Source of the DNA: Bacteroidota bacterium
GTDB taxonomy: Bacteria > Bacteroidota > Ignavibacteria > Palsa-1295
DNA length: 64,000 nt
Assembly: GCA_021324685.1 (NCBI GenBank)
Contig: JAJPIQ010000030.1
Span: forward strand, 1 to 64,000
Reading direction: 5' to 3'
Within the stretch, counting starts at the first letter, position 1. Each line of letters begins with the position of its first letter. Position numbers and translations under genes: made by a program. Below are positions 1 through 64,000 of this stretch, piece by piece. The notes under the pieces are model-generated. The model did no database searches, was not told where the DNA came from, and worked only from the letters and a program-made list of their open reading frames with translations.

Positions 1-99
1 AGAAATTATCGTGACAAGAAAATTAGAGCATTCAAAAGATCAAAAATTCCGATAGCGTTTCAACTCGATACGTCCCAAACTGATTCGTACATGAAGTAA
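1..99 (+). CDS. 3' end of an unidentified gene (partial)
   Basis: An open frame runs from the window edge to a TAA and encodes about 32 basic residues ending in DSYMK. It could be the C-terminus of a gene that starts outside the window. The segment is AT-rich, like the next small frame and unlike the GC-richer gene at 718. I do not recognise the sequence, and chance openness over 99 bases cannot be excluded. Confidence 0.25.
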   Translation, partial: RNYRDKKIRAFKRSKIPIAFQLDTSQTDSYMK

Positions 100-141
100 T
101 TCCTGATGTGCAGCGACCGAGAAGCGTCACTATAGACTTTA

Positions 142-369
142 GTGAAGCTGAGCTATTTTAATAATAGGGCGATTTCTAAGAAAGTACAGTCCGCGATATT
201 TGACGGCATGCCAATACTTTCTTCAAGCTTCTCGATATACTGGAGAACCGATTCTTCGAAGAAAAAGAATAGACAAAAAGTTAAAGACACGTTAGATGAA
301 TTGCTAAGTCTGGCAATCAAGGCTCGCAGTATTCATATTGTCCTACCAATAGATGTGGAATCATCTTAA
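142..369 (+). CDS. hypothetical 75-residue protein
   Basis: A GTG-started frame of 75 codons, lysine-rich in the middle (SSKKKNRQK) with a predicted helical, hydrophobic C-terminal half. No Shine-Dalgarno is evident and no family is recognised. It follows the partial frame at the window start by about 40 bases on the same strand, so the two could be parts of one accessory gene set or the remains of a decayed gene. Confidence 0.25.
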   Translation: MKLSYFNNRAISKKVQSAIFDGMPILSSSFSIYWRTDSSKKKNRQKVKDTLDELLSLAIKARSIHIVLPIDVESS

Positions 370-717
370 CCTAAAGTATTAAAAATACAAGGTATTTTCG
401 TTGATAAGCAGATAATTATTTGCAACTCGATTCTTTCTGCAAAATTAACGATGCAAACCTTTGAATGCGCTTTGAGAATTGGATTTGTATATAATTGTTG
501 CATCCAGCAATGGCAATTTCTAACGTAAAATTCAGTGCTCGGAAGGTCCTGGAAATTTTGACTTATGTCTAACGCTGAAACGAATGTTGAGAGTCAACGA
601 ATAATGAACTTCGCCGGAATTATTATAATGCTTATTGGTTAACACATACCCGTTGTTTGGCAGAAGGGGATCCGTGAGGGTGCCTTGCGTTTCTTCTGTC
701 GCTTTTTCATTTGTCTC
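370..717. other. AT-rich intergenic region before the giant surface protein
   Basis: About 350 bases with no convincing gene. It must hold the promoter of the 1,953-residue protein. A TATAAT hexamer lies near 490, but I see no correctly spaced -35 element, so no promoter is called. The alternative TTG start at 685 of the downstream gene lies inside this stretch. Confidence 0.4.
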
Positions 718-3700
718 ATGGGTAGAAGCGTCCGCAAATTTACTACTCTCCTTCGCTCCCAATGCTATCGCGAAGTCAGGACGAAAAGGGCTTTTTTCGT
801 CCTCGTTTACTGTACGTGCCTGTCTTTTTTGAGTGCGGCGGCGTATTCGCAAAACGCGTTAATCGCCGGCGCGGCTGACCGAGCGAATGCTTCCTTACCT
901 ACGTCTGCGAAGGGATCACCGCATGAATTTATCGAGAACCGCGGGCAGCTCTTCGATCAATATCAACGGGCGATGCCGGAGGTAGCGTACTATGCGGAGT
1001 CGCATGGGGTGACTACCTACTTTACGAAGCACGCTCAGTATTTTGTTTTCTCAAGATCCGAAAGGAAATCGCCGCCGAGCGAGCACGATTCCTTGCTGGG
1101 ATCGGACAAAAACCTCACGCTTTACCGGGCCGGTATGACGTTCGTGGGAGCGTCTTCCGCAACGGTGTTGGGCGGCCTCGGTAAACGAGAGGACTATTTG
1201 AATTTTTATCTCGCGTCCTGTCCCAACGGCCTAACAAATGTTCCCACTTACGATTCGTTGTATTACAAAGAGTTGTATCCCCATATCGACCTTGTGATCC
1301 GAGTCGAAGACGGGGGTGCGGAATATGAGTTTATCGTGCACCCCGGCGGCCGGGTGAGCGACATTCGAATGCAGTACGACTCACGCGAGCGGCTCGAGCT
1401 AGAGGGAAGTGGCGCTCTTCATGTTTCGAATACCTTCGGGGAAATGATCGACCCGAAGCCTATCTCCTTTCAATCGAATATTGAAATCGAGTCCGCGTTC
1501 AGACTATCCGGGAATACGGTCACGTACCAAGTTGGCGAATACGACCATTCGAAGGACTTAATGATCGATCCTCCCCGAGTTTGGGGAACCTATTATGGGG
1601 GATCCGGCAGCGATAATGGAGCCGCTGTCGCAAGCGATGCGTCGGGTAATGTGTATGTTACAGGATCGACGACAAGCTCGAATAATATTGCTACGACCGG
1701 AGCATTTCAGACGACCTATGCTTCATACAATGATGTGTTCGTGGTAAAACTCAACAGTTCCGGTGTGCGACAGTGGGGCACCTATGTCGGGAATGGAAAC
1801 GAGTATGCGAGTTCCATCGTCGTCGATCGTAACGGGGATGTAATAATAGCTGGTACGACGGAGAGTTATACTACAATTTCAACGACTGGAGCGTATCAAA
1901 CAACTTTCGGAGGCGAATCGGATGCCTATCTAATGAAGTTCACTTCATCCGGAAGCCGGTCCTGGGGAACTTACTATGGATCGATTGGATGGGATCGTGG
2001 CTTTGCGGTCAACGTCGATGCATCCAACAATATTTTACTGGGAGGCACGGTCAACGGATATAATAATTTCGGCCAATGCTTGGTCGCGAAATTCAACAGT
2101 GCCGGGACCTCGGTGGCGTGGAGTACGACCTGGGGTGGTCATAATGCAGTCAGTGGCGATGCGGTGCTCGGTCTTACCTGTGACGGCAGCAATAATGTAT
2201 ATGTCACAGGCGCGGTGAACAGCGCAACCTCATTTGCCACAGCAGGAAGTTATCAGAGTACTCTTGGCGGAAATACCGATGCCTTCGTTGCCAAACTCAC
2301 ATCGGCTGGAGTTATTTCCTGGTGTACGTATTACGGTGGGACCGGCTATGAATACGGAAACGCAATTGCTACCGACGGCACCTCCCTTTATACTACCGGA
2401 TGGACTTCCAGCAGCAGTGCGATTGCTACCTCCGGAGCATATCAAACGAGCTTCACTGGATCGAATGAAGCCTATCTTGCCAAATGGAATTATTCCGGCA
2501 GCCTGCAATGGGGAACGTATTATGGGAATGGACTTGATAATGGTAATGGGGTTGCCATCGATAGTAATAAATACATTATTTTTTGCGGTTCGACGGCAAG
2601 TAGTTCCGGTATCGCCACCACCGGAGAATACCAAACGACCTATCTGAACAACGGGATTCAAAACGCCATGGCCTATGCTGCCGAATTCGATTCAACCGGA
2701 TCGCGGCAATGGGGAACATATTATGGAACGGGGGATGAAGAAACCGGACAAGGAATTGCTATTGACCCGAACAGCAATATCCTTATGACTGGGTACACTC
2801 AAACCTCGTCTGGCTCGTTAGCGACGAGTGGAACGGCGCAAACTTCTTCCGGCGGCGGCCAGGATGCATTCATCGTCAAATTCTGCGGCATTCAAACTCC
2901 CTCGGTCGCAAGCAGTGGCGGTACGTCGATCTGTCAGGGAACTTCGACCACCCTTTCGGTGGCGAGTGGATATTCCTCGTATCAATGGAAGCTCGCGTCG
3001 ACGAATATATCGGGTGCGACCTCGAATTCTTATACCGTCCCTACGACTCTCTCCCCGGGAACGTATAATTATACCGTTTCGGTAACCAATTCGCAGGGGT
3101 GCTCGGTAATAAGTCCGACCCGCCAACTGACCGTTAACTCGCTTCCAACCGCTACGGCGGGAACGAATTATACCATTTGTTTGGGCGATTCCATTACGAT
3201 CGGCGGAGTAGCGACCGGCGGCCAATCGCCGTATACGTATGCCTGGTCGCCAGGCTCCGGATTGAGCAGTGCGACCGCCGCTTCGCCGAAAGCAAGTCCG
3301 GCTTCGACGACAACGTACGCAGTTACGGTCACGGACGCGAACGGCTGCCAGGGAACGGCATCGGTTGTCGTAACGGTAAATCCGGTCCCAACGCTATCGC
3401 TTACGCGGCATGTGGAGACGTGCGCGGGGACCGCGGTGACGATCGGCAGCAATGCTTCCGGGAGCGCGGCACCGTATGCCTATGCCTGGTCACCAAGTGC
3501 CGGCCTTTCTTCGACGGCGGTTGCACAGCCATCCGCAAATCCGGCCGCCGAGACAAAATATTTTGTGACGGTCACCGATGCCAACGGATGCCATACGTTC
3601 GACAGTGTCGATGTGGTCGTCAATCCACTGCCGGTCCTTGCGACGTCGCCAAATGTGAGTATTTGCCAGGGATCGAGTACGCCGTTCTCATCGAGTACAA

Positions 3701-6579
3701 CCGGTGGGACCGGGTCCCTGACGTACGGCTGGACGCCGGGCACGGGACTTAGCAGCGCAACGATCCCAAATCCCGTTGCGTCGCCATCTGCCACGACCAC
3801 CTATCAACTCACGGTAACGGACGCGAAAGGATGCACGGCATCGAGTTACGTGACCGTCACCGTGAATAAACATCCGGTGCCCGTCCTTCTGCCTGGGAAC
3901 TCGATTGACCTGTGCGAGGGCGATACCGTGATGCTCCGCACTCAGGACCCGTACCCGAGCTATCTATGGTCGAATGGAGCGACCACCGACTCGATCGCTG
4001 TCACGCAATCGGGAACGTACAGCGTGAGTGTTGTGGACATGCACGGATGCGACGGAGTTTCGCCTGCGGCGGCGGTGAAAGTGCATGCGAGACCATTGGC
4101 GGTGATTACCGGTCCCGATGCCGGTTGCCCGAATTCGACGGCGGAATATCACGCGCCGCCGCAAAATGGTGTGGAATATCAATGGACGCTTGCCTCGGGT
4201 GGAACGATCGCTTCGGGGGCGACCGACTCGATCTGTAGCGTCCAATGGTCGAGCGTGGGCACCTGGAAGATCGACCTCCAGGTAACCGATACTACAACAG
4301 GATGTTCGAAAGACACCAGCTATGCTGTGTCTGTCAATTCGGTCCTTACACCGGCACTGACGCTCAGCGGGCCGACCACGCTTTGCCAAGGTGACACCCT
4401 GACGATTTCCGCCCCGGCCGGATATTCATCTTACAAATGGTCGAGCGGCCAGACGACCAACAGCATTATGGTAAGCCAGAGCGGCTCCTATAGTGTGCAG
4501 GTTACCAATGCGAGTGGATGTTCCGGTTCGTCGCAAGCGGTGAATGTTCAAGCGTTGAACGTCCCGAAGCCTACGCCTTCGATCGTGGCCTCGGCCAGTA
4601 CCGTCTGCGATGGCGATAGCGTTCTCCTTACTGCGAGCGCCGGTTATGCCGCGTATTTGTGGTCCGACGGCTCTGCGTCGCCATCGATCTATGTCCATAC
4701 GAGTGGGAATTATTTCGTAACGGCGACCAATGCGAGCGGGTGCCAGGGAACTTCGCCGGTTACGAAGATCACGGTACTTCCTTCCCCGCCCGTCGTCGTA
4801 ACGCCTTCCGGGTCAACGACCATTTGTGCGGGGGCTTCGGTCACCCTCACCGCTTCCGCGGGATTTTCGAAATATCAATGGTCGAATGGCGCCACCACCC
4901 AGTCGGTCCAGGCGGTAAGTTCGGGAGCGTATAGCGTCACGGTGACCAATCAAAATGGCTGCACGCGGACCTCGGACCCGGTAACGGTCACCGTCGTGCC
5001 GGTTCCCGCCCCGATTATTTCCGGCCCCATTGCCGCCTGCGCGAACAGCACCGAGACCTATTCGGTAATAAATATTCCAGGCAGCACCGTGCAGTGGCGG
5101 GTGGCCGGAGGAGCGGTGCAGGGCGGGCAGGGAACGAATAGTATCACGGTCTTGTGGGGCGCGGCCGGTTCCGGCTCTGTCGATGCCGACCAATCGATCG
5201 CCGCGATCGGCTGCGAAGGCTCTGCCCCGACCCTTACCGTTGCAATCGGAACCAGCCTCAAGCCCGTCATAACGACTGCCGGGGGCAGGACCGCACTTTG
5301 TGGAACAGGGGACAGCCTGACCCTGGATGCCGGCTCCGGCTACGCGCACTATACGTGGTCGAGCGGACAAACATCGCAGCAGATCGTCATTTATAACACC
5401 GGCTCCTATACGGTCTCTGTCGATGACGGTGCCGGGTGCTCGGGGGCATCGGACCCGATCGTCATTACATCCGCGCAACCGCCGCAGCCAACGATCCAAA
5501 GCAACGGCCCGCTTGCTTTTTGCGAAGGAGATAGCGTAACGCTCGATGCCGGCGCGGGCTTTCGTTCCTATCTATGGAGTGTGGGAAGTGCGGTCATTGC
5601 CGGCGCAACCGGCCAGACCCTGACCGTACGGCAATCGGGGACTTACGCAGCCGATGTGACAAACGCCGCCGGGTGCAGTGCCACTTCGCCGGGAGCTACC
5701 GTCACCGTGTATCCGCTTCCCGCACAGCCGACGATTACGGAATCGAACGGCGTGCTTTCATCGTCGCCCGCGCAAGCGTATCAATGGAGCCTGGACGGCA
5801 CGGCAATTCCGGGTGCGACCACGCAAACAACTCCGATCGCCGCTTCGGGGACCTATACCGTTACGATCACCGATGCGAATGGCTGTGAAAGCGAATCGCT
5901 CCCTTACGTCATGAGCCTCCAGGGTTTCGCGACGATTTCGCTTCCGTCCATCGTTCGCGTAGCCCCGAACACCGCACTTTCGATCCCACTCGTAATGTCC
6001 GGGGCAAAGAACCTTTCGGAGAGCGGCGCAACGACGTTCGCTGCTACGCTCCGCGTGCGAACGGACCTCCTCACCCCGACGGCCGCGGGTGCTACGATGG
6101 CTGGAACCGATTGGATCGTTCCTGTCAGCGGACCTCTGCCGGCCGCTTCCGATACGCTTCTGTTCCTGACCTTTACGAGCGGGACCGAGGACCCGGACTG
6201 CGGGCCGCTTTCGATCGATACCGTTTATTTCCCAAATGCCTTCGTTAAAGTGACGAGTGGAAACGCGGAAGTCTGCGTGGCCGGCGTCTGCACGCCGTGG
6301 GTCCAGGCGTTGGACACGGGACTTTACATTCGTTCCATTCTCCCCAATCCATCGAACGGCTCCTTTTCGATCGCATATCATCTCTCCGACGATGGTCCGG
6401 TCTCGCTCGTGCTCGAAGATATGGTGGGAAGGACCGCGAGCGTCCTTAAACGAGCATGGGGAAAAGCCGGAACGTATCAAGAAACGTATGACGTCGCAGA
6501 CCTGCCGACCGGCGTCTATCGCCTAAACCTCTATGCAGGCGCTCGCGCGGTCAACAAGATGGTCGAAGTGGCACGGTAG
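718..6579 (+). CDS. giant secreted SBBP-repeat/PKD-like protein with C-terminal sorting domain
   Basis: A 1,953-residue extracellular protein. A long basic n-region and hydrophobic segment ending AAAYSQ form a signal peptide (about 1-44). An SBBP-type N-terminal domain follows, starting FIENRGQLF near 71. Beta-propeller-like SBBP repeats (WGTYYGG..G, DASGNVYVTG) span about 286-720. About 13 PKD/Ig-like repeats (ICQGTS, LCEGDT, FCEGDS and similar) span 725-1740. A cohesin-like beta domain precedes a C-terminal domain (SILPNPSNGSF ... TGVYRLNLYAG) typical of type IX secretion cargo. ATG 718 is preferred over the in-frame TTG at 685 because it leaves a normal signal peptide. The likely role is adhesion or surface structure, inferred from architecture only. 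Confidence 0.93.
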   Translation: MGRSVRKFTTLLRSQCYREVRTKRAFFVLVYCTCLSFLSAAAYSQNALIAGAADRANASLPTSAKGSPHEFIENRGQLFDQYQRAMPEVAYYAESHGVTTYFTKHAQYFVFSRSERKSPPSEHDSLLGSDKNLTLYRAGMTFVGASSATVLGGLGKREDYLNFYLASCPNGLTNVPTYDSLYYKELYPHIDLVIRVEDGGAEYEFIVHPGGRVSDIRMQYDSRERLELEGSGALHVSNTFGEMIDPKPISFQSNIEIESAFRLSGNTVTYQVGEYDHSKDLMIDPPRVWGTYYGGSGSDNGAAVASDASGNVYVTGSTTSSNNIATTGAFQTTYASYNDVFVVKLNSSGVRQWGTYVGNGNEYASSIVVDRNGDVIIAGTTESYTTISTTGAYQTTFGGESDAYLMKFTSSGSRSWGTYYGSIGWDRGFAVNVDASNNILLGGTVNGYNNFGQCLVAKFNSAGTSVAWSTTWGGHNAVSGDAVLGLTCDGSNNVYVTGAVNSATSFATAGSYQSTLGGNTDAFVAKLTSAGVISWCTYYGGTGYEYGNAIATDGTSLYTTGWTSSSSAIATSGAYQTSFTGSNEAYLAKWNYSGSLQWGTYYGNGLDNGNGVAIDSNKYIIFCGSTASSSGIATTGEYQTTYLNNGIQNAMAYAAEFDSTGSRQWGTYYGTGDEETGQGIAIDPNSNILMTGYTQTSSGSLATSGTAQTSSGGGQDAFIVKFCGIQTPSVASSGGTSICQGTSTTLSVASGYSSYQWKLASTNISGATSNSYTVPTTLSPGTYNYTVSVTNSQGCSVISPTRQLTVNSLPTATAGTNYTICLGDSITIGGVATGGQSPYTYAWSPGSGLSSATAASPKASPASTTTYAVTVTDANGCQGTASVVVTVNPVPTLSLTRHVETCAGTAVTIGSNASGSAAPYAYAWSPSAGLSSTAVAQPSANPAAETKYFVTVTDANGCHTFDSVDVVVNPLPVLATSPNVSICQGSSTPFSSSTTGGTGSLTYGWTPGTGLSSATIPNPVASPSATTTYQLTVTDAKGCTASSYVTVTVNKHPVPVLLPGNSIDLCEGDTVMLRTQDPYPSYLWSNGATTDSIAVTQSGTYSVSVVDMHGCDGVSPAAAVKVHARPLAVITGPDAGCPNSTAEYHAPPQNGVEYQWTLASGGTIASGATDSICSVQWSSVGTWKIDLQVTDTTTGCSKDTSYAVSVNSVLTPALTLSGPTTLCQGDTLTISAPAGYSSYKWSSGQTTNSIMVSQSGSYSVQVTNASGCSGSSQAVNVQALNVPKPTPSIVASASTVCDGDSVLLTASAGYAAYLWSDGSASPSIYVHTSGNYFVTATNASGCQGTSPVTKITVLPSPPVVVTPSGSTTICAGASVTLTASAGFSKYQWSNGATTQSVQAVSSGAYSVTVTNQNGCTRTSDPVTVTVVPVPAPIISGPIAACANSTETYSVINIPGSTVQWRVAGGAVQGGQGTNSITVLWGAAGSGSVDADQSIAAIGCEGSAPTLTVAIGTSLKPVITTAGGRTALCGTGDSLTLDAGSGYAHYTWSSGQTSQQIVIYNTGSYTVSVDDGAGCSGASDPIVITSAQPPQPTIQSNGPLAFCEGDSVTLDAGAGFRSYLWSVGSAVIAGATGQTLTVRQSGTYAADVTNAAGCSATSPGATVTVYPLPAQPTITESNGVLSSSPAQAYQWSLDGTAIPGATTQTTPIAASGTYTVTITDANGCESESLPYVMSLQGFATISLPSIVRVAPNTALSIPLVMSGAKNLSESGATTFAATLRVRTDLLTPTAAGATMAGTDWIVPVSGPLPAASDTLLFLTFTSGTEDPDCGPLSIDTVYFPNAFVKVTSGNAEVCVAGVCTPWVQALDTGLYIRSILPNPSNGSFSIAYHLSDDGPVSLVLEDMVGRTASVLKRAWGKAGTYQETYDVADLPTGVYRLNLYAGARAVNKMVEVAR

Positions 6580-6700
6580 CATTACTTCATTGAAAGATTA
6601 CCCGCGGGTTCTGTCCTAATTTTCCAGAACTTTATTTCCGTTATATTTTAAGTTGTTAAAATTCCGTTTTTTCAAATAGGCCGACTAAGACGATACATTG

Positions 6701-7406
6701 CTATATCACTGTTTCATCCTCAATGGGAGTTAATTCGGAGAGTCGCAAAATGTTATTGCAATGGGGGCATCTATGTAGTTTAAGATTTTGCTGGTGATGG
6801 TATTCCTCCAGGAGGCCCGTAGCAAGAATACCAGCGGGAAGACCAATCGCCGTAATTCCAAGTAAGCTAACGGTCAGGGCGAGAAACTTCCCGATGTGTG
6901 ACAGGAAAGACGTTCGAATAAGGAGTTACGGTAGTAACCGTTGCGACTGCCCACCAAAGAGTAGCGGGTATGCCCCTGAACGCATTCGGCTGTTTGGGGT
7001 TATCCACAAAATACATTAAGATTGAGGCGCAGACGATAAGAAGCATCATCACCACGAAGGATGCTCCTAATTCATGCCGCTTATTCCTAAGGACTTTACC
7101 AATGATATGGAGAGAATGGGAATACTTACCGAGCTTCACAATCCGCAGAAGAGCGATGAGCCGAAGCGTTCTCAAGAACGCGAGATTTATTCCAATGAGT
7201 GTCGGCGCATAAAATGGAATAATGACTGCTAAATCCATGATCGCCATGACTGAGGTCATGTACCTTATGCGACCTAATACCGGGTGTGCATATTTTCCTG
7301 TTGCCAGATCTGACGTGATACTCCAAACTCTTAAAAGATATTCTACCCCGAACACAAGTCCTATAATGATTTCGATGGTTCGAAACACTTGCCCATCCTT
7401 TTGCAT
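6701..7406 (-). pseudogene. broken voltage-gated-type ion channel
   Basis: Remnant of a six-helix potassium-channel-like protein. The first frame gives S2 (FRTIEIIIGLVFGVEYLL), S3, an arginine-bearing S4 (FLRTLRLIALLRIVKLGK), S5 and a pore helix (ATLWWAVATVTTV). The frame then breaks near PVTH (about 6900) into an early stop. S6 (GKFLALTVSLLGI, LPAGILATGLLEEY) and a CPHC tail continue in another frame to a TAG at 6701. S1 is missing upstream, where a TGA interrupts the frame. Where potassium channels have GYGD, this one reads TPYSN. Truncation plus frameshift argue for a pseudogene; a sequencing error would explain only the frameshift. Confidence 0.8.
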
Positions 7407-7506
7407 CAGATTTTGCTCGCTCGCAAGAATGGTGACTCACGCGACGTTTTTATGAATAATTCGGCATATTCGCCCGAAGCTTAGTATAAATGGTTATATT
7501 TGGGGC

Positions 7507-8256
7507 ATGGCGAACTTGTACCGAATTGCCCGGTGGTCGGGAAAAACTGCGCCCGGCGCAAGCAGCGCCCAAATCGGCGAGATCGGGATTTTCGCAAAAT
7601 GCAATACGAGCGGCCATCCGTACACCGTTGCAAATGAATACATCTGCTCAGAGCTGGCGCGAGCCATTTGTCTGCCCGTCCCTCCCGCAGGATTAATGAC
7701 TTCATCGGACGATGAGGCGAAGATATGGTTCGCAAACATCAATTTTAATCCAAGAAGCGACACGACGCCGCCGATTGAAGCGCAAAAGGCGGCACTGAAT
7801 TTTGCGTCTGTTTGCTGTGGAATTATTGTCTTTGATATTTGGGTTTTGAATGATGATCGGAAATCACATAATCTTGCTTACGATCTTGATATTGCCCCTA
7901 AACGAATAGATGTTTACGATCATAGCCACGCATTATTAGGGCCATCGCCAACCAACGTAATCGCTCATCTTTCGAGCCATCAAGCCACATTAGTAAACAA
8001 TCATTGCTTGATTCCAGCGGTGACCGCTGACCATTTTGGAGAATGGTTAGATCGCATAGCATCCGTGCCCGATTTCTATATTAGAGAAATCTGCGCCGCA
8101 ACAATCGGAGCCGGAATTACCGTTGACGAGAGCTCCCTCATTCAGAATTTTTTGATAGAACGAAAAACCAAACTAAAAGACATTATTCAAGCACACCAAA
8201 AGAGTTTTTCTGGAATAACGGACTGGGTAACATTGAGAGCTGAGGCCACCAAATGA
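7507..8256 (+). CDS. HipA-family kinase-like protein
   Basis: A 249-residue protein that looks like the compact HipA_2-type kinase family. It has an N-terminal nucleotide-binding-like region, and its VFDIWVLNDDRKSHNLAYDL segment followed by IDVYDHSHALLG resembles the catalytic D..R..N loop and metal-binding DHS of HipA-type kinases. It overlaps the next gene by ATGA, so the two are probably translationally coupled. Pairs of a small HipA-like kinase with a DUF3037 protein recur in accessory regions. A toxin-like or defence role is possible but not shown. Confidence 0.75.
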   Translation: MANLYRIARWSGKTAPGASSAQIGEIGIFAKCNTSGHPYTVANEYICSELARAICLPVPPAGLMTSSDDEAKIWFANINFNPRSDTTPPIEAQKAALNFASVCCGIIVFDIWVLNDDRKSHNLAYDLDIAPKRIDVYDHSHALLGPSPTNVIAHLSSHQATLVNNHCLIPAVTADHFGEWLDRIASVPDFYIREICAATIGAGITVDESSLIQNFLIERKTKLKDIIQAHQKSFSGITDWVTLRAEATK

Positions 8257-9107
8257 AAACCCCACGTTTTGCCATTGCTAAGTATGCCTCTGACTTGCTG
8301 AGAATGGAGCCGCGCAACATCGGCATTATTCTGTGGTCGGAAAAAGGCGTGTTCGCTCGATTCATCGGAGAGATTGCACAGAGCGTTGATCTAAGGGCCG
8401 TAAGGTTCGTTAACGATTCGACGGTTTACGAGCGATGGATTAAATATTGGCGCAAGCAAATTCAGGAAAACGAGCTTACTTCAAATTTTGGTAAGCACGC
8501 TTCCATCGGCGAACCTGAATTTCTTGAGGTTCTTGCCGACATTAAACCCGGCAATTACTTCATTGAACCTTGCGGCATTGTTCTTGACCCAGCAGAGAAT
8601 GTAATTGACCTGCTTAATCACTTGTACGAGAGGTTAGTTGAGCCTCCTCAAGAAGATGGAGGCCGTCTCAAGTTAAAACAAATTGTTTCTACCGCTATTA
8701 AACGTGCTCGTGTTAGTAGCGATTATTTTCAGCGCGACTATCCCGTAATCTGCCCCGTAAAAGATAAGGAAACCGAAAGATTTGAATTCAATTATGCTTT
8801 CGCGAATTCTCATCCGGGCGTAATTATGCAACGAGTTGATCTTTCACAAAGAGTTGTCAACGCCCAAAAGATCGTTGACAGTACTGCGTGGGCGTTTGAA
8901 AAAACCAGAAATGAGTTTAAAATACCCGAAGAAAATAGTATTGTGATAGTTCGAAAGCATCCTGAAAGCGACAATCCTATCCGTCAAGAAGAGCTATTAA
9001 GAATCGTTGGCTCTTTTGCTACCTTAATTAATGGCGAGGATTTAGATAGTATCGTTGGTGCTTTTAGAAAATTTAATAACTGGGAACCTTCCGAATTGGC
9101 TAATTAG
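8253..9107 (+). CDS. DUF3037 domain protein
   Basis: A 284-residue soluble protein. Its opening (FAIAKYASDLLRMEPRNIGI) matches the usual start of DUF3037 proteins, which have no assigned biochemical function. The ATG overlaps the stop of the HipA-like kinase gene. The two-gene unit is flanked by the channel pseudogene and by a transposase remnant pointing the other way, so it reads as an isolated cassette. It could be a partner or antidote of the kinase; this is inference from pairing. Confidence 0.72.
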   Translation: MKTPRFAIAKYASDLLRMEPRNIGIILWSEKGVFARFIGEIAQSVDLRAVRFVNDSTVYERWIKYWRKQIQENELTSNFGKHASIGEPEFLEVLADIKPGNYFIEPCGIVLDPAENVIDLLNHLYERLVEPPQEDGGRLKLKQIVSTAIKRARVSSDYFQRDYPVICPVKDKETERFEFNYAFANSHPGVIMQRVDLSQRVVNAQKIVDSTAWAFEKTRNEFKIPEENSIVIVRKHPESDNPIRQEELLRIVGSFATLINGEDLDSIVGAFRKFNNWEPSELAN

Positions 9108-9116
9108 GAAAAAGCG

Positions 9117-9314
9117 TTAGTTGTTGTCCCCGCTGCCAGTCTGCTCTTTCTCTTCGTTTGGGCTTCGGCGAATTACATCTTTTACCTGTTTCTTGTTTAG
9201 ACCGAAAACGTGCTTCATCCCACGCTCGAAGTTCAAGAACTCATCGCTCTTGTCATCGTCCTTCGCGGGTTCGGAATTGTTTTGATCGCTGGCTTCTTTC
9301 GGTTCGGTACTCAT
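9117..9314 (-). CDS. small charged accessory protein of a degraded IS1595 element
   Basis: A 65-residue, highly charged protein with a core FERGMKHVFGLNKKQVKDVI. It sits directly after the truncated IS1595 transposase with a 4-base ATGA-type overlap. An analogous 62-residue charged protein (FKSLLKRVATLSPEEVEEV) follows the intact transposase at 14416. The shared layout, an F..L/M..V..L....V pattern between acidic flanks, suggests a family-specific accessory peptide of these elements. Function is unknown. Confidence 0.55.
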   Translation of the reverse strand: MSTEPKEASDQNNSEPAKDDDKSDEFLNFERGMKHVFGLNKKQVKDVIRRSPNEEKEQTGSGDNN

Positions 9315-9715
9315 TGTTTAGTAGCTTTACCAGTTAGCTCATTCCATGTCAAACGCTTGCCGAAAATTTGCGACACGACGGTTTCAAAGCGGTTGCCGTC
9401 GTTGCCTTTGCGAAGATTGTAGCGCAAACACTCTTCGTCTAAGTAGCTATCCATGTGGAATGGAGCCATGTGAATGTACGTGCCCTTCACACGCCGTTTG
9501 AAAAGATTAAACCAGCCCTCGACAGTGTTGGTGTGAACGTTCCCACGTACATACTCTTTTTCCGAATGATTAACTGTCAAGTGTAAGTATTCGTGACTGA
9601 GTTGAGTATAACCCGGATGTTGATCGGTAAAAAGAATTGCTTCGTTGCTCACATTATCCCGAACGGTTTTTTGCGGCTCCGAGTATTGACGGATGTTCCA
9701 CCTTTTTTCAGCCAT
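9311..9715 (-). pseudogene. truncated IS1595-family transposase fused to an xre fragment
   Basis: The 134-codon frame is chimeric. From about residue 14 it encodes the last third of an IS1595-type DDE transposase (NTVEGWFNLFKRRVKGTYIH, DEECLRYNLRKG), corresponding to the region beyond about residue 205 of the intact 318-residue transposase at 14579. The first 13 residues (MAEKRWNIRQYSE) instead match the xre repressor encoded at 23736 (NEKGWNIRQYADQ). The zinc ribbon and the first catalytic residues are gone, so it cannot act as a transposase. Confidence 0.8.
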
Positions 9716-9815
9716 AAGCCGGTCAAGTGATGTCCCGATTTAACTGCTTGGTGATCGTTTTCTGCCAAGGCCGCTGCGTTTCAAATTCCTGTCTTTGCTA
9801 ACTCCTTGCTTCCAT
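9676..9815 (-). pseudogene. relic of an xre-type repressor gene (5' part)
   Basis: Nucleotide similarity to the start of the xre gene at 23736-24059 extends over about 130 bases, including the shared stretches CATAAGCCGGTC and GGTGATCGTTTTCT on the plus strand. In this copy the frame carries early stops and indels. The similarity ends where the transposase fragment begins, so an xre copy was apparently broken by a transposon insertion or deletion. Confidence 0.7.
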
Positions 9816-9951
9816 GCATCCATTCGTGCTTACTCAAAGATCATCTCACTGCGTTCCACATTGCACATTCAAAAGTAAATCTATTCACGTGCTAAATTCT
9901 AAGCCACTAGAATGATATTGAACGGAGTCGATTTACGGTCAAAGCAAATGA

Positions 9952-10839
9952 TTATGTTATACTGCGTGACGCATCCTCACCCCTTGAATTTTCGGTCTCG
10001 TTGACCATCCTTGGGATGTCCTCGACATTGGGTGGACTAAACCAGTTAACCTTTTTCCTTATCAGGTAACTTTTGCTTAGGCTGAAGCCAGCGACTGAAA
10101 TAACTTTCTGCTTCAATTCCTTTTTCTCTTGAGGATCATCGATCGTATGATCGAATGTATAAAAAATAGTGCTGTAATTAAGTCTCATTGTCAGGGCGTA
10201 AAAAACAGGTATTATTAAAATCGTCAACGCAAGTGGGAGCAAAACCTCCTTCATGCTCTCAGATTGAAATACTTGTCTTGAATCTGTGATAAGCATATAA
10301 ACTGCATGTAGAATAAATAAGTAGCTGACGCCCTGGACGATGAAGTTGCTCAATCTTATTATTGGGTTATATTCAGGTTTTTGAGATACTTTCGCTGCAG
10401 CTGCCATCGCAAGAAAGAATAATAAACAAAATGTTAGCGCAAGCTCGATCGGCAGGCTAAAAGTGTAGGTTTCGACGATGAATGAAATCACAATTGTGAG
10501 AGACACTTGATCTCTTAAGAGCTTTATAAAAAAACGCAGATCAGGAATCTCGGTTATTTTAAAAAATACGGATAGCACTAAAGCGAAAAACCAAAAGACC
10601 GTGACCTTGAGCAAGGATAAATCCCAATAGTTTTTCGAATGCAAAAGCCAAACAACAATCAGGATGTAAGCGATAAGGATTGCAAGGTTCGAACGAACAT
10701 ACTTGGCGAACATTGTTTTCAGAAATCGCACAGCAGAGTGTCGAACGTTTGAACTAAATGAGGTAGCAAAAAGCGCAACCCCTATCCAAAAAGCAAACGC
10801 GATTTCTCGATTAGAAATGCTTTGAAAAATTTTGTCCAT
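9952..10839 (-). CDS. hypothetical multi-pass membrane protein
   Basis: A 295-residue integral membrane protein with about seven hydrophobic helices (for example FAFWIGVALFATSF near 15, LAILIAYILIVVWLL near 53, a pair at 110-150, and LPLALTILIIPVFYAL near 205). A charged cytosolic tail of about 75 residues follows (DDPQEKKELKQK). AT-rich codon use sets it apart from backbone genes. I do not recognise a family. It lies on the same strand as the nuclease gene upstream with a 49-base gap. Confidence 0.7.
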   Translation of the reverse strand: MDKIFQSISNREIAFAFWIGVALFATSFSSNVRHSAVRFLKTMFAKYVRSNLAILIAYILIVVWLLHSKNYWDLSLLKVTVFWFFALVLSVFFKITEIPDLRFFIKLLRDQVSLTIVISFIVETYTFSLPIELALTFCLLFFLAMAAAAKVSQKPEYNPIIRLSNFIVQGVSYLFILHAVYMLITDSRQVFQSESMKEVLLPLALTILIIPVFYALTMRLNYSTIFYTFDHTIDDPQEKKELKQKVISVAGFSLSKSYLIRKKVNWFSPPNVEDIPRMVNETENSRGEDASRSIT

Positions 10840-10888
10840 GATTGCCAGCAGAACGGGAGGCTCACTAAAAATTGATTTTCCGATAGGT

Positions 10889-11659
10889 CTACATATCCTT
10901 CGTCTTTGCTACAATGAGCAGGGCGGCTTCGATGAGGGCATGTTCGACAACCGGCCATTTCTCGTCCGTGTAGTTGTTTGGAAGTCGTATACCCGATTCG
11001 ACCAGATTTTGGACTGCAATCGCATGGCCCTGCACCGCGATCTTCACATAATCGGTTTCGAGCGGTTCCGATTGCATGGTTCGAGCCAGTTTTAGGAGCG
11101 AGACCGTATCAATATCGTGATCAAGAATAATGCTTTCATCCCACACACGGTGCAGTGTTTGTTTCTCCCCATGCCATTTAACGTATAAGTCGGTGGCGCC
11201 GGTGGGGCCTAAGGTATGAAACGGTTGATAAAGGTCGCCAAGGAAATGGAAATAAAAAAGCATGTCTTCGCGGCGTTTCGTGAAAGAGAGACGCTTTAGC
11301 TTTAGCTCCCGTTCGAGCAGTGGGAGTTCCGAAAGGATGCAGCCATCATTGCAATCGTGGGCGGGAACGTATTCCGTCGCGTCCGGTGGAATGTCAACAT
11401 AATGCCACGGGGCGGATTCAGGATATTCTTTGCGGGCAAACCAATCCGCCCAATTGCCGATGTAATAGGGATCGGTGGTGTCGAGGATCGCATAAAGCCG
11501 CTCGCGCTGAGCCAGTGGCATGAGCTGAAACGCCAGACGAACGATGGCCGCATGACCATCCTTACCCCAGGCGAAGGTGAGATTGGGAATTGAAATTCCA
11601 AGCGCAACGAAGCAAGAACAAATCAGATTGGAGATTCCGGTTCGTTGCATTATATTCAA
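10889..11659 (-). CDS. S1/P1-family zinc-dependent nuclease
   Basis: A 256-residue exported nuclease. A signal peptide ends ...LTFA and the mature chain starts WGKDGH, giving the N-terminal Trp and nearby His that bind zinc in S1/P1 enzymes. Other family marks are NWADW, WHYVDIP, CNDGC, FHFLGDLYQPFH and VWDESI. These supply the His/Asp ligands of the trinuclear zinc site. The expected activity is 3'-nucleotidase and single-strand DNA/RNA cleavage in the periplasm or outside the cell. Length is normal for bacterial members. Confidence 0.92.
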   Translation of the reverse strand: MNIMQRTGISNLICSCFVALGISIPNLTFAWGKDGHAAIVRLAFQLMPLAQRERLYAILDTTDPYYIGNWADWFARKEYPESAPWHYVDIPPDATEYVPAHDCNDGCILSELPLLERELKLKRLSFTKRREDMLFYFHFLGDLYQPFHTLGPTGATDLYVKWHGEKQTLHRVWDESIILDHDIDTVSLLKLARTMQSEPLETDYVKIAVQGHAIAVQNLVESGIRLPNNYTDEKWPVVEHALIEAALLIVAKTKDM

Positions 11660-11689
11660 TTATTAACGCGCGACAGGAAGCGGCCTAGA

Positions 11690-12583
11690 TCACCGAATCA
11701 GATTTTGTTTAAGGTAAAACGCTTCAAGTTCTGGAGCCGGATGGCTGGAACTATTACGGATATTGTACTTAAACAATCGTAGCATTTGATTATATTTTGT
11801 GCGCATCCAAGCATATTTTTGCCTTGTGCGTCTGTCTCTAATCTTCAAGCCGTCCTGAATTAAGCGGCGGAGCGCATCGTAATACTGAGCGGCTGCATAT
11901 TGGTCATCTACTGCTCCCTCAGCACCACCAAAGTAATCGATGTACCAGAGGCCATCTTCATCATTCTTAGTTACGCTACGAACGATGTCAGTATCATGCC
12001 TTAGATTTTGTTTCATCAGAATAACCATCCTCTCATCAACGATTACACGAGGGAAGATAGCTAATTTTTCGCCTTCATAAGCATCAAGGAACGCAGGACC
12101 GAAAAACATATCCTTCGTGTGTACCATTTGGCCATAGCTAACGTATCCCCGCGCGGGGAAGCCCATCATAATTAAGTCGATAATTATTAGTTCAACATCA
12201 ATCAGCGTTTCGAGGATTTGTGAAGGTGAAATATGGAATGAGATTAAGATGCTGTCCGAGAATTGCTCGGCTCTCATAGACTTCGGACGTGCAGACCGAA
12301 ATTCCTTGGGCATGGATACGTGCTCACGCATCCTGTTTATCGCTCTCGCAATTCTATCGACTTTCTCCTGAATGATCCGTCCATCGGCGTCGAGGGTTTC
12401 ACGAACAGCTTTTCCAAAACCTAGAATATCAATCCAGCAAACCACCCGCGGCTCGTACACAACAACTGGCTTGGGAGGGCGCTTTGCCTTCGCGCGCGCC
12501 TTCCTTTGTGCTTTTTTGACGGCGGCACGAAGGTACCTATAAAACTCATCGTCTTTATTGGAATTCTGCACTCTATCGGCCAT
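11690..12583 (-). CDS. nucleotide-cyclase-like protein of unknown function
   Basis: A 297-residue protein with a basic N-terminus and a degenerate class III cyclase fold. VCWIDILGFGKAV matches the first metal-binding Asp segment. EQFSDSILISF matches the second Asp segment. ARGYVSYGQM...FFGPAFLDAYEGEK...FPR matches the region around the purine/catalytic residues, but the Asn and Arg of classical adenylate cyclases are not seen. The gene follows a coiled-coil/2-TM gene by 46 bases. That pairing recalls signalling defence systems in which a cyclase activates a membrane effector; activity and substrate are unknown. Confidence 0.6.
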   Translation of the reverse strand: MADRVQNSNKDDEFYRYLRAAVKKAQRKARAKAKRPPKPVVVYEPRVVCWIDILGFGKAVRETLDADGRIIQEKVDRIARAINRMREHVSMPKEFRSARPKSMRAEQFSDSILISFHISPSQILETLIDVELIIIDLIMMGFPARGYVSYGQMVHTKDMFFGPAFLDAYEGEKLAIFPRVIVDERMVILMKQNLRHDTDIVRSVTKNDEDGLWYIDYFGGAEGAVDDQYAAAQYYDALRRLIQDGLKIRDRRTRQKYAWMRTKYNQMLRLFKYNIRNSSSHPAPELEAFYLKQNLIR

Positions 12584-12629
12584 AAGGAAAGGAGGTGGTT
12601 GAGGTGAAGAGGATTATTCGCTGATAAAT

Positions 12630-14103
12630 TTATGGACGAGATTTCGCTATGTCGCGAACATAGCGAAGAGTTTTATTTAATCCCTTGATCGTGGCATCTA
12701 TAATTGTTGATGGTTCGTCGTTGACAGAATCTGACTTCCACGGTACTTCATAGACACCCGCGACCGATTTCACGATATGGTCATCCTTTTTCTCTTCAAT
12801 TTTGATTAGGTCCGCATAACCACTAACAGTGAGTGCGACTGCAGATTTAAACGCATATTCTTCTTGATAGCGGCGTTCCTTAATATACTGTCGGATGCAG
12901 AAGTATAGCCATACATAGGCAGGCAATCCGATTAATAAGGATGAAAGTTTCTTCTTCAATAGGTCATCTCCCGTGACGTCGGAGCCGCCAACAAAGAAGA
13001 AAAGCGCAGCTACTATAATCAGAGTAACGACAGCAGACCATAATACAGTACGGTACCAAAAACGCACGCTTGTTCGTAATTGTTTTTGTCGGCTGTGAAA
13101 CGTGTGAAAAAGTGAAGCACCAGTCGCGCGACCAATGAGTTGTTCAATTTTTTCCTTCAAGTCTTCCAATTGGCTCATCATTGCGCCGAGTTCTTGCCTC
13201 TTCTCGTCAAGGATTGAATCAGCGCTACCTTCGAAGGTTTGAATTGAGTTACTAATTTTCTTTTGAGAATCAGTGGTCAAAGCTTCGAGCGCTGTTGTAT
13301 TTGTAGAGAGAAATTTTTCTATTTGTGATCGATTATCAATTACTGCCTGATTTGCAAGATCAGTTGTACTAACGATTGTTTCCTTGTAGCTATTGACCTG
13401 TGTGGAAAACTCATCGATCCTCTTTTTAGTAGCGTCTACTTCTGCCTCTCTCGATTTCACGTTTTCCGATAACTGATTCACAGTTTGTCCGGTCTTCTCA
13501 ATCTGAGAATGCGCTGTTGTTGCCTCTGTTTGAAGCGTCGTTAATTTGCTCGTTCCCAGTGGTGACCAAGGATTGCAACGTTGACTCCTTGTCCTTCGAC
13601 AGAGCCTCCAATCCAAATATACTTTTTGAAGAAGTATCAAGTTTTTCGCTTAGAGAAAGACCCTTCTCAAGTGTTACCTGGCTTTGAAGCAATTCGGCTT
13701 CAAAATCCTTTAGCGAATTCATCTTGGATTGATACCCAAGAAATTTATCCGATAAATTATGGATCCCGCTGTCCCAAGCAATTTCATATAAGTCCTCAAT
13801 CGCTGACGCGAGGGATTTCCTATAATCATTACCGCTTTCAATTGAAGAAAGCTCTGAGATAATTCGGTCTAGAAGGTCGGACATTCGCCGCTGTTTCCCA
13901 AGAGGAAGTTTGTCAAACTTTCCGGCCTCGATGGCTCCAATAAGTTGCGATTGTGCCCAATCAAGCTCCGACAAAGAGCGAGCGAAGGGAATAAGCGTGG
14001 ACTCGTCATCGGGCTCAAATTCCAACGCTTTGGTGCCAGCGTGGTTGATGGCATCGAGCGTGATGAGCTGAAGTTTGCTCAAAATTTCTTCGGTAATATC
14101 CAT
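12630..14103 (-). pseudogene. coiled-coil membrane protein, frameshifted
   Basis: Two frames together make one protein of about 490 residues. The N-terminal part starts MDITEEILSK at 14103. The C-terminal part has continuing coiled coil (QLSENVKSREAEV ...), two transmembrane helices (TVLWSAVVTLIIVAALFFFV and LLIGLPAYVWLYF) and an RRYQEEYAFKSAVALTVSGY tail. The coil moves from one frame to the other around the CCC run at 13555-13557; removing one base there restores the frame. A GTG at 14148 lies inside the neighbouring transposon's terminal repeat, so 14103 is the native start. This is either a genuine pseudogene or a single-base sequence error. Confidence 0.7.
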
Positions 14104-14118
14104 GAGTGATAAGTGTTG

Positions 14119-14126
14119 TAAATTTT
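14119..14126. repeat. left 8-bp target-site duplication
   Basis: TAAATTTT directly precedes the left terminal repeat and is repeated exactly after the right one at 18511-18518. Eight-base duplications are the rule for the IS1595 family. Confidence 0.93.
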
Positions 14127-14155
14127 CGGCATAACCCGGCTGACTCACCCTTGTC
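14127..14155 (+). repeat. left terminal inverted repeat
   Basis: Begins CGGCATAACCCGGCTGACTC and continues ACC-C-TTGTC. It pairs with the right end at 28 of 29 positions; the mismatch is the C at 14150. Confidence 0.93.
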
Positions 14156-14156
14156 G

Positions 14157-14399
14157 CTATGAATCGTATTTGGGGTCAATTTTACCAGTACCAGCACACT
14201 TAAGACAGCTCAAATGTCCCATGTGACCGCTTGCGGGATGGGGTGGCGTAACAATGTAACCGTTGCCACCACATTTGGGACACGGTATTTCTCGTAGTGA
14301 TCTTCGAATTTTAGACGAAGCCTTCCCGGTTGCCTCGGCGGACTTTGCAACGATAAGCCAAATGATTATTGCGACTATTAAACCAATCAACGCTTCCAT
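14157..14399 (-). CDS. membrane-anchored DnaJ-type zinc-finger small protein
   Basis: An 80-residue transposon passenger. One N-terminal transmembrane helix (LIGLIVAIIIWLIVA) is followed by a short basic linker and two CxxCxGxG-like motifs (CPKCGGNG and CLKCAGTG) that should bind one zinc, as in DnaJ central domains. It is the last gene of the leftward unit and ends two bases from the terminal repeat. It could be a membrane-located chaperone-like or redox partner; no function is known. Confidence 0.65.
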   Translation of the reverse strand: MEALIGLIVAIIIWLIVAKSAEATGKASSKIRRSLREIPCPKCGGNGYIVTPPHPASGHMGHLSCLKCAGTGKIDPKYDS

Positions 14400-14415
14400 G
14401 CCTATTCAAACAGGT

Positions 14416-14604
14416 TTAATTGGTGTGGTCTTCCGAATCGTCTTTCGGAGCGGGGACAGCACGCTTCACTTCCTCGACTTCTTCGGGGCTGAGGGTAGCA
14501 ACGCGCTTTAGGAGCGATTTGAACCGCTCGTTCGGGGATTGATCTTCCTCGTCTCGGTCGCTCTTGTTCGTCTCGCTTTTATCCGAAGGTTTTGAGTTCG
14601 TCAT
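14416..14604 (-). CDS. small charged accessory protein of the IS1595 transposon
   Basis: A 62-residue protein with acidic, Ser/Asp-rich flanks around FKSLLKRVATLSPEEVEEVKR. Its start overlaps the transposase stop by 26 bases in another frame, indicating co-translation. A similar-sized charged protein follows the truncated transposase at 9311. This recurring partner could regulate transposition; function unknown. Confidence 0.6.
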   Translation of the reverse strand: MTNSKPSDKSETNKSDRDEEDQSPNERFKSLLKRVATLSPEEVEEVKRAVPAPKDDSEDHTN

Positions 14605-15535
14605 ACGTAAGCCGTTTGCCAGCTACCATGCCGAGGACCGTTCGGAACCGAGTGGAGTCATCGGTTTTACGATAGTTATACCTGAACGACTGTTCGTCAA
14701 GGTAGCGATTCAGGTGAAACGGCTCTACGCTGATATACGTGCCTTTCAGTGAGCGTTTTAAGAGTGACCAATAGGATTCAATAGTGTTCGTCGTCACGTC
14801 GCCACGTACAAACTCGTTCTTACTGTGATCGACAAATTTATGGTCGTATTCGGAGCTAAGGACTCGATACGACATTAACGAATCACTGAACACTTTCGAA
14901 CCCGGCTCAACGACTTCCCTGATCTCCGGCACAAGGCTCCGGCGCTTCGCATTCAGCACAACTTTTGCGGTGACATTCCCTTCGCGTTGGAGAATTCCCA
15001 TTGCAATGGTTTTTGTCGTTCCCGCACCTCGCTTATTGGGAGTGCCGCGGCGGTTCGGATTTGTAAGGGTGCCTTTACGTGGCTTGCCGCCAATATAAGT
15101 TTCATCTACTTCAACAGTTCCCTTGAACTTTTCTATGGAACCAACTTTCATTGCGTGACGAACACGGTGTAACATGAACCATGCTGTTTCTTGCTTTATG
15201 CCAAGAGCACGGTGTATCTCATAGCTACTTACGCCGTTTTTGCAGTTCGCAATCATCCACATGCACACGAACCATTTATCGAGGCCGAGCTTCGTGTCTT
15301 CAAATATAGTTCCTACGATTACGCTGAACTGGCGCTTGCAATCGTAGCACTTCCAGACTTTGCGAGTGGAGAGCTTTTTGACATGCAGGGAACCGCAACG
15401 TTCACACACCGGAGAATCCCCCCAGCGAACTTCGGGTAAGAGGTTCTTGCAGACCTCAAGGTCTGAGTAGTAAAGGACGGCTTCTTGTAGGGTTCTCGGT
15501 TCCATTGATTGTTTAGCCATTTCGTTCATCCACAC
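14579..15535 (-). CDS. IS1595-family (ISXO2-like) transposase
   Basis: A 318-residue DDE transposase. The N-terminal zinc ribbon carries two CxxC pairs (CERCGS and CYDCKR). The catalytic domain has VEVDETYIGGKPRKG, VFSDSLMSYR, and NTIESYWSLLKRSLKGTY. These give the DDE/N residues and the His/Asn signature expected of the family. Length is typical. It is presumably responsible for movement of the 4.4-kb element. Divergent rightward passengers start across a 0.3-kb spacer. Confidence 0.95.
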   Translation of the reverse strand: MWMNEMAKQSMEPRTLQEAVLYYSDLEVCKNLLPEVRWGDSPVCERCGSLHVKKLSTRKVWKCYDCKRQFSVIVGTIFEDTKLGLDKWFVCMWMIANCKNGVSSYEIHRALGIKQETAWFMLHRVRHAMKVGSIEKFKGTVEVDETYIGGKPRKGTLTNPNRRGTPNKRGAGTTKTIAMGILQREGNVTAKVVLNAKRRSLVPEIREVVEPGSKVFSDSLMSYRVLSSEYDHKFVDHSKNEFVRGDVTTNTIESYWSLLKRSLKGTYISVEPFHLNRYLDEQSFRYNYRKTDDSTRFRTVLGMVAGKRLTYDELKTFG

Positions 15536-15796
15536 AATACTACGAATGCCGAAACGCTTTAGTTTCTAACTTATTTTAGAAAAAATAGGTTTACCAGAGA
15601 AAGGTATTAAAGTGGCCAAAACGATACAATTAAGAGGATTTATGCCATGTTTAATGGGGGCGTTCATGCAACAAAACTATTTTAAGTGAGAGCGGCTTGG
15701 GAATCCAGAAACGGAAACGACGGTTCTAACGCACGAATGCCGAGGGGCTAAATCCTCGGCATTCGAAAGTCTCAAAGAGACTGGATGAATCAGAAT
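15536..15796. promoter_or_regulatory. divergent control spacer with two hairpins
   Basis: A 261-base spacer between the leftward transposase unit and the rightward tRNA/passenger unit, so it should hold both promoters. At 15734-15765 a perfect 12-bp stem (CGAATGCCGAGG with its complement) encloses the loop GGCTAAAT. At 15768-15782 a second 6-bp stem (AGTCTC/GAGACT) has an AAA loop. They end 15 bases before the tRNA-like gene. Neither has a T tract, so a regulatory or processing structure is likelier than a simple terminator. Confidence 0.6.
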
Positions 15797-15883
15797 GGAG
15801 AGGCAAGCGTAATGGTGAACGCAATCGTCTTTAAAACGATCGACCCGTAATAGGTCTTGTGAGATCGTACCTCACCCTCTCCG
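15797..15883 (+). tRNA. class II serine-type tRNA-like gene, anticodon UUA (ochre suppressor candidate)
   Basis: A complete cloverleaf can be folded by eye. The acceptor stem is GGAGAGG/CCTCTCC (7 of 7) with discriminator G. The D arm is GCG/CGC with GG in a 10-base loop. The anticodon stem is ATCGT/ACGAT (5 of 5) with loop CTTTAAA. The long variable arm is GACC/GGTC with a 7-base loop, and the T stem is GTGAG/CTCAC (5 of 5) with loop ATCGTAC. The anticodon at 15831-15833 is UUA, which pairs with the stop codon UAA. Long variable arm, G73 and a tRNA-Ser-like acceptor predict serine charging. Oddities are C at position 8, an unpaired 10-25, and A54/U58 swapped in the T loop. CCA is not encoded; CTTTTTA follows. 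Confidence 0.8.
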
Positions 15884-15921
15884 CTTTTTACAACAGTCGT
15901 GTGCTGTTGTCAGTTTCGAAA

Positions 15922-16452
15922 ATGACGATGGATAGCAAATACAAGGTTGCAATTGAAGGGCTTTACGAGGAGCTTGAAGCACTCGCTGAGCAGTCGAAGC
16001 AGATCAAAGGTGCAATCAATACGCTGACCGTACGGAGCGGCGGTACTCCGCCATTCACTGACCTCGAACAGGCTCAATCTGCCAGAGGTGGAAGCATTCT
16101 GCCAGATCAGTTTTTCGGATTGCCGTTCATGACGGCAGTGAAAGCATACCTCAGACTCAAGGGTAGAGCCGCGCCTGCTAAAGAAATATTCGATGCCCTC
16201 AAAAGTGGCGGCTATGAATTTTCCGGTGACGAGAAGGTCCACTGGCGAGGCTTCACGATCAACATGAGCAAGAATAAAGGCGCGTTCGTGTACGTGAAGC
16301 CTTCTGATTCGTGGGGACTTCCCGAATTCTATCCGGGGTACAAGGCCAAGAAGGAGAAGAAGGGCGAAGAAATTGACGAAACCGAAAATGAATCGGAGGA
16401 CACAACCAATGAAGAAGCACCTGTAAATTCAAACGAAGAAACCGAAGCCTAA
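15922..16452 (+). CDS. winged-helix (HARE-HTH-like) passenger protein with acidic tail
   Basis: A 176-residue protein starting MTMDSKYKV; the upstream in-frame GTG at 15859 lies inside the tRNA and is rejected. A helical N-terminal segment (AIEGLYEELEALAEQSKQI) is followed by a winged-helix-like domain (FFGLPFMTAVKAYLRLKGR, AKEIFDALKSGGYEF ... WGLPEFYPGY). The tail is very acidic (KKEKKGEEIDETENESED). DNA binding is likely. The frame stops at UAA (16450), but continues through a second UAA to a UGA that overlaps the next gene's ATG. This makes it the prime candidate for readthrough by the neighbouring UUA-anticodon tRNA. Confidence 0.72.
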   Translation: MTMDSKYKVAIEGLYEELEALAEQSKQIKGAINTLTVRSGGTPPFTDLEQAQSARGGSILPDQFFGLPFMTAVKAYLRLKGRAAPAKEIFDALKSGGYEFSGDEKVHWRGFTINMSKNKGAFVYVKPSDSWGLPEFYPGYKAKKEKKGEEIDETENESEDTTNEEAPVNSNEETEA

Positions 16453-16542
16453 TCCGAGACCAAAGGCGCTCCCGAAGTGCCACGTTCCGAGGCCGCTTCG
16501 ATTATAGATCAGAGACCAAAAGTCGTTGAATAAAGAAGATGA
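16450..16542 (+). other. possible UAA-readthrough extension of the winged-helix gene
   Basis: After UAA at 16450-16452 the same frame encodes 26 more residues (beginning SETKGAPEVPR), then UAA at 16531-16533, then Arg-Arg and UGA at 16540-16542. The UGA overlaps the ATG of the GHKL gene at 16539 as ATGA. Without readthrough this is the only sizeable gap (86 bases) in an otherwise overlapping operon. The residue composition continues the polar, acidic tail. Readthrough is inference; the sequence and overlap are seen directly. Confidence 0.45.
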
Positions 16543-17585
16543 ATTCCCGTCTAAGATACCAGCGAGCGCGAGCGCGAGCCGAAGAACAGGCTCGCGCTCG
16601 CCGTAAAGCATGGATTAGATCTGGACGTCGAATTTCGAGGGCTCTTTATCCAGGAGAAACCCTCAATCTATCGCCATACCAAATAACGCTACTCCCACGC
16701 TCTTCCCTGATCGACTCACCAGATTTACTAATTGACCAGCTACGACTCTTTCGGAAACAAATAGAAATGAGAAGGAACGTGTTGCTCAATATGCGGGATG
16801 TTCGAGATATTGGAAGTGATGCTATCGCCGTAATCTTAGCGTGTCTCAAATCTGCTGTTAGTAGAATCAGTGTTTATGGTCGCTGGCCATCCTCTCAGAT
16901 TGCAATAGCAAAGCTTGTTAATTCTGGCTTTCCACAGCAGGTGAGCACGAGAGTAAATTTTCCAATCAGTGAAAACGCAATGTTACTTTTTGCGGTCGAT
17001 AGACGAGTCCTTACCCAAAAAGCGCGAGAGATTGCTTTATTCGCATTGAGACATTCCCGGCCGGAATGTTGCGATGATTTGATTCTGGATGCAATAGCGG
17101 GAACCATCGGAGAATTTATGCAAAACACTTATGACCATGCTGTACTCGATTCTTTCGGACAAGAACCCCCGCTTGCTGATGACCGAATGGAATGGGTTGT
17201 CCACGCAGAATTCGTTCCGGAAACACGCGTTACTCATATTAGCTTTGTCGATCTGGGAGTGGGTCTTTTAGGGAGCATTATTCTAAGGAATAAAGTGCTC
17301 GCTACTCAACTTGCCATAGGTATGAAAAACGATTCGGCAATTGTAGGAAAAATCATGCGGGGCGAAATTAAAGTACCTTCGCGAACTGGAGACCCCCGTC
17401 GCGGTGTTGGGTTGCCGTTGATTCACAAACACTATGAATCTAAGCACATCGGCCGCCTCATCGTCATTTCAAACCGCGCATTCGTCGATTTCGAACGCGC
17501 AGGGCAGCCGCGTGATCTCAGAATCCCATTTCCGGGCACTTTCATGTATTTCGAAGTCAGACCAACCGATGGCCAGCCAGCTTGA
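16539..17585 (+). CDS. GHKL-type ATPase with N-terminal STAS-like region
   Basis: A 348-residue soluble protein. A very basic N-terminus (RYQRARARAEEQARARR) precedes a STAS-like alpha/beta stretch (about 78-125, NVLLNMRDVRDIGSDAI). A histidine-kinase-like ATPase domain follows with N box EFMQNTYDH (E192, N196), G1 box FVDLGVGLLGS (D238, G240, G242) and G2 box RRGVGLPLI (about 287-295). No phosphoacceptor-His domain is seen, so it resembles anti-sigma-type or MORC/GHKL switch ATPases rather than a full sensor kinase. It overlaps the DUF4325 gene by 17 bases, implying a functional pair. Confidence 0.82.
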   Translation: MNSRLRYQRARARAEEQARARRKAWIRSGRRISRALYPGETLNLSPYQITLLPRSSLIDSPDLLIDQLRLFRKQIEMRRNVLLNMRDVRDIGSDAIAVILACLKSAVSRISVYGRWPSSQIAIAKLVNSGFPQQVSTRVNFPISENAMLLFAVDRRVLTQKAREIALFALRHSRPECCDDLILDAIAGTIGEFMQNTYDHAVLDSFGQEPPLADDRMEWVVHAEFVPETRVTHISFVDLGVGLLGSIILRNKVLATQLAIGMKNDSAIVGKIMRGEIKVPSRTGDPRRGVGLPLIHKHYESKHIGRLIVISNRAFVDFERAGQPRDLRIPFPGTFMYFEVRPTDGQPA

Positions 17586-17904
17586 GGTCATATATTTGAA
17601 AGATTTCGCTCTTTCCCCAGGGGGCCGCGATGTTGCTGGAGGCCCCAATTCTGGAGAACAGTTTCTAAAAGAGGTTTTGGAACCAGCCTTCCTTCGTCAT
17701 CGCCACGAGGAGGGTTACATTCTTGTTAATCTCGATGATGCGGCACCCGTGATTTCATCTTTCCTCTATGCTTCATTCGGTGAGCTTGCAGTAAAATACG
17801 GTGTCGATGAGGTAGAAAAGAAAGTACACGTTCTTTCTACTCAGGTCCCGATGCGCGTAACAATGGTTCAGAATCAATACGACAAGGTGCGGAAGAGGTC
17901 GTAA
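17569..17904 (+). CDS. DUF4325 (STAS-like) protein
   Basis: A 111-residue protein with the DUF4325 pattern: LKDFALSPGGRDVAGGPNSG near the start, EEGYILVNLDDAAPVISSFL centrally, then FGELAVKYG. STAS-like domains often work as binding partners of GHKL ATPases, and this gene overlaps the ATPase gene upstream and the 2-TM gene downstream (TAATG). The ATG at 17569 is chosen because the family homology begins immediately after it. A role as antagonist or adaptor of the ATPase is inference. Confidence 0.78.
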   Translation: MASQLEVIYLKDFALSPGGRDVAGGPNSGEQFLKEVLEPAFLRHRHEEGYILVNLDDAAPVISSFLYASFGELAVKYGVDEVEKKVHVLSTQVPMRVTMVQNQYDKVRKRS

Positions 17905-18461
17905 TGCTCGCGAAGCAGCTTGCTACAGGCATTGCATGTCTGCTCGGTGTTGTGACGATTTGCCTCATGGTCAACATGACCATGAAACAGGAATATGATC
18001 CCTTCGTCATAATGGGCCTGGTTATTAATGCCATTGTGGCATACCTGCTCTTTCAATTTACGCAACGTGCGGATTTTGGTAAGAACCATAAACTCCTACT
18101 CGTCGCCGATATTCAATCTATTATTGAATCGTTGAATAGACTGCAAACTGACGTGCTAACGAATTCCGACTTTGGTATTAAACAGCGCGGGTTAGCTTTG
18201 GAGGAAATTTCTATTACCATCTCCGATCTGAAGGACGTAGCCGAATGCTCGGCTATTGATTTAGCCACGCTGTCTCTCGACAATATAGGACCGCTCTTCC
18301 TTTCTTATATGGACATCGTAACCTCGGATTTTGAAAGGACACTACCAAACCGGTTGTCAGAGACGTTCCTAAGCGAGTTGACCACTGCGTACCGTATCCT
18401 TCGCTCTGCGTTGCTAAGACTTCGCCTTGATATTCATTCTTCCAGTTTAAGAGATTTCTGA
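17904..18461 (+). CDS. two-helix membrane protein with helical cytosolic domain
   Basis: A 185-residue last gene of the passenger operon. Two transmembrane helices (ATGIACLLGVVTICLMV and FVIMGLVINAIVAYLLF) are followed by about 120 residues of soluble, mostly helical sequence (LLVADIQSIIESLNRLQ ...). Its ATG overlaps the DUF4325 stop (TAATG). Small 2-TM proteins are common output modules in bacterial signalling and defence operons, so a membrane effector controlled by the ATPase/STAS pair is plausible; unproven. Confidence 0.68.
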   Translation: MLAKQLATGIACLLGVVTICLMVNMTMKQEYDPFVIMGLVINAIVAYLLFQFTQRADFGKNHKLLLVADIQSIIESLNRLQTDVLTNSDFGIKQRGLALEEISITISDLKDVAECSAIDLATLSLDNIGPLFLSYMDIVTSDFERTLPNRLSETFLSELTTAYRILRSALLRLRLDIHSSSLRDF

Positions 18462-18481
18462 CAATGGCCACTTGTCTCATA

Positions 18482-18510
18482 GACAATGGTGAGTCAGCCG
18501 GGTTATGCCG
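18482..18510 (-). repeat. right terminal inverted repeat
   Basis: Reads GACAA-T-GGTGAGTCAG onward to ...TTATGCCG on the plus strand, the reverse complement of the left end except one base at 18487. Confidence 0.93.
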
Positions 18511-18518
18511 TAAATTTT
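18511..18518. repeat. right 8-bp target-site duplication
   Basis: TAAATTTT, identical to 14119-14126. Confidence 0.93.
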
Positions 18519-18831
18519 CTACAATAATTTCCCCTATTCGGCCCCAATATCCTCCTCAGCCGCGCGCTTGAATGTTAAGCGTCCCAGCGTTAAATCCGGG
18601 AGCGGAGGCGGTGCCAAAAGTCTGCCCAGTAGTGCTTAGCATGCCTCGCTAACATCCCATACACGCGTTGTTGTGGGTTCCTTGCAATCTTAAATTGATC
18701 TCGTTTATGAATCCGCCTACAATGGTAGCCCGCGCACACCGATCATTCCAGAATGGATTGTCAGCCCGCAAAAATACATTCGGAATTTGGAAATCTCACC
18801 CCCCAATACCCACCCATTTGGGATGATCCCT
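18519..18831. other. intergenic region right of the transposon
   Basis: About 310 bases without a supportable gene. Its first part is the original upstream flank of the coiled-coil gene now starting at 14103, separated from it by the insertion, and may carry that gene's stranded promoter. No clear hairpin, repeat or promoter is seen in the rest. Confidence 0.5.
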
Positions 18832-19740
18832 CTAGTGATTGGAAAACGCGTCCCATGCTAACCGCGCAATTCGGGCAATAAGGTTCTCACCACGTTCATA
18901 GCCACCTTTGAAATCGGAGACGAACACAACGATCGCGAAGTGGCGCCCATTCGGAAGCGTCACAATGCCGATATCGTTTGTTGCCGCGATGAGATCGTAA
19001 TTCCGGGCCGATGATCCCGTTTTGTGAGCGACGACAGCACCTGCCGGCAACTTGCCCTTGATTCTGTTCTCCGAGTTCCCGGATCCCGTCATAAGCCGCA
19101 GCAGATACACCGTGTGCAATGAATCCAGCACCTGACCCTCATAGAACCGCTTGAGCAACCCAAGCATCGCGGCCGGCTTGCACCAGTTCGAATATTGAAC
19201 GCTCCAACTCTTTCTCATCTGCCGCTCCGTTGCTACGATCGCGATCTCCGAGACGCCGAGGCTATGCACGTAGTCGTTCACGGCGTGCGTCCCACCGACG
19301 TATTTGAACAACAGGTCGCACGCGATATTATCGGACTCGGAAACGCAATAGTTCAGTAGTTCATCGATCGAAAGATCGACACTCTCTCCGAAATACTTCC
19401 GCGACATCGGGCTCATGGTGTTCGTATCCAGATCGCTTTTCGCAATATGGACCTTCGTCGCAAGAGTGTATCTGCCCTGCTCGATCTGATACAGCACGCA
19501 TAGCGCAAGTGGAAATTTATAGGTACTCTGCATGGGGTACTTCCGCTCGCCGTTTAGGACGATGCTGTCCCGGAAGTCCAACCCCTCGATCGCAACGCCG
19601 ACCCTGGCGCGAGAGGTATCGACCACTCGCTGAATCGCGGAGCGCAACGCCGCGTCTTGCTGAGAGATCGCCGCGACTGGCAATCCGAGGATCGCAGAGG
19701 AAAGAAGAACGAATCGAATCAGGCGATTAAGCTTAGTCAC
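18832..19740 (-). CDS. class A beta-lactamase, subclass A2-like
   Basis: A 302-residue serine beta-lactamase. GTG 19740 gives a clean signal peptide (LIRFVLLSSAILGLPVAAIS); longer in-frame starts would add unrelated sequence. Catalytic motifs are S-T-Y-K (72-75), SDN (136-138), an omega-loop Glu in ATERQM (about 172) and HKTGS near 240. STYK-FPLAL and the omega-loop form resemble the subclass A2 enzymes of Bacteroidota (CfxA/CepA/VEB/PER-like), which are periplasmic penicillin/cephalosporin hydrolases. The spectrum cannot be told from sequence. Confidence 0.92.
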   Translation of the reverse strand: MTKLNRLIRFVLLSSAILGLPVAAISQQDAALRSAIQRVVDTSRARVGVAIEGLDFRDSIVLNGERKYPMQSTYKFPLALCVLYQIEQGRYTLATKVHIAKSDLDTNTMSPMSRKYFGESVDLSIDELLNYCVSESDNIACDLLFKYVGGTHAVNDYVHSLGVSEIAIVATERQMRKSWSVQYSNWCKPAAMLGLLKRFYEGQVLDSLHTVYLLRLMTGSGNSENRIKGKLPAGAVVAHKTGSSARNYDLIAATNDIGIVTLPNGRHFAIVVFVSDFKGGYERGENLIARIARLAWDAFSNH

Positions 19741-19800
19741 GTTCCGTCTGTTGCTAAAAAATGTTGTTCCCGCAAATCCGTCCGTTATTAATTTAGTGCC

Positions 19801-19850
19801 ATGACCCAGAAATTGAAATCCAGAGTCGAGGCGTAGGCTCCTCTTGCAAT
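19801..19850 (+). pseudogene. duplicated 3' tip of the SRPBCC gene
   Basis: Fifty bases starting ATGACCCAGAAATTGAAATC resemble 20424-20473, the last 12 codons plus downstream flank of the SRPBCC gene at 20029. The similarity covers codons for MTQKLKSRVEA, the TAG stop and the following GCTCCTCTTGCAA. No upstream coding similarity is seen, so only the end was duplicated, or an older copy was mostly lost. Confidence 0.7.
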
Positions 19851-20028
19851 GCCCCGCGCCGCAGCAAGAAAAAATCAAGAGGCACGAGGGGACGGCATAA
19901 ACCGCTTCGGCGGAGGCATCATGTATCCGCAACATAGCTCCCAAAGTAATGTATTAGTAACCCTGCTCGTTACTCCCCTCCCCTCCCGCACCAATAATCT
20001 TGAAAACCATTCATTCTAAACTTATTAC

Positions 20029-20460
20029 ATGAGAGAATTGAGGACCGAGATTACAATCGATGCGCCGGAGGAGAAAGTTTGGTCCATATTGGTAGCAACA
20101 GGCGGGTACGCGGAGTGGAATCCGTTTATCACTTCGATCGAGGGTGAACTGGCTGTCGGCACGAGGCTCCGTGTCCGCATCGAGCCGCCGGAGAGCAGGC
20201 CGATGACCTTTCGGCCACACTGTTTAGAGCGGACCGAATCCAAAAAACTGAGATGGCTCGGTTCGCTGGGGATAAAGGGGATCTTCGACGGTGAACATAT
20301 CTTCGAACTCGAATCCCTGGGGACTAATAGGACACGTTTTATTCAGCGGGAGAAATTTAGCGGCATTTTCGTACCACTACTCTGGAGCAGTGTTGCGCCA
20401 AACACGCTCCGTGGTTTCGAAGCAATGAACCAGAAATTAAAATCCCGAGCCGAGGTGTAG
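20029..20460 (+). CDS. SRPBCC (START-like) domain protein
   Basis: A 143-residue protein. IDAPEEKVWSILVATGGYAEWNPF is the classic polyketide-cyclase/SRPBCC opening, and the C-terminal helix NTLRGFEAMNQKLKSR closes the hydrophobic pocket. These proteins bind small lipophilic ligands, often with hydrolase, cyclase or chaperone roles. Length is complete for the family. It stands alone between the beta-lactamase and a relic antitoxin, so context gives no hint of the ligand. Confidence 0.85.
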   Translation: MRELRTEITIDAPEEKVWSILVATGGYAEWNPFITSIEGELAVGTRLRVRIEPPESRPMTFRPHCLERTESKKLRWLGSLGIKGIFDGEHIFELESLGTNRTRFIQREKFSGIFVPLLWSSVAPNTLRGFEAMNQKLKSRAEV

Positions 20461-20498
20461 CCTCCTCTTGCAACGCGCGGAACGCTGCCCCACCCTTG

Positions 20499-20590
20499 GG
20501 AACGGCAAACGAAAGCTTACGCTCGAAATGATTCGCACCCTTCACGAAAAACTCAATATCCCCGTCGAAAGCTTGGTGGCGAAGTATTGA
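20499..20590 (+). pseudogene. HigA-like antitoxin C-terminal relic
   Basis: An open stretch encoding GKRKLTLEMIRTLHEKLNIP...SLVAKY and a TGA matches the C-terminal helices of HigA/XRE antitoxins. No start codon or N-terminal helix-turn-helix precedes it; instead the SRPBCC stop and unrelated sequence lie upstream. No toxin gene is adjacent. This is the leftover of a toxin-antitoxin module. Confidence 0.6.
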
Positions 20591-20677
20591 TGGCGTGATG
20601 AGGGGTTGCCCCCGCCGGGACCGGGAACCGTTCTCGATGGGCGCGGTGCTGCCAGTTGGATCCAGCTATGCTCAGCA

Positions 20678-21448
20678 CTATTGTAAGGCTTCGTTGAAAG
20701 GCATGTTCTTTCTCACTTGAACAGTGTCAAATCTCAATGTTGCACCCTCTATCGCATCTTTAACTACGGTGCAGCGATATTCGTATTCGCCGTGACCTGG
20801 GATATAAAATTCCAATTCATATTCCTTATACTTATCAATGTGACTGAAGATTTCACGTCTCATTACGCTCCTCTCAACAATAGTCGTTTGCCCTCGAAAT
20901 TGTTGTGCACGAACAGGATCAAACACGCTCTCATTCATCATTACGTCGAGCCTTAAACAGATTTCCGCGTCATTCGCGATATTATTTCCTTTGATTCGAA
21001 ATATAACCTTGTAATTACCGGGTTTACCAAAATCATTCACGTAAGGACCATAGATTGTGCAATCTCCTTCACTATCTTTTACTTTTATATCGCTCCATTC
21101 CCAGGCCTTTTTGCTTGCCGCATTTGCATCCGCATCCGAGACTTCATGGCCAAAAGAGTGGCGAAGTTTTCCCTTAATAGTTCCAGATTCGTAGCAATCA
21201 TATTGATGAATCAGAGAACGGCCAAATTTCCAAATATAGAAAAGCTTAAGTAGAGAGCGCAGTAATAAAGCACCTACTGCGCCGAGGAAAGCGAAAATCC
21301 AATCAGTCTCCGACTTCCCACCCGTTTGGACGGAATGCATGATACTGTCTTTACATGCCTGCGTAAATTGAAGTAATAACATATAAGGTAAAACTGCATA
21401 GGGTTCGGTTTCTGGAATCAGTCCTTCGATGGCATGGATTCGGTGCAT
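20678..21448 (-). CDS. membrane protein encoded after the reverse transcriptase
   Basis: A 256-residue protein whose ATG is preceded by a strong AGGAGG seven bases upstream and overlaps the reverse-transcriptase gene by 31 bases. Hydrophobic segments near 15-30 and 50-66 (WIFAFLGAVGALLLRSLL) suggest membrane anchoring. The rest is a soluble, mixed alpha/beta domain with YGPYVNDFGKPGNYKVIFRI. I do not recognise a family. Coupled translation with the RT makes it the likely effector or partner of that system. Confidence 0.72.
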   Translation of the reverse strand: MHRIHAIEGLIPETEPYAVLPYMLLLQFTQACKDSIMHSVQTGGKSETDWIFAFLGAVGALLLRSLLKLFYIWKFGRSLIHQYDCYESGTIKGKLRHSFGHEVSDADANAASKKAWEWSDIKVKDSEGDCTIYGPYVNDFGKPGNYKVIFRIKGNNIANDAEICLRLDVMMNESVFDPVRAQQFRGQTTIVERSVMRREIFSHIDKYKEYELEFYIPGHGEYEYRCTVVKDAIEGATLRFDTVQVRKNMPFNEALQ

Positions 21449-22224
21449 CCACCCCTCCTAACATATTTTTGATAACCGAGTAGTCCCTTATGCCGATTGC
21501 TCCCCGGCTCGGCATTCTTGATTTTTTCTTCAAATGCAGGAGTCGTCGATAATGAATTATTGAGAATTCGTAAGCCAGTGTATTCAATTGGTCCGATTTT
21601 ACTTCGAGTCTTTTTTCGTTTTGGTTTTTGGCCATATCGACGAATTGCAGCTATACTCAGACCAATCCGATCATTGAGGATTGGGCGAGAGTCAGAGGCG
21701 ATAATATCGTCCATTACTCGCCGAGTTGATGGCCCCATAATGGCAGCAATCTCTTCGTCGAGCGGCTCAAGCACAAGATTCACGATGTAACTACTAGTCG
21801 AAACTCCTTGCGGAACCGATCCCTTGAACGTGGTCAAGCGGGTAAGATAGCGTGCCACAGTGAATGAAAATCCTCGACGGATAAACATGTCATAGACCAT
21901 CTGACTTGTGATTGAAGGGAAGCAATCGGTGAGATCAGTCTTCCAATGATACTTTTTGCCTCGATGCGCATTTGCTGCTCTTACATGATCTCTTCCTTTA
22001 ATTCCGCCATATGCATACGGAGACCGGATCATGTGAACCAAAATTCGCTCCTTAATCTGAAACTGCAAGTAGCGAAGAGCCCCTTGGCTCGTGGTTATTG
22101 GCCGCTCCTTTGTCGTTCCATTTGCGCTGGTCGTTTTCTCTAATCGAGTGTGATAGTAACGATCTACATCGTTACATATAAGTTCGAGTTCTTCGATGGC
22201 GATTCCACGCAAAATGAAGAGCAA
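21418..22224 (-). CDS. reverse transcriptase (retron/DRT-like)
   Basis: A 268-residue RNA-directed DNA polymerase core. Motif A is KTDLTDCFPSI and motif B is VPQGVSTSSYIVNL. The catalytic motif C reads VMDDI instead of the usual YxDD, so both Asp remain but the Tyr is Val. An EYTGLRI segment resembles the VTGL motif of retron enzymes, and GLLGYQKYVR suits the thumb. TTG 22224 is chosen because RT-like sequence begins there, just after the XRE stop; the longer frame (to 22332) overlaps the XRE gene with unrelated sequence. No maturase or endonuclease domain is present. Confidence 0.8.
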   Translation of the reverse strand: MLFILRGIAIEELELICNDVDRYYHTRLEKTTSANGTTKERPITTSQGALRYLQFQIKERILVHMIRSPYAYGGIKGRDHVRAANAHRGKKYHWKTDLTDCFPSITSQMVYDMFIRRGFSFTVARYLTRLTTFKGSVPQGVSTSSYIVNLVLEPLDEEIAAIMGPSTRRVMDDIIASDSRPILNDRIGLSIAAIRRYGQKPKRKKTRSKIGPIEYTGLRILNNSLSTTPAFEEKIKNAEPGSNRHKGLLGYQKYVRRGGCTESMPSKD

Positions 22225-22237
22225 ATGGCGAATCGAC

Positions 22238-22540
22238 TCAACTGACCCCTTCGAGTTCAAACAATTTTGCAAAGGCCGTCCGGATTTTCGGCCTAATCTT
22301 AACGAATTCTTTCCGCCGTGTTGATGTGACATCTTCAGGTTCGAGCGCCAGCGCGAATACTAATCCGATTGGTACATGAAGCTCCCTCGCGATCACGCGA
22401 AGCGCTTGCTGCGAAGCTTCCCGTTTGTTGTTCTCTATTTTTGATAAGTAAAAAACCGACATTCCGGCACGTTCGGCAAGAGTTTTTTGGGTTAATTGTC
22501 TTGCCTCGCGAATCTCCTTTATAACTTTGCCAATATCCAT
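22238..22540 (-). CDS. XRE-family helix-turn-helix protein of the RT operon
   Basis: A 100-residue protein with a canonical Cro/C1 HTH (IKEIREARQLTQKTLAERAGM ... KIENNKREAS) at 7-60 and a short C-terminal extension. It lies between a small gene and the reverse transcriptase on the same strand, with its stop about 13 bases before the RT start. It is probably an autoregulator of the operon, or a DNA-binding partner as in retron types that carry an HTH protein. Confidence 0.88.
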   Translation of the reverse strand: MDIGKVIKEIREARQLTQKTLAERAGMSVFYLSKIENNKREASQQALRVIARELHVPIGLVFALALEPEDVTSTRRKEFVKIRPKIRTAFAKLFELEGVS

Positions 22541-22582
22541 TAAAAAAACTAGGTTAGTGCTCGGGTTGCTACAATTGTCACA

Positions 22583-22831
22583 TTAGTCGATAAGAAGTCC
22601 GTCGATTCTTTCAAGAATCTTAGGGTCTGCGAAAAAGCGCACGAATGACGATAGCAATTTCTTCGCTTCCATTTCTGGAATCTTAAAATCGCTTCGACTT
22701 TCGGATGCCTGAAATAGCTCGTAGAGCCAATCAGGAACCTCATTATCCTGGCCCGAAAGCGAGTCCCTAACTCTTGAAATAATTGACTCAGCAAAAGCTG
22801 AGCCGACTAGGTCTTTAAGTACTAGGTTCAT
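22583..22831 (-). CDS. hypothetical small helical protein heading the RT operon
   Basis: An 82-residue protein with a good ribosome site (AAAGGAGAG before ATG at 22831). It is mostly helical (LKDLVGSAFAESIISRVRDSL; AKKLLSSFVRFFADPKIL) and acidic. No family is recognised. Forty-odd bases separate it from the XRE gene, so it heads a four-gene unit: this protein, XRE, RT, membrane protein. Confidence 0.6.
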   Translation of the reverse strand: MNLVLKDLVGSAFAESIISRVRDSLSGQDNEVPDWLYELFQASESRSDFKIPEMEAKKLLSSFVRFFADPKILERIDGLLID

Positions 22832-23477
22832 TGAATTCTCTCCTTTCTAAGACAGCAAATGCCGTCTGCCCTGGCGACAGCCGCCGTACGGAGAGATCGC
22901 TGAACACACACCTAATTTTCTGCCCACAATGCCTTCACATCCGTTTGTCCATCATTGGTTACCAATGAGGTCCACGACGTTTCCAAAAGTTAACAAGAAC
23001 TTCTGTAGTCACGTCCAAAATGTGAAGAGTTACGGTGCCCATAATCCGGTGCAACAGTCACGGGTCAATAGACCAATAGCTATGGCAAGCGAACCAGTTG
23101 GCATCCATACCCAGCAATGTGCGGCAATACGATGGCCTTGCGGCCCTGCACGCTTTTTTAGGCGCGCTTCAATGGTCATGGTAGCTTTCGTCGGTAGAGA
23201 TTATCAATGAACTTAGCGATACAAATATACGAAGAAGTTGTCCTCTTGGTGCAACATTGTCGAAGATTGTGGATAAGTTTTTTTTATCCACACTCCCGTT
23301 GCTCACGCCAATTCCACCGTAATCCGTTTCGGGTCATAATATCTTCGCGGGCACTATGCCGGGGCGGATTGCGTAGTGTGCGGCGATGGGAATCAGATGT
23401 GGAATCGTAGGCTTGCCAAACGTCGGGAAATCGAGGCTGGAGTAACGCTCCGTTGGACGTAGCATTCATTCCCTCGC
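22832..23477. other. gene-poor stretch upstream of the RT operon
   Basis: About 650 bases with no supportable gene; short open frames here lack ribosome sites and known motifs. On the minus strand, just before the small gene at 22831, the leader can form small stems (GGCG-GCTGT-CGCC and AGAC...GTCT), which is where a retron-type structured RNA could sit, but I cannot demonstrate one. An inverted pair of DnaA-box-like sequences lies at 23268-23292. Confidence 0.5.
23268..23292. promoter_or_regulatory. inverted pair of consensus DnaA boxes
   Basis: TGTGGATAA at 23268-23276 and TTATCCACA at 23284-23292 are perfect 9-mers in opposite orientation, separated by a 7-base G/T-rich spacer. TTATCCACA is the consensus DnaA box. 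The same sequence could form a 9-bp hairpin with a T-rich loop and act as a terminator instead. No dnaA, repA or iteron array is adjacent. Confidence 0.45.
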
Positions 23478-23735
23478 CTACACCACGGTGCCGAAGAGCG
23501 CTCCGATTCCGGCGGTCACCGCGAGCGCGAGCGCGCCCCAGAATGTGACGCGCAGCGCGCCCTTCACCATGCTCGCGCCACCCGTTTTAGCGGCCACCGC
23601 GCTGAGCAGTGCGAGGAACACGAGCGGTGCACTGGAAACCGAGAAGATCAGTAACCCCACTGGAACGATAAGAACGGTCAGCAACGGCAATGCAGCGCCC
23701 GCAAAAAAAAGAAACTGCCGATGAGCCGGAAGGTT
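23478..23735 (-). pseudogene. C-terminal remnant of a VIT/CCC1-type iron-manganese transporter
   Basis: About 85 codons encode the last two to three membrane helices of the VIT/CCC1 family: FFAGAALPLLTVL, PLVFLALLSAVAAK and LRVTFWGALALAVTAGIGAL. A full protein would have about 230 residues. Upstream, in the same frame, lies the stop codon of the xre gene, so the 5' two thirds are missing and no normal start remains. Confidence 0.75.
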
Positions 23736-24059
23736 CTACACCTTGCTGGTATCCCCTAAAGTCTCAATGAGGCGGTTTGTTTCGATCTCACGGATCTCGA
23801 TGACTGCAGGCACAAGTTGCGCCTGCAGCCCAAAAGGAGCGAGCAATTTCGTGAGAGTTTCGGGTCTGGGAATGTACTTTCCACTGACATATTCCTGAAC
23901 TCGCTGGTACTCGAAACCGGCTTGATCCGCGTATTGGCGAATGTTCCATCCTTTTTCATTCATAAGCCGGTCCAATAGGGTTCCGATTTGACCACTCGGT
24001 GATCGTTTTCTTCCAGGGCCGCCGCGTTTTAAATTCGGATGTGCGAGTTGCTTATCCAT
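23736..24059 (-). CDS. XRE-like DNA-binding protein
   Basis: A 107-residue protein with a basic N-terminal arm (GGPGRKRSP) and an HTH-like segment (LLDRLMNEKGWNIRQYADQ ... YVSGKYIPRPETLTKLL). The C-terminal part (VIEIREIETNRL) may dimerise. A degraded copy of its 5' half lies at 9676-9815. The region before its ATG has repeated TGTCA elements (24063, 24084), possible operator half-sites. Its target is unknown. Confidence 0.72.
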   Translation of the reverse strand: MDKQLAHPNLKRGGPGRKRSPSGQIGTLLDRLMNEKGWNIRQYADQAGFEYQRVQEYVSGKYIPRPETLTKLLAPFGLQAQLVPAVIEIREIETNRLIETLGDTSKV

Positions 24060-24242
24060 TAATGTCAGTGTAACATCGATTCATGTCAATTGGTCAACAT
24101 TTAGGGCACAATCGAATTTAAGTACGAGTCCCGTGCCAATGAAATCGTACCGTTTGCATTGTACAAAAAGTTTTGGAGGGGTTCCCGCCCTCACGTTGGA
24201 ACGGTTTTTTCAAGGGGACTCCCCCCGCGAAAACGGGCAGGA

Positions 24243-24458
24243 TCAGCACTTTTTTTGGCCATTTATGGAAAGATTTTGCTGAACAGACCGAATGGTTTGT
24301 GTCCAAAACGCTTCCTCTTCTTCGAATAGCTTCCCTTCGAGCAACATTGAATGGCGTTTATAACTCGCGCCCAGTTTATTTGCTTCTGCCTTGTTGATTC
24401 CCAATGATTTTAAGCCCGCGTTCGCGCGTAAGTCCTCCACGAGCGAGTTCCCCAACAT
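24243..24458 (-). CDS. hypothetical 71-residue protein
   Basis: A frame with helical, charged sequence (LRANAGLKSLGINKAEANKL; GKLFEEEEAFWTQTI). I choose ATG 24458; an in-frame TTG lies at 24491. Two perfect palindromes at 24501-24547 sit immediately upstream, where an operator would be expected, which raises the chance the gene is real. No family is recognised, and it could be a fragment of a longer plasmid or phage gene. Confidence 0.35.
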   Translation of the reverse strand: MLGNSLVEDLRANAGLKSLGINKAEANKLGASYKRHSMLLEGKLFEEEEAFWTQTIRSVQQNLSINGQKKC

Positions 24459-24500
24459 GTTGGAGCAAAACCCGGCACGTTTCCCGAACAAATGCGTGTC

Positions 24501-24547
24501 CGAATTAACATGATATAGCTGTGTTAATTCGAGAACACTGAGTGTTC
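24501..24547. promoter_or_regulatory. tandem perfect palindromes, operator-like
   Basis: CGAATTAACA at 24501-24510 is inverted at 24522-24531 with an 11-base spacer. One base later GAACACT (24533-24539), a central G, and AGTGTTC (24541-24547) form a second palindrome. Such adjacent dyads suit dimeric repressor binding; the first could also form a stem-loop in RNA. They lie between the small minus-strand gene and unassigned sequence. Confidence 0.55.
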
Positions 24548-24910
24548 CTGATTTAGTGCAGTTGCTCGTTTGCCTCCCTCAAAAGCCTCGTATTTAGTGC
24601 ATTGATCGAATTGGCATGACATTGCTACGACAATTGACAGAACCTTGAAAATCGGACCTGTCGAACGGCATACCAACGCGGTGAGATCCGACAAAAGTAA
24701 AACCGAAACCGATCCGAATTTCAACAGCGCGACCCTTTCAGGAATACGCTCCACTTGAGGGCGCGAACAGTACGGAAACGGGTCAGCACTTCATTGAAAA
24801 TCAATCGGAACCCCTGTCGGGGGAAATCCGGCGGCGAATAAAAGGCGTGCTCTCGGTGCCAGAAAAAGGCGAGGATTTTCGGAATGACATACCGAAAGGA
24901 GCTAAGTAAG
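24548..24910. other. unassigned stretch with a start-less coding-like frame
   Basis: No gene with a standard start is supportable here. A plus-strand open frame from about 24694 to a TAA at 24907-24909 encodes a coding-like tail (GQHFIENQSEPLSGEI ... FRNDIPKGAK) but has no ATG, GTG or TTG after the preceding TGA, so it may be a gene fragment. Its end carries AAAGGAG, which could serve as ribosome site for the GTG at 24911. Confidence 0.4.
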
Positions 24911-25414
24911 GTGACACGCGAAGAAAGCCAAACATCTTGGGCGGTTGCGAGATAAAGACTTCGCGTCCGCTCGCTAACGGGTGCCAGCATTGCCCAGCAG
25001 CTTCCTGCGGACGAAAACGAGTTGCTTGGACTATTAATGCGAGAACTTCACGGAATCAATATGCAGCTTACGCAACCATACACTATCAAACTGGCCGAAT
25101 CCATCCGGCGGGTCTTTCCTTCCATGGAGTGGCGCCGGGCGCTTGCGATAGCGCGCTATTACCACAACCCCAACCGGCCAGTGCACCTTATTAAACATGT
25201 CCATTCAGGAACGGAATGGATTGAGTGCCTTGTGGCGGCGCACGTGCGCCATAACAAGACCGATTACGGAACTCGGTATCCAGCCAGTATTATGCTCCAG
25301 AACTCAAAGGGTGCGCCCGCAAAGCGGTTCAGAACGAAATTAGCATGTACCTCACTCGATGGAAACAACTGCCATGAAAACAACCGACGACAAAATCTTG
25401 CTTGGGCGGGATGA
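24911..25414 (+). CDS. hypothetical element protein, frame interrupted by one UAA
   Basis: A GTG at 24911 follows AAAGGAG by about ten bases and starts MTREESQTSWAVAR, which hits UAA at 24953. The same frame then stays open for 152 codons (LPADENELLGLLMRELHG; IKLAESIRRVFPSMEWRRAL; YHNPNRPVHLIKHVHSG). Without readthrough the nearest usable starts are TTG 25022 or ATG 25037. The central sequence looks like a genuine small domain but I do not recognise it. Either translation starts internally, or the gene is broken by the UAA. It lies at the left end of the small-gene cassette. Confidence 0.4.
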
Positions 25415-25499
25415 ACTTCCGCTCGCTTCGCTCCTGAAAATGCTACGTGCCGCGCAAGTCGTATGCGGGGGCATAGACGAATTGGAGGAACAGAAATGA
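25374..25499 (+). CDS. 41-residue protein coupled to the next gene
   Basis: ATG 25374 opens a 41-residue frame (MKTTDDKILLGRDELPLASL ... DELEEQK). Its TGA overlaps the next ATG as ATGA, and its last codons contain the next gene's ribosome site (TTGGAGGAACAG). This junction type recurs through the cassette and supports a real gene. It overlaps the end of the preceding frame. Function unknown. Confidence 0.55.
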   Translation: MKTTDDKILLGRDELPLASLLKMLRAAQVVCGGIDELEEQK

Positions 25500-25672
25500 T
25501 TACTATTCGACCCATCGGACTTGGATACCAAGATACAGCGAGGCAAACTATCCGAATATATTTAGACCGTGAGACTGATTCGTCGTTTATCGGCCAGATC
25601 GAATGGCAACGCGAAAGATTAGAACGTTGCGAAGTCACTTTCCCCAAATATGCGTGGGAAAAGGCAGAATAG
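25496..25672 (+). CDS. 58-residue hypothetical protein
   Basis: Starts MITIRPIGLGYQD after a strong GGAGGA ribosome site eight bases upstream and overlaps the previous stop as ATGA. The sequence is beta-rich then charged (IYLDRETDSSFIGQIEWQRE). No family recognised. Part of the rightward small-gene cassette of the integrated element. Confidence 0.65.
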   Translation: MITIRPIGLGYQDTARQTIRIYLDRETDSSFIGQIEWQRERLERCEVTFPKYAWEKAE

Positions 25673-25755
25673 CTGCGGTAGCATTTCTGCCAACATCATT
25701 GCCAGGTTCTCCGCCGCACTTTTAAAACTTACCACTATCATAAACGAAACCCACG

Positions 25756-26364
25756 ATGGACGTAATTCTAACCATTCCCGGCGAGTCCGGCGTGTACCAC
25801 TTCGAAACGTTCGCGCCGAAACGGCCCGATCCGTTCCAAGGCCGATGGACGTTCGAAGAACGAAAGACGCGCCATCGGTCCAGGCTCTACACGTTGCCGG
25901 AATTGCCTAAGCGCGAACAAGAACGCGCCGCTTGGGAAGCGATCCAGGCCGATTTCCCGGCAACTCCGCGGGCCTATTTACTCCGCGAACTTGCAAAAGG
26001 AATGAAACTTGCCAAAAAAGACGCCGACCGTTCCGTGTTCGGCTCCCATCTACGCCCTTCGGAGCGTTCACGCAATTATCTTTCCAGTGACGGCCAACCG
26101 TTCGATTTATACATTTCTGAATGTATCGCCGACTTTTATCCTGATTCCTATTCATGGAGCGGCGAACGCTTAGGCGACGTGGAAAGCGAATGGCTTTCCG
26201 CGCTCCACGATATCGTTCAGGAAGTTCATTCCACAAAGGCCGCACGGGAATTGCTCATAGTCGCGTACCTGAAGCAGCACGGCCCATCCTACGAGGAGCC
26301 GCACAGAACAGTCCTGCCAGAATCATCCGCTCCTGTTTGGGACGAATTTGCACCGGCATTTTAA
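25756..26364 (+). CDS. 202-residue hypothetical protein of the small-gene cassette
   Basis: The start context is CCCACGATG with no Shine-Dalgarno. The protein is soluble and Arg/Tyr/Glu-rich: an N-terminal beta segment (DVILTIPGESGVYHFETF), a central helical part (YLLRELAKGMKLAKKDADR) and FDLYISECIADFYPDSYSW toward the C-terminus. No domain is recognised; the mix is typical of plasmid or phage accessory proteins. It has no paralogue in the window. Confidence 0.7.
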   Translation: MDVILTIPGESGVYHFETFAPKRPDPFQGRWTFEERKTRHRSRLYTLPELPKREQERAAWEAIQADFPATPRAYLLRELAKGMKLAKKDADRSVFGSHLRPSERSRNYLSSDGQPFDLYISECIADFYPDSYSWSGERLGDVESEWLSALHDIVQEVHSTKAARELLIVAYLKQHGPSYEEPHRTVLPESSAPVWDEFAPAF

Positions 26365-26438
26365 TTTATCTAATCAATTTCGACAATGGAAACAACCCTG
26401 CAAGCACTCAGCAGGAATGTAAAAGTCAGATTAAACTG

Positions 26439-26456
26439 ACGGGCCAAAAGGCCCGT
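26439..26456. repeat. perfect 7-bp hairpin
   Basis: ACGGGCC-AAAA-GGCCCGT between two cassette genes. No T tract follows, so an mRNA-stabilising or partial-termination role is possible. The 167-base gap around it has no larger gene. Confidence 0.5.
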
Positions 26457-26531
26457 AGCAAAGCAGGACGGAGGAATTGATGGAAGCAGACCAATCCTAA
26501 TTTTTTCATTCATCATTAACCATTCCCCACG

Positions 26532-26729
26532 ATGAACCAAGACGAACAACTCCGCGCCGATTTAGAAACGGCGATTCCAATTCTTCGCGCCTTCCATGCC
26601 ACGACGCGAGATTATGAGATCAAAGCGGCGCTCTCGAAGGTGCGTAAACACTTCGAAGAAGCCCTGCGCTACGGGTGGAGCAGCCAGGTTCCCGAACTGT
26701 ACGCTAACGCAAAAAACGACCCACGATAA
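26532..26729 (+). CDS. 65-residue helical protein
   Basis: Starts at CCCCACGATG. It encodes a helical, charged protein (LRADLETAIPILRAFHATTR; ALSKVRKHFEEALRYG) ending NDPR. The final codons plus TAA are followed within 12 bases by the next ATG, also in a CCACGATG context. No family recognised. Confidence 0.6.
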   Translation: MNQDEQLRADLETAIPILRAFHATTRDYEIKAALSKVRKHFEEALRYGWSSQVPELYANAKNDPR

Positions 26730-26741
26730 CCCTTAACCACG

Positions 26742-27302
26742 ATGAAACTTATTCCTTATCCAGACGCCGAAAAGCCCTGCGGGTTCCACACCGACGATCC
26801 GGCTGCACTTTATCTCTACGCGAAAAAAGGCGCGGTCGAGCCTCCCGAAGAATTCCAGGCCGTGTATTTAGCAGCCCGCAGGGGAAGCGGAAGTCAAACC
26901 ACGATCAAGTTCCGGGACCTCGAGTTCATGGCTCCGGCGCTCTTCGGGGAACCGCGGCCCTCGAAAGTCACGAATTCGAATTGGACCGGCGATGCCTATA
27001 AATTCGCGATTTACCGCAACACCAACAAGTACGGCCCTCCCATTGTCATTCTCCGAACGGACGGCGGCGGCTTTTATGCCTATGCGATCCGCGACCTCTG
27101 CGACATCGAATTGTGGGAATTGTTGACCGCACAACTGCCGCACGAACGGTTGTGGGACTTGTGCATGGAACTTACACGAACCTACGAGTGCGGCATCGAG
27201 GACGGGCGAACGGAAATTACGACGGCCTTCCTCGATGGGAGTCTCAAGAAAAAGAAAGTGCGCGGGCAAGAGAGCTACCGCGTCGTTATTGAACGCAATT
27301 AA
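26742..27302 (+). CDS. 186-residue hypothetical protein of the cassette
   Basis: Starts at AACCACGATG. Soluble protein with an N-terminal YPDAEKPCGFHTDDPAALYL, a middle with many aromatic residues (WTGDAYKFAIYRNTNKYG), and an acidic, leucine-rich segment (RDLCDIELWELLTAQLPHER). It ends basic (SLKKKKVRGQE). No domain recognised. Codon use matches the other cassette members. Confidence 0.7.
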   Translation: MKLIPYPDAEKPCGFHTDDPAALYLYAKKGAVEPPEEFQAVYLAARRGSGSQTTIKFRDLEFMAPALFGEPRPSKVTNSNWTGDAYKFAIYRNTNKYGPPIVILRTDGGGFYAYAIRDLCDIELWELLTAQLPHERLWDLCMELTRTYECGIEDGRTEITTAFLDGSLKKKKVRGQESYRVVIERN

Positions 27303-27311
27303 ACAGCCACG

Positions 27312-27761
27312 ATGAAAACATACGAAATTTATTTCCACGATTTAAAACCGGAACTCCAACAGAAGATCGTCCGGGAACGCGGTTACGAATCGGTCGCGGA
27401 ATACTGCGACAATACGAACGAGGAGATCAGCCCTTTCGCTGTCGTCGAAACTTACGACAAGGGCGAAGAGCCGCGGGAAGCGAGGACGACCACGATGCTT
27501 AACGCCATCCTCATTCCCGACCTGTTCGATCCCGCGAGCTACGGCCTGTTTAACGACGCACAGGGAACCCCACTCGCCACGATCCGCACCCAGGACGGCC
27601 AGCTCTACGCCTTCCACGCCGAGACCGGCAAACTCCTTACCAAGCGCGAGAATGCAAAGGCCGGGACGGATTTACTCGCCTTCGCCGAGCACGTCCGGCA
27701 CATGCTCGAAGAGCCGCGCCAGGCCCGGCAGGAAATGACCGTCTCCCTCGGACTTTTTTGA
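27312..27761 (+). CDS. 149-residue hypothetical protein of the cassette
   Basis: Starts at AGCCACGATG nine bases after the preceding stop. The N-terminus (MKTYEIYFHDLKPELQQKI) resembles short openings seen in several mobile-element proteins of unknown role. The C-terminal half is helical and charged (DLLAFAEHVRHMLEEPRQAR). No enzymatic motif is visible. Confidence 0.68.
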   Translation: MKTYEIYFHDLKPELQQKIVRERGYESVAEYCDNTNEEISPFAVVETYDKGEEPREARTTTMLNAILIPDLFDPASYGLFNDAQGTPLATIRTQDGQLYAFHAETGKLLTKRENAKAGTDLLAFAEHVRHMLEEPRQARQEMTVSLGLF

Positions 27762-27790
27762 TTCCCCGTTTACCACGAAAGGAACCAACC

Positions 27791-28036
27791 GTGACATTCC
27801 GTAACGACTGGAAACAACATCCAGAACCCTCCGCAGGCCACATGCTCTTCTGGGTTTGTTTGGAACATAGCGACGGGCGCCGGATTGAAACCTACTGCCA
27901 GGCCCGAACGCAATCGCAAGCCGACCGCGCAATCCGCAACGAGTGCGAGGGAACCGGATGGCACTTAGCCTGTACCGTTCGCGCCAAATCAATCACGGTG
28001 ACCAATCACACACCCACTAAAGGAAAACACCCATGA
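27791..28036 (+). CDS. 81-residue hypothetical protein
   Basis: GTG 27791 follows AAAGGAACC. The protein (MTFRNDWKQHPEPSAGHMLF) has a compact alpha/beta look with three cysteines and ends TKGKHP. Its stop overlaps the next ATG (CCCATGA) and its last codons contain the next gene's AAAGGAAAA ribosome site. No family recognised. Confidence 0.6.
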   Translation: MTFRNDWKQHPEPSAGHMLFWVCLEHSDGRRIETYCQARTQSQADRAIRNECEGTGWHLACTVRAKSITVTNHTPTKGKHP

Positions 28037-28218
28037 GACATGAGGTTTGGGAAAACGGCACCGCCCAAGAAATTACCGAGGCGCAAGCCCTAGCGTTGCT
28101 TGCCAAAGATATTATTTATCCCTGCGAGGAGCATTCCTCCGCCACGCAAACCGTCTATCACATTCACTCTGACCGAAGCTGGAACGATATTCCAGAACCG
28201 AAAGGAGAACACCCATGA
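28033..28218 (+). CDS. 61-residue hypothetical protein
   Basis: Starts MRHEVWENGTAQEIT, overlapping the previous stop as ATGA, and ends PKGEHP with the same AAAGGAGAACACCCATGA junction into the next gene. Small and acidic, with one Cys and two His (HIHSD). No recognised function. Confidence 0.62.
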   Translation: MRHEVWENGTAQEITEAQALALLAKDIIYPCEEHSSATQTVYHIHSDRSWNDIPEPKGEHP

Positions 28219-28544
28219 CCTACAAAGAAGCCGAAAAAGTTCTCGAAAAGCACGGCACATCGAATGCCACAGGTGACGCGCTCACGGCTATGAATGCCGA
28301 TTGCATAGAGTACCACTACTCTCTTTTTGCAATGGCTTCCACCGCCGGAAAACACCGGCTTGCCCCAAAGCTATACACATGGGCGCAGCGATTCGGGTAC
28401 AACCTTTTCGAGATTTACCGCGCGCTTGGGAAAGAGGCTCAGGCGGCGCGAAAACGCGGGGAAGTCCTCGCGCCGGAAATCCACTGGATCGTTTGGAACG
28501 CCGTGCTTGGAAACGAGCCGCTTCCAACGACACTCACATTCTGA
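28215..28544 (+). CDS. 109-residue hypothetical protein
   Basis: Starts MTYKEAEKVLEKHGT in the repeated AAAGGAGAACACCCATGA junction. Mostly helical (FGYNLFEIYRALGKEAQAARK) with an aromatic C-terminal half (IHWIVWNAVLG). No domain recognised. Followed after 16 bases by another AAAGGAGAACACC-type start region. Confidence 0.62.
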   Translation: MTYKEAEKVLEKHGTSNATGDALTAMNADCIEYHYSLFAMASTAGKHRLAPKLYTWAQRFGYNLFEIYRALGKEAQAARKRGEVLAPEIHWIVWNAVLGNEPLPTTLTF

Positions 28545-28560
28545 AAGGAGAACACCGACC

Positions 28561-28815
28561 ATGCCACGAACGAAAACGACGAAGCCGAGTTCCTCCGCCT
28601 ATCGAGATAGACCGACTTTCCGAGGCCCGAACTTCACTTATTTGGAAGGCGAGACGCTACTACGGCGCAACATCGGAGCGCAGTACTTCGGGTTCCGATT
28701 CGGCGGCTTTCTTATCTTTCCGATCAGCGACGACGACAACGAAACGCGCTTCTCGATCAGCTTTGCTTCGGAATACGAGCGCGACAAATTTATCAAAGCA
28801 CAAGGAGTAAAATAA
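28561..28815 (+). CDS. 84-residue hypothetical protein
   Basis: ATG 28561 is preferred because AAAGGAGAACACCGACC precedes it; the frame is open much further upstream but there only mirrors the previous gene. Basic N-terminus (MPRTKTTKPSSSAYRDR) then beta-rich FGFRFGGFLIFPISDDD. Could be a small nucleic-acid-binding protein; no family seen. Confidence 0.62.
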   Translation: MPRTKTTKPSSSAYRDRPTFRGPNFTYLEGETLLRRNIGAQYFGFRFGGFLIFPISDDDNETRFSISFASEYERDKFIKAQGVK

Positions 28816-28817
28816 CC

Positions 28818-29192
28818 ATGCCAACAAAAACAGCATTGCACTTTTCAGACATTGCCAACGGCCGCGACGATCCCCCAGGAGTACCGGCAGAGCATACACC
28901 GACACCGTGGTTTATCAAGCACCCATGCTCGCCTGGGAAAGACTACGATTGTGAGGATGTTTCCATTCGTTCGGACGAACGCGGCCAACTGGTAACCAAG
29001 GTTCGCCGTCGCTTCCCAAACGATGAAGGAGACGCTGCCTTCATCGTCCGCGCCGTCAACAACCACGATGATTTAGTGCTGATTGCCGAAAAGCTTCTCT
29101 ACTTCACAACACAGGACCGGAAGCCGATGGGCATCGAACTGGATTTTGTCCGAGACACCCTCGCCAGAGCGAAAGGAGAGAAGGCACGATGA
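28818..29192 (+). CDS. phage-type hypothetical protein
   Basis: A 124-residue protein with HTPTPWFIKHPC near residue 25 and DAAFIVRAVNNHDDLVLIAE at about 73-92, a pattern seen in many phage and plasmid proteins of unknown function. Its TGA overlaps the next ATG. It supports a phage/plasmid origin for the cassette. Confidence 0.72.
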   Translation: MPTKTALHFSDIANGRDDPPGVPAEHTPTPWFIKHPCSPGKDYDCEDVSIRSDERGQLVTKVRRRFPNDEGDAAFIVRAVNNHDDLVLIAEKLLYFTTQDRKPMGIELDFVRDTLARAKGEKAR

Positions 29193-29356
29193 AACGAATA
29201 CGCCGTCCTTTTGAATGGCGCAAAATGTCCGTCCAATCGCGGGATTGGTATTTTGTCTATAAAAGCATCGGCTGTTCCTCCGATAGCCGGTGTAAACCAA
29301 TCCCGCGTAACACTTTATTAGAGAAGCGAACAAAAGCGAAAGGAGAGCCACGATGA
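29189..29356 (+). CDS. 55-residue basic protein
   Basis: Starts MKRIRRPFEWRKMSVQS at GGCACGATG and overlaps both neighbours by ATGA. Twelve of its residues are Lys or Arg, and it has two Cys (IGCSSDSRC). Its last codons, GGA GAG CCA CGA TGA, supply the next gene's ribosome site and the CCACGATG start context. The tight overlaps on both sides are the main evidence that it is real. Confidence 0.6.
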   Translation: MKRIRRPFEWRKMSVQSRDWYFVYKSIGCSSDSRCKPIPRNTLLEKRTKAKGEPR

Positions 29357-29883
29357 ACTTCGAACTACGCAATCTCAAGATAAATGAAGCGTTCAGCGAG
29401 GAGACGACTTGTTTTATCGCGACCTTATACATCGATGGGGTGAGAACCGCCGAATGCAGAAACGACGGGCACGGGGGCATGACCCTGATTCAGCCGCTCC
29501 CCGGCAAGCGTGACGTGCAGCAGGAAGCGGAAGCGTATTGCAAAACGCTCCCGCCGATACACCTTCAAACCATCGACATTCCATCCGATTTAGAATCGGT
29601 CGTCGACCTGTTAGTCGATAAGGAACTGAAACGCAGGTTTTGGATGAAACTCCAAAAGAGCATGGAGAAAAAACTTGTCATTCAAAAAGGCGACAAAGTT
29701 TACACGATCGGATGGGGAAAACAAAAATTGCCGACCTTCCGCCCGCAAAGCTCCAGGGCGCTATCGAAGGGTACACGATCCTCAACACCAATCTACCACC
29801 ACGATGACACGCAAACAAAAATGGTATCGAAGCCGCCGCGCGCACCAGAAGAACAACGGCCGCCATGCGATGCAACTGGCTGA
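29353..29883 (+). CDS. hypothetical protein with probable frameshift near its 3' end
   Basis: Starts MNFELRNLKINEAF. The first 125 residues look coherent (TLYIDGVRTAEC; ELKRRFWMKLQKSMEKK). Beyond KGDKVYTIGWG the frame becomes Ser/Pro/Arg-rich and overlaps the next gene by 80 bases. In another frame, ATG 29713 opens MGKTKIADLPPAKLQGAI ... LPPR, whose TGA forms the usual ATGA overlap with the ATG at 29804. So either a frameshift occurred near 29710, or a separate 31-residue gene overlaps the 3' end. Confidence 0.55.
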   Translation: MNFELRNLKINEAFSEETTCFIATLYIDGVRTAECRNDGHGGMTLIQPLPGKRDVQQEAEAYCKTLPPIHLQTIDIPSDLESVVDLLVDKELKRRFWMKLQKSMEKKLVIQKGDKVYTIGWGKQKLPTFRPQSSRALSKGTRSSTPIYHHDDTQTKMVSKPPRAPEEQRPPCDATG

Positions 29884-30019
29884 AGCAAAAAAGCTCCGGG
29901 AGGAAGCCGCAGAGTGCGGCGAGTATCTGTTCTGGCCATATCTTTGCGGACCCATCGATATAGCGCACAAAATACGCTTCGATGAAATCTGCGCTCGCTT
30001 TCCACTTACAACCTCATAA
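29804..30019 (+). CDS. 71-residue hypothetical protein
   Basis: Starts MTRKQKWYRSRRAHQKNN at ACCACGATG; a very basic N-terminal half then AEAKKLREEAAECGEYLFW. The start overlaps a TGA as ATGA. Likely a small nucleic-acid-interacting protein; no family recognised. Confidence 0.58.
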   Translation: MTRKQKWYRSRRAHQKNNGRHAMQLAEAKKLREEAAECGEYLFWPYLCGPIDIAHKIRFDEICARFPLTTS

Positions 30020-30030
30020 GGAACTCCACG

Positions 30031-30156
30031 ATGACCTGGCATAAACTCGATGCGTCTTTAGACTTACCGCCGGCGCTTCCGGACCATGACTATCCCGAGA
30101 GCGCCATCGTCCTTACTGCGTGGTGGCAAAAGCGCGGGAACGAAGCACTCCCTTGA
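30031..30156 (+). CDS. 41-residue hypothetical protein
   Basis: Starts MTWHKLDASLDLPPALP at TCCACGATG with AAGGA eight bases upstream, 11 bases after the previous stop, and ends KRGNEALP. Acidic and proline-rich. Supported by start context and cassette spacing only. Confidence 0.5.
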   Translation: MTWHKLDASLDLPPALPDHDYPESAIVLTAWWQKRGNEALP

Positions 30157-30157
30157 A

Positions 30158-30343
30158 ATGGCAAAAAACTCGCCATCTGGCTTTCAGTACACCTACGCCC
30201 CTGACGATAGTATAAGAGTTGGAAACGACGACCCTTCAGCGAGAACCATAGGAGATTCTTCAATGAGAACGAGCTTAATAGCGGAGCAAAAAAATGAACA
30301 AGGCACACATTTATCTTCGGGTCTCAAAAGAAGATCAATATGA
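30158..30343 (+). CDS. possible 61-residue protein overlapping the recombinase start
   Basis: ATG 30158, one base after the previous stop, opens MAKNSPSGFQYTYAPDDS and overlaps the recombinase gene by 50 bases. No ribosome site is clear. It could be a leader region instead of a gene. Confidence 0.3.
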   Translation: MAKNSPSGFQYTYAPDDSIRVGNDDPSARTIGDSSMRTSLIAEQKNEQGTHLSSGLKRRSI

Positions 30344-31025
30344 TCCCGGACACGGTATTGACGCACAAGAGCGCGATTGTCTGATTTCTGCTGGCAGACT
30401 TGGTATCACAGATAATGCCAGTATCCTACTTTATCCGGACCGAGACGTCAAAAGCATTACGGAAATACACAAACGTCCCCAGTTGACACGTTTGCTTTCG
30501 GAGATCGGTGCAGGGGACTATCTCATTTATCAGCATCGTGATCGCCTCGCACGCGATCCCGATATCACGAAAATTATTACAAAAATTGTGCATGGCAAAA
30601 AGGCTTTTTTGTTCGATGCGCGACTCGGCATCGTTAAGGACGAGCCGGAAGACATACTCCTCAACGGCATTCTCGATCTCCATGCGCAGTATGAACGTCA
30701 GCAGATAGCCCGCCGATGCAAAGCTGTTTCCGCCATGCTCAAGGCCAAAGGGGTATGTTATGGCACGGTCCCATATGGTTTCGCTCTATCGCGGGACAAA
30801 AAGCTTATACCTGATCTGCGAGAGCAAGCGGCCATTGAGTATATCGTTCAGCTGTCAGAGGCAAACATTGCGACTCGTACGATAGCCACGATGCTGAACG
30901 AAGCTGGCTATCGAACCAGAGGTTCCCGCAAACTTGGGACTGATCTCGCAAGTGGGAACAATGGCGGAAGCTGGACAAAAACGCAGGTCATTCGCATTCT
31001 TCAACAATTTTCGTCGCGGCACTAA
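30294..31025 (+). CDS. serine recombinase/resolvase
   Basis: A 243-residue serine-family recombinase. The N-terminal catalytic domain has YLRVSKEDQ with the nucleophile Ser at about residue 10, then LIYQHRDRLARDP with the conserved Arg pair at about 81-86. A DNA-binding Recombinase-type region follows (GTVPYGFALSRDKKLI, IATMLNEAGYRTRG, WTKTQVIRILQQ). Shorter than large serine integrases, it probably resolves or inverts DNA for the element. Confidence 0.87.
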   Translation: MNKAHIYLRVSKEDQYDPGHGIDAQERDCLISAGRLGITDNASILLYPDRDVKSITEIHKRPQLTRLLSEIGAGDYLIYQHRDRLARDPDITKIITKIVHGKKAFLFDARLGIVKDEPEDILLNGILDLHAQYERQQIARRCKAVSAMLKAKGVCYGTVPYGFALSRDKKLIPDLREQAAIEYIVQLSEANIATRTIATMLNEAGYRTRGSRKLGTDLASGNNGGSWTKTQVIRILQQFSSRH

Positions 31026-31124
31026 ACCGAGATTTGAATGCATTCCCGCGTGGAGGGCTTGGAAGGTTTACACGATTTGATTTTTGCGGGTATCTCTGGT
31101 CATTCCTGCGGATCGAAAAACCGC

Positions 31125-31352
31125 TCAACGTGTTTTGTCTTCGGGAATTTCTTTCACCAATTCAGTTAGCGTAGTTTTTAGAGCCCTCGCGATTTTAGCG
31201 AGATTGTCTACACTGATATTCTCCTGCCCCAGTTCGACCGTGCTCAAATAACCCGAAGTCAATTTGGTCTGACGGGCCAATTTCTCCTGCGTCCATCCTT
31301 TGGCGAGACGAAGGGTTCGGATGTTCTCTCCAATGACTTTTCGGTGGGTCAC
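31125..31352 (-). CDS. XRE-family repressor
   Basis: A 75-residue minimal Cro/C1 HTH protein (IGENIRTLRLAKGWTQEKLA ... LSTVELGQENISVDNLAKI). It converges on the recombinase and diverges from the lipoprotein genes across a 221-base spacer that would carry its operator. Likely repressor of element genes. Confidence 0.88.
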   Translation of the reverse strand: MTHRKVIGENIRTLRLAKGWTQEKLARQTKLTSGYLSTVELGQENISVDNLAKIARALKTTLTELVKEIPEDKTR

Positions 31353-31573
31353 CCATATTTTTACTTATTTTTGTTGCTACCGATTCACGATATATCTGGA
31401 ATCGACAATGTACTTCATTCCTAAAAAACGACCGATCTCATGCGGAAAGTAACACGGGTCACATTGGACAGCATAATCGTTTTGAGCGGTTCCATCCGAG
31501 CAAAAGGCTTGGCGGATTTTCCTACCGAAGCTGCTTTTCGCACCATTCTGATCTCTGTATTTTATTAAACCCG

Positions 31574-31897
31574 ATGAAAAAATCTGTTTTTCTGCTGATC
31601 TTAGTTGCTTTGCCTCCGAGTGTATTGCTTTTCCTTGGCGGTTGCATAGTACCGCGAGAAATTAGTCAATCTGCATGTTTAGATCCCGAGTACCTGCGGC
31701 TTAAAACGATCCCGATCGATTCCATGACGCCGCGCCAGTATGCGTATTTTTCGCTGAAAAACAAAGAATGCGAGGATGCAATGGCTACCGCAAACATGGT
31801 GCACCAACAAGAGGTATGGTGGCAAGAGAATCTTCTACTTGATTTTGCGATCCTGGTAGGTATTTTCTTTTTGGGAAAAATATTAACGACATTTTAA
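31574..31897 (+). CDS. putative lipoprotein with C-terminal membrane helix
   Basis: A 107-residue protein. The signal sequence ends in lipobox FLGGC (Cys near residue 24), then a short soluble part (PREISQSACLDPEYLRL), and a second hydrophobic helix (LLLDFAILVGIFFLGKIL) at the C-terminus. It may be anchored at both ends. Element-encoded; could act in surface exclusion or entry blocking, but no homology is recognised. Confidence 0.6.
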   Translation: MKKSVFLLILVALPPSVLLFLGGCIVPREISQSACLDPEYLRLKTIPIDSMTPRQYAYFSLKNKECEDAMATANMVHQQEVWWQENLLLDFAILVGIFFLGKILTTF

Positions 31898-31930
31898 AAT
31901 AACGTTCTGCTAAAAAATATCTTTGTTACC

Positions 31931-32329
31931 ATGAGAATATTCGCTATCATTTTCGTCGTCGTCTTCATCACAGGGTGCGGCAACTCATCGTCATCGAACA
32001 ATCAATCGGCAACGCTTTCAATCAACGACATTGCCGGAAACTGGGAAGCTGATACTGGAGAATATCGTCTTTCCCTCGGCGCGAATGATACGGCGTCAAT
32101 CTCCGAGAAATTCAATGATCAAGAACCAACTACCTATGCCCCTATCATACTCCACGATGACAGTGTAATAGTCTTTTTTCCATCTGCAGACACACTTATT
32201 CCCGGCGGTCGTGACAGCAATCATTACGGACCGGACACGCTTCGGCTTCGGGCATTTATTAATCATATTCACGATAGTCTGGCAGGAATCCATGGAGGGC
32301 CTTCTCACATCACATTCTATCGTCATTAG
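31931..32329 (+). CDS. putative lipoprotein
   Basis: A 132-residue protein with a type II signal (FAIIFVVVFITGC, Cys16), a Ser/Asn linker and a beta-rich domain (IAGNWEADTGEYRLSLGAND) like lipocalin-type small lipoproteins. It lies 33 bases after the other lipoprotein gene and is probably co-transcribed with it. Confidence 0.68.
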   Translation: MRIFAIIFVVVFITGCGNSSSSNNQSATLSINDIAGNWEADTGEYRLSLGANDTASISEKFNDQEPTTYAPIILHDDSVIVFFPSADTLIPGGRDSNHYGPDTLRLRAFINHIHDSLAGIHGGPSHITFYRH

Positions 32330-32656
32330 CAATCAAAGAATAAAGGCCAACATCGTACCGTTGTCAAAACTTTCGATTTTCGGGTTCCTCTATAAGGCGA
32401 CCCGTTGAGGCGTTCGTCATGCAGTAACATGACAGATTTCGACGCGATACAACAGGACTGGGTTTACCCCGAGACCACCTCCCGGCGGAGCCGGGACTCA
32501 ACGCCATCGAAAGCGAGATTTTAGGTATCTCTTGGGGCTTTTTACGTTAAGTTTCTTTTTTTTACAAAAGAAATCCCGAGCAATCCCGCTCCGGGTCAAT
32601 GATAGAAATGGCGCAACTGACATGAAAATAATCGAACCTGGATTCGCCGCAAGCTT
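32330..32656. other. intergenic stretch with a GC-rich hairpin
   Basis: About 330 bases without a gene, between convergent units. At 32480-32496 TCCCGGC-GGA-GCCGGGA forms a 7-bp stem. A T-rich run (TTTTTTTTAC near 32555) lies further on. It could hold a bidirectional terminator or a small RNA; neither is certain. Confidence 0.45.
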
Positions 32657-33631
32657 TCATCCCTTGATTACCTCGTTTAAAACTTCCATTACCTTCAGAT
32701 CGAGTTCGCAAATCAGTGGATTTGGCTCCCTTCCGGGCGAGCAGGATGCGAGTGAATAAACATGATTTCGCATGTTCCTTTTGACGTGTTTGCTTATCAC
32801 CGGCTCACTCGCGATTTCGTCCAGGATGGCCATAGGACCGCCCATTTCCTGCATACCGATCCATTGCAGTATTTCACTCATCGCGCGGCAATTTCTGAAC
32901 GCCGCGTGTCCATCCATAGTCCGTATGTCAAACTTCTTGATCTGAGTATACTTATTCGCCCAATGCTGCGCCAGTAGCTTGTGGAACTCCGGCTTGCACA
33001 ACTCCGCGAAGGAAACACACCTTCCGTCCTTCGGCCATCCTAATTGTGCTTTGGCGTAACGTTTTAGGTACACTTCAATTTTTAGTGCTGACATGTGCGA
33101 AGGGATCAATGCGTTCACGAGCATTCTCTCCGTGCTTGACATTTCCAGCAGCTTGTCGTAAAGTCTCACGATTTGCTGGGCTGTTTTGTAGGTAATGCCA
33201 TTTCGCTCGTAAGGAAGTCGGAGAAAGTCGGAGAGCCCTCCAAGGCAGGCAAGATATTCTTTGACGCGATGTGCGACTAGTAGTGAGGTGCCGAACTCGA
33301 AATTCCAAAGATCAACGTTATCTGGAATGACTTTGAAAAGTTCGCAAATTTCCTCGACGACTTCCACCGTTCCGTTAAGACCCATGCCGAAAAGGTTTTG
33401 ACCCTGGCCGAATTTTGGAAGACTGCCCTCCCCGACCCAACTTTCACCCCTCTGCTTTATTTGAAGGGTCTTTAGTTTGCCGGAGATCATTACCTCGCCC
33501 GTACTCTTATCCAAAGTCTCTTTCACGTCTGAGAGGACGGATTCCATTCCAGCTGATGTGTGCCCGCTCCGAAAGCAGAATTTCACTTTGTCCATACCGA
33601 AGGACGGTCGCTGATCCGAGCGATTTGACAT
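32657..33631 (-). CDS. phage/plasmid replication initiator, CRI (gene II/X) type
   Basis: A 324-residue protein starting MSNRSDQRPSFGMDKVKF, 24 codons inside the longest frame, after AAGGGT. Sequence such as GEGSLPKFGQGQNLFGMGLN, NVDLWNFEFGTSLLVAHRVK and AQQIVRLYDKLLEM fits the Phage_CRI/X-family replication proteins of filamentous phages and plasmids. These nick a DNA strand to start rolling-circle copying. Integrative elements of Bacteroidota often carry such a protein beside an excisionase. Confidence 0.72.
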   Translation of the reverse strand: MSNRSDQRPSFGMDKVKFCFRSGHTSAGMESVLSDVKETLDKSTGEVMISGKLKTLQIKQRGESWVGEGSLPKFGQGQNLFGMGLNGTVEVVEEICELFKVIPDNVDLWNFEFGTSLLVAHRVKEYLACLGGLSDFLRLPYERNGITYKTAQQIVRLYDKLLEMSSTERMLVNALIPSHMSALKIEVYLKRYAKAQLGWPKDGRCVSFAELCKPEFHKLLAQHWANKYTQIKKFDIRTMDGHAAFRNCRAMSEILQWIGMQEMGGPMAILDEIASEPVISKHVKRNMRNHVYSLASCSPGREPNPLICELDLKVMEVLNEVIKG

Positions 33632-33638
33632 ACCCTTG

Positions 33639-33977
33639 TTAGTTAGGTGAATTAGTTGCGCGTTTGCGGCTGGGTCGCGGTACCACGATCTTCGTGGCCG
33701 CACTCGCTGTAATCTCGGACTTGGGTGTAATCCGACGCGACGTCAGAAAGGCGTCCAAGTCCTCGCGTTTGAACGAGATTAGCTTGCCACCGCCGGTTCT
33801 AAAATAGGGAATGGAGCGACTGGAACATAACCGTCGCAACCAGTGAATTGAAACCCCTAAATATTCTGCCGCCTCACCCGATGATAGCGGCTTTGTATTT
33901 GAGGAATCGACATGTATTGCGTCGATTTTCGCTTCGATCTCTCCCAGTCGCGAAAGTAGGATGTCTATGTCTGCCAT
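33639..33977 (-). CDS. excisionase-type helix-turn-helix protein
   Basis: A 112-residue protein: an N-terminal helix (LLSRLGEIEAKIDAI), then a MerR-like winged HTH (SSGEAAEYLGVSIHWLRRL ... PYFRTGGGKLISFKREDLDAFL) and a basic tail. This is the standard Xis/HTH_17 form in Bacteroidota elements. It precedes the replication gene on the same strand and probably controls excision. Confidence 0.87.
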   Translation of the reverse strand: MADIDILLSRLGEIEAKIDAIHVDSSNTKPLSSGEAAEYLGVSIHWLRRLCSSRSIPYFRTGGGKLISFKREDLDAFLTSRRITPKSEITASAATKIVVPRPSRKRATNSPN

Positions 33978-34071
33978 TTGGTGTGTGTTCGTTCACACAA
34001 CATAAGGGAAAAGATGAGAGAAAGCTAACCAAGTTTTTCCGAAGTATTTTCGAAGCTAAATCGAAGTGAAA

Positions 34072-35709
34072 CTAATTCACGGCGCAGGATTGCAGAAAAT
34101 CTCGCAACCGAATGGATCCTGGAGACCGAGTGCGCTTGTAGGCGGGATTATCGTCCCGAGCCCCGTCATAGGCTCCCTTGACATCATCTTCCGAAAGAGG
34201 GTTGACCCCTAATTTTCCGTGCTCGTTGGGTTCCTCAATTGACAATCCAGCCTCAGAGATTTTTTTATACTGATAACGACCTACGATTAATTTCATTTCC
34301 TTCCCGTCGCGAATGAAGAATCCGAGGTCGGTGCGGGTTCCAATCCAAACGCGTTCTCGCGAAAACTTTAGTTCGATGAGTTTCCTATTCACACGTTCCA
34401 AATTTTCTCGCCATCCATCCATGCGATGCCACACTTCCTCGAACAGCAGCCGCGGTTCGGCTTTCGAAGGTTGTTGTTTTGGCTGAGCGTATTCATTTGT
34501 TTTCTTTTCAAGCCACCGTCGCAAAGCAGGCACTTGCGAAGAATCAAGTGCCACATCGTGGCTTTCCCATCTCAGTTGCTGATCCCTCTCGAATTGCCAA
34601 GGCTCTGGGAGAGTAGCAAGAACGTCTCCCAGGAATTCAAGCTTTGCCTCGGGCAAATCCATTTCATCGAGATCACATTCATACAGCGCCTGTGCTGCTT
34701 TCAATCGAAGGGGGCTGTTCCGCGTTGACATGGCTTCTGTCCGTAGCTTCTCTGCGAGTTCCCGCTTTTCAAAGCGCAGAAATTGGACTTGCGCATTTTC
34801 GGGAAGCTGGCTTGCAAAGCGCTCGCTTTGTCGATCACTTAAACGGGGCCAAAGGTTTTCGCGAACCCCAACGTCGAGTAAAATGTCGAATATGATTCGC
34901 GCCGCATTGGCATTGGCACTGGCATTGGCGTCGGCGTCACCGTGAGAAGTTAATGTCGCCCAAAATTGCCCGAGGGAGTCTACGTGGCCGGGCGCGTATA
35001 GTCCCGCATATTTGCGCGATTGGAGATCGTTTAGAATTTTTTTACGGAGTTCTGGCTGCGTCACGTAGCAATCCTTCAGGAACCAAATCACGAGCGGTGT
35101 GTCGCTGAGGAAGCTGGCGATTCGTTTCGCCTCCGGCCATTTCTCGAACGTGGGCCACCCGGGTCGGGTCTTTTGAACAACATTTGCAATTGCTGAGTAA
35201 ACGTGGTCGAGGTATTCTGAAGGAACTGGTTCACCATGGGAGCTAATTTCTTCTCTCCATAAGAATATGAGTAGGCATTTTCCGAACTTTTCGAATTCTT
35301 CATGACTCAGGATGTCTTTGTCGGATAACAACCCCTCAAGGGTTCCGGTCCTTTGCTCCCCATCTAAAAGAATATCGACTTCGCAACGGATTGCGGGAGA
35401 TAGCCTTTTGCCATCCGCATCTAATTCCCATCCTTGCAAAAACCGAATTTTCACAACGCGACACCTTTGGGTATCCAAACCGTCGGCAGCGCTTACCGAC
35501 TTTTGCCAGAGTTCTTTTGTCGTAAACGTTCCATCATCGGGAAAGGTCACCACTTTTGGATTTGACTCCTTCTCAAGAATGATATGTGGAACTTGCGATC
35601 GCGTGTCACGACGCTTCGCCTCCCGCTCATTAGGATGCGCGGTGGACTTGCGGGGTCTGTGGCGCTTTGCAGGCTTCAACCTCGCCTCAGATTGCGGTCG
35701 TTTCGTCAT
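34072..35709 (-). CDS. large hypothetical protein of the integrated element
   Basis: A 545-residue protein starting MTKRPQSEARLKPAKRHR with a strongly basic N-terminus, then a mainly soluble helical body (FEKFGKCLLIFLWREEI; SAIANVVQKTRPGWPTFEKW) containing a short Asp/Ala/Asn-rich repeat (DADANASANANAA). Its start overlaps the integrase stop by 23 bases, so it is expressed with the integrase. No family or catalytic motif is recognised. As cargo beside an integrase it could be a host-interaction or defence gene. Confidence 0.68.
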   Translation of the reverse strand: MTKRPQSEARLKPAKRHRPRKSTAHPNEREAKRRDTRSQVPHIILEKESNPKVVTFPDDGTFTTKELWQKSVSAADGLDTQRCRVVKIRFLQGWELDADGKRLSPAIRCEVDILLDGEQRTGTLEGLLSDKDILSHEEFEKFGKCLLIFLWREEISSHGEPVPSEYLDHVYSAIANVVQKTRPGWPTFEKWPEAKRIASFLSDTPLVIWFLKDCYVTQPELRKKILNDLQSRKYAGLYAPGHVDSLGQFWATLTSHGDADANASANANAARIIFDILLDVGVRENLWPRLSDRQSERFASQLPENAQVQFLRFEKRELAEKLRTEAMSTRNSPLRLKAAQALYECDLDEMDLPEAKLEFLGDVLATLPEPWQFERDQQLRWESHDVALDSSQVPALRRWLEKKTNEYAQPKQQPSKAEPRLLFEEVWHRMDGWRENLERVNRKLIELKFSRERVWIGTRTDLGFFIRDGKEMKLIVGRYQYKKISEAGLSIEEPNEHGKLGVNPLSEDDVKGAYDGARDDNPAYKRTRSPGSIRLRDFLQSCAVN

Positions 35710-36781
35710 TGCCACTCGAAAAGAAATCGATTTTTGGCAGCACGTCAATTGCTCGCTGCTTCATTGCGTCCGTAAGTTGCACATAAATCTGCGTGTGTCG
35801 AATCTCAGTGTGTCCAAGCAACCGGCTCGCAGTAAGAATATCCACCCCGCCTGAGAGCAGAAGTGTCGCGTAAGTTCTTCGAGAAGCGTGAAAACTAATG
35901 CGTTTGCCAAGTTTCGCTTTATCGCACCACTCTCTCATTACTTCCCAGGTGCGAATGTCAAGTTCCGGCAAATGAAAAATCAAAGAATGGGAATTCTTTC
36001 GAGCTCCAAGAAGCTGGATGGCTTCGTCCGAAAGCTTTTGCAGCAACGGTTCCCGAGTTTTGCCCTGAATGATGCGAAGGGCGGGAGTTCCCATGTCCTC
36101 AGCAATTTCGCTCCAACGGAGCGCCTTCACGTCGCATAATCGAAGGCCGGTATAACATGCAAAGAGGAAAGCTCGCCGGACTTCAGCGTCCGGTGAGGGA
36201 GCGTTTGCAAGCTTACGAAGTTCCTCCTCTGTTAGGAAGGGACGACGGATGATGCCGCGCTTTGGCGGCTTAACGAACACGAAGGGATTTCGAGGGAGTA
36301 TCCTGTCCCGTACAGATTGATTAAGCGCCGCTTTAATCTTGGCCATGTATGTGAGCGCCGTATTGCCCGATACGTGGTCGACCACGTAGTCTTGAAATTG
36401 TTGAATCCATTGTTCGTTAATGTGCTTGAAGGGGATACGATCCCCGTTTGCAAAATTTTTCAGATGGTACAATGTCGTTCTCCAGCCTCGGTCACGCTTG
36501 CGAGTGAGGGATTCGAAATACGCAACAAAATCAGCATCCTTTTTAAAAACAGCTGCGAAGTCGTGTTCGCCGGAGTCAATTTCAAGCTGCCTGCGGAGCC
36601 GAGTCTTTTCGGCAAGCGTGAGTGTTTCTTTCTTCTCATCGCGGTTGCGCGGATCGTAGCTCAAATTTAAGTACTCCTTATGCCGCTTACCCTGAATCAT
36701 ATAGTCCAGGTAGAGTCGGATACGGCCCTTCGGCTTGCCCCGTTCGTCGCGCTGGAACTTTTCTCGAAGATTAACTTTCAT
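35687..36781 (-). CDS. tyrosine integrase
   Basis: A 364-residue site-specific recombinase. ATG 36781 (MKVNLREKFQRDERGKPKG) begins the arm-binding domain; the longer frame adds unrelated sequence. A SAM-like core-binding domain lies near 90-190. Catalytic residues are Arg in CYTGLRLCDV, Lys in IQGKTREPL, HASRRTYATLL (His-x-x-Arg), and LLGHTEIRHTQIYVQL with the His and nucleophile Tyr. It sits beside a tRNA 3' fragment and should drive integration and excision of the element. Confidence 0.93.
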   Translation of the reverse strand: MKVNLREKFQRDERGKPKGRIRLYLDYMIQGKRHKEYLNLSYDPRNRDEKKETLTLAEKTRLRRQLEIDSGEHDFAAVFKKDADFVAYFESLTRKRDRGWRTTLYHLKNFANGDRIPFKHINEQWIQQFQDYVVDHVSGNTALTYMAKIKAALNQSVRDRILPRNPFVFVKPPKRGIIRRPFLTEEELRKLANAPSPDAEVRRAFLFACYTGLRLCDVKALRWSEIAEDMGTPALRIIQGKTREPLLQKLSDEAIQLLGARKNSHSLIFHLPELDIRTWEVMREWCDKAKLGKRISFHASRRTYATLLLSGGVDILTASRLLGHTEIRHTQIYVQLTDAMKQRAIDVLPKIDFFSSGNDETTAI

Positions 36782-36972
36782 GGCTAAATCGTCCTTTAGA
36801 TTCCCAAAGTACCTTAAATGCCTGGGGACACTTTCGGGTACACTTTGGGGACATTTTAAGGTATAACTAACCGACAACCAAGAACAGTTCAAGCGTAATA
36901 AAACCGCTGCGGGACTGATCATTTTGTGCATCTACGATATTTTTGATTTGTGCGGAATTGTTGAATACGAAT

Positions 36973-36997
36973 ACAGGTTCGAGTCCTGGCGAGGCAG
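36973..36997 (+). repeat. tRNA 3'-end fragment, candidate attachment site
   Basis: ACAGG-TTCGAGT-CCTGG forms a tRNA T arm (four of five pairs) followed by CGAGGCA and G, the expected acceptor 3' strand and discriminator. No matching 5' strand (TGCCTCG) or anticodon arm is found upstream. The fragment sits about 190 bases before the integrase start and directly before a terminator hairpin, as for an element integrated in a tRNA gene. Confidence 0.5.
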
Positions 36998-37000
36998 CGA

Positions 37001-37033
37001 AGTCCGTAAGTTTCAATCACTTACGGACTTTTG
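37001..37033 (+). terminator. intrinsic terminator after the tRNA fragment
   Basis: AGTCCGTAAGT-TTCAATC-ACTTACGGACT is a perfect 11-bp stem with 7-base loop, followed by TTTTG. A near-copy of the stem lies at 38455-38485. Confidence 0.8.
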
Positions 37034-37192
37034 CATATTTAGGGCAACAATCGGCCAACACAATGGCTCTTTTTTTAACCCCTGATCGATTGGAGTTTGG
37101 CGTTCCTACCGACACCAATAGTTCCAGAGCGAACATGAGACTCTCTAAACCGCGGATTCATCGCCAAGCAAGTTTGTGTTAATGCACGCAAT

Positions 37193-38365
37193 ATGACATT
37201 TGGCAAAGCGATCCGCCATCAGTGGCTTTTAGATGAAGATATAATTTTTCTCAATCACGGTTCTTTCGGAGCATGCCCTCGCTCGGTGCTCGATGTTCAG
37301 CGCAATTGGCAGGACCGTTTGGAAGCCGAACCCGTTCGCTTCATGACCCGTGAATTGCCGGCGCATCTGGACGCTGCTCGAACGGAACTTGCAACTTTCG
37401 TCGGCGCTCGCGCGAACGATCTGGTTTTCGTGCAAAACGCCACCGATGGTGCGAATGCCGTTCTTCGTTCTTTGCTGCCTTCGTTCGAGCCAGGCGGTGA
37501 ATTGCTGACGACAAGCCACGCCTATCGTGCGATCCGGCAAACGATGCGGTACGTTGCGGGGCTTTGCGGAGCCCGCGTGGTCGATGCGTCCGTCCCTTTT
37601 CCGATCGCGGACCCGGAGGAAGTGATGAAAGCGATCGCTTCCGCCATCACGCCGAAAACAGCGTTGGCGGTGATCGACCACATCACAAGTCCGACCGGAG
37701 TCATTTTTCCTGTCAAGGACATTATTGCACTATTCAAAGCGCGCGGCATACCAGTCCTCATCGATGGCGCTCACACGCCCGGCCAAATTGAACTCAATCT
37801 CGATACGCTTGGCGCCGACTATTACATCGGGAATTGTCACAAATGGTTATTTGCACCGAAGGGTGCAGCATTCCTGTGGGTGGATAAAAAACACCAGGCG
37901 AAGCTTCATCCAACCGTCATCTCGCATTTTCTGGGGGAAGGATTCCAATCGGAATTCGGCTGGACCGGCACGCAGGACCCATCGGCGTTCCTGAGCGTCC
38001 CCGCGGGAATCGAGTTCCATCGAACGCTTAGCGCTGCGGGAAGCCGTGCATACACTCGAAAAATGCTCCTGGATGCACGAGACAAGATCACCGCCATCCT
38101 TGGTGTACCACTGTCCGCACCCGAAGAAATGCTTGCGCAACTATGCGCATTTCCGTTGCCCTACGATCCCGAAGCAACCGATGAACGCGTGCAGCATTTG
38201 CATGACATACTCTTCGACGAATACCGGATCGAAGTGCCGGCCATGAATGCCAATGGAAAGCTTTATGTCCGAATTTCCTGCACCGCGTATAACGATGAGT
38301 CCGATTTCGACGCTTTGGCCGCAGCGCTGGTCGATCTTCGCAATGCAAGCAAAATTATCGTGTAA
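37193..38365 (+). CDS. class V aminotransferase (isopenicillin-N-epimerase-like)
   Basis: A 390-residue PLP-dependent enzyme of the aminotransferase V/cysteine-desulfurase superfamily. It has FLNHGSFGACPRSV at the start, an LIDGAHTPGQI segment with the cofactor-binding Asp and His, and GNCHKWLFAPKGAAFLWV with the Schiff-base Lys at about 222. The NHGSFG/CHKWLFAPKG form resembles isopenicillin-N-epimerase-like proteins. The substrate is unknown. It is a stand-alone gene on the chromosomal side of the element. Confidence 0.88.
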   Translation: MTFGKAIRHQWLLDEDIIFLNHGSFGACPRSVLDVQRNWQDRLEAEPVRFMTRELPAHLDAARTELATFVGARANDLVFVQNATDGANAVLRSLLPSFEPGGELLTTSHAYRAIRQTMRYVAGLCGARVVDASVPFPIADPEEVMKAIASAITPKTALAVIDHITSPTGVIFPVKDIIALFKARGIPVLIDGAHTPGQIELNLDTLGADYYIGNCHKWLFAPKGAAFLWVDKKHQAKLHPTVISHFLGEGFQSEFGWTGTQDPSAFLSVPAGIEFHRTLSAAGSRAYTRKMLLDARDKITAILGVPLSAPEEMLAQLCAFPLPYDPEATDERVQHLHDILFDEYRIEVPAMNANGKLYVRISCTAYNDESDFDALAAALVDLRNASKIIV

Positions 38366-38454
38366 GTTCTGGAACTTTGCGTTTTTATTGCATTGGGCAT
38401 CTGGTAAAGAGCCTGGAATCATAAAGTCAGATCCAGATTTGAGTCAATAAGCGA

Positions 38455-38488
38455 AAGTCCGTAAGTTTTTATAACTTACGGGCTTTCC
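38455..38488 (+). terminator. intrinsic terminator after the aminotransferase
   Basis: AAGTCCGTAAGTT-TTTAT-AACTTACGGGCTT forms a 13-bp stem with one G-T pair, followed by TCC. Stem sequence is almost the same as 37001-37029, and the preceding CAGATTTGAGTC resembles CAGGTTCGAGTC before that one. Confidence 0.75.
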
Positions 38489-38586
38489 TGCGTTCTTGGA
38501 GCTACATCCGGATTCACGCCCGGATCACACCGTGTAATTAATTCAAGAAAGCACGGCCTTGAGGCGAGCTTTTCCGAACTTTCATT

Positions 38587-40536
38587 CTATTGTTCGTTTC
38601 GCATTGTTTCCAATTGGTGCTCGATGCTAAACTCGACTCTGCGGTTCAGTTGTCGTCCCTCCGGAAGATCGTTCCTGAAACGCGGGTTCTGCAGGCCATG
38701 CCCGCTGATCATAAGGTTCGAGGGTAGCGATGTCAGGGAACGGACCGTCGTAGCAGCAGAATTCGCGCGAGCTTCGGAAAGAACCTGATTATATTCAGGA
38801 CTTCCCGTCGAATCGCAGTATCCATCGATGCGGACGCCCGTTGCACCGTTACTGATGCTCTCTCCGATCAACTCCAACATCTGCCGAGCTCGCAGATTGA
38901 TGTCGGAACGGTCGAAATCGAACGAAAGCATGGCAAATTTTTCAAGCCGGTCGTGATTGATCGTACGTGCCATAATACGCGTATATCCATCGGCGTAGGC
39001 ACTCTCACCATTCGCATCGGTAACGAGAATCCTGAAATGGACCATTTGTCCATCGAAACTCGATGCATTGGGAATTTCCTGGACCGCAAACGCCGGTGTT
39101 GCACCGCTCCCCGAAAGGAAAGGCGCAATGGGTACGCCTTCCTTGTCGAGCGTGATCGTCCAATTAGAATACGCGTGCATCACAGGATCCGGAGTTAATG
39201 TAATATCATAGCGGACAGTCGTCCCACCGATCGTCTGCGTATCCCGGCTTTCGATAATAATTGGTGAGCTCAGGTGAACGTCGTTCGAAGAGAACTCCAC
39301 TCGGCGATTTTCCTCGCGTCCGGCTTTCGTAAGCGGATTGGTCGGAATCTCCGGTAGATTCCGTTGGTCTACGATAATCCTGTTCGGGTTGATACCCCAT
39401 ATATTATGAAGATAATCGGCAACCGCCAGCGCTCTCGCTTTGGAAAGCTCGATGTTATTTCGCTCAACGCCCGTGTTGCAATTCGTTCCTGTTACCGTGA
39501 TGACCATGGCCGGATGATCTTTCATTCGTACTCCGATCACGTCGAGGATCTCGTGGTTGGCTTCCAGCGCATCCTTTCCCTGAAGCGCGGTTCCAATGCT
39601 ATATCCGGTGAGGCCATCGTGATTATATCGTGTACTGATGACCGAAGAACCTTCATCGAAGAAAATGTAGGGAAGGAATGGAATGGAAGCACGTGTATGG
39701 GTCGTCTGCTCCGGGGAAATAAGGTCCGCCGTCAGTGTTCCATCCGGCATAACGCCGTGAGCGGTTATGGTCACGACCATCGGAGTGGGTTGCGGCGGAG
39801 GCGGAGTTCCAGCCGTCCCGAATTTGAGACTTGCTCCACCGGAAATGGTCATAGGATAGATCTTAAATCCATTGTTGCTCGCGAAGGATGTGATAGGATA
39901 GGTATAAAATACTTCCGGCGTCAGCCAGATCGAGTTTCCTGCATTCATGGGAATATCGTATCCCACGCCTGCTTTTGCGCCGGCCAAAAACTTTTCGTAG
40001 TTTGTCAAATCGCCCGTCGTCCCACCCTGATTGTACGAAATCGATTGAAGCGGGGTGGACAGGTTCGCGCCGGCCATCACGTGAAGATCGCTGATCGAAA
40101 ACTTGAATAAGAGATCGGCGCCGAGTTCTCGCAGAGTGAGCGAAAGCGGTTGATTTACCGCATTTGCAGGGAGCGAGGATGCGCTATTCCATTTCAGGCT
40201 ATAGTCGTTATAGGCAATGCGTGGAGCGAACATCCAATCCCCGCCGAGTGGAATTTCGGCAAGCATGTGAAATTCCGGTTCCCACTGCGAAACGCTGTTC
40301 GTGTATCCGAAATTGCCATCGGGGTCGAGGGCAAGCGGCTCTCCCGTGCCCGCCGTTCCCGTGGCCCGTACGTTATCGTTCGCCGCGCCGCCAAGTCCAA
40401 GCGTGAAGGTATGCGGCCACGATACCGCGCCGGTATCCTGGGCGAATGAGAGGATCGGTGTGAGAAACAGCGACGCGATCGTAAGCGCGATAAAACGGCC
40501 AGAATTGCGGGCCGCTTTTGAAATGTTCCGTATCAT
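38587..40536 (-). CDS. outer-membrane protein with two OmpA domains
   Basis: A 649-residue protein. Signal peptide (ALTIASLFLTPILSFAQ) to about 33; an N-terminal beta-barrel-like domain of about 230 residues; a PPPPQP linker near 250. OmpA domain one (about 295-410) has FDEGSSVISTRYN and REENRRVEF. A beta domain follows. OmpA domain two (about 525-640) has FDFDRSDINLRARQML, GYCDSTG and LNRRVEF. OmpA domains bind peptidoglycan, so it probably links outer membrane and wall. Double OmpA modules are less usual. Confidence 0.9.
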   Translation of the reverse strand: MIRNISKAARNSGRFIALTIASLFLTPILSFAQDTGAVSWPHTFTLGLGGAANDNVRATGTAGTGEPLALDPDGNFGYTNSVSQWEPEFHMLAEIPLGGDWMFAPRIAYNDYSLKWNSASSLPANAVNQPLSLTLRELGADLLFKFSISDLHVMAGANLSTPLQSISYNQGGTTGDLTNYEKFLAGAKAGVGYDIPMNAGNSIWLTPEVFYTYPITSFASNNGFKIYPMTISGGASLKFGTAGTPPPPQPTPMVVTITAHGVMPDGTLTADLISPEQTTHTRASIPFLPYIFFDEGSSVISTRYNHDGLTGYSIGTALQGKDALEANHEILDVIGVRMKDHPAMVITVTGTNCNTGVERNNIELSKARALAVADYLHNIWGINPNRIIVDQRNLPEIPTNPLTKAGREENRRVEFSSNDVHLSSPIIIESRDTQTIGGTTVRYDITLTPDPVMHAYSNWTITLDKEGVPIAPFLSGSGATPAFAVQEIPNASSFDGQMVHFRILVTDANGESAYADGYTRIMARTINHDRLEKFAMLSFDFDRSDINLRARQMLELIGESISNGATGVRIDGYCDSTGSPEYNQVLSEARANSAATTVRSLTSLPSNLMISGHGLQNPRFRNDLPEGRQLNRRVEFSIEHQLETMRNEQ

Positions 40537-40585
40537 AGAAGTATGAAGTTAGTGTTGTTATTTATGCTCGACGGAGCCATCATTA

Positions 40586-41302
40586 CTAAATGCCATGCAC
40601 ACCATATCGATTATGGTACGCAAAATTTTCGACCTCTCTTCGGACACGCAGATAGGAACGCGGTTCCACAGCATACCCCATACGGAACGAATATGCGATG
40701 TTCAGCGAGTCTGGGATCGCCAACAGGTTTCGAATCGTGCACTCGACCGGTCCATTGCTCAGGAAGCTCACGATATGAAAATCAATTCCCAGTTCATTGG
40801 CCACGAGCCACATATTTTCCATGACGCACCCAAGGCTCATGATCCCAAGAAGATCGCCATCGGACGCGGGTGCACGTCGCGTCGGATCGTAAAGCACTAT
40901 TCCGAGCACGGGAGACGAGCCGAGTTCCAGTCGCAGGAATCCTTCATGGTCGGTCCCTTCAAGATCGGCGGTTGTGACGTTAGGCTTCCTCCATGCCGCA
41001 GGAAACATCGTTCCCAGAACACCTGTCTTTTTCCGCTCCAGTTCTTCTTCTGAAAACGAAAGCTGCTTATAATTCTCTTGAACGAAGGTGAGGGAGACGG
41101 GAGCTCGGATTGCCGCAATCTGTGCGATCAACTTTTTATCGTCTACGATCACGATTTCGAAATTCTGCATATTGTGAGCTGTCGGTGCCCAGCGCGCGGC
41201 TTCGAGTATTTTATAAAGATCGATGCTTGGTATCGGTCGGTTCGGATCGAAAATTGCCCGGCTGGAATGCCGCGACTTAATCAGCCGCAATACGTCTTCC
41301 AT
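40586..41302 (-). CDS. nitroreductase-family flavoprotein
   Basis: A 238-residue protein with the nitroreductase opening (LIKSRHSSRAIFDPNRPI) carrying FMN-binding Arg/Ser, then ILEAARWAPTAHNMQNFEIV, and LGCVMENMWLVANELGI with the Gly that contacts FMN. It should reduce nitro or quinone substrates with NAD(P)H via FMN. It is downstream of no operon partner; the OmpA gene follows on the same strand after 49 bases. Confidence 0.9.
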   Translation of the reverse strand: MEDVLRLIKSRHSSRAIFDPNRPIPSIDLYKILEAARWAPTAHNMQNFEIVIVDDKKLIAQIAAIRAPVSLTFVQENYKQLSFSEEELERKKTGVLGTMFPAAWRKPNVTTADLEGTDHEGFLRLELGSSPVLGIVLYDPTRRAPASDGDLLGIMSLGCVMENMWLVANELGIDFHIVSFLSNGPVECTIRNLLAIPDSLNIAYSFRMGYAVEPRSYLRVRREVENFAYHNRYGVHGI

Positions 41303-41744
41303 CTCTCTTCCCTCAGCGTTATCGTAAACATATCGATGAATTGCGTGCCACAGAAAGGAATGAATCGATTCAGCGCAAAAAAGCGAGTTTGCGAACGTTG
41401 CGCATCATTCTATTGGAAGCATTTCTTGACACGCAATAAACATTTTTTACAACCGGCCAGATGGAAGACCTTAAGAATAGAGGTTTGATGGCTCGTTTCC
41501 TCGGCGTTCGCGCGACGTCAGGTCACGTTGCTTACATATTTTCCATAGCAGTTTTTTATTGGCACAATTGTCGGGATCATATTTCAGTTGATCCGAAATC
41601 CTTCCAGGTTGTTCGGGAAGATTTGGTCACAATCTCCTAACATTCGTAATAAATCTTTACGATGGAATTCGCGCATAAAAACATCTTAAAGATATATCTT
41701 TCGATTCTCGTAATATTTAGCCATAAATTCCGATTTTCTGTATT
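41303..41744. other. gene-free AT-rich spacer
   Basis: About 440 bases between divergent genes. It must contain the nitroreductase promoter and any promoter of the small frame at 41745. No repeat, RNA gene or terminator stands out. Confidence 0.5.
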
Positions 41745-42110
41745 TTGAAAAGCTCTGGCACAAATATCAGTATTTGTGCCTGTTTATTTACGCTCCTGGT
41801 ATTTATGGTAAATTCAAGAGAACAATTATTAAACTGCTCGTTGCCCGCTCCCCCCCTTGCTCGTTCAGCATCGATCCAGATACAGTCGATCCGCGAAGAA
41901 GCGCAAAAGATTTTTAGGGATTATTCTTTATCGCCGGCCGATACTGCCGAAGCCATACGCCGCTATGTCAGGACCGCTCTCGAAAGCGAGAAGCATTTAT
42001 CTTCACCAACGCTTACGACCGGGGAACTTGCCTTCCGTGTACTCTACTCGATGGATGCAGAAGACGTTCTGAGATATTCGAAGCCGATAAGTATCGAAGC
42101 GGATCGTTAA
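41745..42110 (+). CDS. hypothetical exported small protein
   Basis: A TTG-started frame of 121 codons. The N-terminus (ISICACLFTLLVFMV) looks like a signal or anchor. The rest is helical and charged (IQSIREEAQKIFRDYSLSPA; LESEKHLSSPTLTTGELAFR). No family recognised and no clear ribosome site. The codon pattern is plausible. Confidence 0.45.
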   Translation: MKSSGTNISICACLFTLLVFMVNSREQLLNCSLPAPPLARSASIQIQSIREEAQKIFRDYSLSPADTAEAIRRYVRTALESEKHLSSPTLTTGELAFRVLYSMDAEDVLRYSKPISIEADR

Positions 42111-42330
42111 CGTGATGATCGTTCCATTTTGCGACTCTCCCCGGGAATTGAGGAAGTTTAGTCACAACACGTTCCCAATTGCCACATAAAAACGGCATGG
42201 TAAAAGACCTATCGGTCCCGTAAAGTATTATTACGCATCGAATGCCTTATTTTTCTGCAAATGAGGAATAGAATGGATTTCTGCGAGTGGCATACAAATC
42301 CATAGGAGAATAAGAAAAGAAGGAATCTGT

Positions 42331-43602
42331 ATGGCAGAAACCAGATCGTTGGAGAAACCTCTCACCGTTACAACAGCCCTCCCCGTAAATGGCTCGAACG
42401 GCAATTCGCACGAGCGCGAACCTCTTTCGGATATGATCGCGCACGAAGAGATGCGGCAGAAACGAACCCGTAAGATCCGATGGCTTTTGCTGGCGCTCGT
42501 TCCACTCCTTCTGCTCGGTGTTTGGTTCCTTCTTCGACCGAAACCCGTTCCGATGCCTCTCCGATTTCGAATGGGGACGGTGACCGACGCCGGCATTGTT
42601 CGGGAGGTAAAAGCGACCGGAGATGTGGAAGCCGTCACGACGGTTCAAGTGGGCGCCGAGGTCTCCGGACGTATCGCGCAGGTACCGGTCGATTTTAATT
42701 CCCCTGTCGAGGTCGGACAAACGTTGGCAAAAATCGATCCCACCCTCTACCAGGCACAATTGGACCAGGCGGAAGCCGAAGTAATATCGTCGCAACGGGG
42801 GCTGGACCAGGCGATTGCGAACCGCGATCATATGGCCCGAGACCTTGACCGCGCAAAACAACTCTATAGCAAAAATCTCCTTGCCGCATCAGAACTCGAT
42901 ACCGACACCTCGAACCTCCGGGTTGCGAATGAAACCGTCGCGGTTGCACAAGCGGCGGTTAAATCCGCACTTGGTGCGCGTAACGTCGCCCGCACCAATC
43001 TCGCTCATTGCACCATCCGTTCCCAGATTAAGGGCATTGTCGTCACTCGAAATATCGATTCCGGTCAAACGATTGCGTCGGTTTTTCAAACGCCGGTCCT
43101 TTTTGCGGTCGCAGCCGACCTTAAAAAAATGCAGGTGGTTGCAGCCGTCGATGAAGCCGATATAGGAGAAGTCGTGGAAGGACAACGGGCAACGTTCACG
43201 GTGAACGCCTATCCCAACAGAAAATTCGAAGGGACCGTAACACAGGTCCGGAATTCTCCGACGATTGTCGAGGACGTTGTAACGTACGGCGCGGTGATCA
43301 CCGTCGCCAATTCCGATCTTGCGCTCAAGCCGGGCATGACGGCGACGGTGAGCATCGTGACGGGATTCTCGAAGCGGCCGATTAAAGTTCCTAACGCCGC
43401 TCTCCATTTCACGCCCCCGGGCGAGGCCTTCGATTCCGTTCCTGGGGTGTGGACCCTCACCGGTCAACAATTCCGGCGCTATCATCTTACGCCTGGCATT
43501 ACGGACGGCGAGTGGACGGAAGTCGCACAGGGTTCCATTCCAGACGGCACAAGCGTCCTTTTAGAACTTACGCCGGAAGGAAAGAACGTCTATGCTAAGT
43601 AA
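42331..43602 (+). CDS. MacA-like periplasmic adaptor of an ABC exporter
   Basis: A 423-residue membrane-fusion protein. One N-terminal helix (IRWLLLALVPLLLLGVWFLL) near 50-70; biotinyl-lipoyl-like halves (VTTVQVGAEVSGRIAQVPVD and LAHCTIRSQIKGIVVTRNI) around an alpha-hairpin (DQAEAEVISSQRGLDQAI); then a beta-barrel (VVAAVDEADIGEVVEGQ) and membrane-proximal domain. It would bridge the inner-membrane MacB-type pump to an outer-membrane channel. The stop overlaps the possible early start of the ATPase gene. No TolC gene is nearby. Confidence 0.9.
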   Translation: MAETRSLEKPLTVTTALPVNGSNGNSHEREPLSDMIAHEEMRQKRTRKIRWLLLALVPLLLLGVWFLLRPKPVPMPLRFRMGTVTDAGIVREVKATGDVEAVTTVQVGAEVSGRIAQVPVDFNSPVEVGQTLAKIDPTLYQAQLDQAEAEVISSQRGLDQAIANRDHMARDLDRAKQLYSKNLLAASELDTDTSNLRVANETVAVAQAAVKSALGARNVARTNLAHCTIRSQIKGIVVTRNIDSGQTIASVFQTPVLFAVAADLKKMQVVAAVDEADIGEVVEGQRATFTVNAYPNRKFEGTVTQVRNSPTIVEDVVTYGAVITVANSDLALKPGMTATVSIVTGFSKRPIKVPNAALHFTPPGEAFDSVPGVWTLTGQQFRRYHLTPGITDGEWTEVAQGSIPDGTSVLLELTPEGKNVYAK

Positions 43603-43633
43603 CGGGCATCGGGGAATACCCTTGCGTGGGCCA

Positions 43634-44314
43634 ATGCTCGAACTTCGAAACATCACGAAGATCTACGGGCAGCAGGCTTCGGCGGTACGAGCGTTGGACC
43701 GAATTACTCTTGGCGTAAATGATGGAGAGTTCGTTGCGATCACCGGTCCATCCGGTTCCGGCAAATCGACGACGCTCAGTATTTTCGGTATTCTCGAGAC
43801 GCCGACCGCCGGCGAATATCTCATCGAAGGAATTCCCGTTCAGAACCTTGCGAAGCAGGTGCTCGCGCTGCTTCGCAATAACCGCTTTGGATTCGTCTTC
43901 CAGACGTTCAATCTTCTTCCCCGCACGTCGGCATTGGAGAATGTGATGCTTCCGCTGATCTATGCAGGGGTCGGTACTCGTGAACGGACCGCACGCGCAA
44001 AAGCCGCATTGGATAGTGTCGGTCTTCCGGGCCGCTACGATGCCCATCCGAACCAGCTTTCCGGCGGCCAGCAGCAACGGGTCGCGATCGCGCGGGCGAT
44101 CGTAAATAATCCTTCCGTCATCCTCGCCGATGAACCGACCGGTAATCTCGATTCCAAAATGGGGAAGGAAATCATGCAGCTTATCCAAAATCTAAATCGA
44201 GATCGAGGGATCACCGTCCTCATGGTGACGCACGATGCGTCCTGCGCAGCGTATGCTACACGCGAAGTATCGTTTCTGGATGGGAAAATCGAACGGGACC
44301 GGAGCAACGCATGA
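43634..44314 (+). CDS. MacB-like ABC transporter ATPase
   Basis: A 226-residue ATPase starting MLELRNITKIYG; an earlier in-frame ATG at 43592 overlaps the adaptor stop. Walker A GPSGSGKST (about 38-46), signature LSGGQQQR, Walker B VILADEPTGNLD, and the LPRTSALENVMLPL insert of the LolD/MacB/FtsE group. It powers the permease encoded next, with an ATGA overlap. Confidence 0.95.
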   Translation: MLELRNITKIYGQQASAVRALDRITLGVNDGEFVAITGPSGSGKSTTLSIFGILETPTAGEYLIEGIPVQNLAKQVLALLRNNRFGFVFQTFNLLPRTSALENVMLPLIYAGVGTRERTARAKAALDSVGLPGRYDAHPNQLSGGQQQRVAIARAIVNNPSVILADEPTGNLDSKMGKEIMQLIQNLNRDRGITVLMVTHDASCAAYATREVSFLDGKIERDRSNA

Positions 44315-45519
44315 CCATTTCCTCGACTGTTCGGCTGGCAGAATCGGCACTCCTTCGCAACAAAATGCGATCGCTGCTCACGACGCTCGGCATGGTCATC
44401 GGGGTGGGAGCGGTCGTTATTATGCAAGCGATGGGTCAGGGGGCCACCGCCTATATTTCCGATCAGATCTCGGGGTTGGGAGCGAATATGCTCATCGCCG
44501 TGCCCGGGACCACGCGCATGATGGGAGCGCAAAGCGCCGGAGTTCCACTGCTGGTCGAGGCGGATCTCGAAGCGCTCCGCCGACGCGCTCATAGTGTCCG
44601 CGATATTGCACCACTCATCAACCGGCCGCTCCGCACCATGTACGGAACGAATTATCATAATACGGTCATCAATGGCACCACGCCGGACTTCTTTCGCATT
44701 CGAAAGTTCGTGGTCACCGAAGGCCGCGATATGTCCGACGAAGACGAACGGACGGGAGCGCTTGTCTGCATTCTCGGCCCGACCGTCCAAACCGCTCTCT
44801 TCGGGTCCGACCATGCTGTCGGAAAAGAGATTCGGATACACAATCTACCGATGCGAGTCATTGGGATTCTGGAACCGCGCGGCTCCATGCTCGGCATGGA
44901 TGCCGATGATATCGTATATGTTCCTTACAACACCTTCGCTCGCCGGATCAGTGGTAACGATCGGCTCGGCGCGATCATGTTCAGCGCCCTGTCGCAGGAC
45001 GAGATCGATGACGCCAAGGAGCAGGCCACGCAAGTCCTTCGACAGCGCCGGCATATCCTTCCCGGCGAAGATGACGATTTTGTCGTGCGCGATCCGCGCG
45101 AAATGGCCTCCGTCCTGGAATCCGTCACAGGGGCACTCACGATTTTGCTATCGGGTATCGCGGCAATTTCTCTGCTCGTCGGCGGGATCGGAATTATGAA
45201 CATCATGCTCGTATCCGTTACGGAACGAACGCGGGAAATCGGTCTTCGCCTTGCGGTCGGCGCAACGTCATCCGATATTCTCACACAATTTCTGGTCGAG
45301 GCGACCATTCTTGCCTTGCTGGGTGGAATGATCGGCCTCCTGATCGGACTTGGAGCTTCCTCGATCGTGGCCAAAGCGATCAGCATTCCATTTGTGGTTC
45401 CCATTGCGGCCATTCCCATCGCCTTCGGGGTTTCGGTACTCATTGGCATCGTGTTCGGCGTTGCCCCGGCGCGCAAGGCTTCCCAACTTATCCCGCTCGA
45501 GGCCCTTCGGTTCGAATAG
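44311..45519 (+). CDS. MacB-like ABC transporter permease
   Basis: A 402-residue permease: first helix (MRSLLTTLGMVIGVGAVVIM) near 20-40, a periplasmic MacB-PCD domain of about 220 residues, then three FtsX helices (ALTILLSGIAAISLLVGGIG; FLVEATILALLGGMIGLLIG; FGVSVLIGIVFGVAP). NIMLVSVTERTREIGLRLAVG is the family hallmark. With the adaptor and ATPase it forms a tripartite-type exporter of peptides, lipids or drugs. Confidence 0.94.
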   Translation: MTISSTVRLAESALLRNKMRSLLTTLGMVIGVGAVVIMQAMGQGATAYISDQISGLGANMLIAVPGTTRMMGAQSAGVPLLVEADLEALRRRAHSVRDIAPLINRPLRTMYGTNYHNTVINGTTPDFFRIRKFVVTEGRDMSDEDERTGALVCILGPTVQTALFGSDHAVGKEIRIHNLPMRVIGILEPRGSMLGMDADDIVYVPYNTFARRISGNDRLGAIMFSALSQDEIDDAKEQATQVLRQRRHILPGEDDDFVVRDPREMASVLESVTGALTILLSGIAAISLLVGGIGIMNIMLVSVTERTREIGLRLAVGATSSDILTQFLVEATILALLGGMIGLLIGLGASSIVAKAISIPFVVPIAAIPIAFGVSVLIGIVFGVAPARKASQLIPLEALRFE

Positions 45520-45520
45520 C

Positions 45521-46183
45521 ATGAAGAAGATCTTTCTCACGCTCGTTACATTTTTGTTCTCTACAGGGCTGCACGCGCAGTACACGGCCCCACCTTCAAG
45601 GACGGTGTATGCCCTTGCACAACTGTATGTGTTCCATTTCTGGACCGGGTCGAATTATTCCTTATCGAACGATGCGAATCGCCAGGCGATCATCGCATTT
45701 CAGAAACTTACGGGACTCCCACGCACTGGAAAACTTACCGATTCCACCATCGCGCGTATTGCACGCTGGAGACTTCCGGCCGCGCACGATTCGATGCACC
45801 GGTATCACATCGAAGTCGATCTCAATCATCAGGTACTGTTCGTCGTCGATTCGCTGGACGCCATTGCTCACATTCTTTCGATTTCGAGTGGCAGTGGGAA
45901 AGCATTCGACTTTCCAGGCAAGGGGACGGAGTTCGCTCGCACGCCACGCGGTCGATTCACCGTGTTCTACAAAGTCACCGGCTGGAAAAAAAGTCCGCTT
46001 GGCCTGATGTTCGACCCGATGTATTTTCGCGGTGGATTTGCCGTCCACGGTTCCCAAAGTGTTCCCTCCACCCCCGTAAGCCACGGCTGTATTCGAATTC
46101 CGATGTTTGCGGCTGCGGAGATGTTCCGGGAAAGTCCCATCGGAACTCCTGTGATCGTTTTTGGCGAAAATCCGGAGCCGTAA
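45521..46183 (+). CDS. L,D-transpeptidase with peptidoglycan-binding domain
   Basis: A 220-residue exported enzyme. Signal peptide FLTLVTFLFSTGLHAQ; a peptidoglycan-binding-like helical region (ANRQAIIAFQKLTGLPRTGK); a YkuD catalytic domain with HGSQSVPSTPVSHGCIRI holding the catalytic His and Cys. It forms 3-3 peptidoglycan cross-links or attaches proteins to the wall. ATG 45521 lies one base after the permease stop, so it may ride on the exporter operon. Confidence 0.93.
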   Translation: MKKIFLTLVTFLFSTGLHAQYTAPPSRTVYALAQLYVFHFWTGSNYSLSNDANRQAIIAFQKLTGLPRTGKLTDSTIARIARWRLPAAHDSMHRYHIEVDLNHQVLFVVDSLDAIAHILSISSGSGKAFDFPGKGTEFARTPRGRFTVFYKVTGWKKSPLGLMFDPMYFRGGFAVHGSQSVPSTPVSHGCIRIPMFAAAEMFRESPIGTPVIVFGENPEP

Positions 46184-46230
46184 TCCGAATTCCCGGAACT
46201 TGCAATTCCGGCAACATCATATTCCGGTAA

Positions 46231-46554
46231 TTATCGATTTTTGTGTGGAGGTGGGGTCTCTTCGTGTTTTGCTTCCTGACCTAAAATAAGGGCCTCGCGC
46301 ATTTTTATTCCGACCAAAGAATCCTGTGCAGCTTCGGTAAGTCCGGATTCGAGATTGCCTTTATGGTCGGCCAAAATAAGAGCCTGACGAAGCAGTTCCG
46401 GATCTCCGGCGACACGATTTACGGCATCCGCAGTCGTGACCGTCTGTATGGCCTGAGCGGAATCTTTAATTCCCGGTAGCGCCGCATTTTTGGCGCAGGC
46501 ACTTACGTAAAGGACACAAACGCAGCAAGCCGCAAATATTGCTGTTTTTTTCAT
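46231..46554 (-). CDS. small putative lipoprotein
   Basis: A 107-residue protein. The signal is cysteine-rich (FAACCVCVLYVSAC) with the last Cys as the likely lipidation site. The mature part is helical (DPELLRQALILADHKGN; IKMREALILGQEAKHEE). It converges with the L,D-transpeptidase gene. No family recognised. Confidence 0.68.
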   Translation of the reverse strand: MKKTAIFAACCVCVLYVSACAKNAALPGIKDSAQAIQTVTTADAVNRVAGDPELLRQALILADHKGNLESGLTEAAQDSLVGIKMREALILGQEAKHEETPPPHKNR

Positions 46555-46654
46555 GGACTTTTAACACGACAATATTCCGGCCAAAATAATCGGAAACATC
46601 GATGCTGTGGGAGCGTTGAATCGGAAATCGCCCATTGTACCCGAAAAATAGCGC

Positions 46655-47485
46655 ATGAAAAATCTTCGATTTCTGCTAGTTCTCGTCCTTTTTCCCTTGG
46701 TTTTTATTGCCTGCGCGGAACGGGGCCAAATGCCTGCGCATAGCTTCGAAGGAACGATCACCGAAGCGATCCAAATGCCTGGAATCGGCCAATTATTGCG
46801 AGGAAAGAGCGATTCGGCGTCGGGCGCAGAGTCTTCGCTATCTGGATTGGGCCTCGCTATGGGCCTGAAAATGTATGTACGAGAAAATAAAGTGGCCTAT
46901 GACATGTCGATATTAGGCGGCCTTATTACGATGCACGCCATTATCGATCGCGATGCCCGGACACTCACGATGCTCATGCCCAATCACACGGCAGTCGTAA
47001 TGAATTTACGATCCCTGGATACTTCACGCGGCCGAATCGAGGATTCACTCAAAGTGCATAACGATATTTTCGATTCGCTCGAAGCAGCACTTCCGCAGCC
47101 GACTGGTCGGCATGAGACCATTCATGGCCTCGATGCCGAAGAATACCATGGTCAAAAAGGTCCGATCGAAACGGACCTCTGGCTCTCCTCCGATGAGCGA
47201 ATTAAAGCATTTGACGTGGTCCGGGATGCGTTTTTGGGTCGAGGTCCGTCCGGCGAAGGTGGCTTGGACGAAATATTTGGAATGATGCGACCGATCGCTG
47301 GCAAAATACCGGTAAAATTCGAGACAAAAATGAACGGGAACGTCATTGCAAAGGGTGAAATGACCGATATTACGGAAGAGAAAGTCGACGACGACGTCTT
47401 TCAAATTCCGAAGGGATATTCAATTATCAGCGGGGACAGTCTTCAGCAACTTCGGCGCGAACGAAGGAACGTGACAGCCCCGTAA
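46655..47485 (+). CDS. DUF4412-like lipoprotein
   Basis: A 276-residue lipoprotein (signal LLVLVLFPLVFIAC). The body is a beta-rich domain: MGLKMYVRENKVAYDMSI, ARTLTMLMPNHTAVVMNL, ETIHGLDAEEYHG, TDLWLSSDERI. This is like DUF4412 proteins, which resemble LolA/outer-membrane-sensing folds. It probably sits in the outer membrane facing the periplasm; role unknown. Confidence 0.75.
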   Translation: MKNLRFLLVLVLFPLVFIACAERGQMPAHSFEGTITEAIQMPGIGQLLRGKSDSASGAESSLSGLGLAMGLKMYVRENKVAYDMSILGGLITMHAIIDRDARTLTMLMPNHTAVVMNLRSLDTSRGRIEDSLKVHNDIFDSLEAALPQPTGRHETIHGLDAEEYHGQKGPIETDLWLSSDERIKAFDVVRDAFLGRGPSGEGGLDEIFGMMRPIAGKIPVKFETKMNGNVIAKGEMTDITEEKVDDDVFQIPKGYSIISGDSLQQLRRERRNVTAP

Positions 47486-47487
47486 TC

Positions 47488-48558
47488 TTACGAGAAACGC
47501 GCTTTTATTTCGACCATTTTTTGATACACCCAGGGCCACGTGTATAGAGTAAAAATGGCCAGAAGAGCCCCTCCCACAAGGTCGATCACGTAATGATAAC
47601 GCAGATAAACGGTTGAGAAAATAAGGCTCAAGCCGATTATTGTCACGTACCAACGCACCTTTGCCTTGAACCGAAAGGCAACGAGGATCGTGAGCAACGT
47701 AATATCGGCATGTCCGCTTGGAAAGGCATCGCGAGTCACTTTGTGAAGAATTTCGGCCAGGGTCATTCCCGGAATAATGTTTTCACCTCGATCGAGTAGT
47801 TGTCGGAGCGGTTCTGTTAGCCAAAGTCCCGGAAGCTCTTTTGGAAGGTCGAAAAAGTTATGAAGCGTAAAGCGAGGGCCTATCGAGGGCAGGAGCAAAT
47901 AGGAAAGGTATGAGAGTAAAAAGCCGTAAACAATAATGAAGACCGCCTGCTTAACTGGCTCCAATCTCCCAGTGGAATTTGTCTCGGCCCAATCGAAAGT
48001 ATGGAAAGGCAATGATTCCTCTTTCCTGGCACGGCGATAAAGTTCGACCGCAACTGCCAGCGGCAAGAAATAAAACAGAGAATAACAGATCATCAGATAT
48101 TCCGTGAGCGCTGGCCATGCCGGAATATGCTGATACAGCCAATATGTAGGGTTCAGCCCGAACATCAGCCGATCGGCAGCAATAAAGAGATTGTCAAAAT
48201 TGCGGCCGTGGATCGGATAAGAAATATATTCCGCTGTTTTGAAAAAAATCGGGATCAGGGGGAAAAGATAGAGCAACCGCACGCGTCGAGGCCAGGGATT
48301 TATGCTACGCTTTATTGCCGGCGAACTGGACCAGAAATTTACAATCAGGATAAGAGAGCTTGCAATCGCCATTCGCAGAAGTACCTGTGGCCATTCTGTT
48401 ACACGAGCTGCTGCCACCAACGCGATTAAACTAAATAGCGCGGCCATCGAGAGCAGAAAAACTTCATGCGGTGCCAACTCGCGAGCGATGCGCGTGCCCA
48501 GCGCAAGGCTTCGCGGGACGGCACGGGCTTCTGTTTGCATGGCGACTTCCGAATCCAT
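47488..48558 (-). CDS. PAP2-superfamily membrane phosphatase/phosphotransferase
   Basis: A 356-residue protein with about seven helices and the PAP2 signature spread over KVTRDAFPSGHADITLLTI (about 265-284) and YLRYHYVIDLVGGALLA (about 315-331), giving the catalytic His residues and Asp. The layout resembles the inositolphosphorylceramide-synthase-like PAP2_3 group. It may act on lipid phosphates or transfer head groups at the membrane. Its start is upstream of, and divergent from, nothing close; rsmA follows on the same strand. Confidence 0.85.
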   Translation of the reverse strand: MDSEVAMQTEARAVPRSLALGTRIARELAPHEVFLLSMAALFSLIALVAAARVTEWPQVLLRMAIASSLILIVNFWSSSPAIKRSINPWPRRVRLLYLFPLIPIFFKTAEYISYPIHGRNFDNLFIAADRLMFGLNPTYWLYQHIPAWPALTEYLMICYSLFYFLPLAVAVELYRRARKEESLPFHTFDWAETNSTGRLEPVKQAVFIIVYGFLLSYLSYLLLPSIGPRFTLHNFFDLPKELPGLWLTEPLRQLLDRGENIIPGMTLAEILHKVTRDAFPSGHADITLLTILVAFRFKAKVRWYVTIIGLSLIFSTVYLRYHYVIDLVGGALLAIFTLYTWPWVYQKMVEIKARFS

Positions 48559-48623
48559 TATGCGGCGAACTCAACACTAAATCTCTCGATACCACTCCTT
48601 CTATGAGCTAGTTTTCATCAATC

Positions 48624-49469
48624 CTATTCCGAGCCTATTTTCATCCACTCTATTTCGGAATAAAGGCGAAGAAAATCTGGAATCTCGAGTTCCTCCGCTC
48701 GCGCCGAAAGAAATCCGGATAGCGGGCCCGTTCCGATTTTTTCCATAATCAGAGGAGAGACGGTCGCTTTAAGATTATTCCGGATCGTTTTTCTACGCAT
48801 GGCGAATAGCGCTCGAACAAGCTGGCGAAATGTTTGGTCATCGAAGTTTTGCGGTCGTTCGGTTTTGGTCCGGTCGAAATAATCGTGCAGAAAATCAATT
48901 CTGATAACGGCAGAATCGACTTTGGGGACCGGACGAAACGCACCGGCTGGAACACGAAAAAGGAATTTTACTTCTGCAAAGAAATTAGCCAATACGGTCG
49001 GAATTCCATACGCTTTCGTTCCTGGTTCGCCCACGAGCCGCTGGGCTACTTCGAGTTGAACAAGCAGATGCGCATCGATGAGCGAGGCTCGTTCATCCAG
49101 CAACTTGAAAATAATGGGCGATGTGATATAATATGGAATATTTCCAACCATTCGCAATTTTTGCCGTTCGTGGCTGGCAATCACCGCCAGGTCCGCCGCT
49201 AAAAAATCCTGTTGCTCGACGAGAAACCGCTTCTCTTCTTTTTCAAACTTTTTTTGGAGGTCCGGGACGGCACGAGCATCGAGCTCGAAGGAGATCAGCT
49301 TTTTTAAAGGAGTTGCAAGAAGATGTTGGGTCAGCAGCCCGGTCCCCGGACCTATTTCGATGGCAATGTCCTCCGAAGAAGGTGCCATGGCATCGACAAT
49401 CCGCTTGTGAATTGCAGGCTCGATCAGGAAGTGCTGACCCAGTGACTTTTTAGGCGGAAGGAATCCCAT
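48624..49469 (-). CDS. rsmA: 16S rRNA (adenine1518/1519-N6)-dimethyltransferase
   Basis: A 281-residue enzyme that dimethylates two adenines in the 3' hairpin loop of 16S rRNA late in 30S assembly. It opens PPKKSLGQHFLIEPAI as usual, has SAM motif I (EIGPGTGLLTQHLL) and the catalytic NIPYYITSPIIF motif. The C-terminal helical domain (RALFAMRRKTIRNNLK) is complete. The start overlaps the stop of ogt (TGATG), so they are co-translated. Confidence 0.97.
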   Translation of the reverse strand: MGFLPPKKSLGQHFLIEPAIHKRIVDAMAPSSEDIAIEIGPGTGLLTQHLLATPLKKLISFELDARAVPDLQKKFEKEEKRFLVEQQDFLAADLAVIASHERQKLRMVGNIPYYITSPIIFKLLDERASLIDAHLLVQLEVAQRLVGEPGTKAYGIPTVLANFFAEVKFLFRVPAGAFRPVPKVDSAVIRIDFLHDYFDRTKTERPQNFDDQTFRQLVRALFAMRRKTIRNNLKATVSPLIMEKIGTGPLSGFLSARAEELEIPDFLRLYSEIEWMKIGSE

Positions 49470-49945
49470 CAGAACAGAATGTGCCCCGAAATTCGCGCTT
49501 CATGATCGAGCAGCCACCGTTTCCGCCAGAGACCTCCGGCATAGCCGGTTAACGATCCATCGCCTCCAATAATGCGATGACAGGGAATGGCGATAGCGAT
49601 CGGATTAGCACCGTTCGCGCGGCCGACGGCCCGAATGGCCTTTGTATCGCCAATAAGATGAGCGAGCTTTCGGTATGACGAGGTCGAACCGAATGGGACC
49701 GTGAGCAAGGCATTCCAAACGTTTTGTTCGAAGGGCGTTCCTTGTGCGCAGGTTGGGAACGAGAACGATTGCCGGGTACCAGCAAAGTATTCCATCAGCT
49801 CACGCTTCACCAGTTCCGTGAGTGGGGACGAATACTTTCGAATAGGCTCCTGGAACTCGATAGCCCGAACGAAAGAATCATTCGCTAAAATCGAGAGAAA
49901 ACCGATAGGCGTTTCGATGCCGTCGTAATAGAGCGTTTCCGTCAC
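49469..49945 (-). CDS. ogt: methylated-DNA-[protein]-cysteine S-methyltransferase
   Basis: A 158-residue DNA repair protein that transfers alkyl groups from O6-alkylguanine to its own cysteine. The core is FEQNVWNALLTVPFGSTSSY, RAVGRANGANPIAIAIPCHR with the acceptor Cys in PCHR, and LTGYAGGLWRKRWLL. The length is that of Ogt-type enzymes without a regulatory domain. It is coupled to rsmA downstream. Confidence 0.96.
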   Translation of the reverse strand: MTETLYYDGIETPIGFLSILANDSFVRAIEFQEPIRKYSSPLTELVKRELMEYFAGTRQSFSFPTCAQGTPFEQNVWNALLTVPFGSTSSYRKLAHLIGDTKAIRAVGRANGANPIAIAIPCHRIIGGDGSLTGYAGGLWRKRWLLDHEARISGHILF

Positions 49946-50099
49946 AGACCGTAGAACTCTCTTTACTGGTGCGCCGTTTCAAAATTAACGTCGTGCTTTG
50001 ACCGACAGCTTGCTGCGACGTGAGGCCCAATAAGCAATTATCGAGTCTCCTTAAAAAAAAGCTAAAGCGTGCGTTGTTATAGATAACCTCTTTTCTTAG

Positions 50100-50133
50100 A
50101 CGCCATCGGTTGTTGGATCGATGGCGTTTTTTT
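50100..50133 (+). terminator. intrinsic-terminator hairpin directly before the metH-like start
   Basis: ACGCCATCG pairs with CGATGGCGT over a 9-base loop, followed by seven T; the next base begins ATG 50134. It occupies the ribosome-binding region, so it may be an attenuator or riboswitch platform for the methionine gene, though I cannot identify a known aptamer in the preceding 150 bases. It could also simply end an upstream transcript. Confidence 0.75.
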
Positions 50134-51963
50134 ATGCTGGACCTCAAAAAAATAACTCTCGAGCGGCCCCTCGTCTTCGACGGCGCGACCGGAACGAATC
50201 TTCAGTCGCAGAATCTCACCGTGGACGATTTCGGCGGCGAGCACCTTGCCGGCTGCAATGAATACCTTATTCGTTCCAAGCCCAGCGCCGTCGAGCGCGT
50301 CCACGCCGATTATCTTGCGGCTGGAGCCGATATTATCGAGACCGATACGTTCGGTTCATCTTCGATCGTACTGGCAGAATACGATCTCCAAACGCTTGCC
50401 TACGAGCTTTCGAAGGAAGGCGCTGCGATTGCCAAACGGATCGCGGCACAATTTTCCACAAAGGAAAAGCCCCGTTTTGTAGCCGGCTCGATTGGGCCGA
50501 CCACCAAACTTCCCTCCCTGGGACATATCGCTTTCGATGCGATGCGCGACTCGTTTTATGAACAGATGGCCGGCCTGTTCGATGGCGGTGCCGATCTCTT
50601 TATTATCGAGACCTGCCAGGACTTGCTGCAGATCAAGGCCGCACTGGCCGCCGCCCAGGACTTGTTCCGAGATAAGCGAGCAAAAATTCCCGTTATTACT
50701 TCCGTTACGATCGAGACCATGGGGACGATGCTAATGGGAACCGAAATTGGCGCGGCGCTCACGGCGCTGGAACCGTTCGATATTATCTCGGCCATCGGAA
50801 TGAATTGCGCTACCGGTCCGAAGGAAATGGAAGAGAACGTGCGATATCTCACACAGACTTCGCCCAAACCTGTTTTTTGCATGCCCAATGCCGGCTTGCC
50901 GGAGAATATTGGGGGCGTGGCACACTATCATCTTTCGCCCGAAGAATTGGAGCGATATATGCAGCATTTTGTGAGCGACCTTGGCGTCTCGATCATCGGT
51001 GGGTGCTGCGGTACCACGAAAGAGCATATTAAGAGACTTTCTGATCTCGCGGATCGCGGCCGGCCGGGACAGCGTGCTATCGACTGGACCTCTTCCGTGG
51101 CATCGATCTATTCGTCCGTGCCCATGCATGTCGAGCCGGCCCCGGTGATTATCGGAGAACGCTGCAATACCAACGGTTCAAAAAAATTCCGGGAGCTGAT
51201 TCTGGCCGAAGATTATGACACCTGCGTGTCCATGGCCAAGGAACAGATTAAGGAAGGTTCCCACATGCTCGATCTTTGCGTGGCCTACGTCGGACGCGAT
51301 GAAATTCGCGATATGCGGGAGGTTATTACTCGAATGAATACGGCCGTTACGGTTCCGTTGGTTATCGATTCGACGGAATACCCCGTTATTGAAGAAGCGC
51401 TCAAACACTACGCTGGCCGTGCCATCGTCAATTCGATTAATCTTGAGGATGGCGAAGAACGCATGGCGCATGTCCTGCCCCTTTGTAAAAAGTATGGGGC
51501 GGCGGTGATCGCACTGACGATCGACGAGGATGGCATGGCGAAGACCCGGGAAAAGAAATTCGAGATTGCCGAGCGGATGATCGATTTGTCCGTTCATAAA
51601 TACGGAATGCGAGAGGAAGATTTGATCTTCGATACGCTGACCTTCACGCTGGGTTCGGGCGATGAGGAGTTTCGGAAAGCCGGTACCGAAACGATCGAAG
51701 CCATTCGGCTCATTAAACAGGCGCATCCATTGTGCAAAACGATCCTGGGTGTCTCGAATATCTCCTTCGGGCTGAATCCTCATTCACGGCATGTGTTGAA
51801 TTCCGTCTTCCTGCATTATGCTATCGAAGCGGGACTCGATATGGCAATTGTCCATGCTGCGAAGATCATGCCCCTGCACAAGATCGACGAACGCGGCCGG
51901 GCACTTGCGAAGCAGATCGTTTTCGATGAGCGGGTCTTCGAGAGCGTTGCTGTGGCCGCCTGA
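50134..51963 (+). CDS. metH: short methionine synthase: homocysteine- and methyltetrahydrofolate-binding halves only
   Basis: A 609-residue protein with the two N-terminal MetH modules. Homocysteine methyltransferase (about 1-315): FDGATGTNLQSQNL, GMNCATGP and GGCCGTT supply the zinc cysteines. Pterin-binding domain (about 330-600): IIGERCNTNGSKKF, VPLVIDSTEYPVIE, LGVSNISFGL. It stops at VFESVAVAA, so the cobalamin-binding and reactivation domains (another 550-600 residues) are absent and not encoded just downstream. It must use a separate corrinoid protein, as in split MetH systems, or act on another methyl donor. Start 50134 lies right behind the hairpin. Confidence 0.9.
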   Translation: MLDLKKITLERPLVFDGATGTNLQSQNLTVDDFGGEHLAGCNEYLIRSKPSAVERVHADYLAAGADIIETDTFGSSSIVLAEYDLQTLAYELSKEGAAIAKRIAAQFSTKEKPRFVAGSIGPTTKLPSLGHIAFDAMRDSFYEQMAGLFDGGADLFIIETCQDLLQIKAALAAAQDLFRDKRAKIPVITSVTIETMGTMLMGTEIGAALTALEPFDIISAIGMNCATGPKEMEENVRYLTQTSPKPVFCMPNAGLPENIGGVAHYHLSPEELERYMQHFVSDLGVSIIGGCCGTTKEHIKRLSDLADRGRPGQRAIDWTSSVASIYSSVPMHVEPAPVIIGERCNTNGSKKFRELILAEDYDTCVSMAKEQIKEGSHMLDLCVAYVGRDEIRDMREVITRMNTAVTVPLVIDSTEYPVIEEALKHYAGRAIVNSINLEDGEERMAHVLPLCKKYGAAVIALTIDEDGMAKTREKKFEIAERMIDLSVHKYGMREEDLIFDTLTFTLGSGDEEFRKAGTETIEAIRLIKQAHPLCKTILGVSNISFGLNPHSRHVLNSVFLHYAIEAGLDMAIVHAAKIMPLHKIDERGRALAKQIVFDERVFESVAVAA

Positions 51964-52064
51964 CCTTCGAAATGGAAACGTAGAATCCGGTTGGAGGAAA
52001 ATTTGCTGTGAGGTAACGAGATGGTAAAAAAACTCGTTATTTAATTTTCCTTATTGCCACACGA

Positions 52065-55028
52065 ATGTTTCCTCGATTTGCGCTTGGGCTCGGATACCTG
52101 ATTTTTCTCCTTGCGGTCGGCCTGATTCTGCTCGGCGTTCATTTCATGTCCGGCACAGTGCCCAATGATAGCGGATCGGCTAAGGTCCCGGGGATCAGCG
52201 CAACGGTCGATATCGATCGCGACGATTACGCGATCCCCCATATTCATGCTGCAACCGAGCACGATGCCTACTTTGGGCTGGGGTATGCCGAAGCGCAGGA
52301 CCGCCTGTTTCAAATGGAACTCGAACGCCGGCTGGGCGAAGGGCGCATGTCGGAACTTTTCGGTCCTCGCTCGATCCCGCTCGACACCTGGGCGCGGACG
52401 ATCGGTTTCGCGCGTATCGCCGATGAGATGTGGCGTCATTCCGGTTCCCACACGCGCGACGTTCTGACCGCTTTTGTTTCGGGCATCAATGCTTATCTTA
52501 AAGACCATCGCTCCCATCTCAGCTTCGAATTCGACGCCCTGACCCTTCAACCGGAAGACTGGCGACCGCAGGACTGCCTCGTCATCGGACGCCTTATGTC
52601 GTGGGAAATGAATTTTTCGTATATGACAGACGCTGCCTTCAGCGATTTTTCGCTTGCTCTGGATAGTGTACATTTGCACGCATTGTTTCCGCAATATCCC
52701 GATGACGGAGCAACGGTGATTGACGGCGCGGATCCGAGGACCTTCGTTTCTAATTATCTTTCCAGCCCGCGTCCCCCTTTAGAGCGTCCTTCCATCGTTC
52801 CCTCCGCAGTGGTTCCCGCGCCTGTTGAAACGCCGGTTGCTGGGCCCGCTCCCGCTCTGATAAAAACCACAGTTGCCCCAGCCCGGAAAAAGACATCTCC
52901 AGTGCCCAGGCAGACAACGACTACTTCAAAACCTTCTAATACTCCGAAGCCTGCGATCAAGCCCGGGGTCCCCCCACCAAAACCGAGAGTGCCGAAACGG
53001 ATTGGCTTCAACCAGCAGAAGCCGAACGATTTCGAGTCGATCTTTAGCCAGGAGCGAACGTTTGCAGAAGCCATTTCTGAAATACAGGGATGCAGTGGCA
53101 TTCCGACCGGCGGTTCGAACGCGTTCGCAGTTTCCCCCGCACGTACGACAACCGGAGGCGCCATCCTTGAGAACGACGCTCACCTGCAACTCGGGACCCC
53201 GTCGCGATGGTACCTCGCACATCTCCTGAGCGACGATGGCGTAAATGTCGCTGGATTTTCAATTCCCGGAGTTCCCGTTTTTCTGGCAGGACGAACACCG
53301 AACCTGGCATGGGGAATAACGAACGGGATGTCCGATGAATGCGATTATTTCGCGGAAACCCTCGATTCCACGGAGACCCGTTATCTGCTCCCTAATGGAA
53401 TGGCGAAAGCCTTCGAGGTGATTCGGGATACGATCCGGGTCCGAGATTCGATCCGTACGAATCCCATGCTCGCGGTACCGATCTATGTCCGCATGAGTAT
53501 TCATGGTCCCGTCTTAAATGGATTCCATCCCGATAGCCTTGCGCGCGTTTTTCATGGCGACGCTCGAGCGGGAAGCATTCCTGATTCGACCGTCTTTGCG
53601 ATTAATGCCCGGCCCATCGCGCTGATGTGGAATGGGACCTATGCCTTATCGGACGAACTGGGCGGGTTTTTGGAACTTACGCGCGCTACGTCGGTCGATC
53701 AAGCACGTCGCGAAATGGCCGGGTTTGCCACGCCCTGCCTTAACTTGTGCCTTGCGGATACGCGTGGAAACATTGCCTATCAATTTATTGGACGGCTTCC
53801 TCGACGAGCTGGTAGCGACGCAAGGCAATTCCTTCTTCGGGATGGCCGAAATCCAGCCGATGCCTGGCAAGGCTTTGTCTACATGCCGCAATTGCCAACG
53901 CTTGAAAATCCGCCTCGCGGTTATATCGTGACCGCCAACAATCCACCCATCAAAAACCGCTCGGTTCCATTTGGAATGGATTGGGAACCTTCGTCCCGCG
54001 CCGACCGCATTTCAGAATTGATCGAAGAACGGACCAAAAAGCAGTTCACGACCGTGGACGCCCAGCAGATTCAAACCGATATTGTGAGTTCCTATGACGT
54101 TCACCGCGTCCTCCCCTATCTGTTGGCATTATATCCGGATCAAAATCCGCCACATATTACCCCGGATAGTACTTCCGTCTTTGCATACGATTCGATGCAA
54201 ATATATTGGAAAGAAGATTCCCTATTTCATCACACCACTATCACGGACAGTGCAATGGCCCTGATTCGTCAAAAGGACTCCCTTTGGCTTTCCGGGCATC
54301 GCCCCCCCGAGGATACCGTGCACGCACCAAAGATCGATCTATTCACTAAGCAAGTCCTGGATTATCTTCGGAACTGGGACGGCGGAATGCGGACCGAAGA
54401 GATCGCTCCCGCAATTTACTCCGTCTTCCTTAATCGATTGATTTTTCAGGCCTTTCACGACGAATTGGGAACGGCGAGGTACAATGAGTTCATTGCGCTC
54501 GACAACATTCCACTCGAATCGCTCGCAAACATCCTTCCCGATTCTGTCAATATCTGGTGGGACGACGTACTGACTCCGGGCATCGAGCATCGCGATACGA
54601 TCATACAACGAGCGTTTCGAGAATCACTCCGTATTCTGGCGATGACGTTCGGTCCCGATATTCGAACGTGGCAATGGGGCAGGTTGCATACGCTCACCTT
54701 CCGGCATCCGTTCGATAAAGCGAGCAAAATGATCGCAAGGCTCGTCGATATCGATGCGGGCGCCATGCCCGGCGGACCGACCACTGTAATGCAAGCGACC
54801 TACTACCTGTGGGCACCCTATGAGATGCAGATCGGGCCTTCGATGCGAATGGTGACCGATCTCAAGCAGCAGGAACTCCTGGTTTCTCTCCCGACTGGGA
54901 ACTCCGAAGCCATTTTCGGAGACCATTACAAAGATATGCTGCCCTTGTATAAGTCGGGGGCGCTTGCACGCATTTCATTGACCGGAGAACAAAAACATTG
55001 GAAGCGATTTGAGCTCACCCCACAATAA
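52065..55028 (+). CDS. penicillin-acylase-family N-terminal-nucleophile hydrolase
   Basis: A 987-residue exported amidase. The N-terminal anchor (LGYLIFLLAVGLILLGVHFM) is followed by the alpha-chain (GLGYAEAQDRLFQMELERR, ELFGPRSIPLDTWARTIG). After an unusual Pro/Thr/Lys-rich insert (about 235-325) comes SGIPTGGSNAFAVSPARTTT with the Ser that becomes the beta-chain N-terminus by self-cleavage (near 350). Then ENDAHLQLGTPSRWYLAHL and GRTPNLAWGITNG. It may hydrolyse beta-lactams, acyl-homoserine lactones or N-acyl amides; the substrate cannot be deduced. Confidence 0.92.
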   Translation: MFPRFALGLGYLIFLLAVGLILLGVHFMSGTVPNDSGSAKVPGISATVDIDRDDYAIPHIHAATEHDAYFGLGYAEAQDRLFQMELERRLGEGRMSELFGPRSIPLDTWARTIGFARIADEMWRHSGSHTRDVLTAFVSGINAYLKDHRSHLSFEFDALTLQPEDWRPQDCLVIGRLMSWEMNFSYMTDAAFSDFSLALDSVHLHALFPQYPDDGATVIDGADPRTFVSNYLSSPRPPLERPSIVPSAVVPAPVETPVAGPAPALIKTTVAPARKKTSPVPRQTTTTSKPSNTPKPAIKPGVPPPKPRVPKRIGFNQQKPNDFESIFSQERTFAEAISEIQGCSGIPTGGSNAFAVSPARTTTGGAILENDAHLQLGTPSRWYLAHLLSDDGVNVAGFSIPGVPVFLAGRTPNLAWGITNGMSDECDYFAETLDSTETRYLLPNGMAKAFEVIRDTIRVRDSIRTNPMLAVPIYVRMSIHGPVLNGFHPDSLARVFHGDARAGSIPDSTVFAINARPIALMWNGTYALSDELGGFLELTRATSVDQARREMAGFATPCLNLCLADTRGNIAYQFIGRLPRRAGSDARQFLLRDGRNPADAWQGFVYMPQLPTLENPPRGYIVTANNPPIKNRSVPFGMDWEPSSRADRISELIEERTKKQFTTVDAQQIQTDIVSSYDVHRVLPYLLALYPDQNPPHITPDSTSVFAYDSMQIYWKEDSLFHHTTITDSAMALIRQKDSLWLSGHRPPEDTVHAPKIDLFTKQVLDYLRNWDGGMRTEEIAPAIYSVFLNRLIFQAFHDELGTARYNEFIALDNIPLESLANILPDSVNIWWDDVLTPGIEHRDTIIQRAFRESLRILAMTFGPDIRTWQWGRLHTLTFRHPFDKASKMIARLVDIDAGAMPGGPTTVMQATYYLWAPYEMQIGPSMRMVTDLKQQELLVSLPTGNSEAIFGDHYKDMLPLYKSGALARISLTGEQKHWKRFELTPQ

Positions 55029-56939
55029 TCAGAGTCGAAGATCGAGTTGGGCGGTGGCCGCGAGATCGGTTGTACCGGTCCGAGCCGAAAGTCCGGTTCC
55101 CAGCGTGCGCGGCGTATCGTAGATCGTACCCGCAAGATACACTGAAACTGCAACCGATTCCGCGGGATGGGTGATTGCACGAAGCCCGATCCGCCAACCC
55201 AAGCCTTCGAGCGTATTGATTGCGCCGGATCCCGGTGTGCTCCATTCGAATTTTGAAACCGATGCGGCGGCCTGGAACCGAGTAACCGAAACATGAAACT
55301 CCGTTCGAATTGCCGGTGCCGGTATCCGGGCGTCTTCCGATACAGACCAGCCGGTTTGAGTTGCAACCAGATGGCTCTGAACTTCTTCGATAACCGATCG
55401 AAATTCGGCTCCATTCAGGGACCGATAGGAAGCTTCGAGCCGCGCATCCAGCGTTTCGCCCTGAACGGTCATATATCCGGTCTTACTACTATCGGAAATC
55501 GTCGTCGCATTTCGCTCATCTCGGACGACGGTCCGTAGATCGAAATGCGGTGTAACTTGCAAGAGAGCGCTCGCCAGATAATCGTACTTTTGTTTCCCAA
55601 AGAGATCGTTCATTGGAACGATCTCCGTCTGAACGTTCGCATAGGAATTCAGCCGCAATCGGTTGTCAAGCAGTTGCAATCGAAGACCAATATAATATCC
55701 ATCGAAATTGGTGAGTCCGGATATTCCAACACCGGAAATCTCTCCATAGGGAGAATGAAAGTCCTCCGGAACGTGCATGTAGAGCATGGAGAACGAGATC
55801 ATCTTCGAGGGACTAAAATCGCTCGTGATCGATAATGCCGTCCTATGGACCGTATCGTTCACAGAAACAGCGACCTCTCCGGAAGCAGACCAATGCTCGC
55901 TGATCGTGAGCAGATCGGCCGAGACCATTTCGATTTTGTTCCCAATAAAAGGGATCGTCGAAGTTCCGGCGAAAGGATGGTCATATTGTAATGCATATCC
56001 GGTCAGCCCTCCTTTCAGGTATCGCGCAGCCGAATCGCTCGTCGCAACTTCCACTCGAGCACCGGCCGTCCGGATGGTGGCCGCATTGGCAAGGTCAAGT
56101 TCATTCTGCGTCTGATGGAGCGCCGAGTAATAAACCGCCTGGATCGTATCGTTCACAACACTCGCATCGACGCTGCGGTCCGAAGCAAACACCAGGAGCC
56201 GGCCCGGACCGACCCTCAGCGCACCCATGGCGCCGCGTAGCGTTCTTGCAGATTCATTGAGCGAGCCTCGGACCCCAAATGATCGTGCTTCCGCCGCATT
56301 CGCCGCCGATCGCGATGCGGAAGTTGCATATCCATCTCCAAATGCAAGGCCGTTCCCAACGGCAAGGTTATAATCTCCCACCAGCGCCTCTTCCATACTA
56401 ATAGAAGAGGAAAGAACGATCGGAGTGGCAAGCATCGCAAAGCCCCCCGTATGTTCCGTGAAGTTCGGTTCCCAGGGCGCTTTCTGTTCGATCGCCGAGA
56501 CCTGCAGCAGCGGGGAGCGTAGTCGTATTTCGTTATGCAACCCCAGCGGTTCGCCGAGATACGTTCCGACAATAAATCCCTGTTGGGCTTCGGCGTCGAT
56601 CGATTGCGATTCGCGACTACGAAAAAATACGCTCGTCGGCTCCGCCGATCCGCTATCGCTGCGAGCGCGGGCCATCGCATGGGCCTGCACCCACGAAACC
56701 TGGGGGTCGGCATGGAACCGTTCCAATCCCGCCCCGGCGACCGCCGAAAGCCCATCGAGATATTCGAACGCCGCGTCCACATCGATCGCCCCCATTCCCG
56801 GATCGTCCAGAATGCGCTGGGCCATGGCACCAACGCTATCCCGCAGCATCATTTTTCGTTCCATGGAATCGCGGACGTTCTGCGCATTCGCAACGTCGGT
56901 AAGGAACACCCCCAACACAATAAAAGGAGCAGTCTTCAC
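55029..56939 (-). CDS. outer-membrane beta-barrel of the helix-hairpin-helix-linked type
   Basis: A 636-residue exported protein. After a signal peptide, a helical region (GAIDVDAAFEYLDGLSAVAG) recalls the HhH segment of large Bacteroidota barrels. GDYNLAVGNGLAFGDGYATS and FGVRGSLNESARTLRGAMGA match the barrel start of that family; alternating beta strands continue to the end, which closes with ATAQLDLRL. Transported molecule unknown. It overlaps the next gene upstream by 4 bases, implying one operon. Confidence 0.72.
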   Translation of the reverse strand: MKTAPFIVLGVFLTDVANAQNVRDSMERKMMLRDSVGAMAQRILDDPGMGAIDVDAAFEYLDGLSAVAGAGLERFHADPQVSWVQAHAMARARSDSGSAEPTSVFFRSRESQSIDAEAQQGFIVGTYLGEPLGLHNEIRLRSPLLQVSAIEQKAPWEPNFTEHTGGFAMLATPIVLSSSISMEEALVGDYNLAVGNGLAFGDGYATSASRSAANAAEARSFGVRGSLNESARTLRGAMGALRVGPGRLLVFASDRSVDASVVNDTIQAVYYSALHQTQNELDLANAATIRTAGARVEVATSDSAARYLKGGLTGYALQYDHPFAGTSTIPFIGNKIEMVSADLLTISEHWSASGEVAVSVNDTVHRTALSITSDFSPSKMISFSMLYMHVPEDFHSPYGEISGVGISGLTNFDGYYIGLRLQLLDNRLRLNSYANVQTEIVPMNDLFGKQKYDYLASALLQVTPHFDLRTVVRDERNATTISDSSKTGYMTVQGETLDARLEASYRSLNGAEFRSVIEEVQSHLVATQTGWSVSEDARIPAPAIRTEFHVSVTRFQAAASVSKFEWSTPGSGAINTLEGLGWRIGLRAITHPAESVAVSVYLAGTIYDTPRTLGTGLSARTGTTDLAATAQLDLRL

Positions 56940-57844
56940 AAGTTAAATCCGATCGCAAACGCGACCGAAGTTCCCTCTTGCGGATTTCGTACGGCCGAAA
57001 AATCGGCCAGGAATGAACCGGTCACAACCCCAAAGCCTCCGGAAAATTCTCCCGTACTTGTATTGGTGCCCACTCGTATAAAAAGCTGGGCGTCGAACGC
57101 GTACTCGATCCCCCCGTGAACCGCGGCGTGCGCCCCCTCCGGGAGTTCCAGCGCCGCGTCAATACTCGCTTCGGGCAAGGGCCGATAAGAAAAGCCGAAC
57201 CATCCATCCATCGCCTCCATCGGAATGCCCTGATTATTATAGAGCGTGAGGAGGTGCGTCACCGCCGCGGCCGCCGTTACCTGGGGAAGTAAATCGAACT
57301 CGGCTCCGAGGTCGACGGTCATCTCATCTAACGGTAAATATTCCGCTCCGAACGACTCGTCCCCGTATCGGACACGTACGCCAACGACGGCATCTCGCTC
57401 TCCACTCGTGCTGCGAGCGACCGGGAATGTTTTCGAGACCTGCGCCGCGATCGACTCCCAGGAAAATATATTACTCGAAGCGTACCGGGTAAACGTCGCG
57501 CCCAGCGTAAGATTAGTATCGACCGGAGCATCTCCGGCCACGCCGGCCGTCCAGCTATCCGGAAGCCCGCCGGGAAACGGCGCGAGCATCGTACGAACAT
57601 GCGCGGAAGTATCGAACCGAAACGCCGCATTTTCGGACCACGTATCGCTCGGATCTGCAATTGGGCTTTCGCCAAGCCCCAGCGATCGAGGGGAATCGGT
57701 CCTCGGAACGCTCTGGGCGCACACGGCACTCGCACAACAGCAAAACGCCGAGAACGCAATCAGGACAACGAACACAAGGCGACCGATACTCACATCCGCG
57801 AAATTACGAAGGCTGACGTACAAAAAAATTATTTTCGAGAACAT
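56936..57844 (-). CDS. PorV/PorQ-like outer-membrane protein
   Basis: A 302-residue exported protein with signal (LVFVVLIAFSAFCCCASAVCAQ) and a UPF0164/PorV-like pattern: PRSLGLGESPIADPSDTWSE, FTRYASSNIFSWESI, and C-terminal strands (GEFSGGFGVVTGSFLADFSA ... FAIGFNL). Related proteins serve type IX secretion or fatty-acid transport. ATGA-type overlap with the barrel gene suggests they work together. The starting Met is at the first ATG after a stop; the true start could be a little later. Confidence 0.7.
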   Translation of the reverse strand: MFSKIIFLYVSLRNFADVSIGRLVFVVLIAFSAFCCCASAVCAQSVPRTDSPRSLGLGESPIADPSDTWSENAAFRFDTSAHVRTMLAPFPGGLPDSWTAGVAGDAPVDTNLTLGATFTRYASSNIFSWESIAAQVSKTFPVARSTSGERDAVVGVRVRYGDESFGAEYLPLDEMTVDLGAEFDLLPQVTAAAAVTHLLTLYNNQGIPMEAMDGWFGFSYRPLPEASIDAALELPEGAHAAVHGGIEYAFDAQLFIRVGTNTSTGEFSGGFGVVTGSFLADFSAVRNPQEGTSVAFAIGFNL

Positions 57845-57897
57845 GCCCTATCGGAATCCTGTTGTGCCCCTCTCCGTTCGAAGTCCGTCTTTGAAAA

Positions 57898-57981
57898 GCC
57901 CGCGTGGCGGAATAGGTAGACGCAACGGACTTAAAATCCGTTGGCCGCAAGGCCGTGCCGGTTCGAGTCCGGCCGTGGGCA
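57898..57981 (+). tRNA. tRNA-Leu (anticodon UAA)
   Basis: Full class II cloverleaf: acceptor GCCCGCG/CGTGGGC, anticodon stem ACGGA/TCCGT with loop CTTAAAA (anticodon UAA at 57932-57934, reads UUA), variable arm GGCC/GGCC, T arm GCCGG-TTCGAGT-CCGGC, discriminator A. CCA is not encoded. It lies between two minus-strand genes. Confidence 0.97.
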
Positions 57982-57995
57982 CAATTCTCTCCGAT

Positions 57996-59126
57996 CTATT
58001 TTCGACAGGACGTCGTGAACGTAAAGGCATAGACACCGAAACTGGGCGTCGCAGCCATGAGCCGCAGGACGTGCCGGCCAAAGCCTTTATTTTTTGTGAT
58101 CCGGTACATTCGCGCCTGCCCGACCGTAATAAACGTTTTTCCATCGGCCTCTTCGATATCGCTCCCGCGGTCCTCCGGAGCGACCGGCTTCCCGTCCTGC
58201 GTTACCTCGACTCGGAACCCACTTTCCGCCAGAGGTTGAATCACAAGGTTCGCTTCGTAGGCCTGGTAATTGAAGACGAGGGCCGCCGGTGAGTTCCCGC
58301 TGGGCTGTGCATATTCCCGCGAGATCCGCCACGGTCCGTCCAGATAGAGAAGGTCGTGCTTCAATTCCTTCGGCAGGGAGTACGTCTCGTCTTTATTTTC
58401 GGAGTGCTCGATGGGGTTCCCAAGATGGTTCCGGTAAAAGCCGACGTAGGTCTCCGGCGACGGACGATAACAGACTGCTCCCGGCGCGTCGGTCTCGCGG
58501 ACCAGTGGCTCCAGCGGCGGCAGCGCCATCTTCGGGTTTCGCTCGTGCAGGATCTTCTGCAGGAACGCTTCGAATTCCCGGTACTCCCCTTCCCCGAAAT
58601 GCGAGGCCCGAAGGACGCCGTGCGAATCGAAAAGGTATTTTGCCGGCCAGTATTGGTTCGCGAGCGAGTTCCAGATCTCGTAGTCGTTATCGGCGATCAC
58701 CGGATACGTGATCCCGAATGCCTTGACGGCACTATCCAAATTCGTGGGATCTTTTTCGAACTCGAACTCCGGCGAATGGACCCCCAGGATGACCAGCCCG
58801 AACTTCTTATATTTTTCGTTCCATGCCTTGATATACGGCAGCGTTTGAATGCAGTTGATGCACGTATAATCCCAAATATCGATCAGGACCACCTTGCCCT
58901 TGAGCGAATCGCGAAGGTATTCGGGCGTCACATCGATATAGCGGTCCGCGGAATAGCGGAGCGGAAGCCGGGGCATGTGAATATGCTGCGTGCCCTCGTC
59001 CGTGATCTCGCGGGCGAGTTTTGCTCGGTCGGCCGGGAAACGGCTGGCAGGCTGGGAATTCACGTTGCGGACGCCGGGACTAAAAAAAAATGCAAGTATC
59101 AGCGCGAGAACAAGTCTGGAATTCAT
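57996..59126 (-). CDS. thioredoxin-like protein with DipZ-type C-terminal domain
   Basis: A 376-residue exported protein (signal about 1-25). A TlpA/AhpC-type thioredoxin domain (about 65-205) carries WDYTCINC with the redox pair C89/C92, and FGITYPVIADNDYEIWN. The C-terminal half (about 225-376; YVGFYRNHLG, LVIQPLAESGFRVEV, GFGRHVLRLM) matches the carbohydrate-binding-like end of DipZ proteins. It likely reduces or oxidises thiols outside the cytoplasm. ATG 59126 gives the signal peptide; a longer frame does not. Confidence 0.9.
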   Translation of the reverse strand: MNSRLVLALILAFFFSPGVRNVNSQPASRFPADRAKLAREITDEGTQHIHMPRLPLRYSADRYIDVTPEYLRDSLKGKVVLIDIWDYTCINCIQTLPYIKAWNEKYKKFGLVILGVHSPEFEFEKDPTNLDSAVKAFGITYPVIADNDYEIWNSLANQYWPAKYLFDSHGVLRASHFGEGEYREFEAFLQKILHERNPKMALPPLEPLVRETDAPGAVCYRPSPETYVGFYRNHLGNPIEHSENKDETYSLPKELKHDLLYLDGPWRISREYAQPSGNSPAALVFNYQAYEANLVIQPLAESGFRVEVTQDGKPVAPEDRGSDIEEADGKTFITVGQARMYRITKNKGFGRHVLRLMAATPSFGVYAFTFTTSCRK

Positions 59127-59212
59127 AAAATTTTTTAACGGACAAATGCATATTTCGTTTCCCGATATGCAGTGTGTACGTACAACGGTCCACATTTTCG
59201 AAATCGGAATGA

Positions 59213-59410
59213 TTAAAACAGGACGTTTTCGGTAGTTTTTAAAAATTCTTTTTTGGTTGGGAAATAAAATTCATGAACTTGCTCGATAATTTCATGAATT
59301 AATTCCATCGAGTTCCCGATTTTCGCGAAATTTCTAATATTCTTTGAGACACGATATCTTTGCAAATGAGCCGAATAAGGCCCGTCGAGCTGCTTATTAT
59401 AAAAGGCCAA
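59213..59410 (-). CDS. doubtful 65-residue frame
   Basis: An AT-rich frame between two long genes (MELIHEIIEQVHEFYFPTKK). No ribosome site or family. It may be chance; listed because the helical, charged composition is protein-like. Confidence 0.2.
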   Translation of the reverse strand: MAFYNKQLDGPYSAHLQRYRVSKNIRNFAKIGNSMELIHEIIEQVHEFYFPTKKEFLKTTENVLF

Positions 59411-59433
59411 TTTCGGCGCAATTCCTCACGTCT

Positions 59434-62400
59434 TTACTCCTTATTTCCTGCCCTGGACAACCTTGCATTTTGGTTTCGAATTTTACGGCACAGCGTAGCG
59501 ATGGCGCCGCGAGCGATCTCGATGTTATCGACCATCAGGTCGTAAAAGGCGTCATAGTCGAGCCGGAGGAGCGTCGTTTCTTCGAGCGCCATTACGGAAG
59601 CGGAGCGTGGCTCGGGGTCGAGCAGTGCAAGTTCTCCGACCACGTCCCGCTCTGAAAGTACCGAGAGCGTAATCTCGCCATCGTACACGCGGACGCGGCC
59701 TTCGGTGATGATATAGAGGCAATTGCCCAGTTCGCCTTTTTCGATGATCCGCGTCCCCGCGGCAAGGTGCACTTCTTCGAGCGCCGCCGCAATATGCGAC
59801 AGCACGGCATCCGGCGTTTCACGGAAAAGATCGACCGTTTTTAAGAGAATGAGGCGCTCGAACAGGAATGGCATCGGAAATCCTTTTTGGCTCCTATCAT
59901 AGAATGCGTTCGCGGCATTCTGGTTCCCACTTTCCGCAACGGAAGCGGGAGGGTTTTCGAGAAGCATCTTTGCGACCGCTCCAACGAGTTTGGAACGATT
60001 CACTGTATTGTCAATGACTTCGGAACGATCGGCCGTGTCGAGTAACAGCCCTGCATATTGCTTCGGATAGAGAAGCCCGGCCCAATACAGGACGACGACC
60101 TGCGTCCACGGTCCGTAAAATGGGGACTGATCTCGCAGAAGTTGTGCGACGGGATCTTCGTACCCGACGCCCGCGGAGCGCGGGACGGCAACGATGAGAT
60201 CGGTGAGGCTCGGCCCCTCGTGGCTATGGGCGTGCCGCGTTAGCGGCCGGGCGTTTACGTGAAGATTCGCTTCGAACAGTAAAACGACCCGGCCGGCAAG
60301 CGCCACGGGAAGAATATGTTCCAGCGTTTCGAAGGCATGGGCATGATTTTCTCCGAAGAGCAGGGTATCCCGAATTTTTAGAAGGACTTCGCGGTCGAAC
60401 CAAAGCGCAAGCGCATACAGCAGACGTTCGGCTGCCTGTGCAATTTCATGGGCGAGCGCACTCCCGGCGAGCGAGCGCGCAATTTGGAATTCGCGTTCAT
60501 CCGATACGCTCGTCTCTTCAACGAGTTTGAAGATCCGGAGCAACGCCCATCCGTGGCCAAGTTCATCCTCGATCAGAGTGTTCAAAAATTCCTCGTCGCG
60601 AAGGCGGATGCCGCTGGCCACCAGTTCCGAAAGCGTCGTAAGACGCATTTCGCCGATCGACATCGCATCGTTCCAGGCGTCCGACCCTAAAATGTGGACG
60701 AGCATGCGTACGGCTTGACGCGCGAATTCCGGATCGGAATTTTTTCTGGCCCATTGGCCCAGCAGACGGACCGTCCGCTGCCAGCGCATGCCCGGAATTC
60801 GGCCGTCCGCAATACGTTCCTGGAGTGGGATCAGCACGCTCGCACCAAAACGGCCTAAAGCACCCTCGATCAGGGGAAGGCGTTGCGACTGGGTCGAAGG
60901 ATCGAAGTAGGCGTCGAGAAGCGGCGGGATCAGTTCCGGTTGGAGCACGGTCGAAGAGGCTCGAATGGCTTCATCGCGCACCGCGATCTCCGCATCGGTT
61001 ATCAAGTGAAGGAGGGTGCGGTAATGCCGCGAACCTCCCACACGGCCCACGATTCGCGCGGCGGAACTGCGATCGTGTGCGTCCGCGCTCGCCTCCATCG
61101 CTGCGAGTTTGCGATTTGCGAGTTCCCCATTGACGCTATATTTCAGAAGACCGGAAAGCAGGCCTTCGCGGACCGGAACCCGAGCGTCCGCATGCCATCG
61201 TTCCCACAATAGATTCCCATCTTCCGGGCGTACTTTCAGCAACGCGGTCAGTGCTTCCCCGAGAACAGTGGGTGATTCATTGGCGCGTTCGAGCGTGTCA
61301 ATGAGAATACGAGTGGCTTCTTCGCGTTCGTGTGAAGAAAAATCGAATTCCTGAAACCGCTCGAGCGCAAGCAATCGAAGTTCCTCTTCCTTGCGGTCGA
61401 GCAGCCTCGGTAATATGCTTAAAAAGAACGACGCTTCAGACCGCGGCAGCAGCCGTAACACATATTCGGCTTCCGCACTGAGGCTCACTTCCAATTTTGC
61501 GCGGAGCACGGCACGCGCCGCTTCATCCCAAACAAATTCGGTGGAACGAATGCGCCGATGCTTCAGGGCTCGTTCGATCGTCCTGCGATATTCGCGGCCG
61601 AAGACCCGGATCGCAAGTACCCACGCGACCACGATCACGAGCAAAAAAGAACTAATTCCCCGTATCGAAAATCCGATCGCGGACGAAAGAACGAAGAGCA
61701 GCCCGGCTGCCGCCGCAAGGGCCAGTGGCTCTACGATGCCGCCGATCAGTTGATGGGCACGATGCCGCGTGCCGGCGGCGACCGGTTGCAGCCCAATGGC
61801 AAGCGCCGGAAGCTGGACCGCATCGGACCACAATTCCACAAGCAGCATCGCTGCCGTGAAGGACCAGATCGTCGCCGTTTGTTCGGACGCCGTGCGCACG
61901 ATCAGGCCCGATACGATCACGACAAATAACCCGGCCGGCAAGACGAGCGTCGTGTTTGCGATCCCAAATTTTGCGAAGAGCCTCCCCGTGCCTGCCATCT
62001 TTAGCACGAGGCTCGCCAGTTTGGCGCTGCCTAGAAAGATTCCTAAGAATGCGGCGATCTGCGCCATGTTCTGCGTTCGTAATTCGATGCCGCGAAGGAA
62101 TCCATAGTCCACGCACGTATTGGCGATCCCCGCCAGCAGGGAGATTACGGCAAGGCTCGCAATATAGCGGTGCCGGGAAAGAAATCGGATCGCGGAGTCA
62201 GGGTGTGCGTGCGCGCCCTTTCCGTGGGAGCCATTGCCGCTCGCACCGGTGTTGTGAATGGAGGGCCGAACGTCGTGCCCGTGCTCCAGGACCTGCCCGA
62301 AATGATAGAGGATGCGCTCCAGGACGTAGGAACTTATCGCCGTTCCCATCGCAGAAAAGAGGAGGAAGTCCGGGATCGGAACGAATGGCGTCAGCAGTGG

Positions 62401-62982
62401 GACCGAAAAAAAACCGAGGATACTCGCTAAAAAGGAGCCCGAATCGATCAGGCTGAAAAGCCGCTTACTTTGGCGAATATCGAAGAGGTGTTGGGCCAGT
62501 CCCCAAAAGGAATTATCGGAACTGTAGGCCAGAATTCGCGACCAGGCCAGCAGCCCAAAAACGATCGCGAGGCCCGCTCCGGTGTGGCCCGAAGTCGCGA
62601 CCGCCGGCATGCGGAGCAGGGACCAGAAGAGGAGCGTTCCGATCGCCAGGAACCATAATAAGGCCCGAGCGGCACGAGCGTTTCCGAACTTGTTTTCCAG
62701 GCGATCGACCGCCTGACCGACCAGGTACTCTGCGAATGCCGCAGCAGCAAACACTCCGGGAAGATACTCGACGGAGAACGAACTTAAAAACAATGAAAGC
62801 GCCGCAGCGACCGCGTACGCCACACCCACGCCCAAAAAGAACGATTGCATCCACAGCAGCGCCACCGGACGCCGCTCGTGCGAACGGACATTCAACACGC
62901 GCAGGAACACGGCCGGCCGCGCGCGAAGGCGCCCACCCTTCCATACAGGATTTTTCGCTTCAGGATAGGCCGGCGCCAACAT
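59434..62982 (-). CDS. translocase-like membrane protein fused to HEAT repeats and a cyclic-nucleotide-binding domain
   Basis: A 1,182-residue protein. About 45-470: some 12 helices of MFS/ATP-ADP-translocase type (MQSFFLGVGVAYAVAAALSL; LLIDSGSF-like LFSLIDSGSFLASILGFF). About 500-1000: HEAT-like repeats (ATRILIDTLERANES, EIAVRDEAIRASSTVLQPEL). About 1040-1160: cNMP-binding domain (LAAGTRIIEKGELGNCLYII, RDVVGELALLDPEPRSASVM). An AlgZ-like His segment is absent. Nucleotide or second-messenger-controlled transport or signalling is likely. True start may be GTG 62898, since the first 28 residues are poorly conserved-looking and the divergent HD gene starts only 15 bases away. Confidence 0.85.
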   Translation of the reverse strand: MLAPAYPEAKNPVWKGGRLRARPAVFLRVLNVRSHERRPVALLWMQSFFLGVGVAYAVAAALSLFLSSFSVEYLPGVFAAAAFAEYLVGQAVDRLENKFGNARAARALLWFLAIGTLLFWSLLRMPAVATSGHTGAGLAIVFGLLAWSRILAYSSDNSFWGLAQHLFDIRQSKRLFSLIDSGSFLASILGFFSVPLLTPFVPIPDFLLFSAMGTAISSYVLERILYHFGQVLEHGHDVRPSIHNTGASGNGSHGKGAHAHPDSAIRFLSRHRYIASLAVISLLAGIANTCVDYGFLRGIELRTQNMAQIAAFLGIFLGSAKLASLVLKMAGTGRLFAKFGIANTTLVLPAGLFVVIVSGLIVRTASEQTATIWSFTAAMLLVELWSDAVQLPALAIGLQPVAAGTRHRAHQLIGGIVEPLALAAAAGLLFVLSSAIGFSIRGISSFLLVIVVAWVLAIRVFGREYRRTIERALKHRRIRSTEFVWDEAARAVLRAKLEVSLSAEAEYVLRLLPRSEASFFLSILPRLLDRKEEELRLLALERFQEFDFSSHEREEATRILIDTLERANESPTVLGEALTALLKVRPEDGNLLWERWHADARVPVREGLLSGLLKYSVNGELANRKLAAMEASADAHDRSSAARIVGRVGGSRHYRTLLHLITDAEIAVRDEAIRASSTVLQPELIPPLLDAYFDPSTQSQRLPLIEGALGRFGASVLIPLQERIADGRIPGMRWQRTVRLLGQWARKNSDPEFARQAVRMLVHILGSDAWNDAMSIGEMRLTTLSELVASGIRLRDEEFLNTLIEDELGHGWALLRIFKLVEETSVSDEREFQIARSLAGSALAHEIAQAAERLLYALALWFDREVLLKIRDTLLFGENHAHAFETLEHILPVALAGRVVLLFEANLHVNARPLTRHAHSHEGPSLTDLIVAVPRSAGVGYEDPVAQLLRDQSPFYGPWTQVVVLYWAGLLYPKQYAGLLLDTADRSEVIDNTVNRSKLVGAVAKMLLENPPASVAESGNQNAANAFYDRSQKGFPMPFLFERLILLKTVDLFRETPDAVLSHIAAALEEVHLAAGTRIIEKGELGNCLYIITEGRVRVYDGEITLSVLSERDVVGELALLDPEPRSASVMALEETTLLRLDYDAFYDLMVDNIEIARGAIATLCRKIRNQNARLSRAGNKE

Positions 62983-62996
62983 CGTTTTTAGAGATT

Positions 62997-63566
62997 GTGG
63001 AACGGTTTGCGGTCGAAACGCTCACGAAACTTCCCCCGAGTTTCGTTTACCATTGTCTGGAACACACCGTGCAGGTCGTTGAAAACGCGAAGATCGTAGC
63101 AAAAGCTTCGGAACTTCCGGAACACGAAACAGGACTCGTGCTCGCCGCGGCCTGGATGCACGACATTGGGTTCCAACATACCTATGCGGGCCACGAAGCG
63201 GAAAGTTGCCGAATGGCGCGCGACCTGCTTTCGGGCGTCGTCGCTCAGAAGGATATTGCCATGATTGAAAGTGCGATTCGAGCGACGGAAATTCCCCAGC
63301 ACGCCGAAAATCGGGTTTCCGAAGTTCTTTGCGATGCCGATCTTCTCTATTTGGGAGGCGATCAATTCTTTTTCTGGAGCGCGCGCCTGAGGGAAGAACA
63401 TCTGCAGACGCTGGACCGGCATTACTCCGACCGGGAGTGGCTTGTGTTCAATCTTGATTTTCTTCATGCACACCGTTATTATACCGATTTCGCCAGGAAC
63501 GAATATGGGACGGGACATGACGGAAACATTCGTTTGCTCGAACACATGGCCCGTGAACTTTCCTAA
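62997..63566 (+). CDS. HD-domain phosphohydrolase
   Basis: A 189-residue protein with the HD metal motif: YHCLEHTVQVVE (His), AAAWMHDIGF (His-Asp), then HAENRVSEVLCDADLLYLGG (Asp). HD proteins hydrolyse phosphate esters, often of nucleotides or second messengers; here a cyclic-nucleotide-responsive transporter is divergent next door, which suggests a shared signal. Start GTG 62997 is a best guess; homology-like sequence (FLEIVERF) begins a few codons earlier, where no standard start exists except far upstream. Confidence 0.82.
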   Translation: MERFAVETLTKLPPSFVYHCLEHTVQVVENAKIVAKASELPEHETGLVLAAAWMHDIGFQHTYAGHEAESCRMARDLLSGVVAQKDIAMIESAIRATEIPQHAENRVSEVLCDADLLYLGGDQFFFWSARLREEHLQTLDRHYSDREWLVFNLDFLHAHRYYTDFARNEYGTGHDGNIRLLEHMARELS

Positions 63567-63671
63567 ATCCTTCCGGGCACGCACGAACCTCCTCTGCCTG
63601 TTAACTTCGGACTGGCGTGTACCCGTTTACTTCAAACGCGGCGCGTGTCATGTTTCAAATTCTGATGTCCA

Positions 63672-64000
63672 ATGCCGAATGTCTCGCCCGATAATTTTGA
63701 AGCCGTTTTTGCTGCAGAATTAGAAGAAATTGCAAAACGACAGGGAACAAGCGATGGCCGGGAGGTCGACCGCAAGGAACTCGCGGGGCTCGCACTCTCG
63801 GGCGGAGGAATCCGCAGTGCAACGACCTCGCTTGGCGTTCTTCAGGCCCTCCGAAAATTAAATCTGCTCGGTGTCTTCGATTATCTTTCGACCGTCTCCG
63901 GAGGGGGGTTTGCCGGGTCCTGGTGGAGCGCCTGGACTTCGAGGCCCTTCGACGATGCGACCAAAGATGAAAAGTTCTTTCCGCCCCGCGAACTGACGCA
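63672..64000 (+). CDS. patatin-like phospholipase (5' part, cut by the window)
   Basis: The first 109 codons of a patatin-like acyl hydrolase, starting MPNVSPDNFEAVF. It shows the oxyanion-hole glycines in LALSGGGIRSATTSLGVLQA and the nucleophile elbow in FDYLSTVSGGGFAGSW with the catalytic Ser. The LSTVSGGG form is that of the larger bacterial patatin-like membrane proteins. The Asp of the dyad would lie beyond the window edge. Confidence 0.87.
   Translation, partial: MPNVSPDNFEAVFAAELEEIAKRQGTSDGREVDRKELAGLALSGGGIRSATTSLGVLQALRKLNLLGVFDYLSTVSGGGFAGSWWSAWTSRPFDDATKDEKFFPPRELT

Follow-up and report, generated by a model that had tools for sequence, protein, structure and literature searches.

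A serine-type tRNA with a stop-codon anticodon is passenger DNA of an IS1595-family transposon and has counterparts in other mobile elements

A tRNA gene whose anticodon, UUA, is complementary to the stop codon UAA lies as passenger DNA inside an intact IS1595-family transposon of a Bacteroidota bacterium (class Ignavibacteria; assembly GCA_021324685.1, contig JAJPIQ010000030.1). The transposon occupies positions 14127-18510 (4384 bp) of the 64,000-nucleotide stretch of DNA analysed here, which we call the window. Two leader hairpins stand directly 5′ of the tRNA, and a gene for a protein with a coiled coil and a winged helix-turn-helix (wHTH) follows directly 3′. Unrelated transposons of the IS1595 and IS1 families, in bacteria and phages, repeat this arrangement of leader, tRNA and wHTH gene. 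This pattern suggests that mobile DNA repeatedly takes stop-codon-reading tRNAs as cargo and that the present case is not one genome's oddity. The features of the window element are as follows.

14119-14126: target-site duplication, left copy (8 bp, TAAATTTT)
14127-14149, plus strand: left terminal inverted repeat, CGGCATAACCCGGCTGACTCACC (23 bp perfect; 28/29)
14579-15535, minus strand: IS1595 (ISXO2-like) transposase, 318 amino acids, intact (Pfam PF12762, E = 1.6e-37; PF12760, E = 1.6e-11)
15734-15765, plus strand: leader hairpin P1, a 12-bp perfect stem with an 8-nt loop (GGCTAAAT)
15768-15782, plus strand: leader hairpin P2, a 6-bp perfect stem with a 3-nt loop
15797-15883, plus strand: class II serine-type tRNA, anticodon UUA, G73, CCA not encoded
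15922-16452, plus strand: coiled-coil and winged-helix (HARE-HTH-like) protein with an acidic tail, 176 amino acids, directly 3′ of the tRNA
16539-17585, plus strand: PHROG 3364 protein (function unknown), 348 amino acids, E = 4e-22
17434-17904, plus strand: DUF4325 STAS-like protein, E = 6.9e-6
17904-18461, plus strand: 185-amino-acid protein without a Pfam match, the last gene of the element
18488-18510, minus strand: right terminal inverted repeat, 23-bp perfect partner of the left repeat
18511-18518: target-site duplication, right copy (exact 8 bp, TAAATTTT)

The ends were located by a scan for inverted ends flanked by an 8-bp duplication, which returned 14127-18510 as its single result; no other perfect 18-mer inverted pair spanning 300 bp to 10 kb occurs in the window. 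Like other IS1595-family insertion sequences, the element combines a PF12762/PF12760 transposase (DDE_Tnp_IS1595 with a zinc ribbon), terminal inverted repeats with an 8-bp target-site duplication, and passenger genes, and its transposase was aligned with three relatives. Transposase and cargo reading frames are full length and free of in-frame UAA, and two genes of the element stop at UAA. By eye, the PHROG 3364 protein looks like a GHKL-type ATPase. The DNA of the transposase and the tRNA is present in a single copy in the genome and is absent as such from the 12 other genomes of the order. A second IS1595 transposase is represented in the window by a C-terminal fragment (9311-9715, minus strand), 49% identical to the intact copy; a reverse transcriptase (RVT_1) reading frame (21418-22332, minus strand) and a serine recombinase (30294-31025, plus strand) lie in the same variable region. 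A tmRNA called by ARAGORN at 28508-28874 (minus strand; tag AESEPEVLRSDVAP) is not supported by Rfam at its gathering score and is probably spurious.

The cloverleaf at 15797 is real and has a class II serine-type body. The preliminary description of this DNA, made from the sequence alone, had proposed a cloverleaf with all arms paired, and three analyses bear this out: ARAGORN calls a tRNA-Stop with anticodon TTA at 15797-15884; Rfam RF00005 matches at 36.3 bits (gathering score 29), whether the region alone or the whole genome is searched; and RNAfold gives -29.6 kcal/mol where shuffles give -19.8 (z = -3.3), none of 200 shuffles folding as well. The default filtered Rfam scan of the 64-kb window did not pick up the tRNA. 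Its acceptor (7 bp), anticodon (5 bp), T (5 bp) and variable (4 bp) helices are perfect, and the 7-base anticodon loop CTTTAAA retains U33 and presents UUA. The serine-type assignment likewise stands, supported by the long variable arm, G73 and an acceptor stem (GGAGAGG/CCTCTCC) that, together with G73, equals that of host tRNA-Ser(GCU, CGA, GGA). The T loop ATCGTAC, noted earlier as weak, indeed departs from the usual TTCRANN and lacks the canonical T54/A58, and position 8 is C, as had been read, in place of the canonical U8. An A-A opposition described at 10-25 disappears once the D arm is read as a 3-base linker, CAA, followed by a perfect 4-bp stem, GCGT/ACGC. With this reading all seven helices of leader and tRNA (P1, P2, acceptor, D, anticodon, variable and T) are perfectly paired. 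No class II tRNA in the genome has a lower covariance score. With its odd T loop, C8 and 36 Rfam bits this copy may decode UAA poorly, and because the T loop is odd, efficient decoding is uncertain.

The host uses the standard code and the UUA tRNA is an extra, because the ordinary tRNA set is full (47 further matches above the cut-off, all ordinary serine and leucine species among them) and UAA ends 21 of the 55 window ORFs. The same two observations rule out a reassignment of UAA to serine in the genome or the island, for which the anticodon alone speaks. Since UAA is the most frequent stop in the window, unrestrained suppression should be costly.

The leader folds far better than expected by chance (z = -5.6), and hairpins of this kind accompany most transposon-linked tRNAs. 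In the window and in loci L113, L380, L394, L422, L441 and L092, the tRNA, or the first tRNA, is preceded at a distance of 15-35 nt by a long hairpin, often with a short second one following it. Perfect leader stems of at least 9 bp precede 6 of 8 transposon-linked tRNAs versus 14 of 183 controls. The stem sequences are unrelated among elements; therefore pairing and not sequence is conserved. The AlphaFold2 model of the protein encoded next to the window tRNA (pLDDT 72) has a winged helix together with a long helix, and its acidic tail is disordered. A Pfam search of this protein gave no HARE-HTH match, and its top PDB hits, to RNA polymerase delta, are weak (profile E = 0.0024; Foldseek E = 0.014). 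Delta consists of a HARE-HTH domain with an acidic tail; the window protein shares the acidic tail and adds an N-terminal coiled coil. Members of its family, compared in an alignment, come from phage contigs and from genomes of Bacteroidota type within the same phylum; one is the wHTH protein that stands alongside hairpins and a tRNA in the IS1 element L441, where wHTH gene, leader, tRNA and transposase all lie within one pair of inverted repeats. Two further relatives, L133 and L135, are neighbours of an IS1 transposase; in L133 an IS1-type end motif precedes the gene. In L113 and L202 the protein encoded next to the tRNA appears by eye to combine a coiled coil with a wHTH and is not alignable with that of the window. 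The tRNA and the wHTH gene are separable, because L380 has no clear accessory protein and the relatives at L133-L135 have no tRNA, and an obligate partnership is thereby ruled out. The preliminary description had recognized the class II UUA serine-type tRNA and overlooked the transposon, the two leader hairpins and the wHTH gene; its suggestion of a regulated tRNA gains indirect support from the hairpins and the adjoining gene.

To find further examples, we ran pattern scans of genomes and viral contigs and filtered the results with ARAGORN, which removed most raw hits of the genome scan as chance matches or the reverse strand of normal tRNA-Ser. Besides phage contigs, an Acidobacterium (L092) and a proteobacterium (L113) yielded class II UUA tRNAs. 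IS1595 transposases adjoin the UUA tRNA in L092, L113 and L202. The L113 element, whose ends were read in L474, spans 2959 bp between target-site duplications (GAAAAAAG) and contains transposase, hairpins, tRNA-UUA and wHTH gene. In L092, 35-bp inverted repeats surround the transposase and two class II tRNAs in tandem, one UAU and one UUA, and in the phage contig L202 the tRNA-UUA lies beside a coiled-coil wHTH gene in an element with 117-nt inverted repeats. Tandem UAU and UUA class II tRNAs are seen both in this Acidobacterial transposon (L092, 1365-1549, minus strand) and in phage contig L062 (8059-8242, minus strand). IS1-family transposases lie 135-142 nt downstream of tRNA-UUA in L157/L380 and in one phage family of four contigs (L236, L239, L252 and L378, equal to L394-L397), the distance in the latter being 135 nt. 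The L380/L157 element is 1323 bp long, with 17-bp perfect inverted repeats and target-site duplications (AATCTCCC) enclosing leader, tRNA-UUA and transposase. Exact 8-bp duplications thus flank two parallel elements (L113/L474 and L380/L157); a search for ends with a duplication in L092, L202, L422 and L394 found none, and L441 has inverted repeats without a detected duplication.

The T loops of the tRNAs in L092, L113, L380, L394 and L202 are ordinary, and their anticodon loops are intact. Lack of homologues had been named beforehand as an argument against the window tRNA; well-formed tRNAs in the same arrangement occur elsewhere. The linked tRNAs have serine- and leucine-type bodies, leucine-type UUA tRNAs among them, and UAA reading is not universal, as the anticodons UAU, GCU and AGU also occur. 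At the nucleotide level the window tRNA has no homologue in the 12 other genomes of the order, and a strict pattern built from its exact sequence found no match. BLAST against phages and plasmids returned only the tRNA-Ser(UGA) of cyanophage S-PM2, by similarity of the body; its D-arm architecture is like that of the window tRNA. This S-PM2 gene (L014, 2002-2089; 102852-102939 of the Synechococcus phage genome) is unannotated in a well-studied genome record.

The association with transposases was compared with that of other tRNAs. Among viral loci, a transposase of the IS1595 or IS1 family lies within 1.5 kb of 6 of 14 class II UUA tRNAs, from three independent families, versus 1 of 318 other tRNAs, the sole control being the second tRNA of L202. 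Among genome loci the counts are 2 of 2 versus 1 of 40, and here the one control is the UAU tRNA of L092. Transposases of these families adjoin none of 20 class I UUA tRNAs of phage contigs. Those contigs (L475-L541) hold about 20 such tRNAs, some of them alone and two in L484, and ochre-type tRNAs in phages look commoner than usually stated. The strongest bias in the comparison is that most examples came from a search for UUA in class II spacing. A scan of IS1 loci that was blind to tRNAs, with transposase queries taken partly from UUA loci, found a tRNA at most 150 nt upstream at 7 of 80 viral loci. These represent four tRNA-carrying families, two with UUA, both also in the UUA-search set, one with GCU in a class I body (L441) and one with AGU (L422). 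IS1595 is not a general tRNA carrier, with a UUA tRNA at 1 of 116 viral IS1595 loci, and most IS1 and IS1595 elements have no tRNA.

In both families, the slot occupied by the tRNA is elsewhere filled by toxin-antitoxin or anti-phage genes. The likeness of the tRNA to a toxin-antitoxin or addiction module is one of cargo slot. Sister IS1 and IS1595 elements carry a HigB-like toxin, HTH/M78 proteins matching PD-Lambda-2, SocA/Panacea and PIN-like genes. The IS1 group in phage contigs (L380-L459) has ends GGTAGTG...CAGTTTGA, usually with an exact 8-bp target-site duplication. Near position 4856 of L401 an IS1-type element apparently interrupts a phage tRNA-Trp gene in its 5′ part, with the 8-bp duplication GGATTTAG. 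A separate tRNA-like gene (L051, 101-199; G000:C4:58230-58328) scores 51.7 Rfam bits without an ARAGORN call and has a hairpin of about 25 nt in its anticodon loop; it looks like a small intron or a broken tRNA.

Our preferred reading of the window gene, which we hold tentatively and at somewhat less than even chances, is an element-borne, silenced, serine-charged UAA-reading tRNA that serves element maintenance or defence. Leucyl-tRNA synthetase does not need the anticodon of its tRNA. The same is true of seryl-tRNA synthetase (PMC7609411), so that a tRNA of either type could accept its amino acid and still read UAA. The host seryl-tRNA synthetase would recognize the long variable arm and G73 and ignore the anticodon, and the charged tRNA would insert serine at UAA. 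The leader hairpins and the HARE-HTH-like protein would hold transcription or maturation of the tRNA low until a trigger, such as phage infection or loss of the element, released it. Read-through would then spread at UAA, the commonest stop, and harm translation of host or phage, to the benefit of element maintenance or defence. Counting against this reading are the features of the window copy that may weaken decoding, the separability of RNA and protein, the other anticodons among linked tRNAs, the many IS1 and IS1595 elements free of tRNA, and the two genes of the window element that stop at UAA. That IS1595 and IS1 elements carry an RNA-based module for maintenance or defence, in which a UAA-reading class II tRNA is the effector, hairpins and often a HARE-HTH-like protein restrain it, and release leads to read-through, is a wider proposal that we regard as rather unlikely.

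The odd T loop of the window copy favours the main rival, a tRNA-shaped, non-decoding RNA that would offer a scaffold to the wHTH protein, the transposase or RNase P and control expression or transposition of the element. We think it unlikely, though a serious contender: the helices are perfect, yet T loop and linker depart from those of ribosomal tRNAs; L133 and L459 have hairpins beside a wHTH gene at which no tRNA was found; and some irregular transposon-linked allo-tRNA(UAU) reportedly resisted charging by Escherichia coli enzymes (PMC7609411). Against such a scaffold speak the ordinary T loops and intact anticodon loops of the five loci named above, and serine and leucine bodies, whose synthetases ignore the anticodon, fit a requirement for continued charging, with the qualification that the search favoured class II. 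A quite improbable alternative is that the gene is a functionless relic, a phage-type tRNA-Ser caught by chance in a transposon and now decaying. The lowest covariance score among the genome's class II tRNAs, the non-standard T loop and the phage-like D arm fit that account, whereas decay should break pairs and all seven helices are perfectly paired; moreover, the same composite recurs in unrelated elements. Lastly, the tRNA might serve the element's own expression by letting ribosomes pass an in-frame UAA within one of the transposon's genes. Past its UAA stop, the wHTH frame continues for 27 open codons, and UAA ends 1 of 10 predicted genes of well-formed carriers versus 31% in sister elements, which is possibly avoidance. 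However, transposase and cargo frames are complete without any in-frame UAA, and in a GC-matched comparison stop usage of carriers is not significantly different. UAA avoidance is accordingly suggestive only, and we consider a role in the element's own expression very improbable.

The closest known system to the silenced UAA-reading tRNA that we favour is the allo-tRNAs (Mukai et al. 2017, via PMC7609411), described there as serine-type class II tRNAs with non-serine anticodons, UAU being common and an ochre member reported. That account also describes an allo-tRNA(UAU) pseudogene in an Acidobacterium that overlaps a transposon-related ORF, and a link to transposons or toxin-antitoxin systems suggested in 2017 (PMC7609411). 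The window tRNA likewise joins a serine-type body to a non-serine anticodon. Allo-tRNAs are, however, defined by an 8/4 or 9/3 acceptor branch, and the window tRNA has 7 bp + 5 bp, as C8 cannot pair with C65. The carriers described here differ further in being delimited by inverted repeats and target-site duplications, in their leader hairpins and wHTH partner, and in including leucine-type UUA tRNAs. Phages, among them crAss-like phages, also keep suppressor tRNAs with stop anticodons without evident recoding (PMC12386605); those are amber or opal, whereas the present tRNAs are ochre, class II and inside IS1 or IS1595 transposons. Toxin-antitoxin cargo has been described in Tn3 family transposons (PMC7157771) and defence cargo in Tn7 (PMC8649781). 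The HigB-like, Panacea, PIN and PD-Lambda-2 genes of the sister elements resemble such cargo, but in the elements described here the slot holds a structured RNA that ends in a tRNA. In the open-licence papers searched, we found no description of tRNA cargo in IS1595 or IS1 elements.

Stop-anticodon and off-code tRNAs of no apparent use are known from phages and soil metagenomes. Their presence in delimited transposons with a repeated leader-tRNA-wHTH layout provides small, testable units of 1.3 to 4.4 kb. Should the tRNA prove to be such an effector, mobile DNA would be using a tRNA against translation termination, a new form of genetic conflict.
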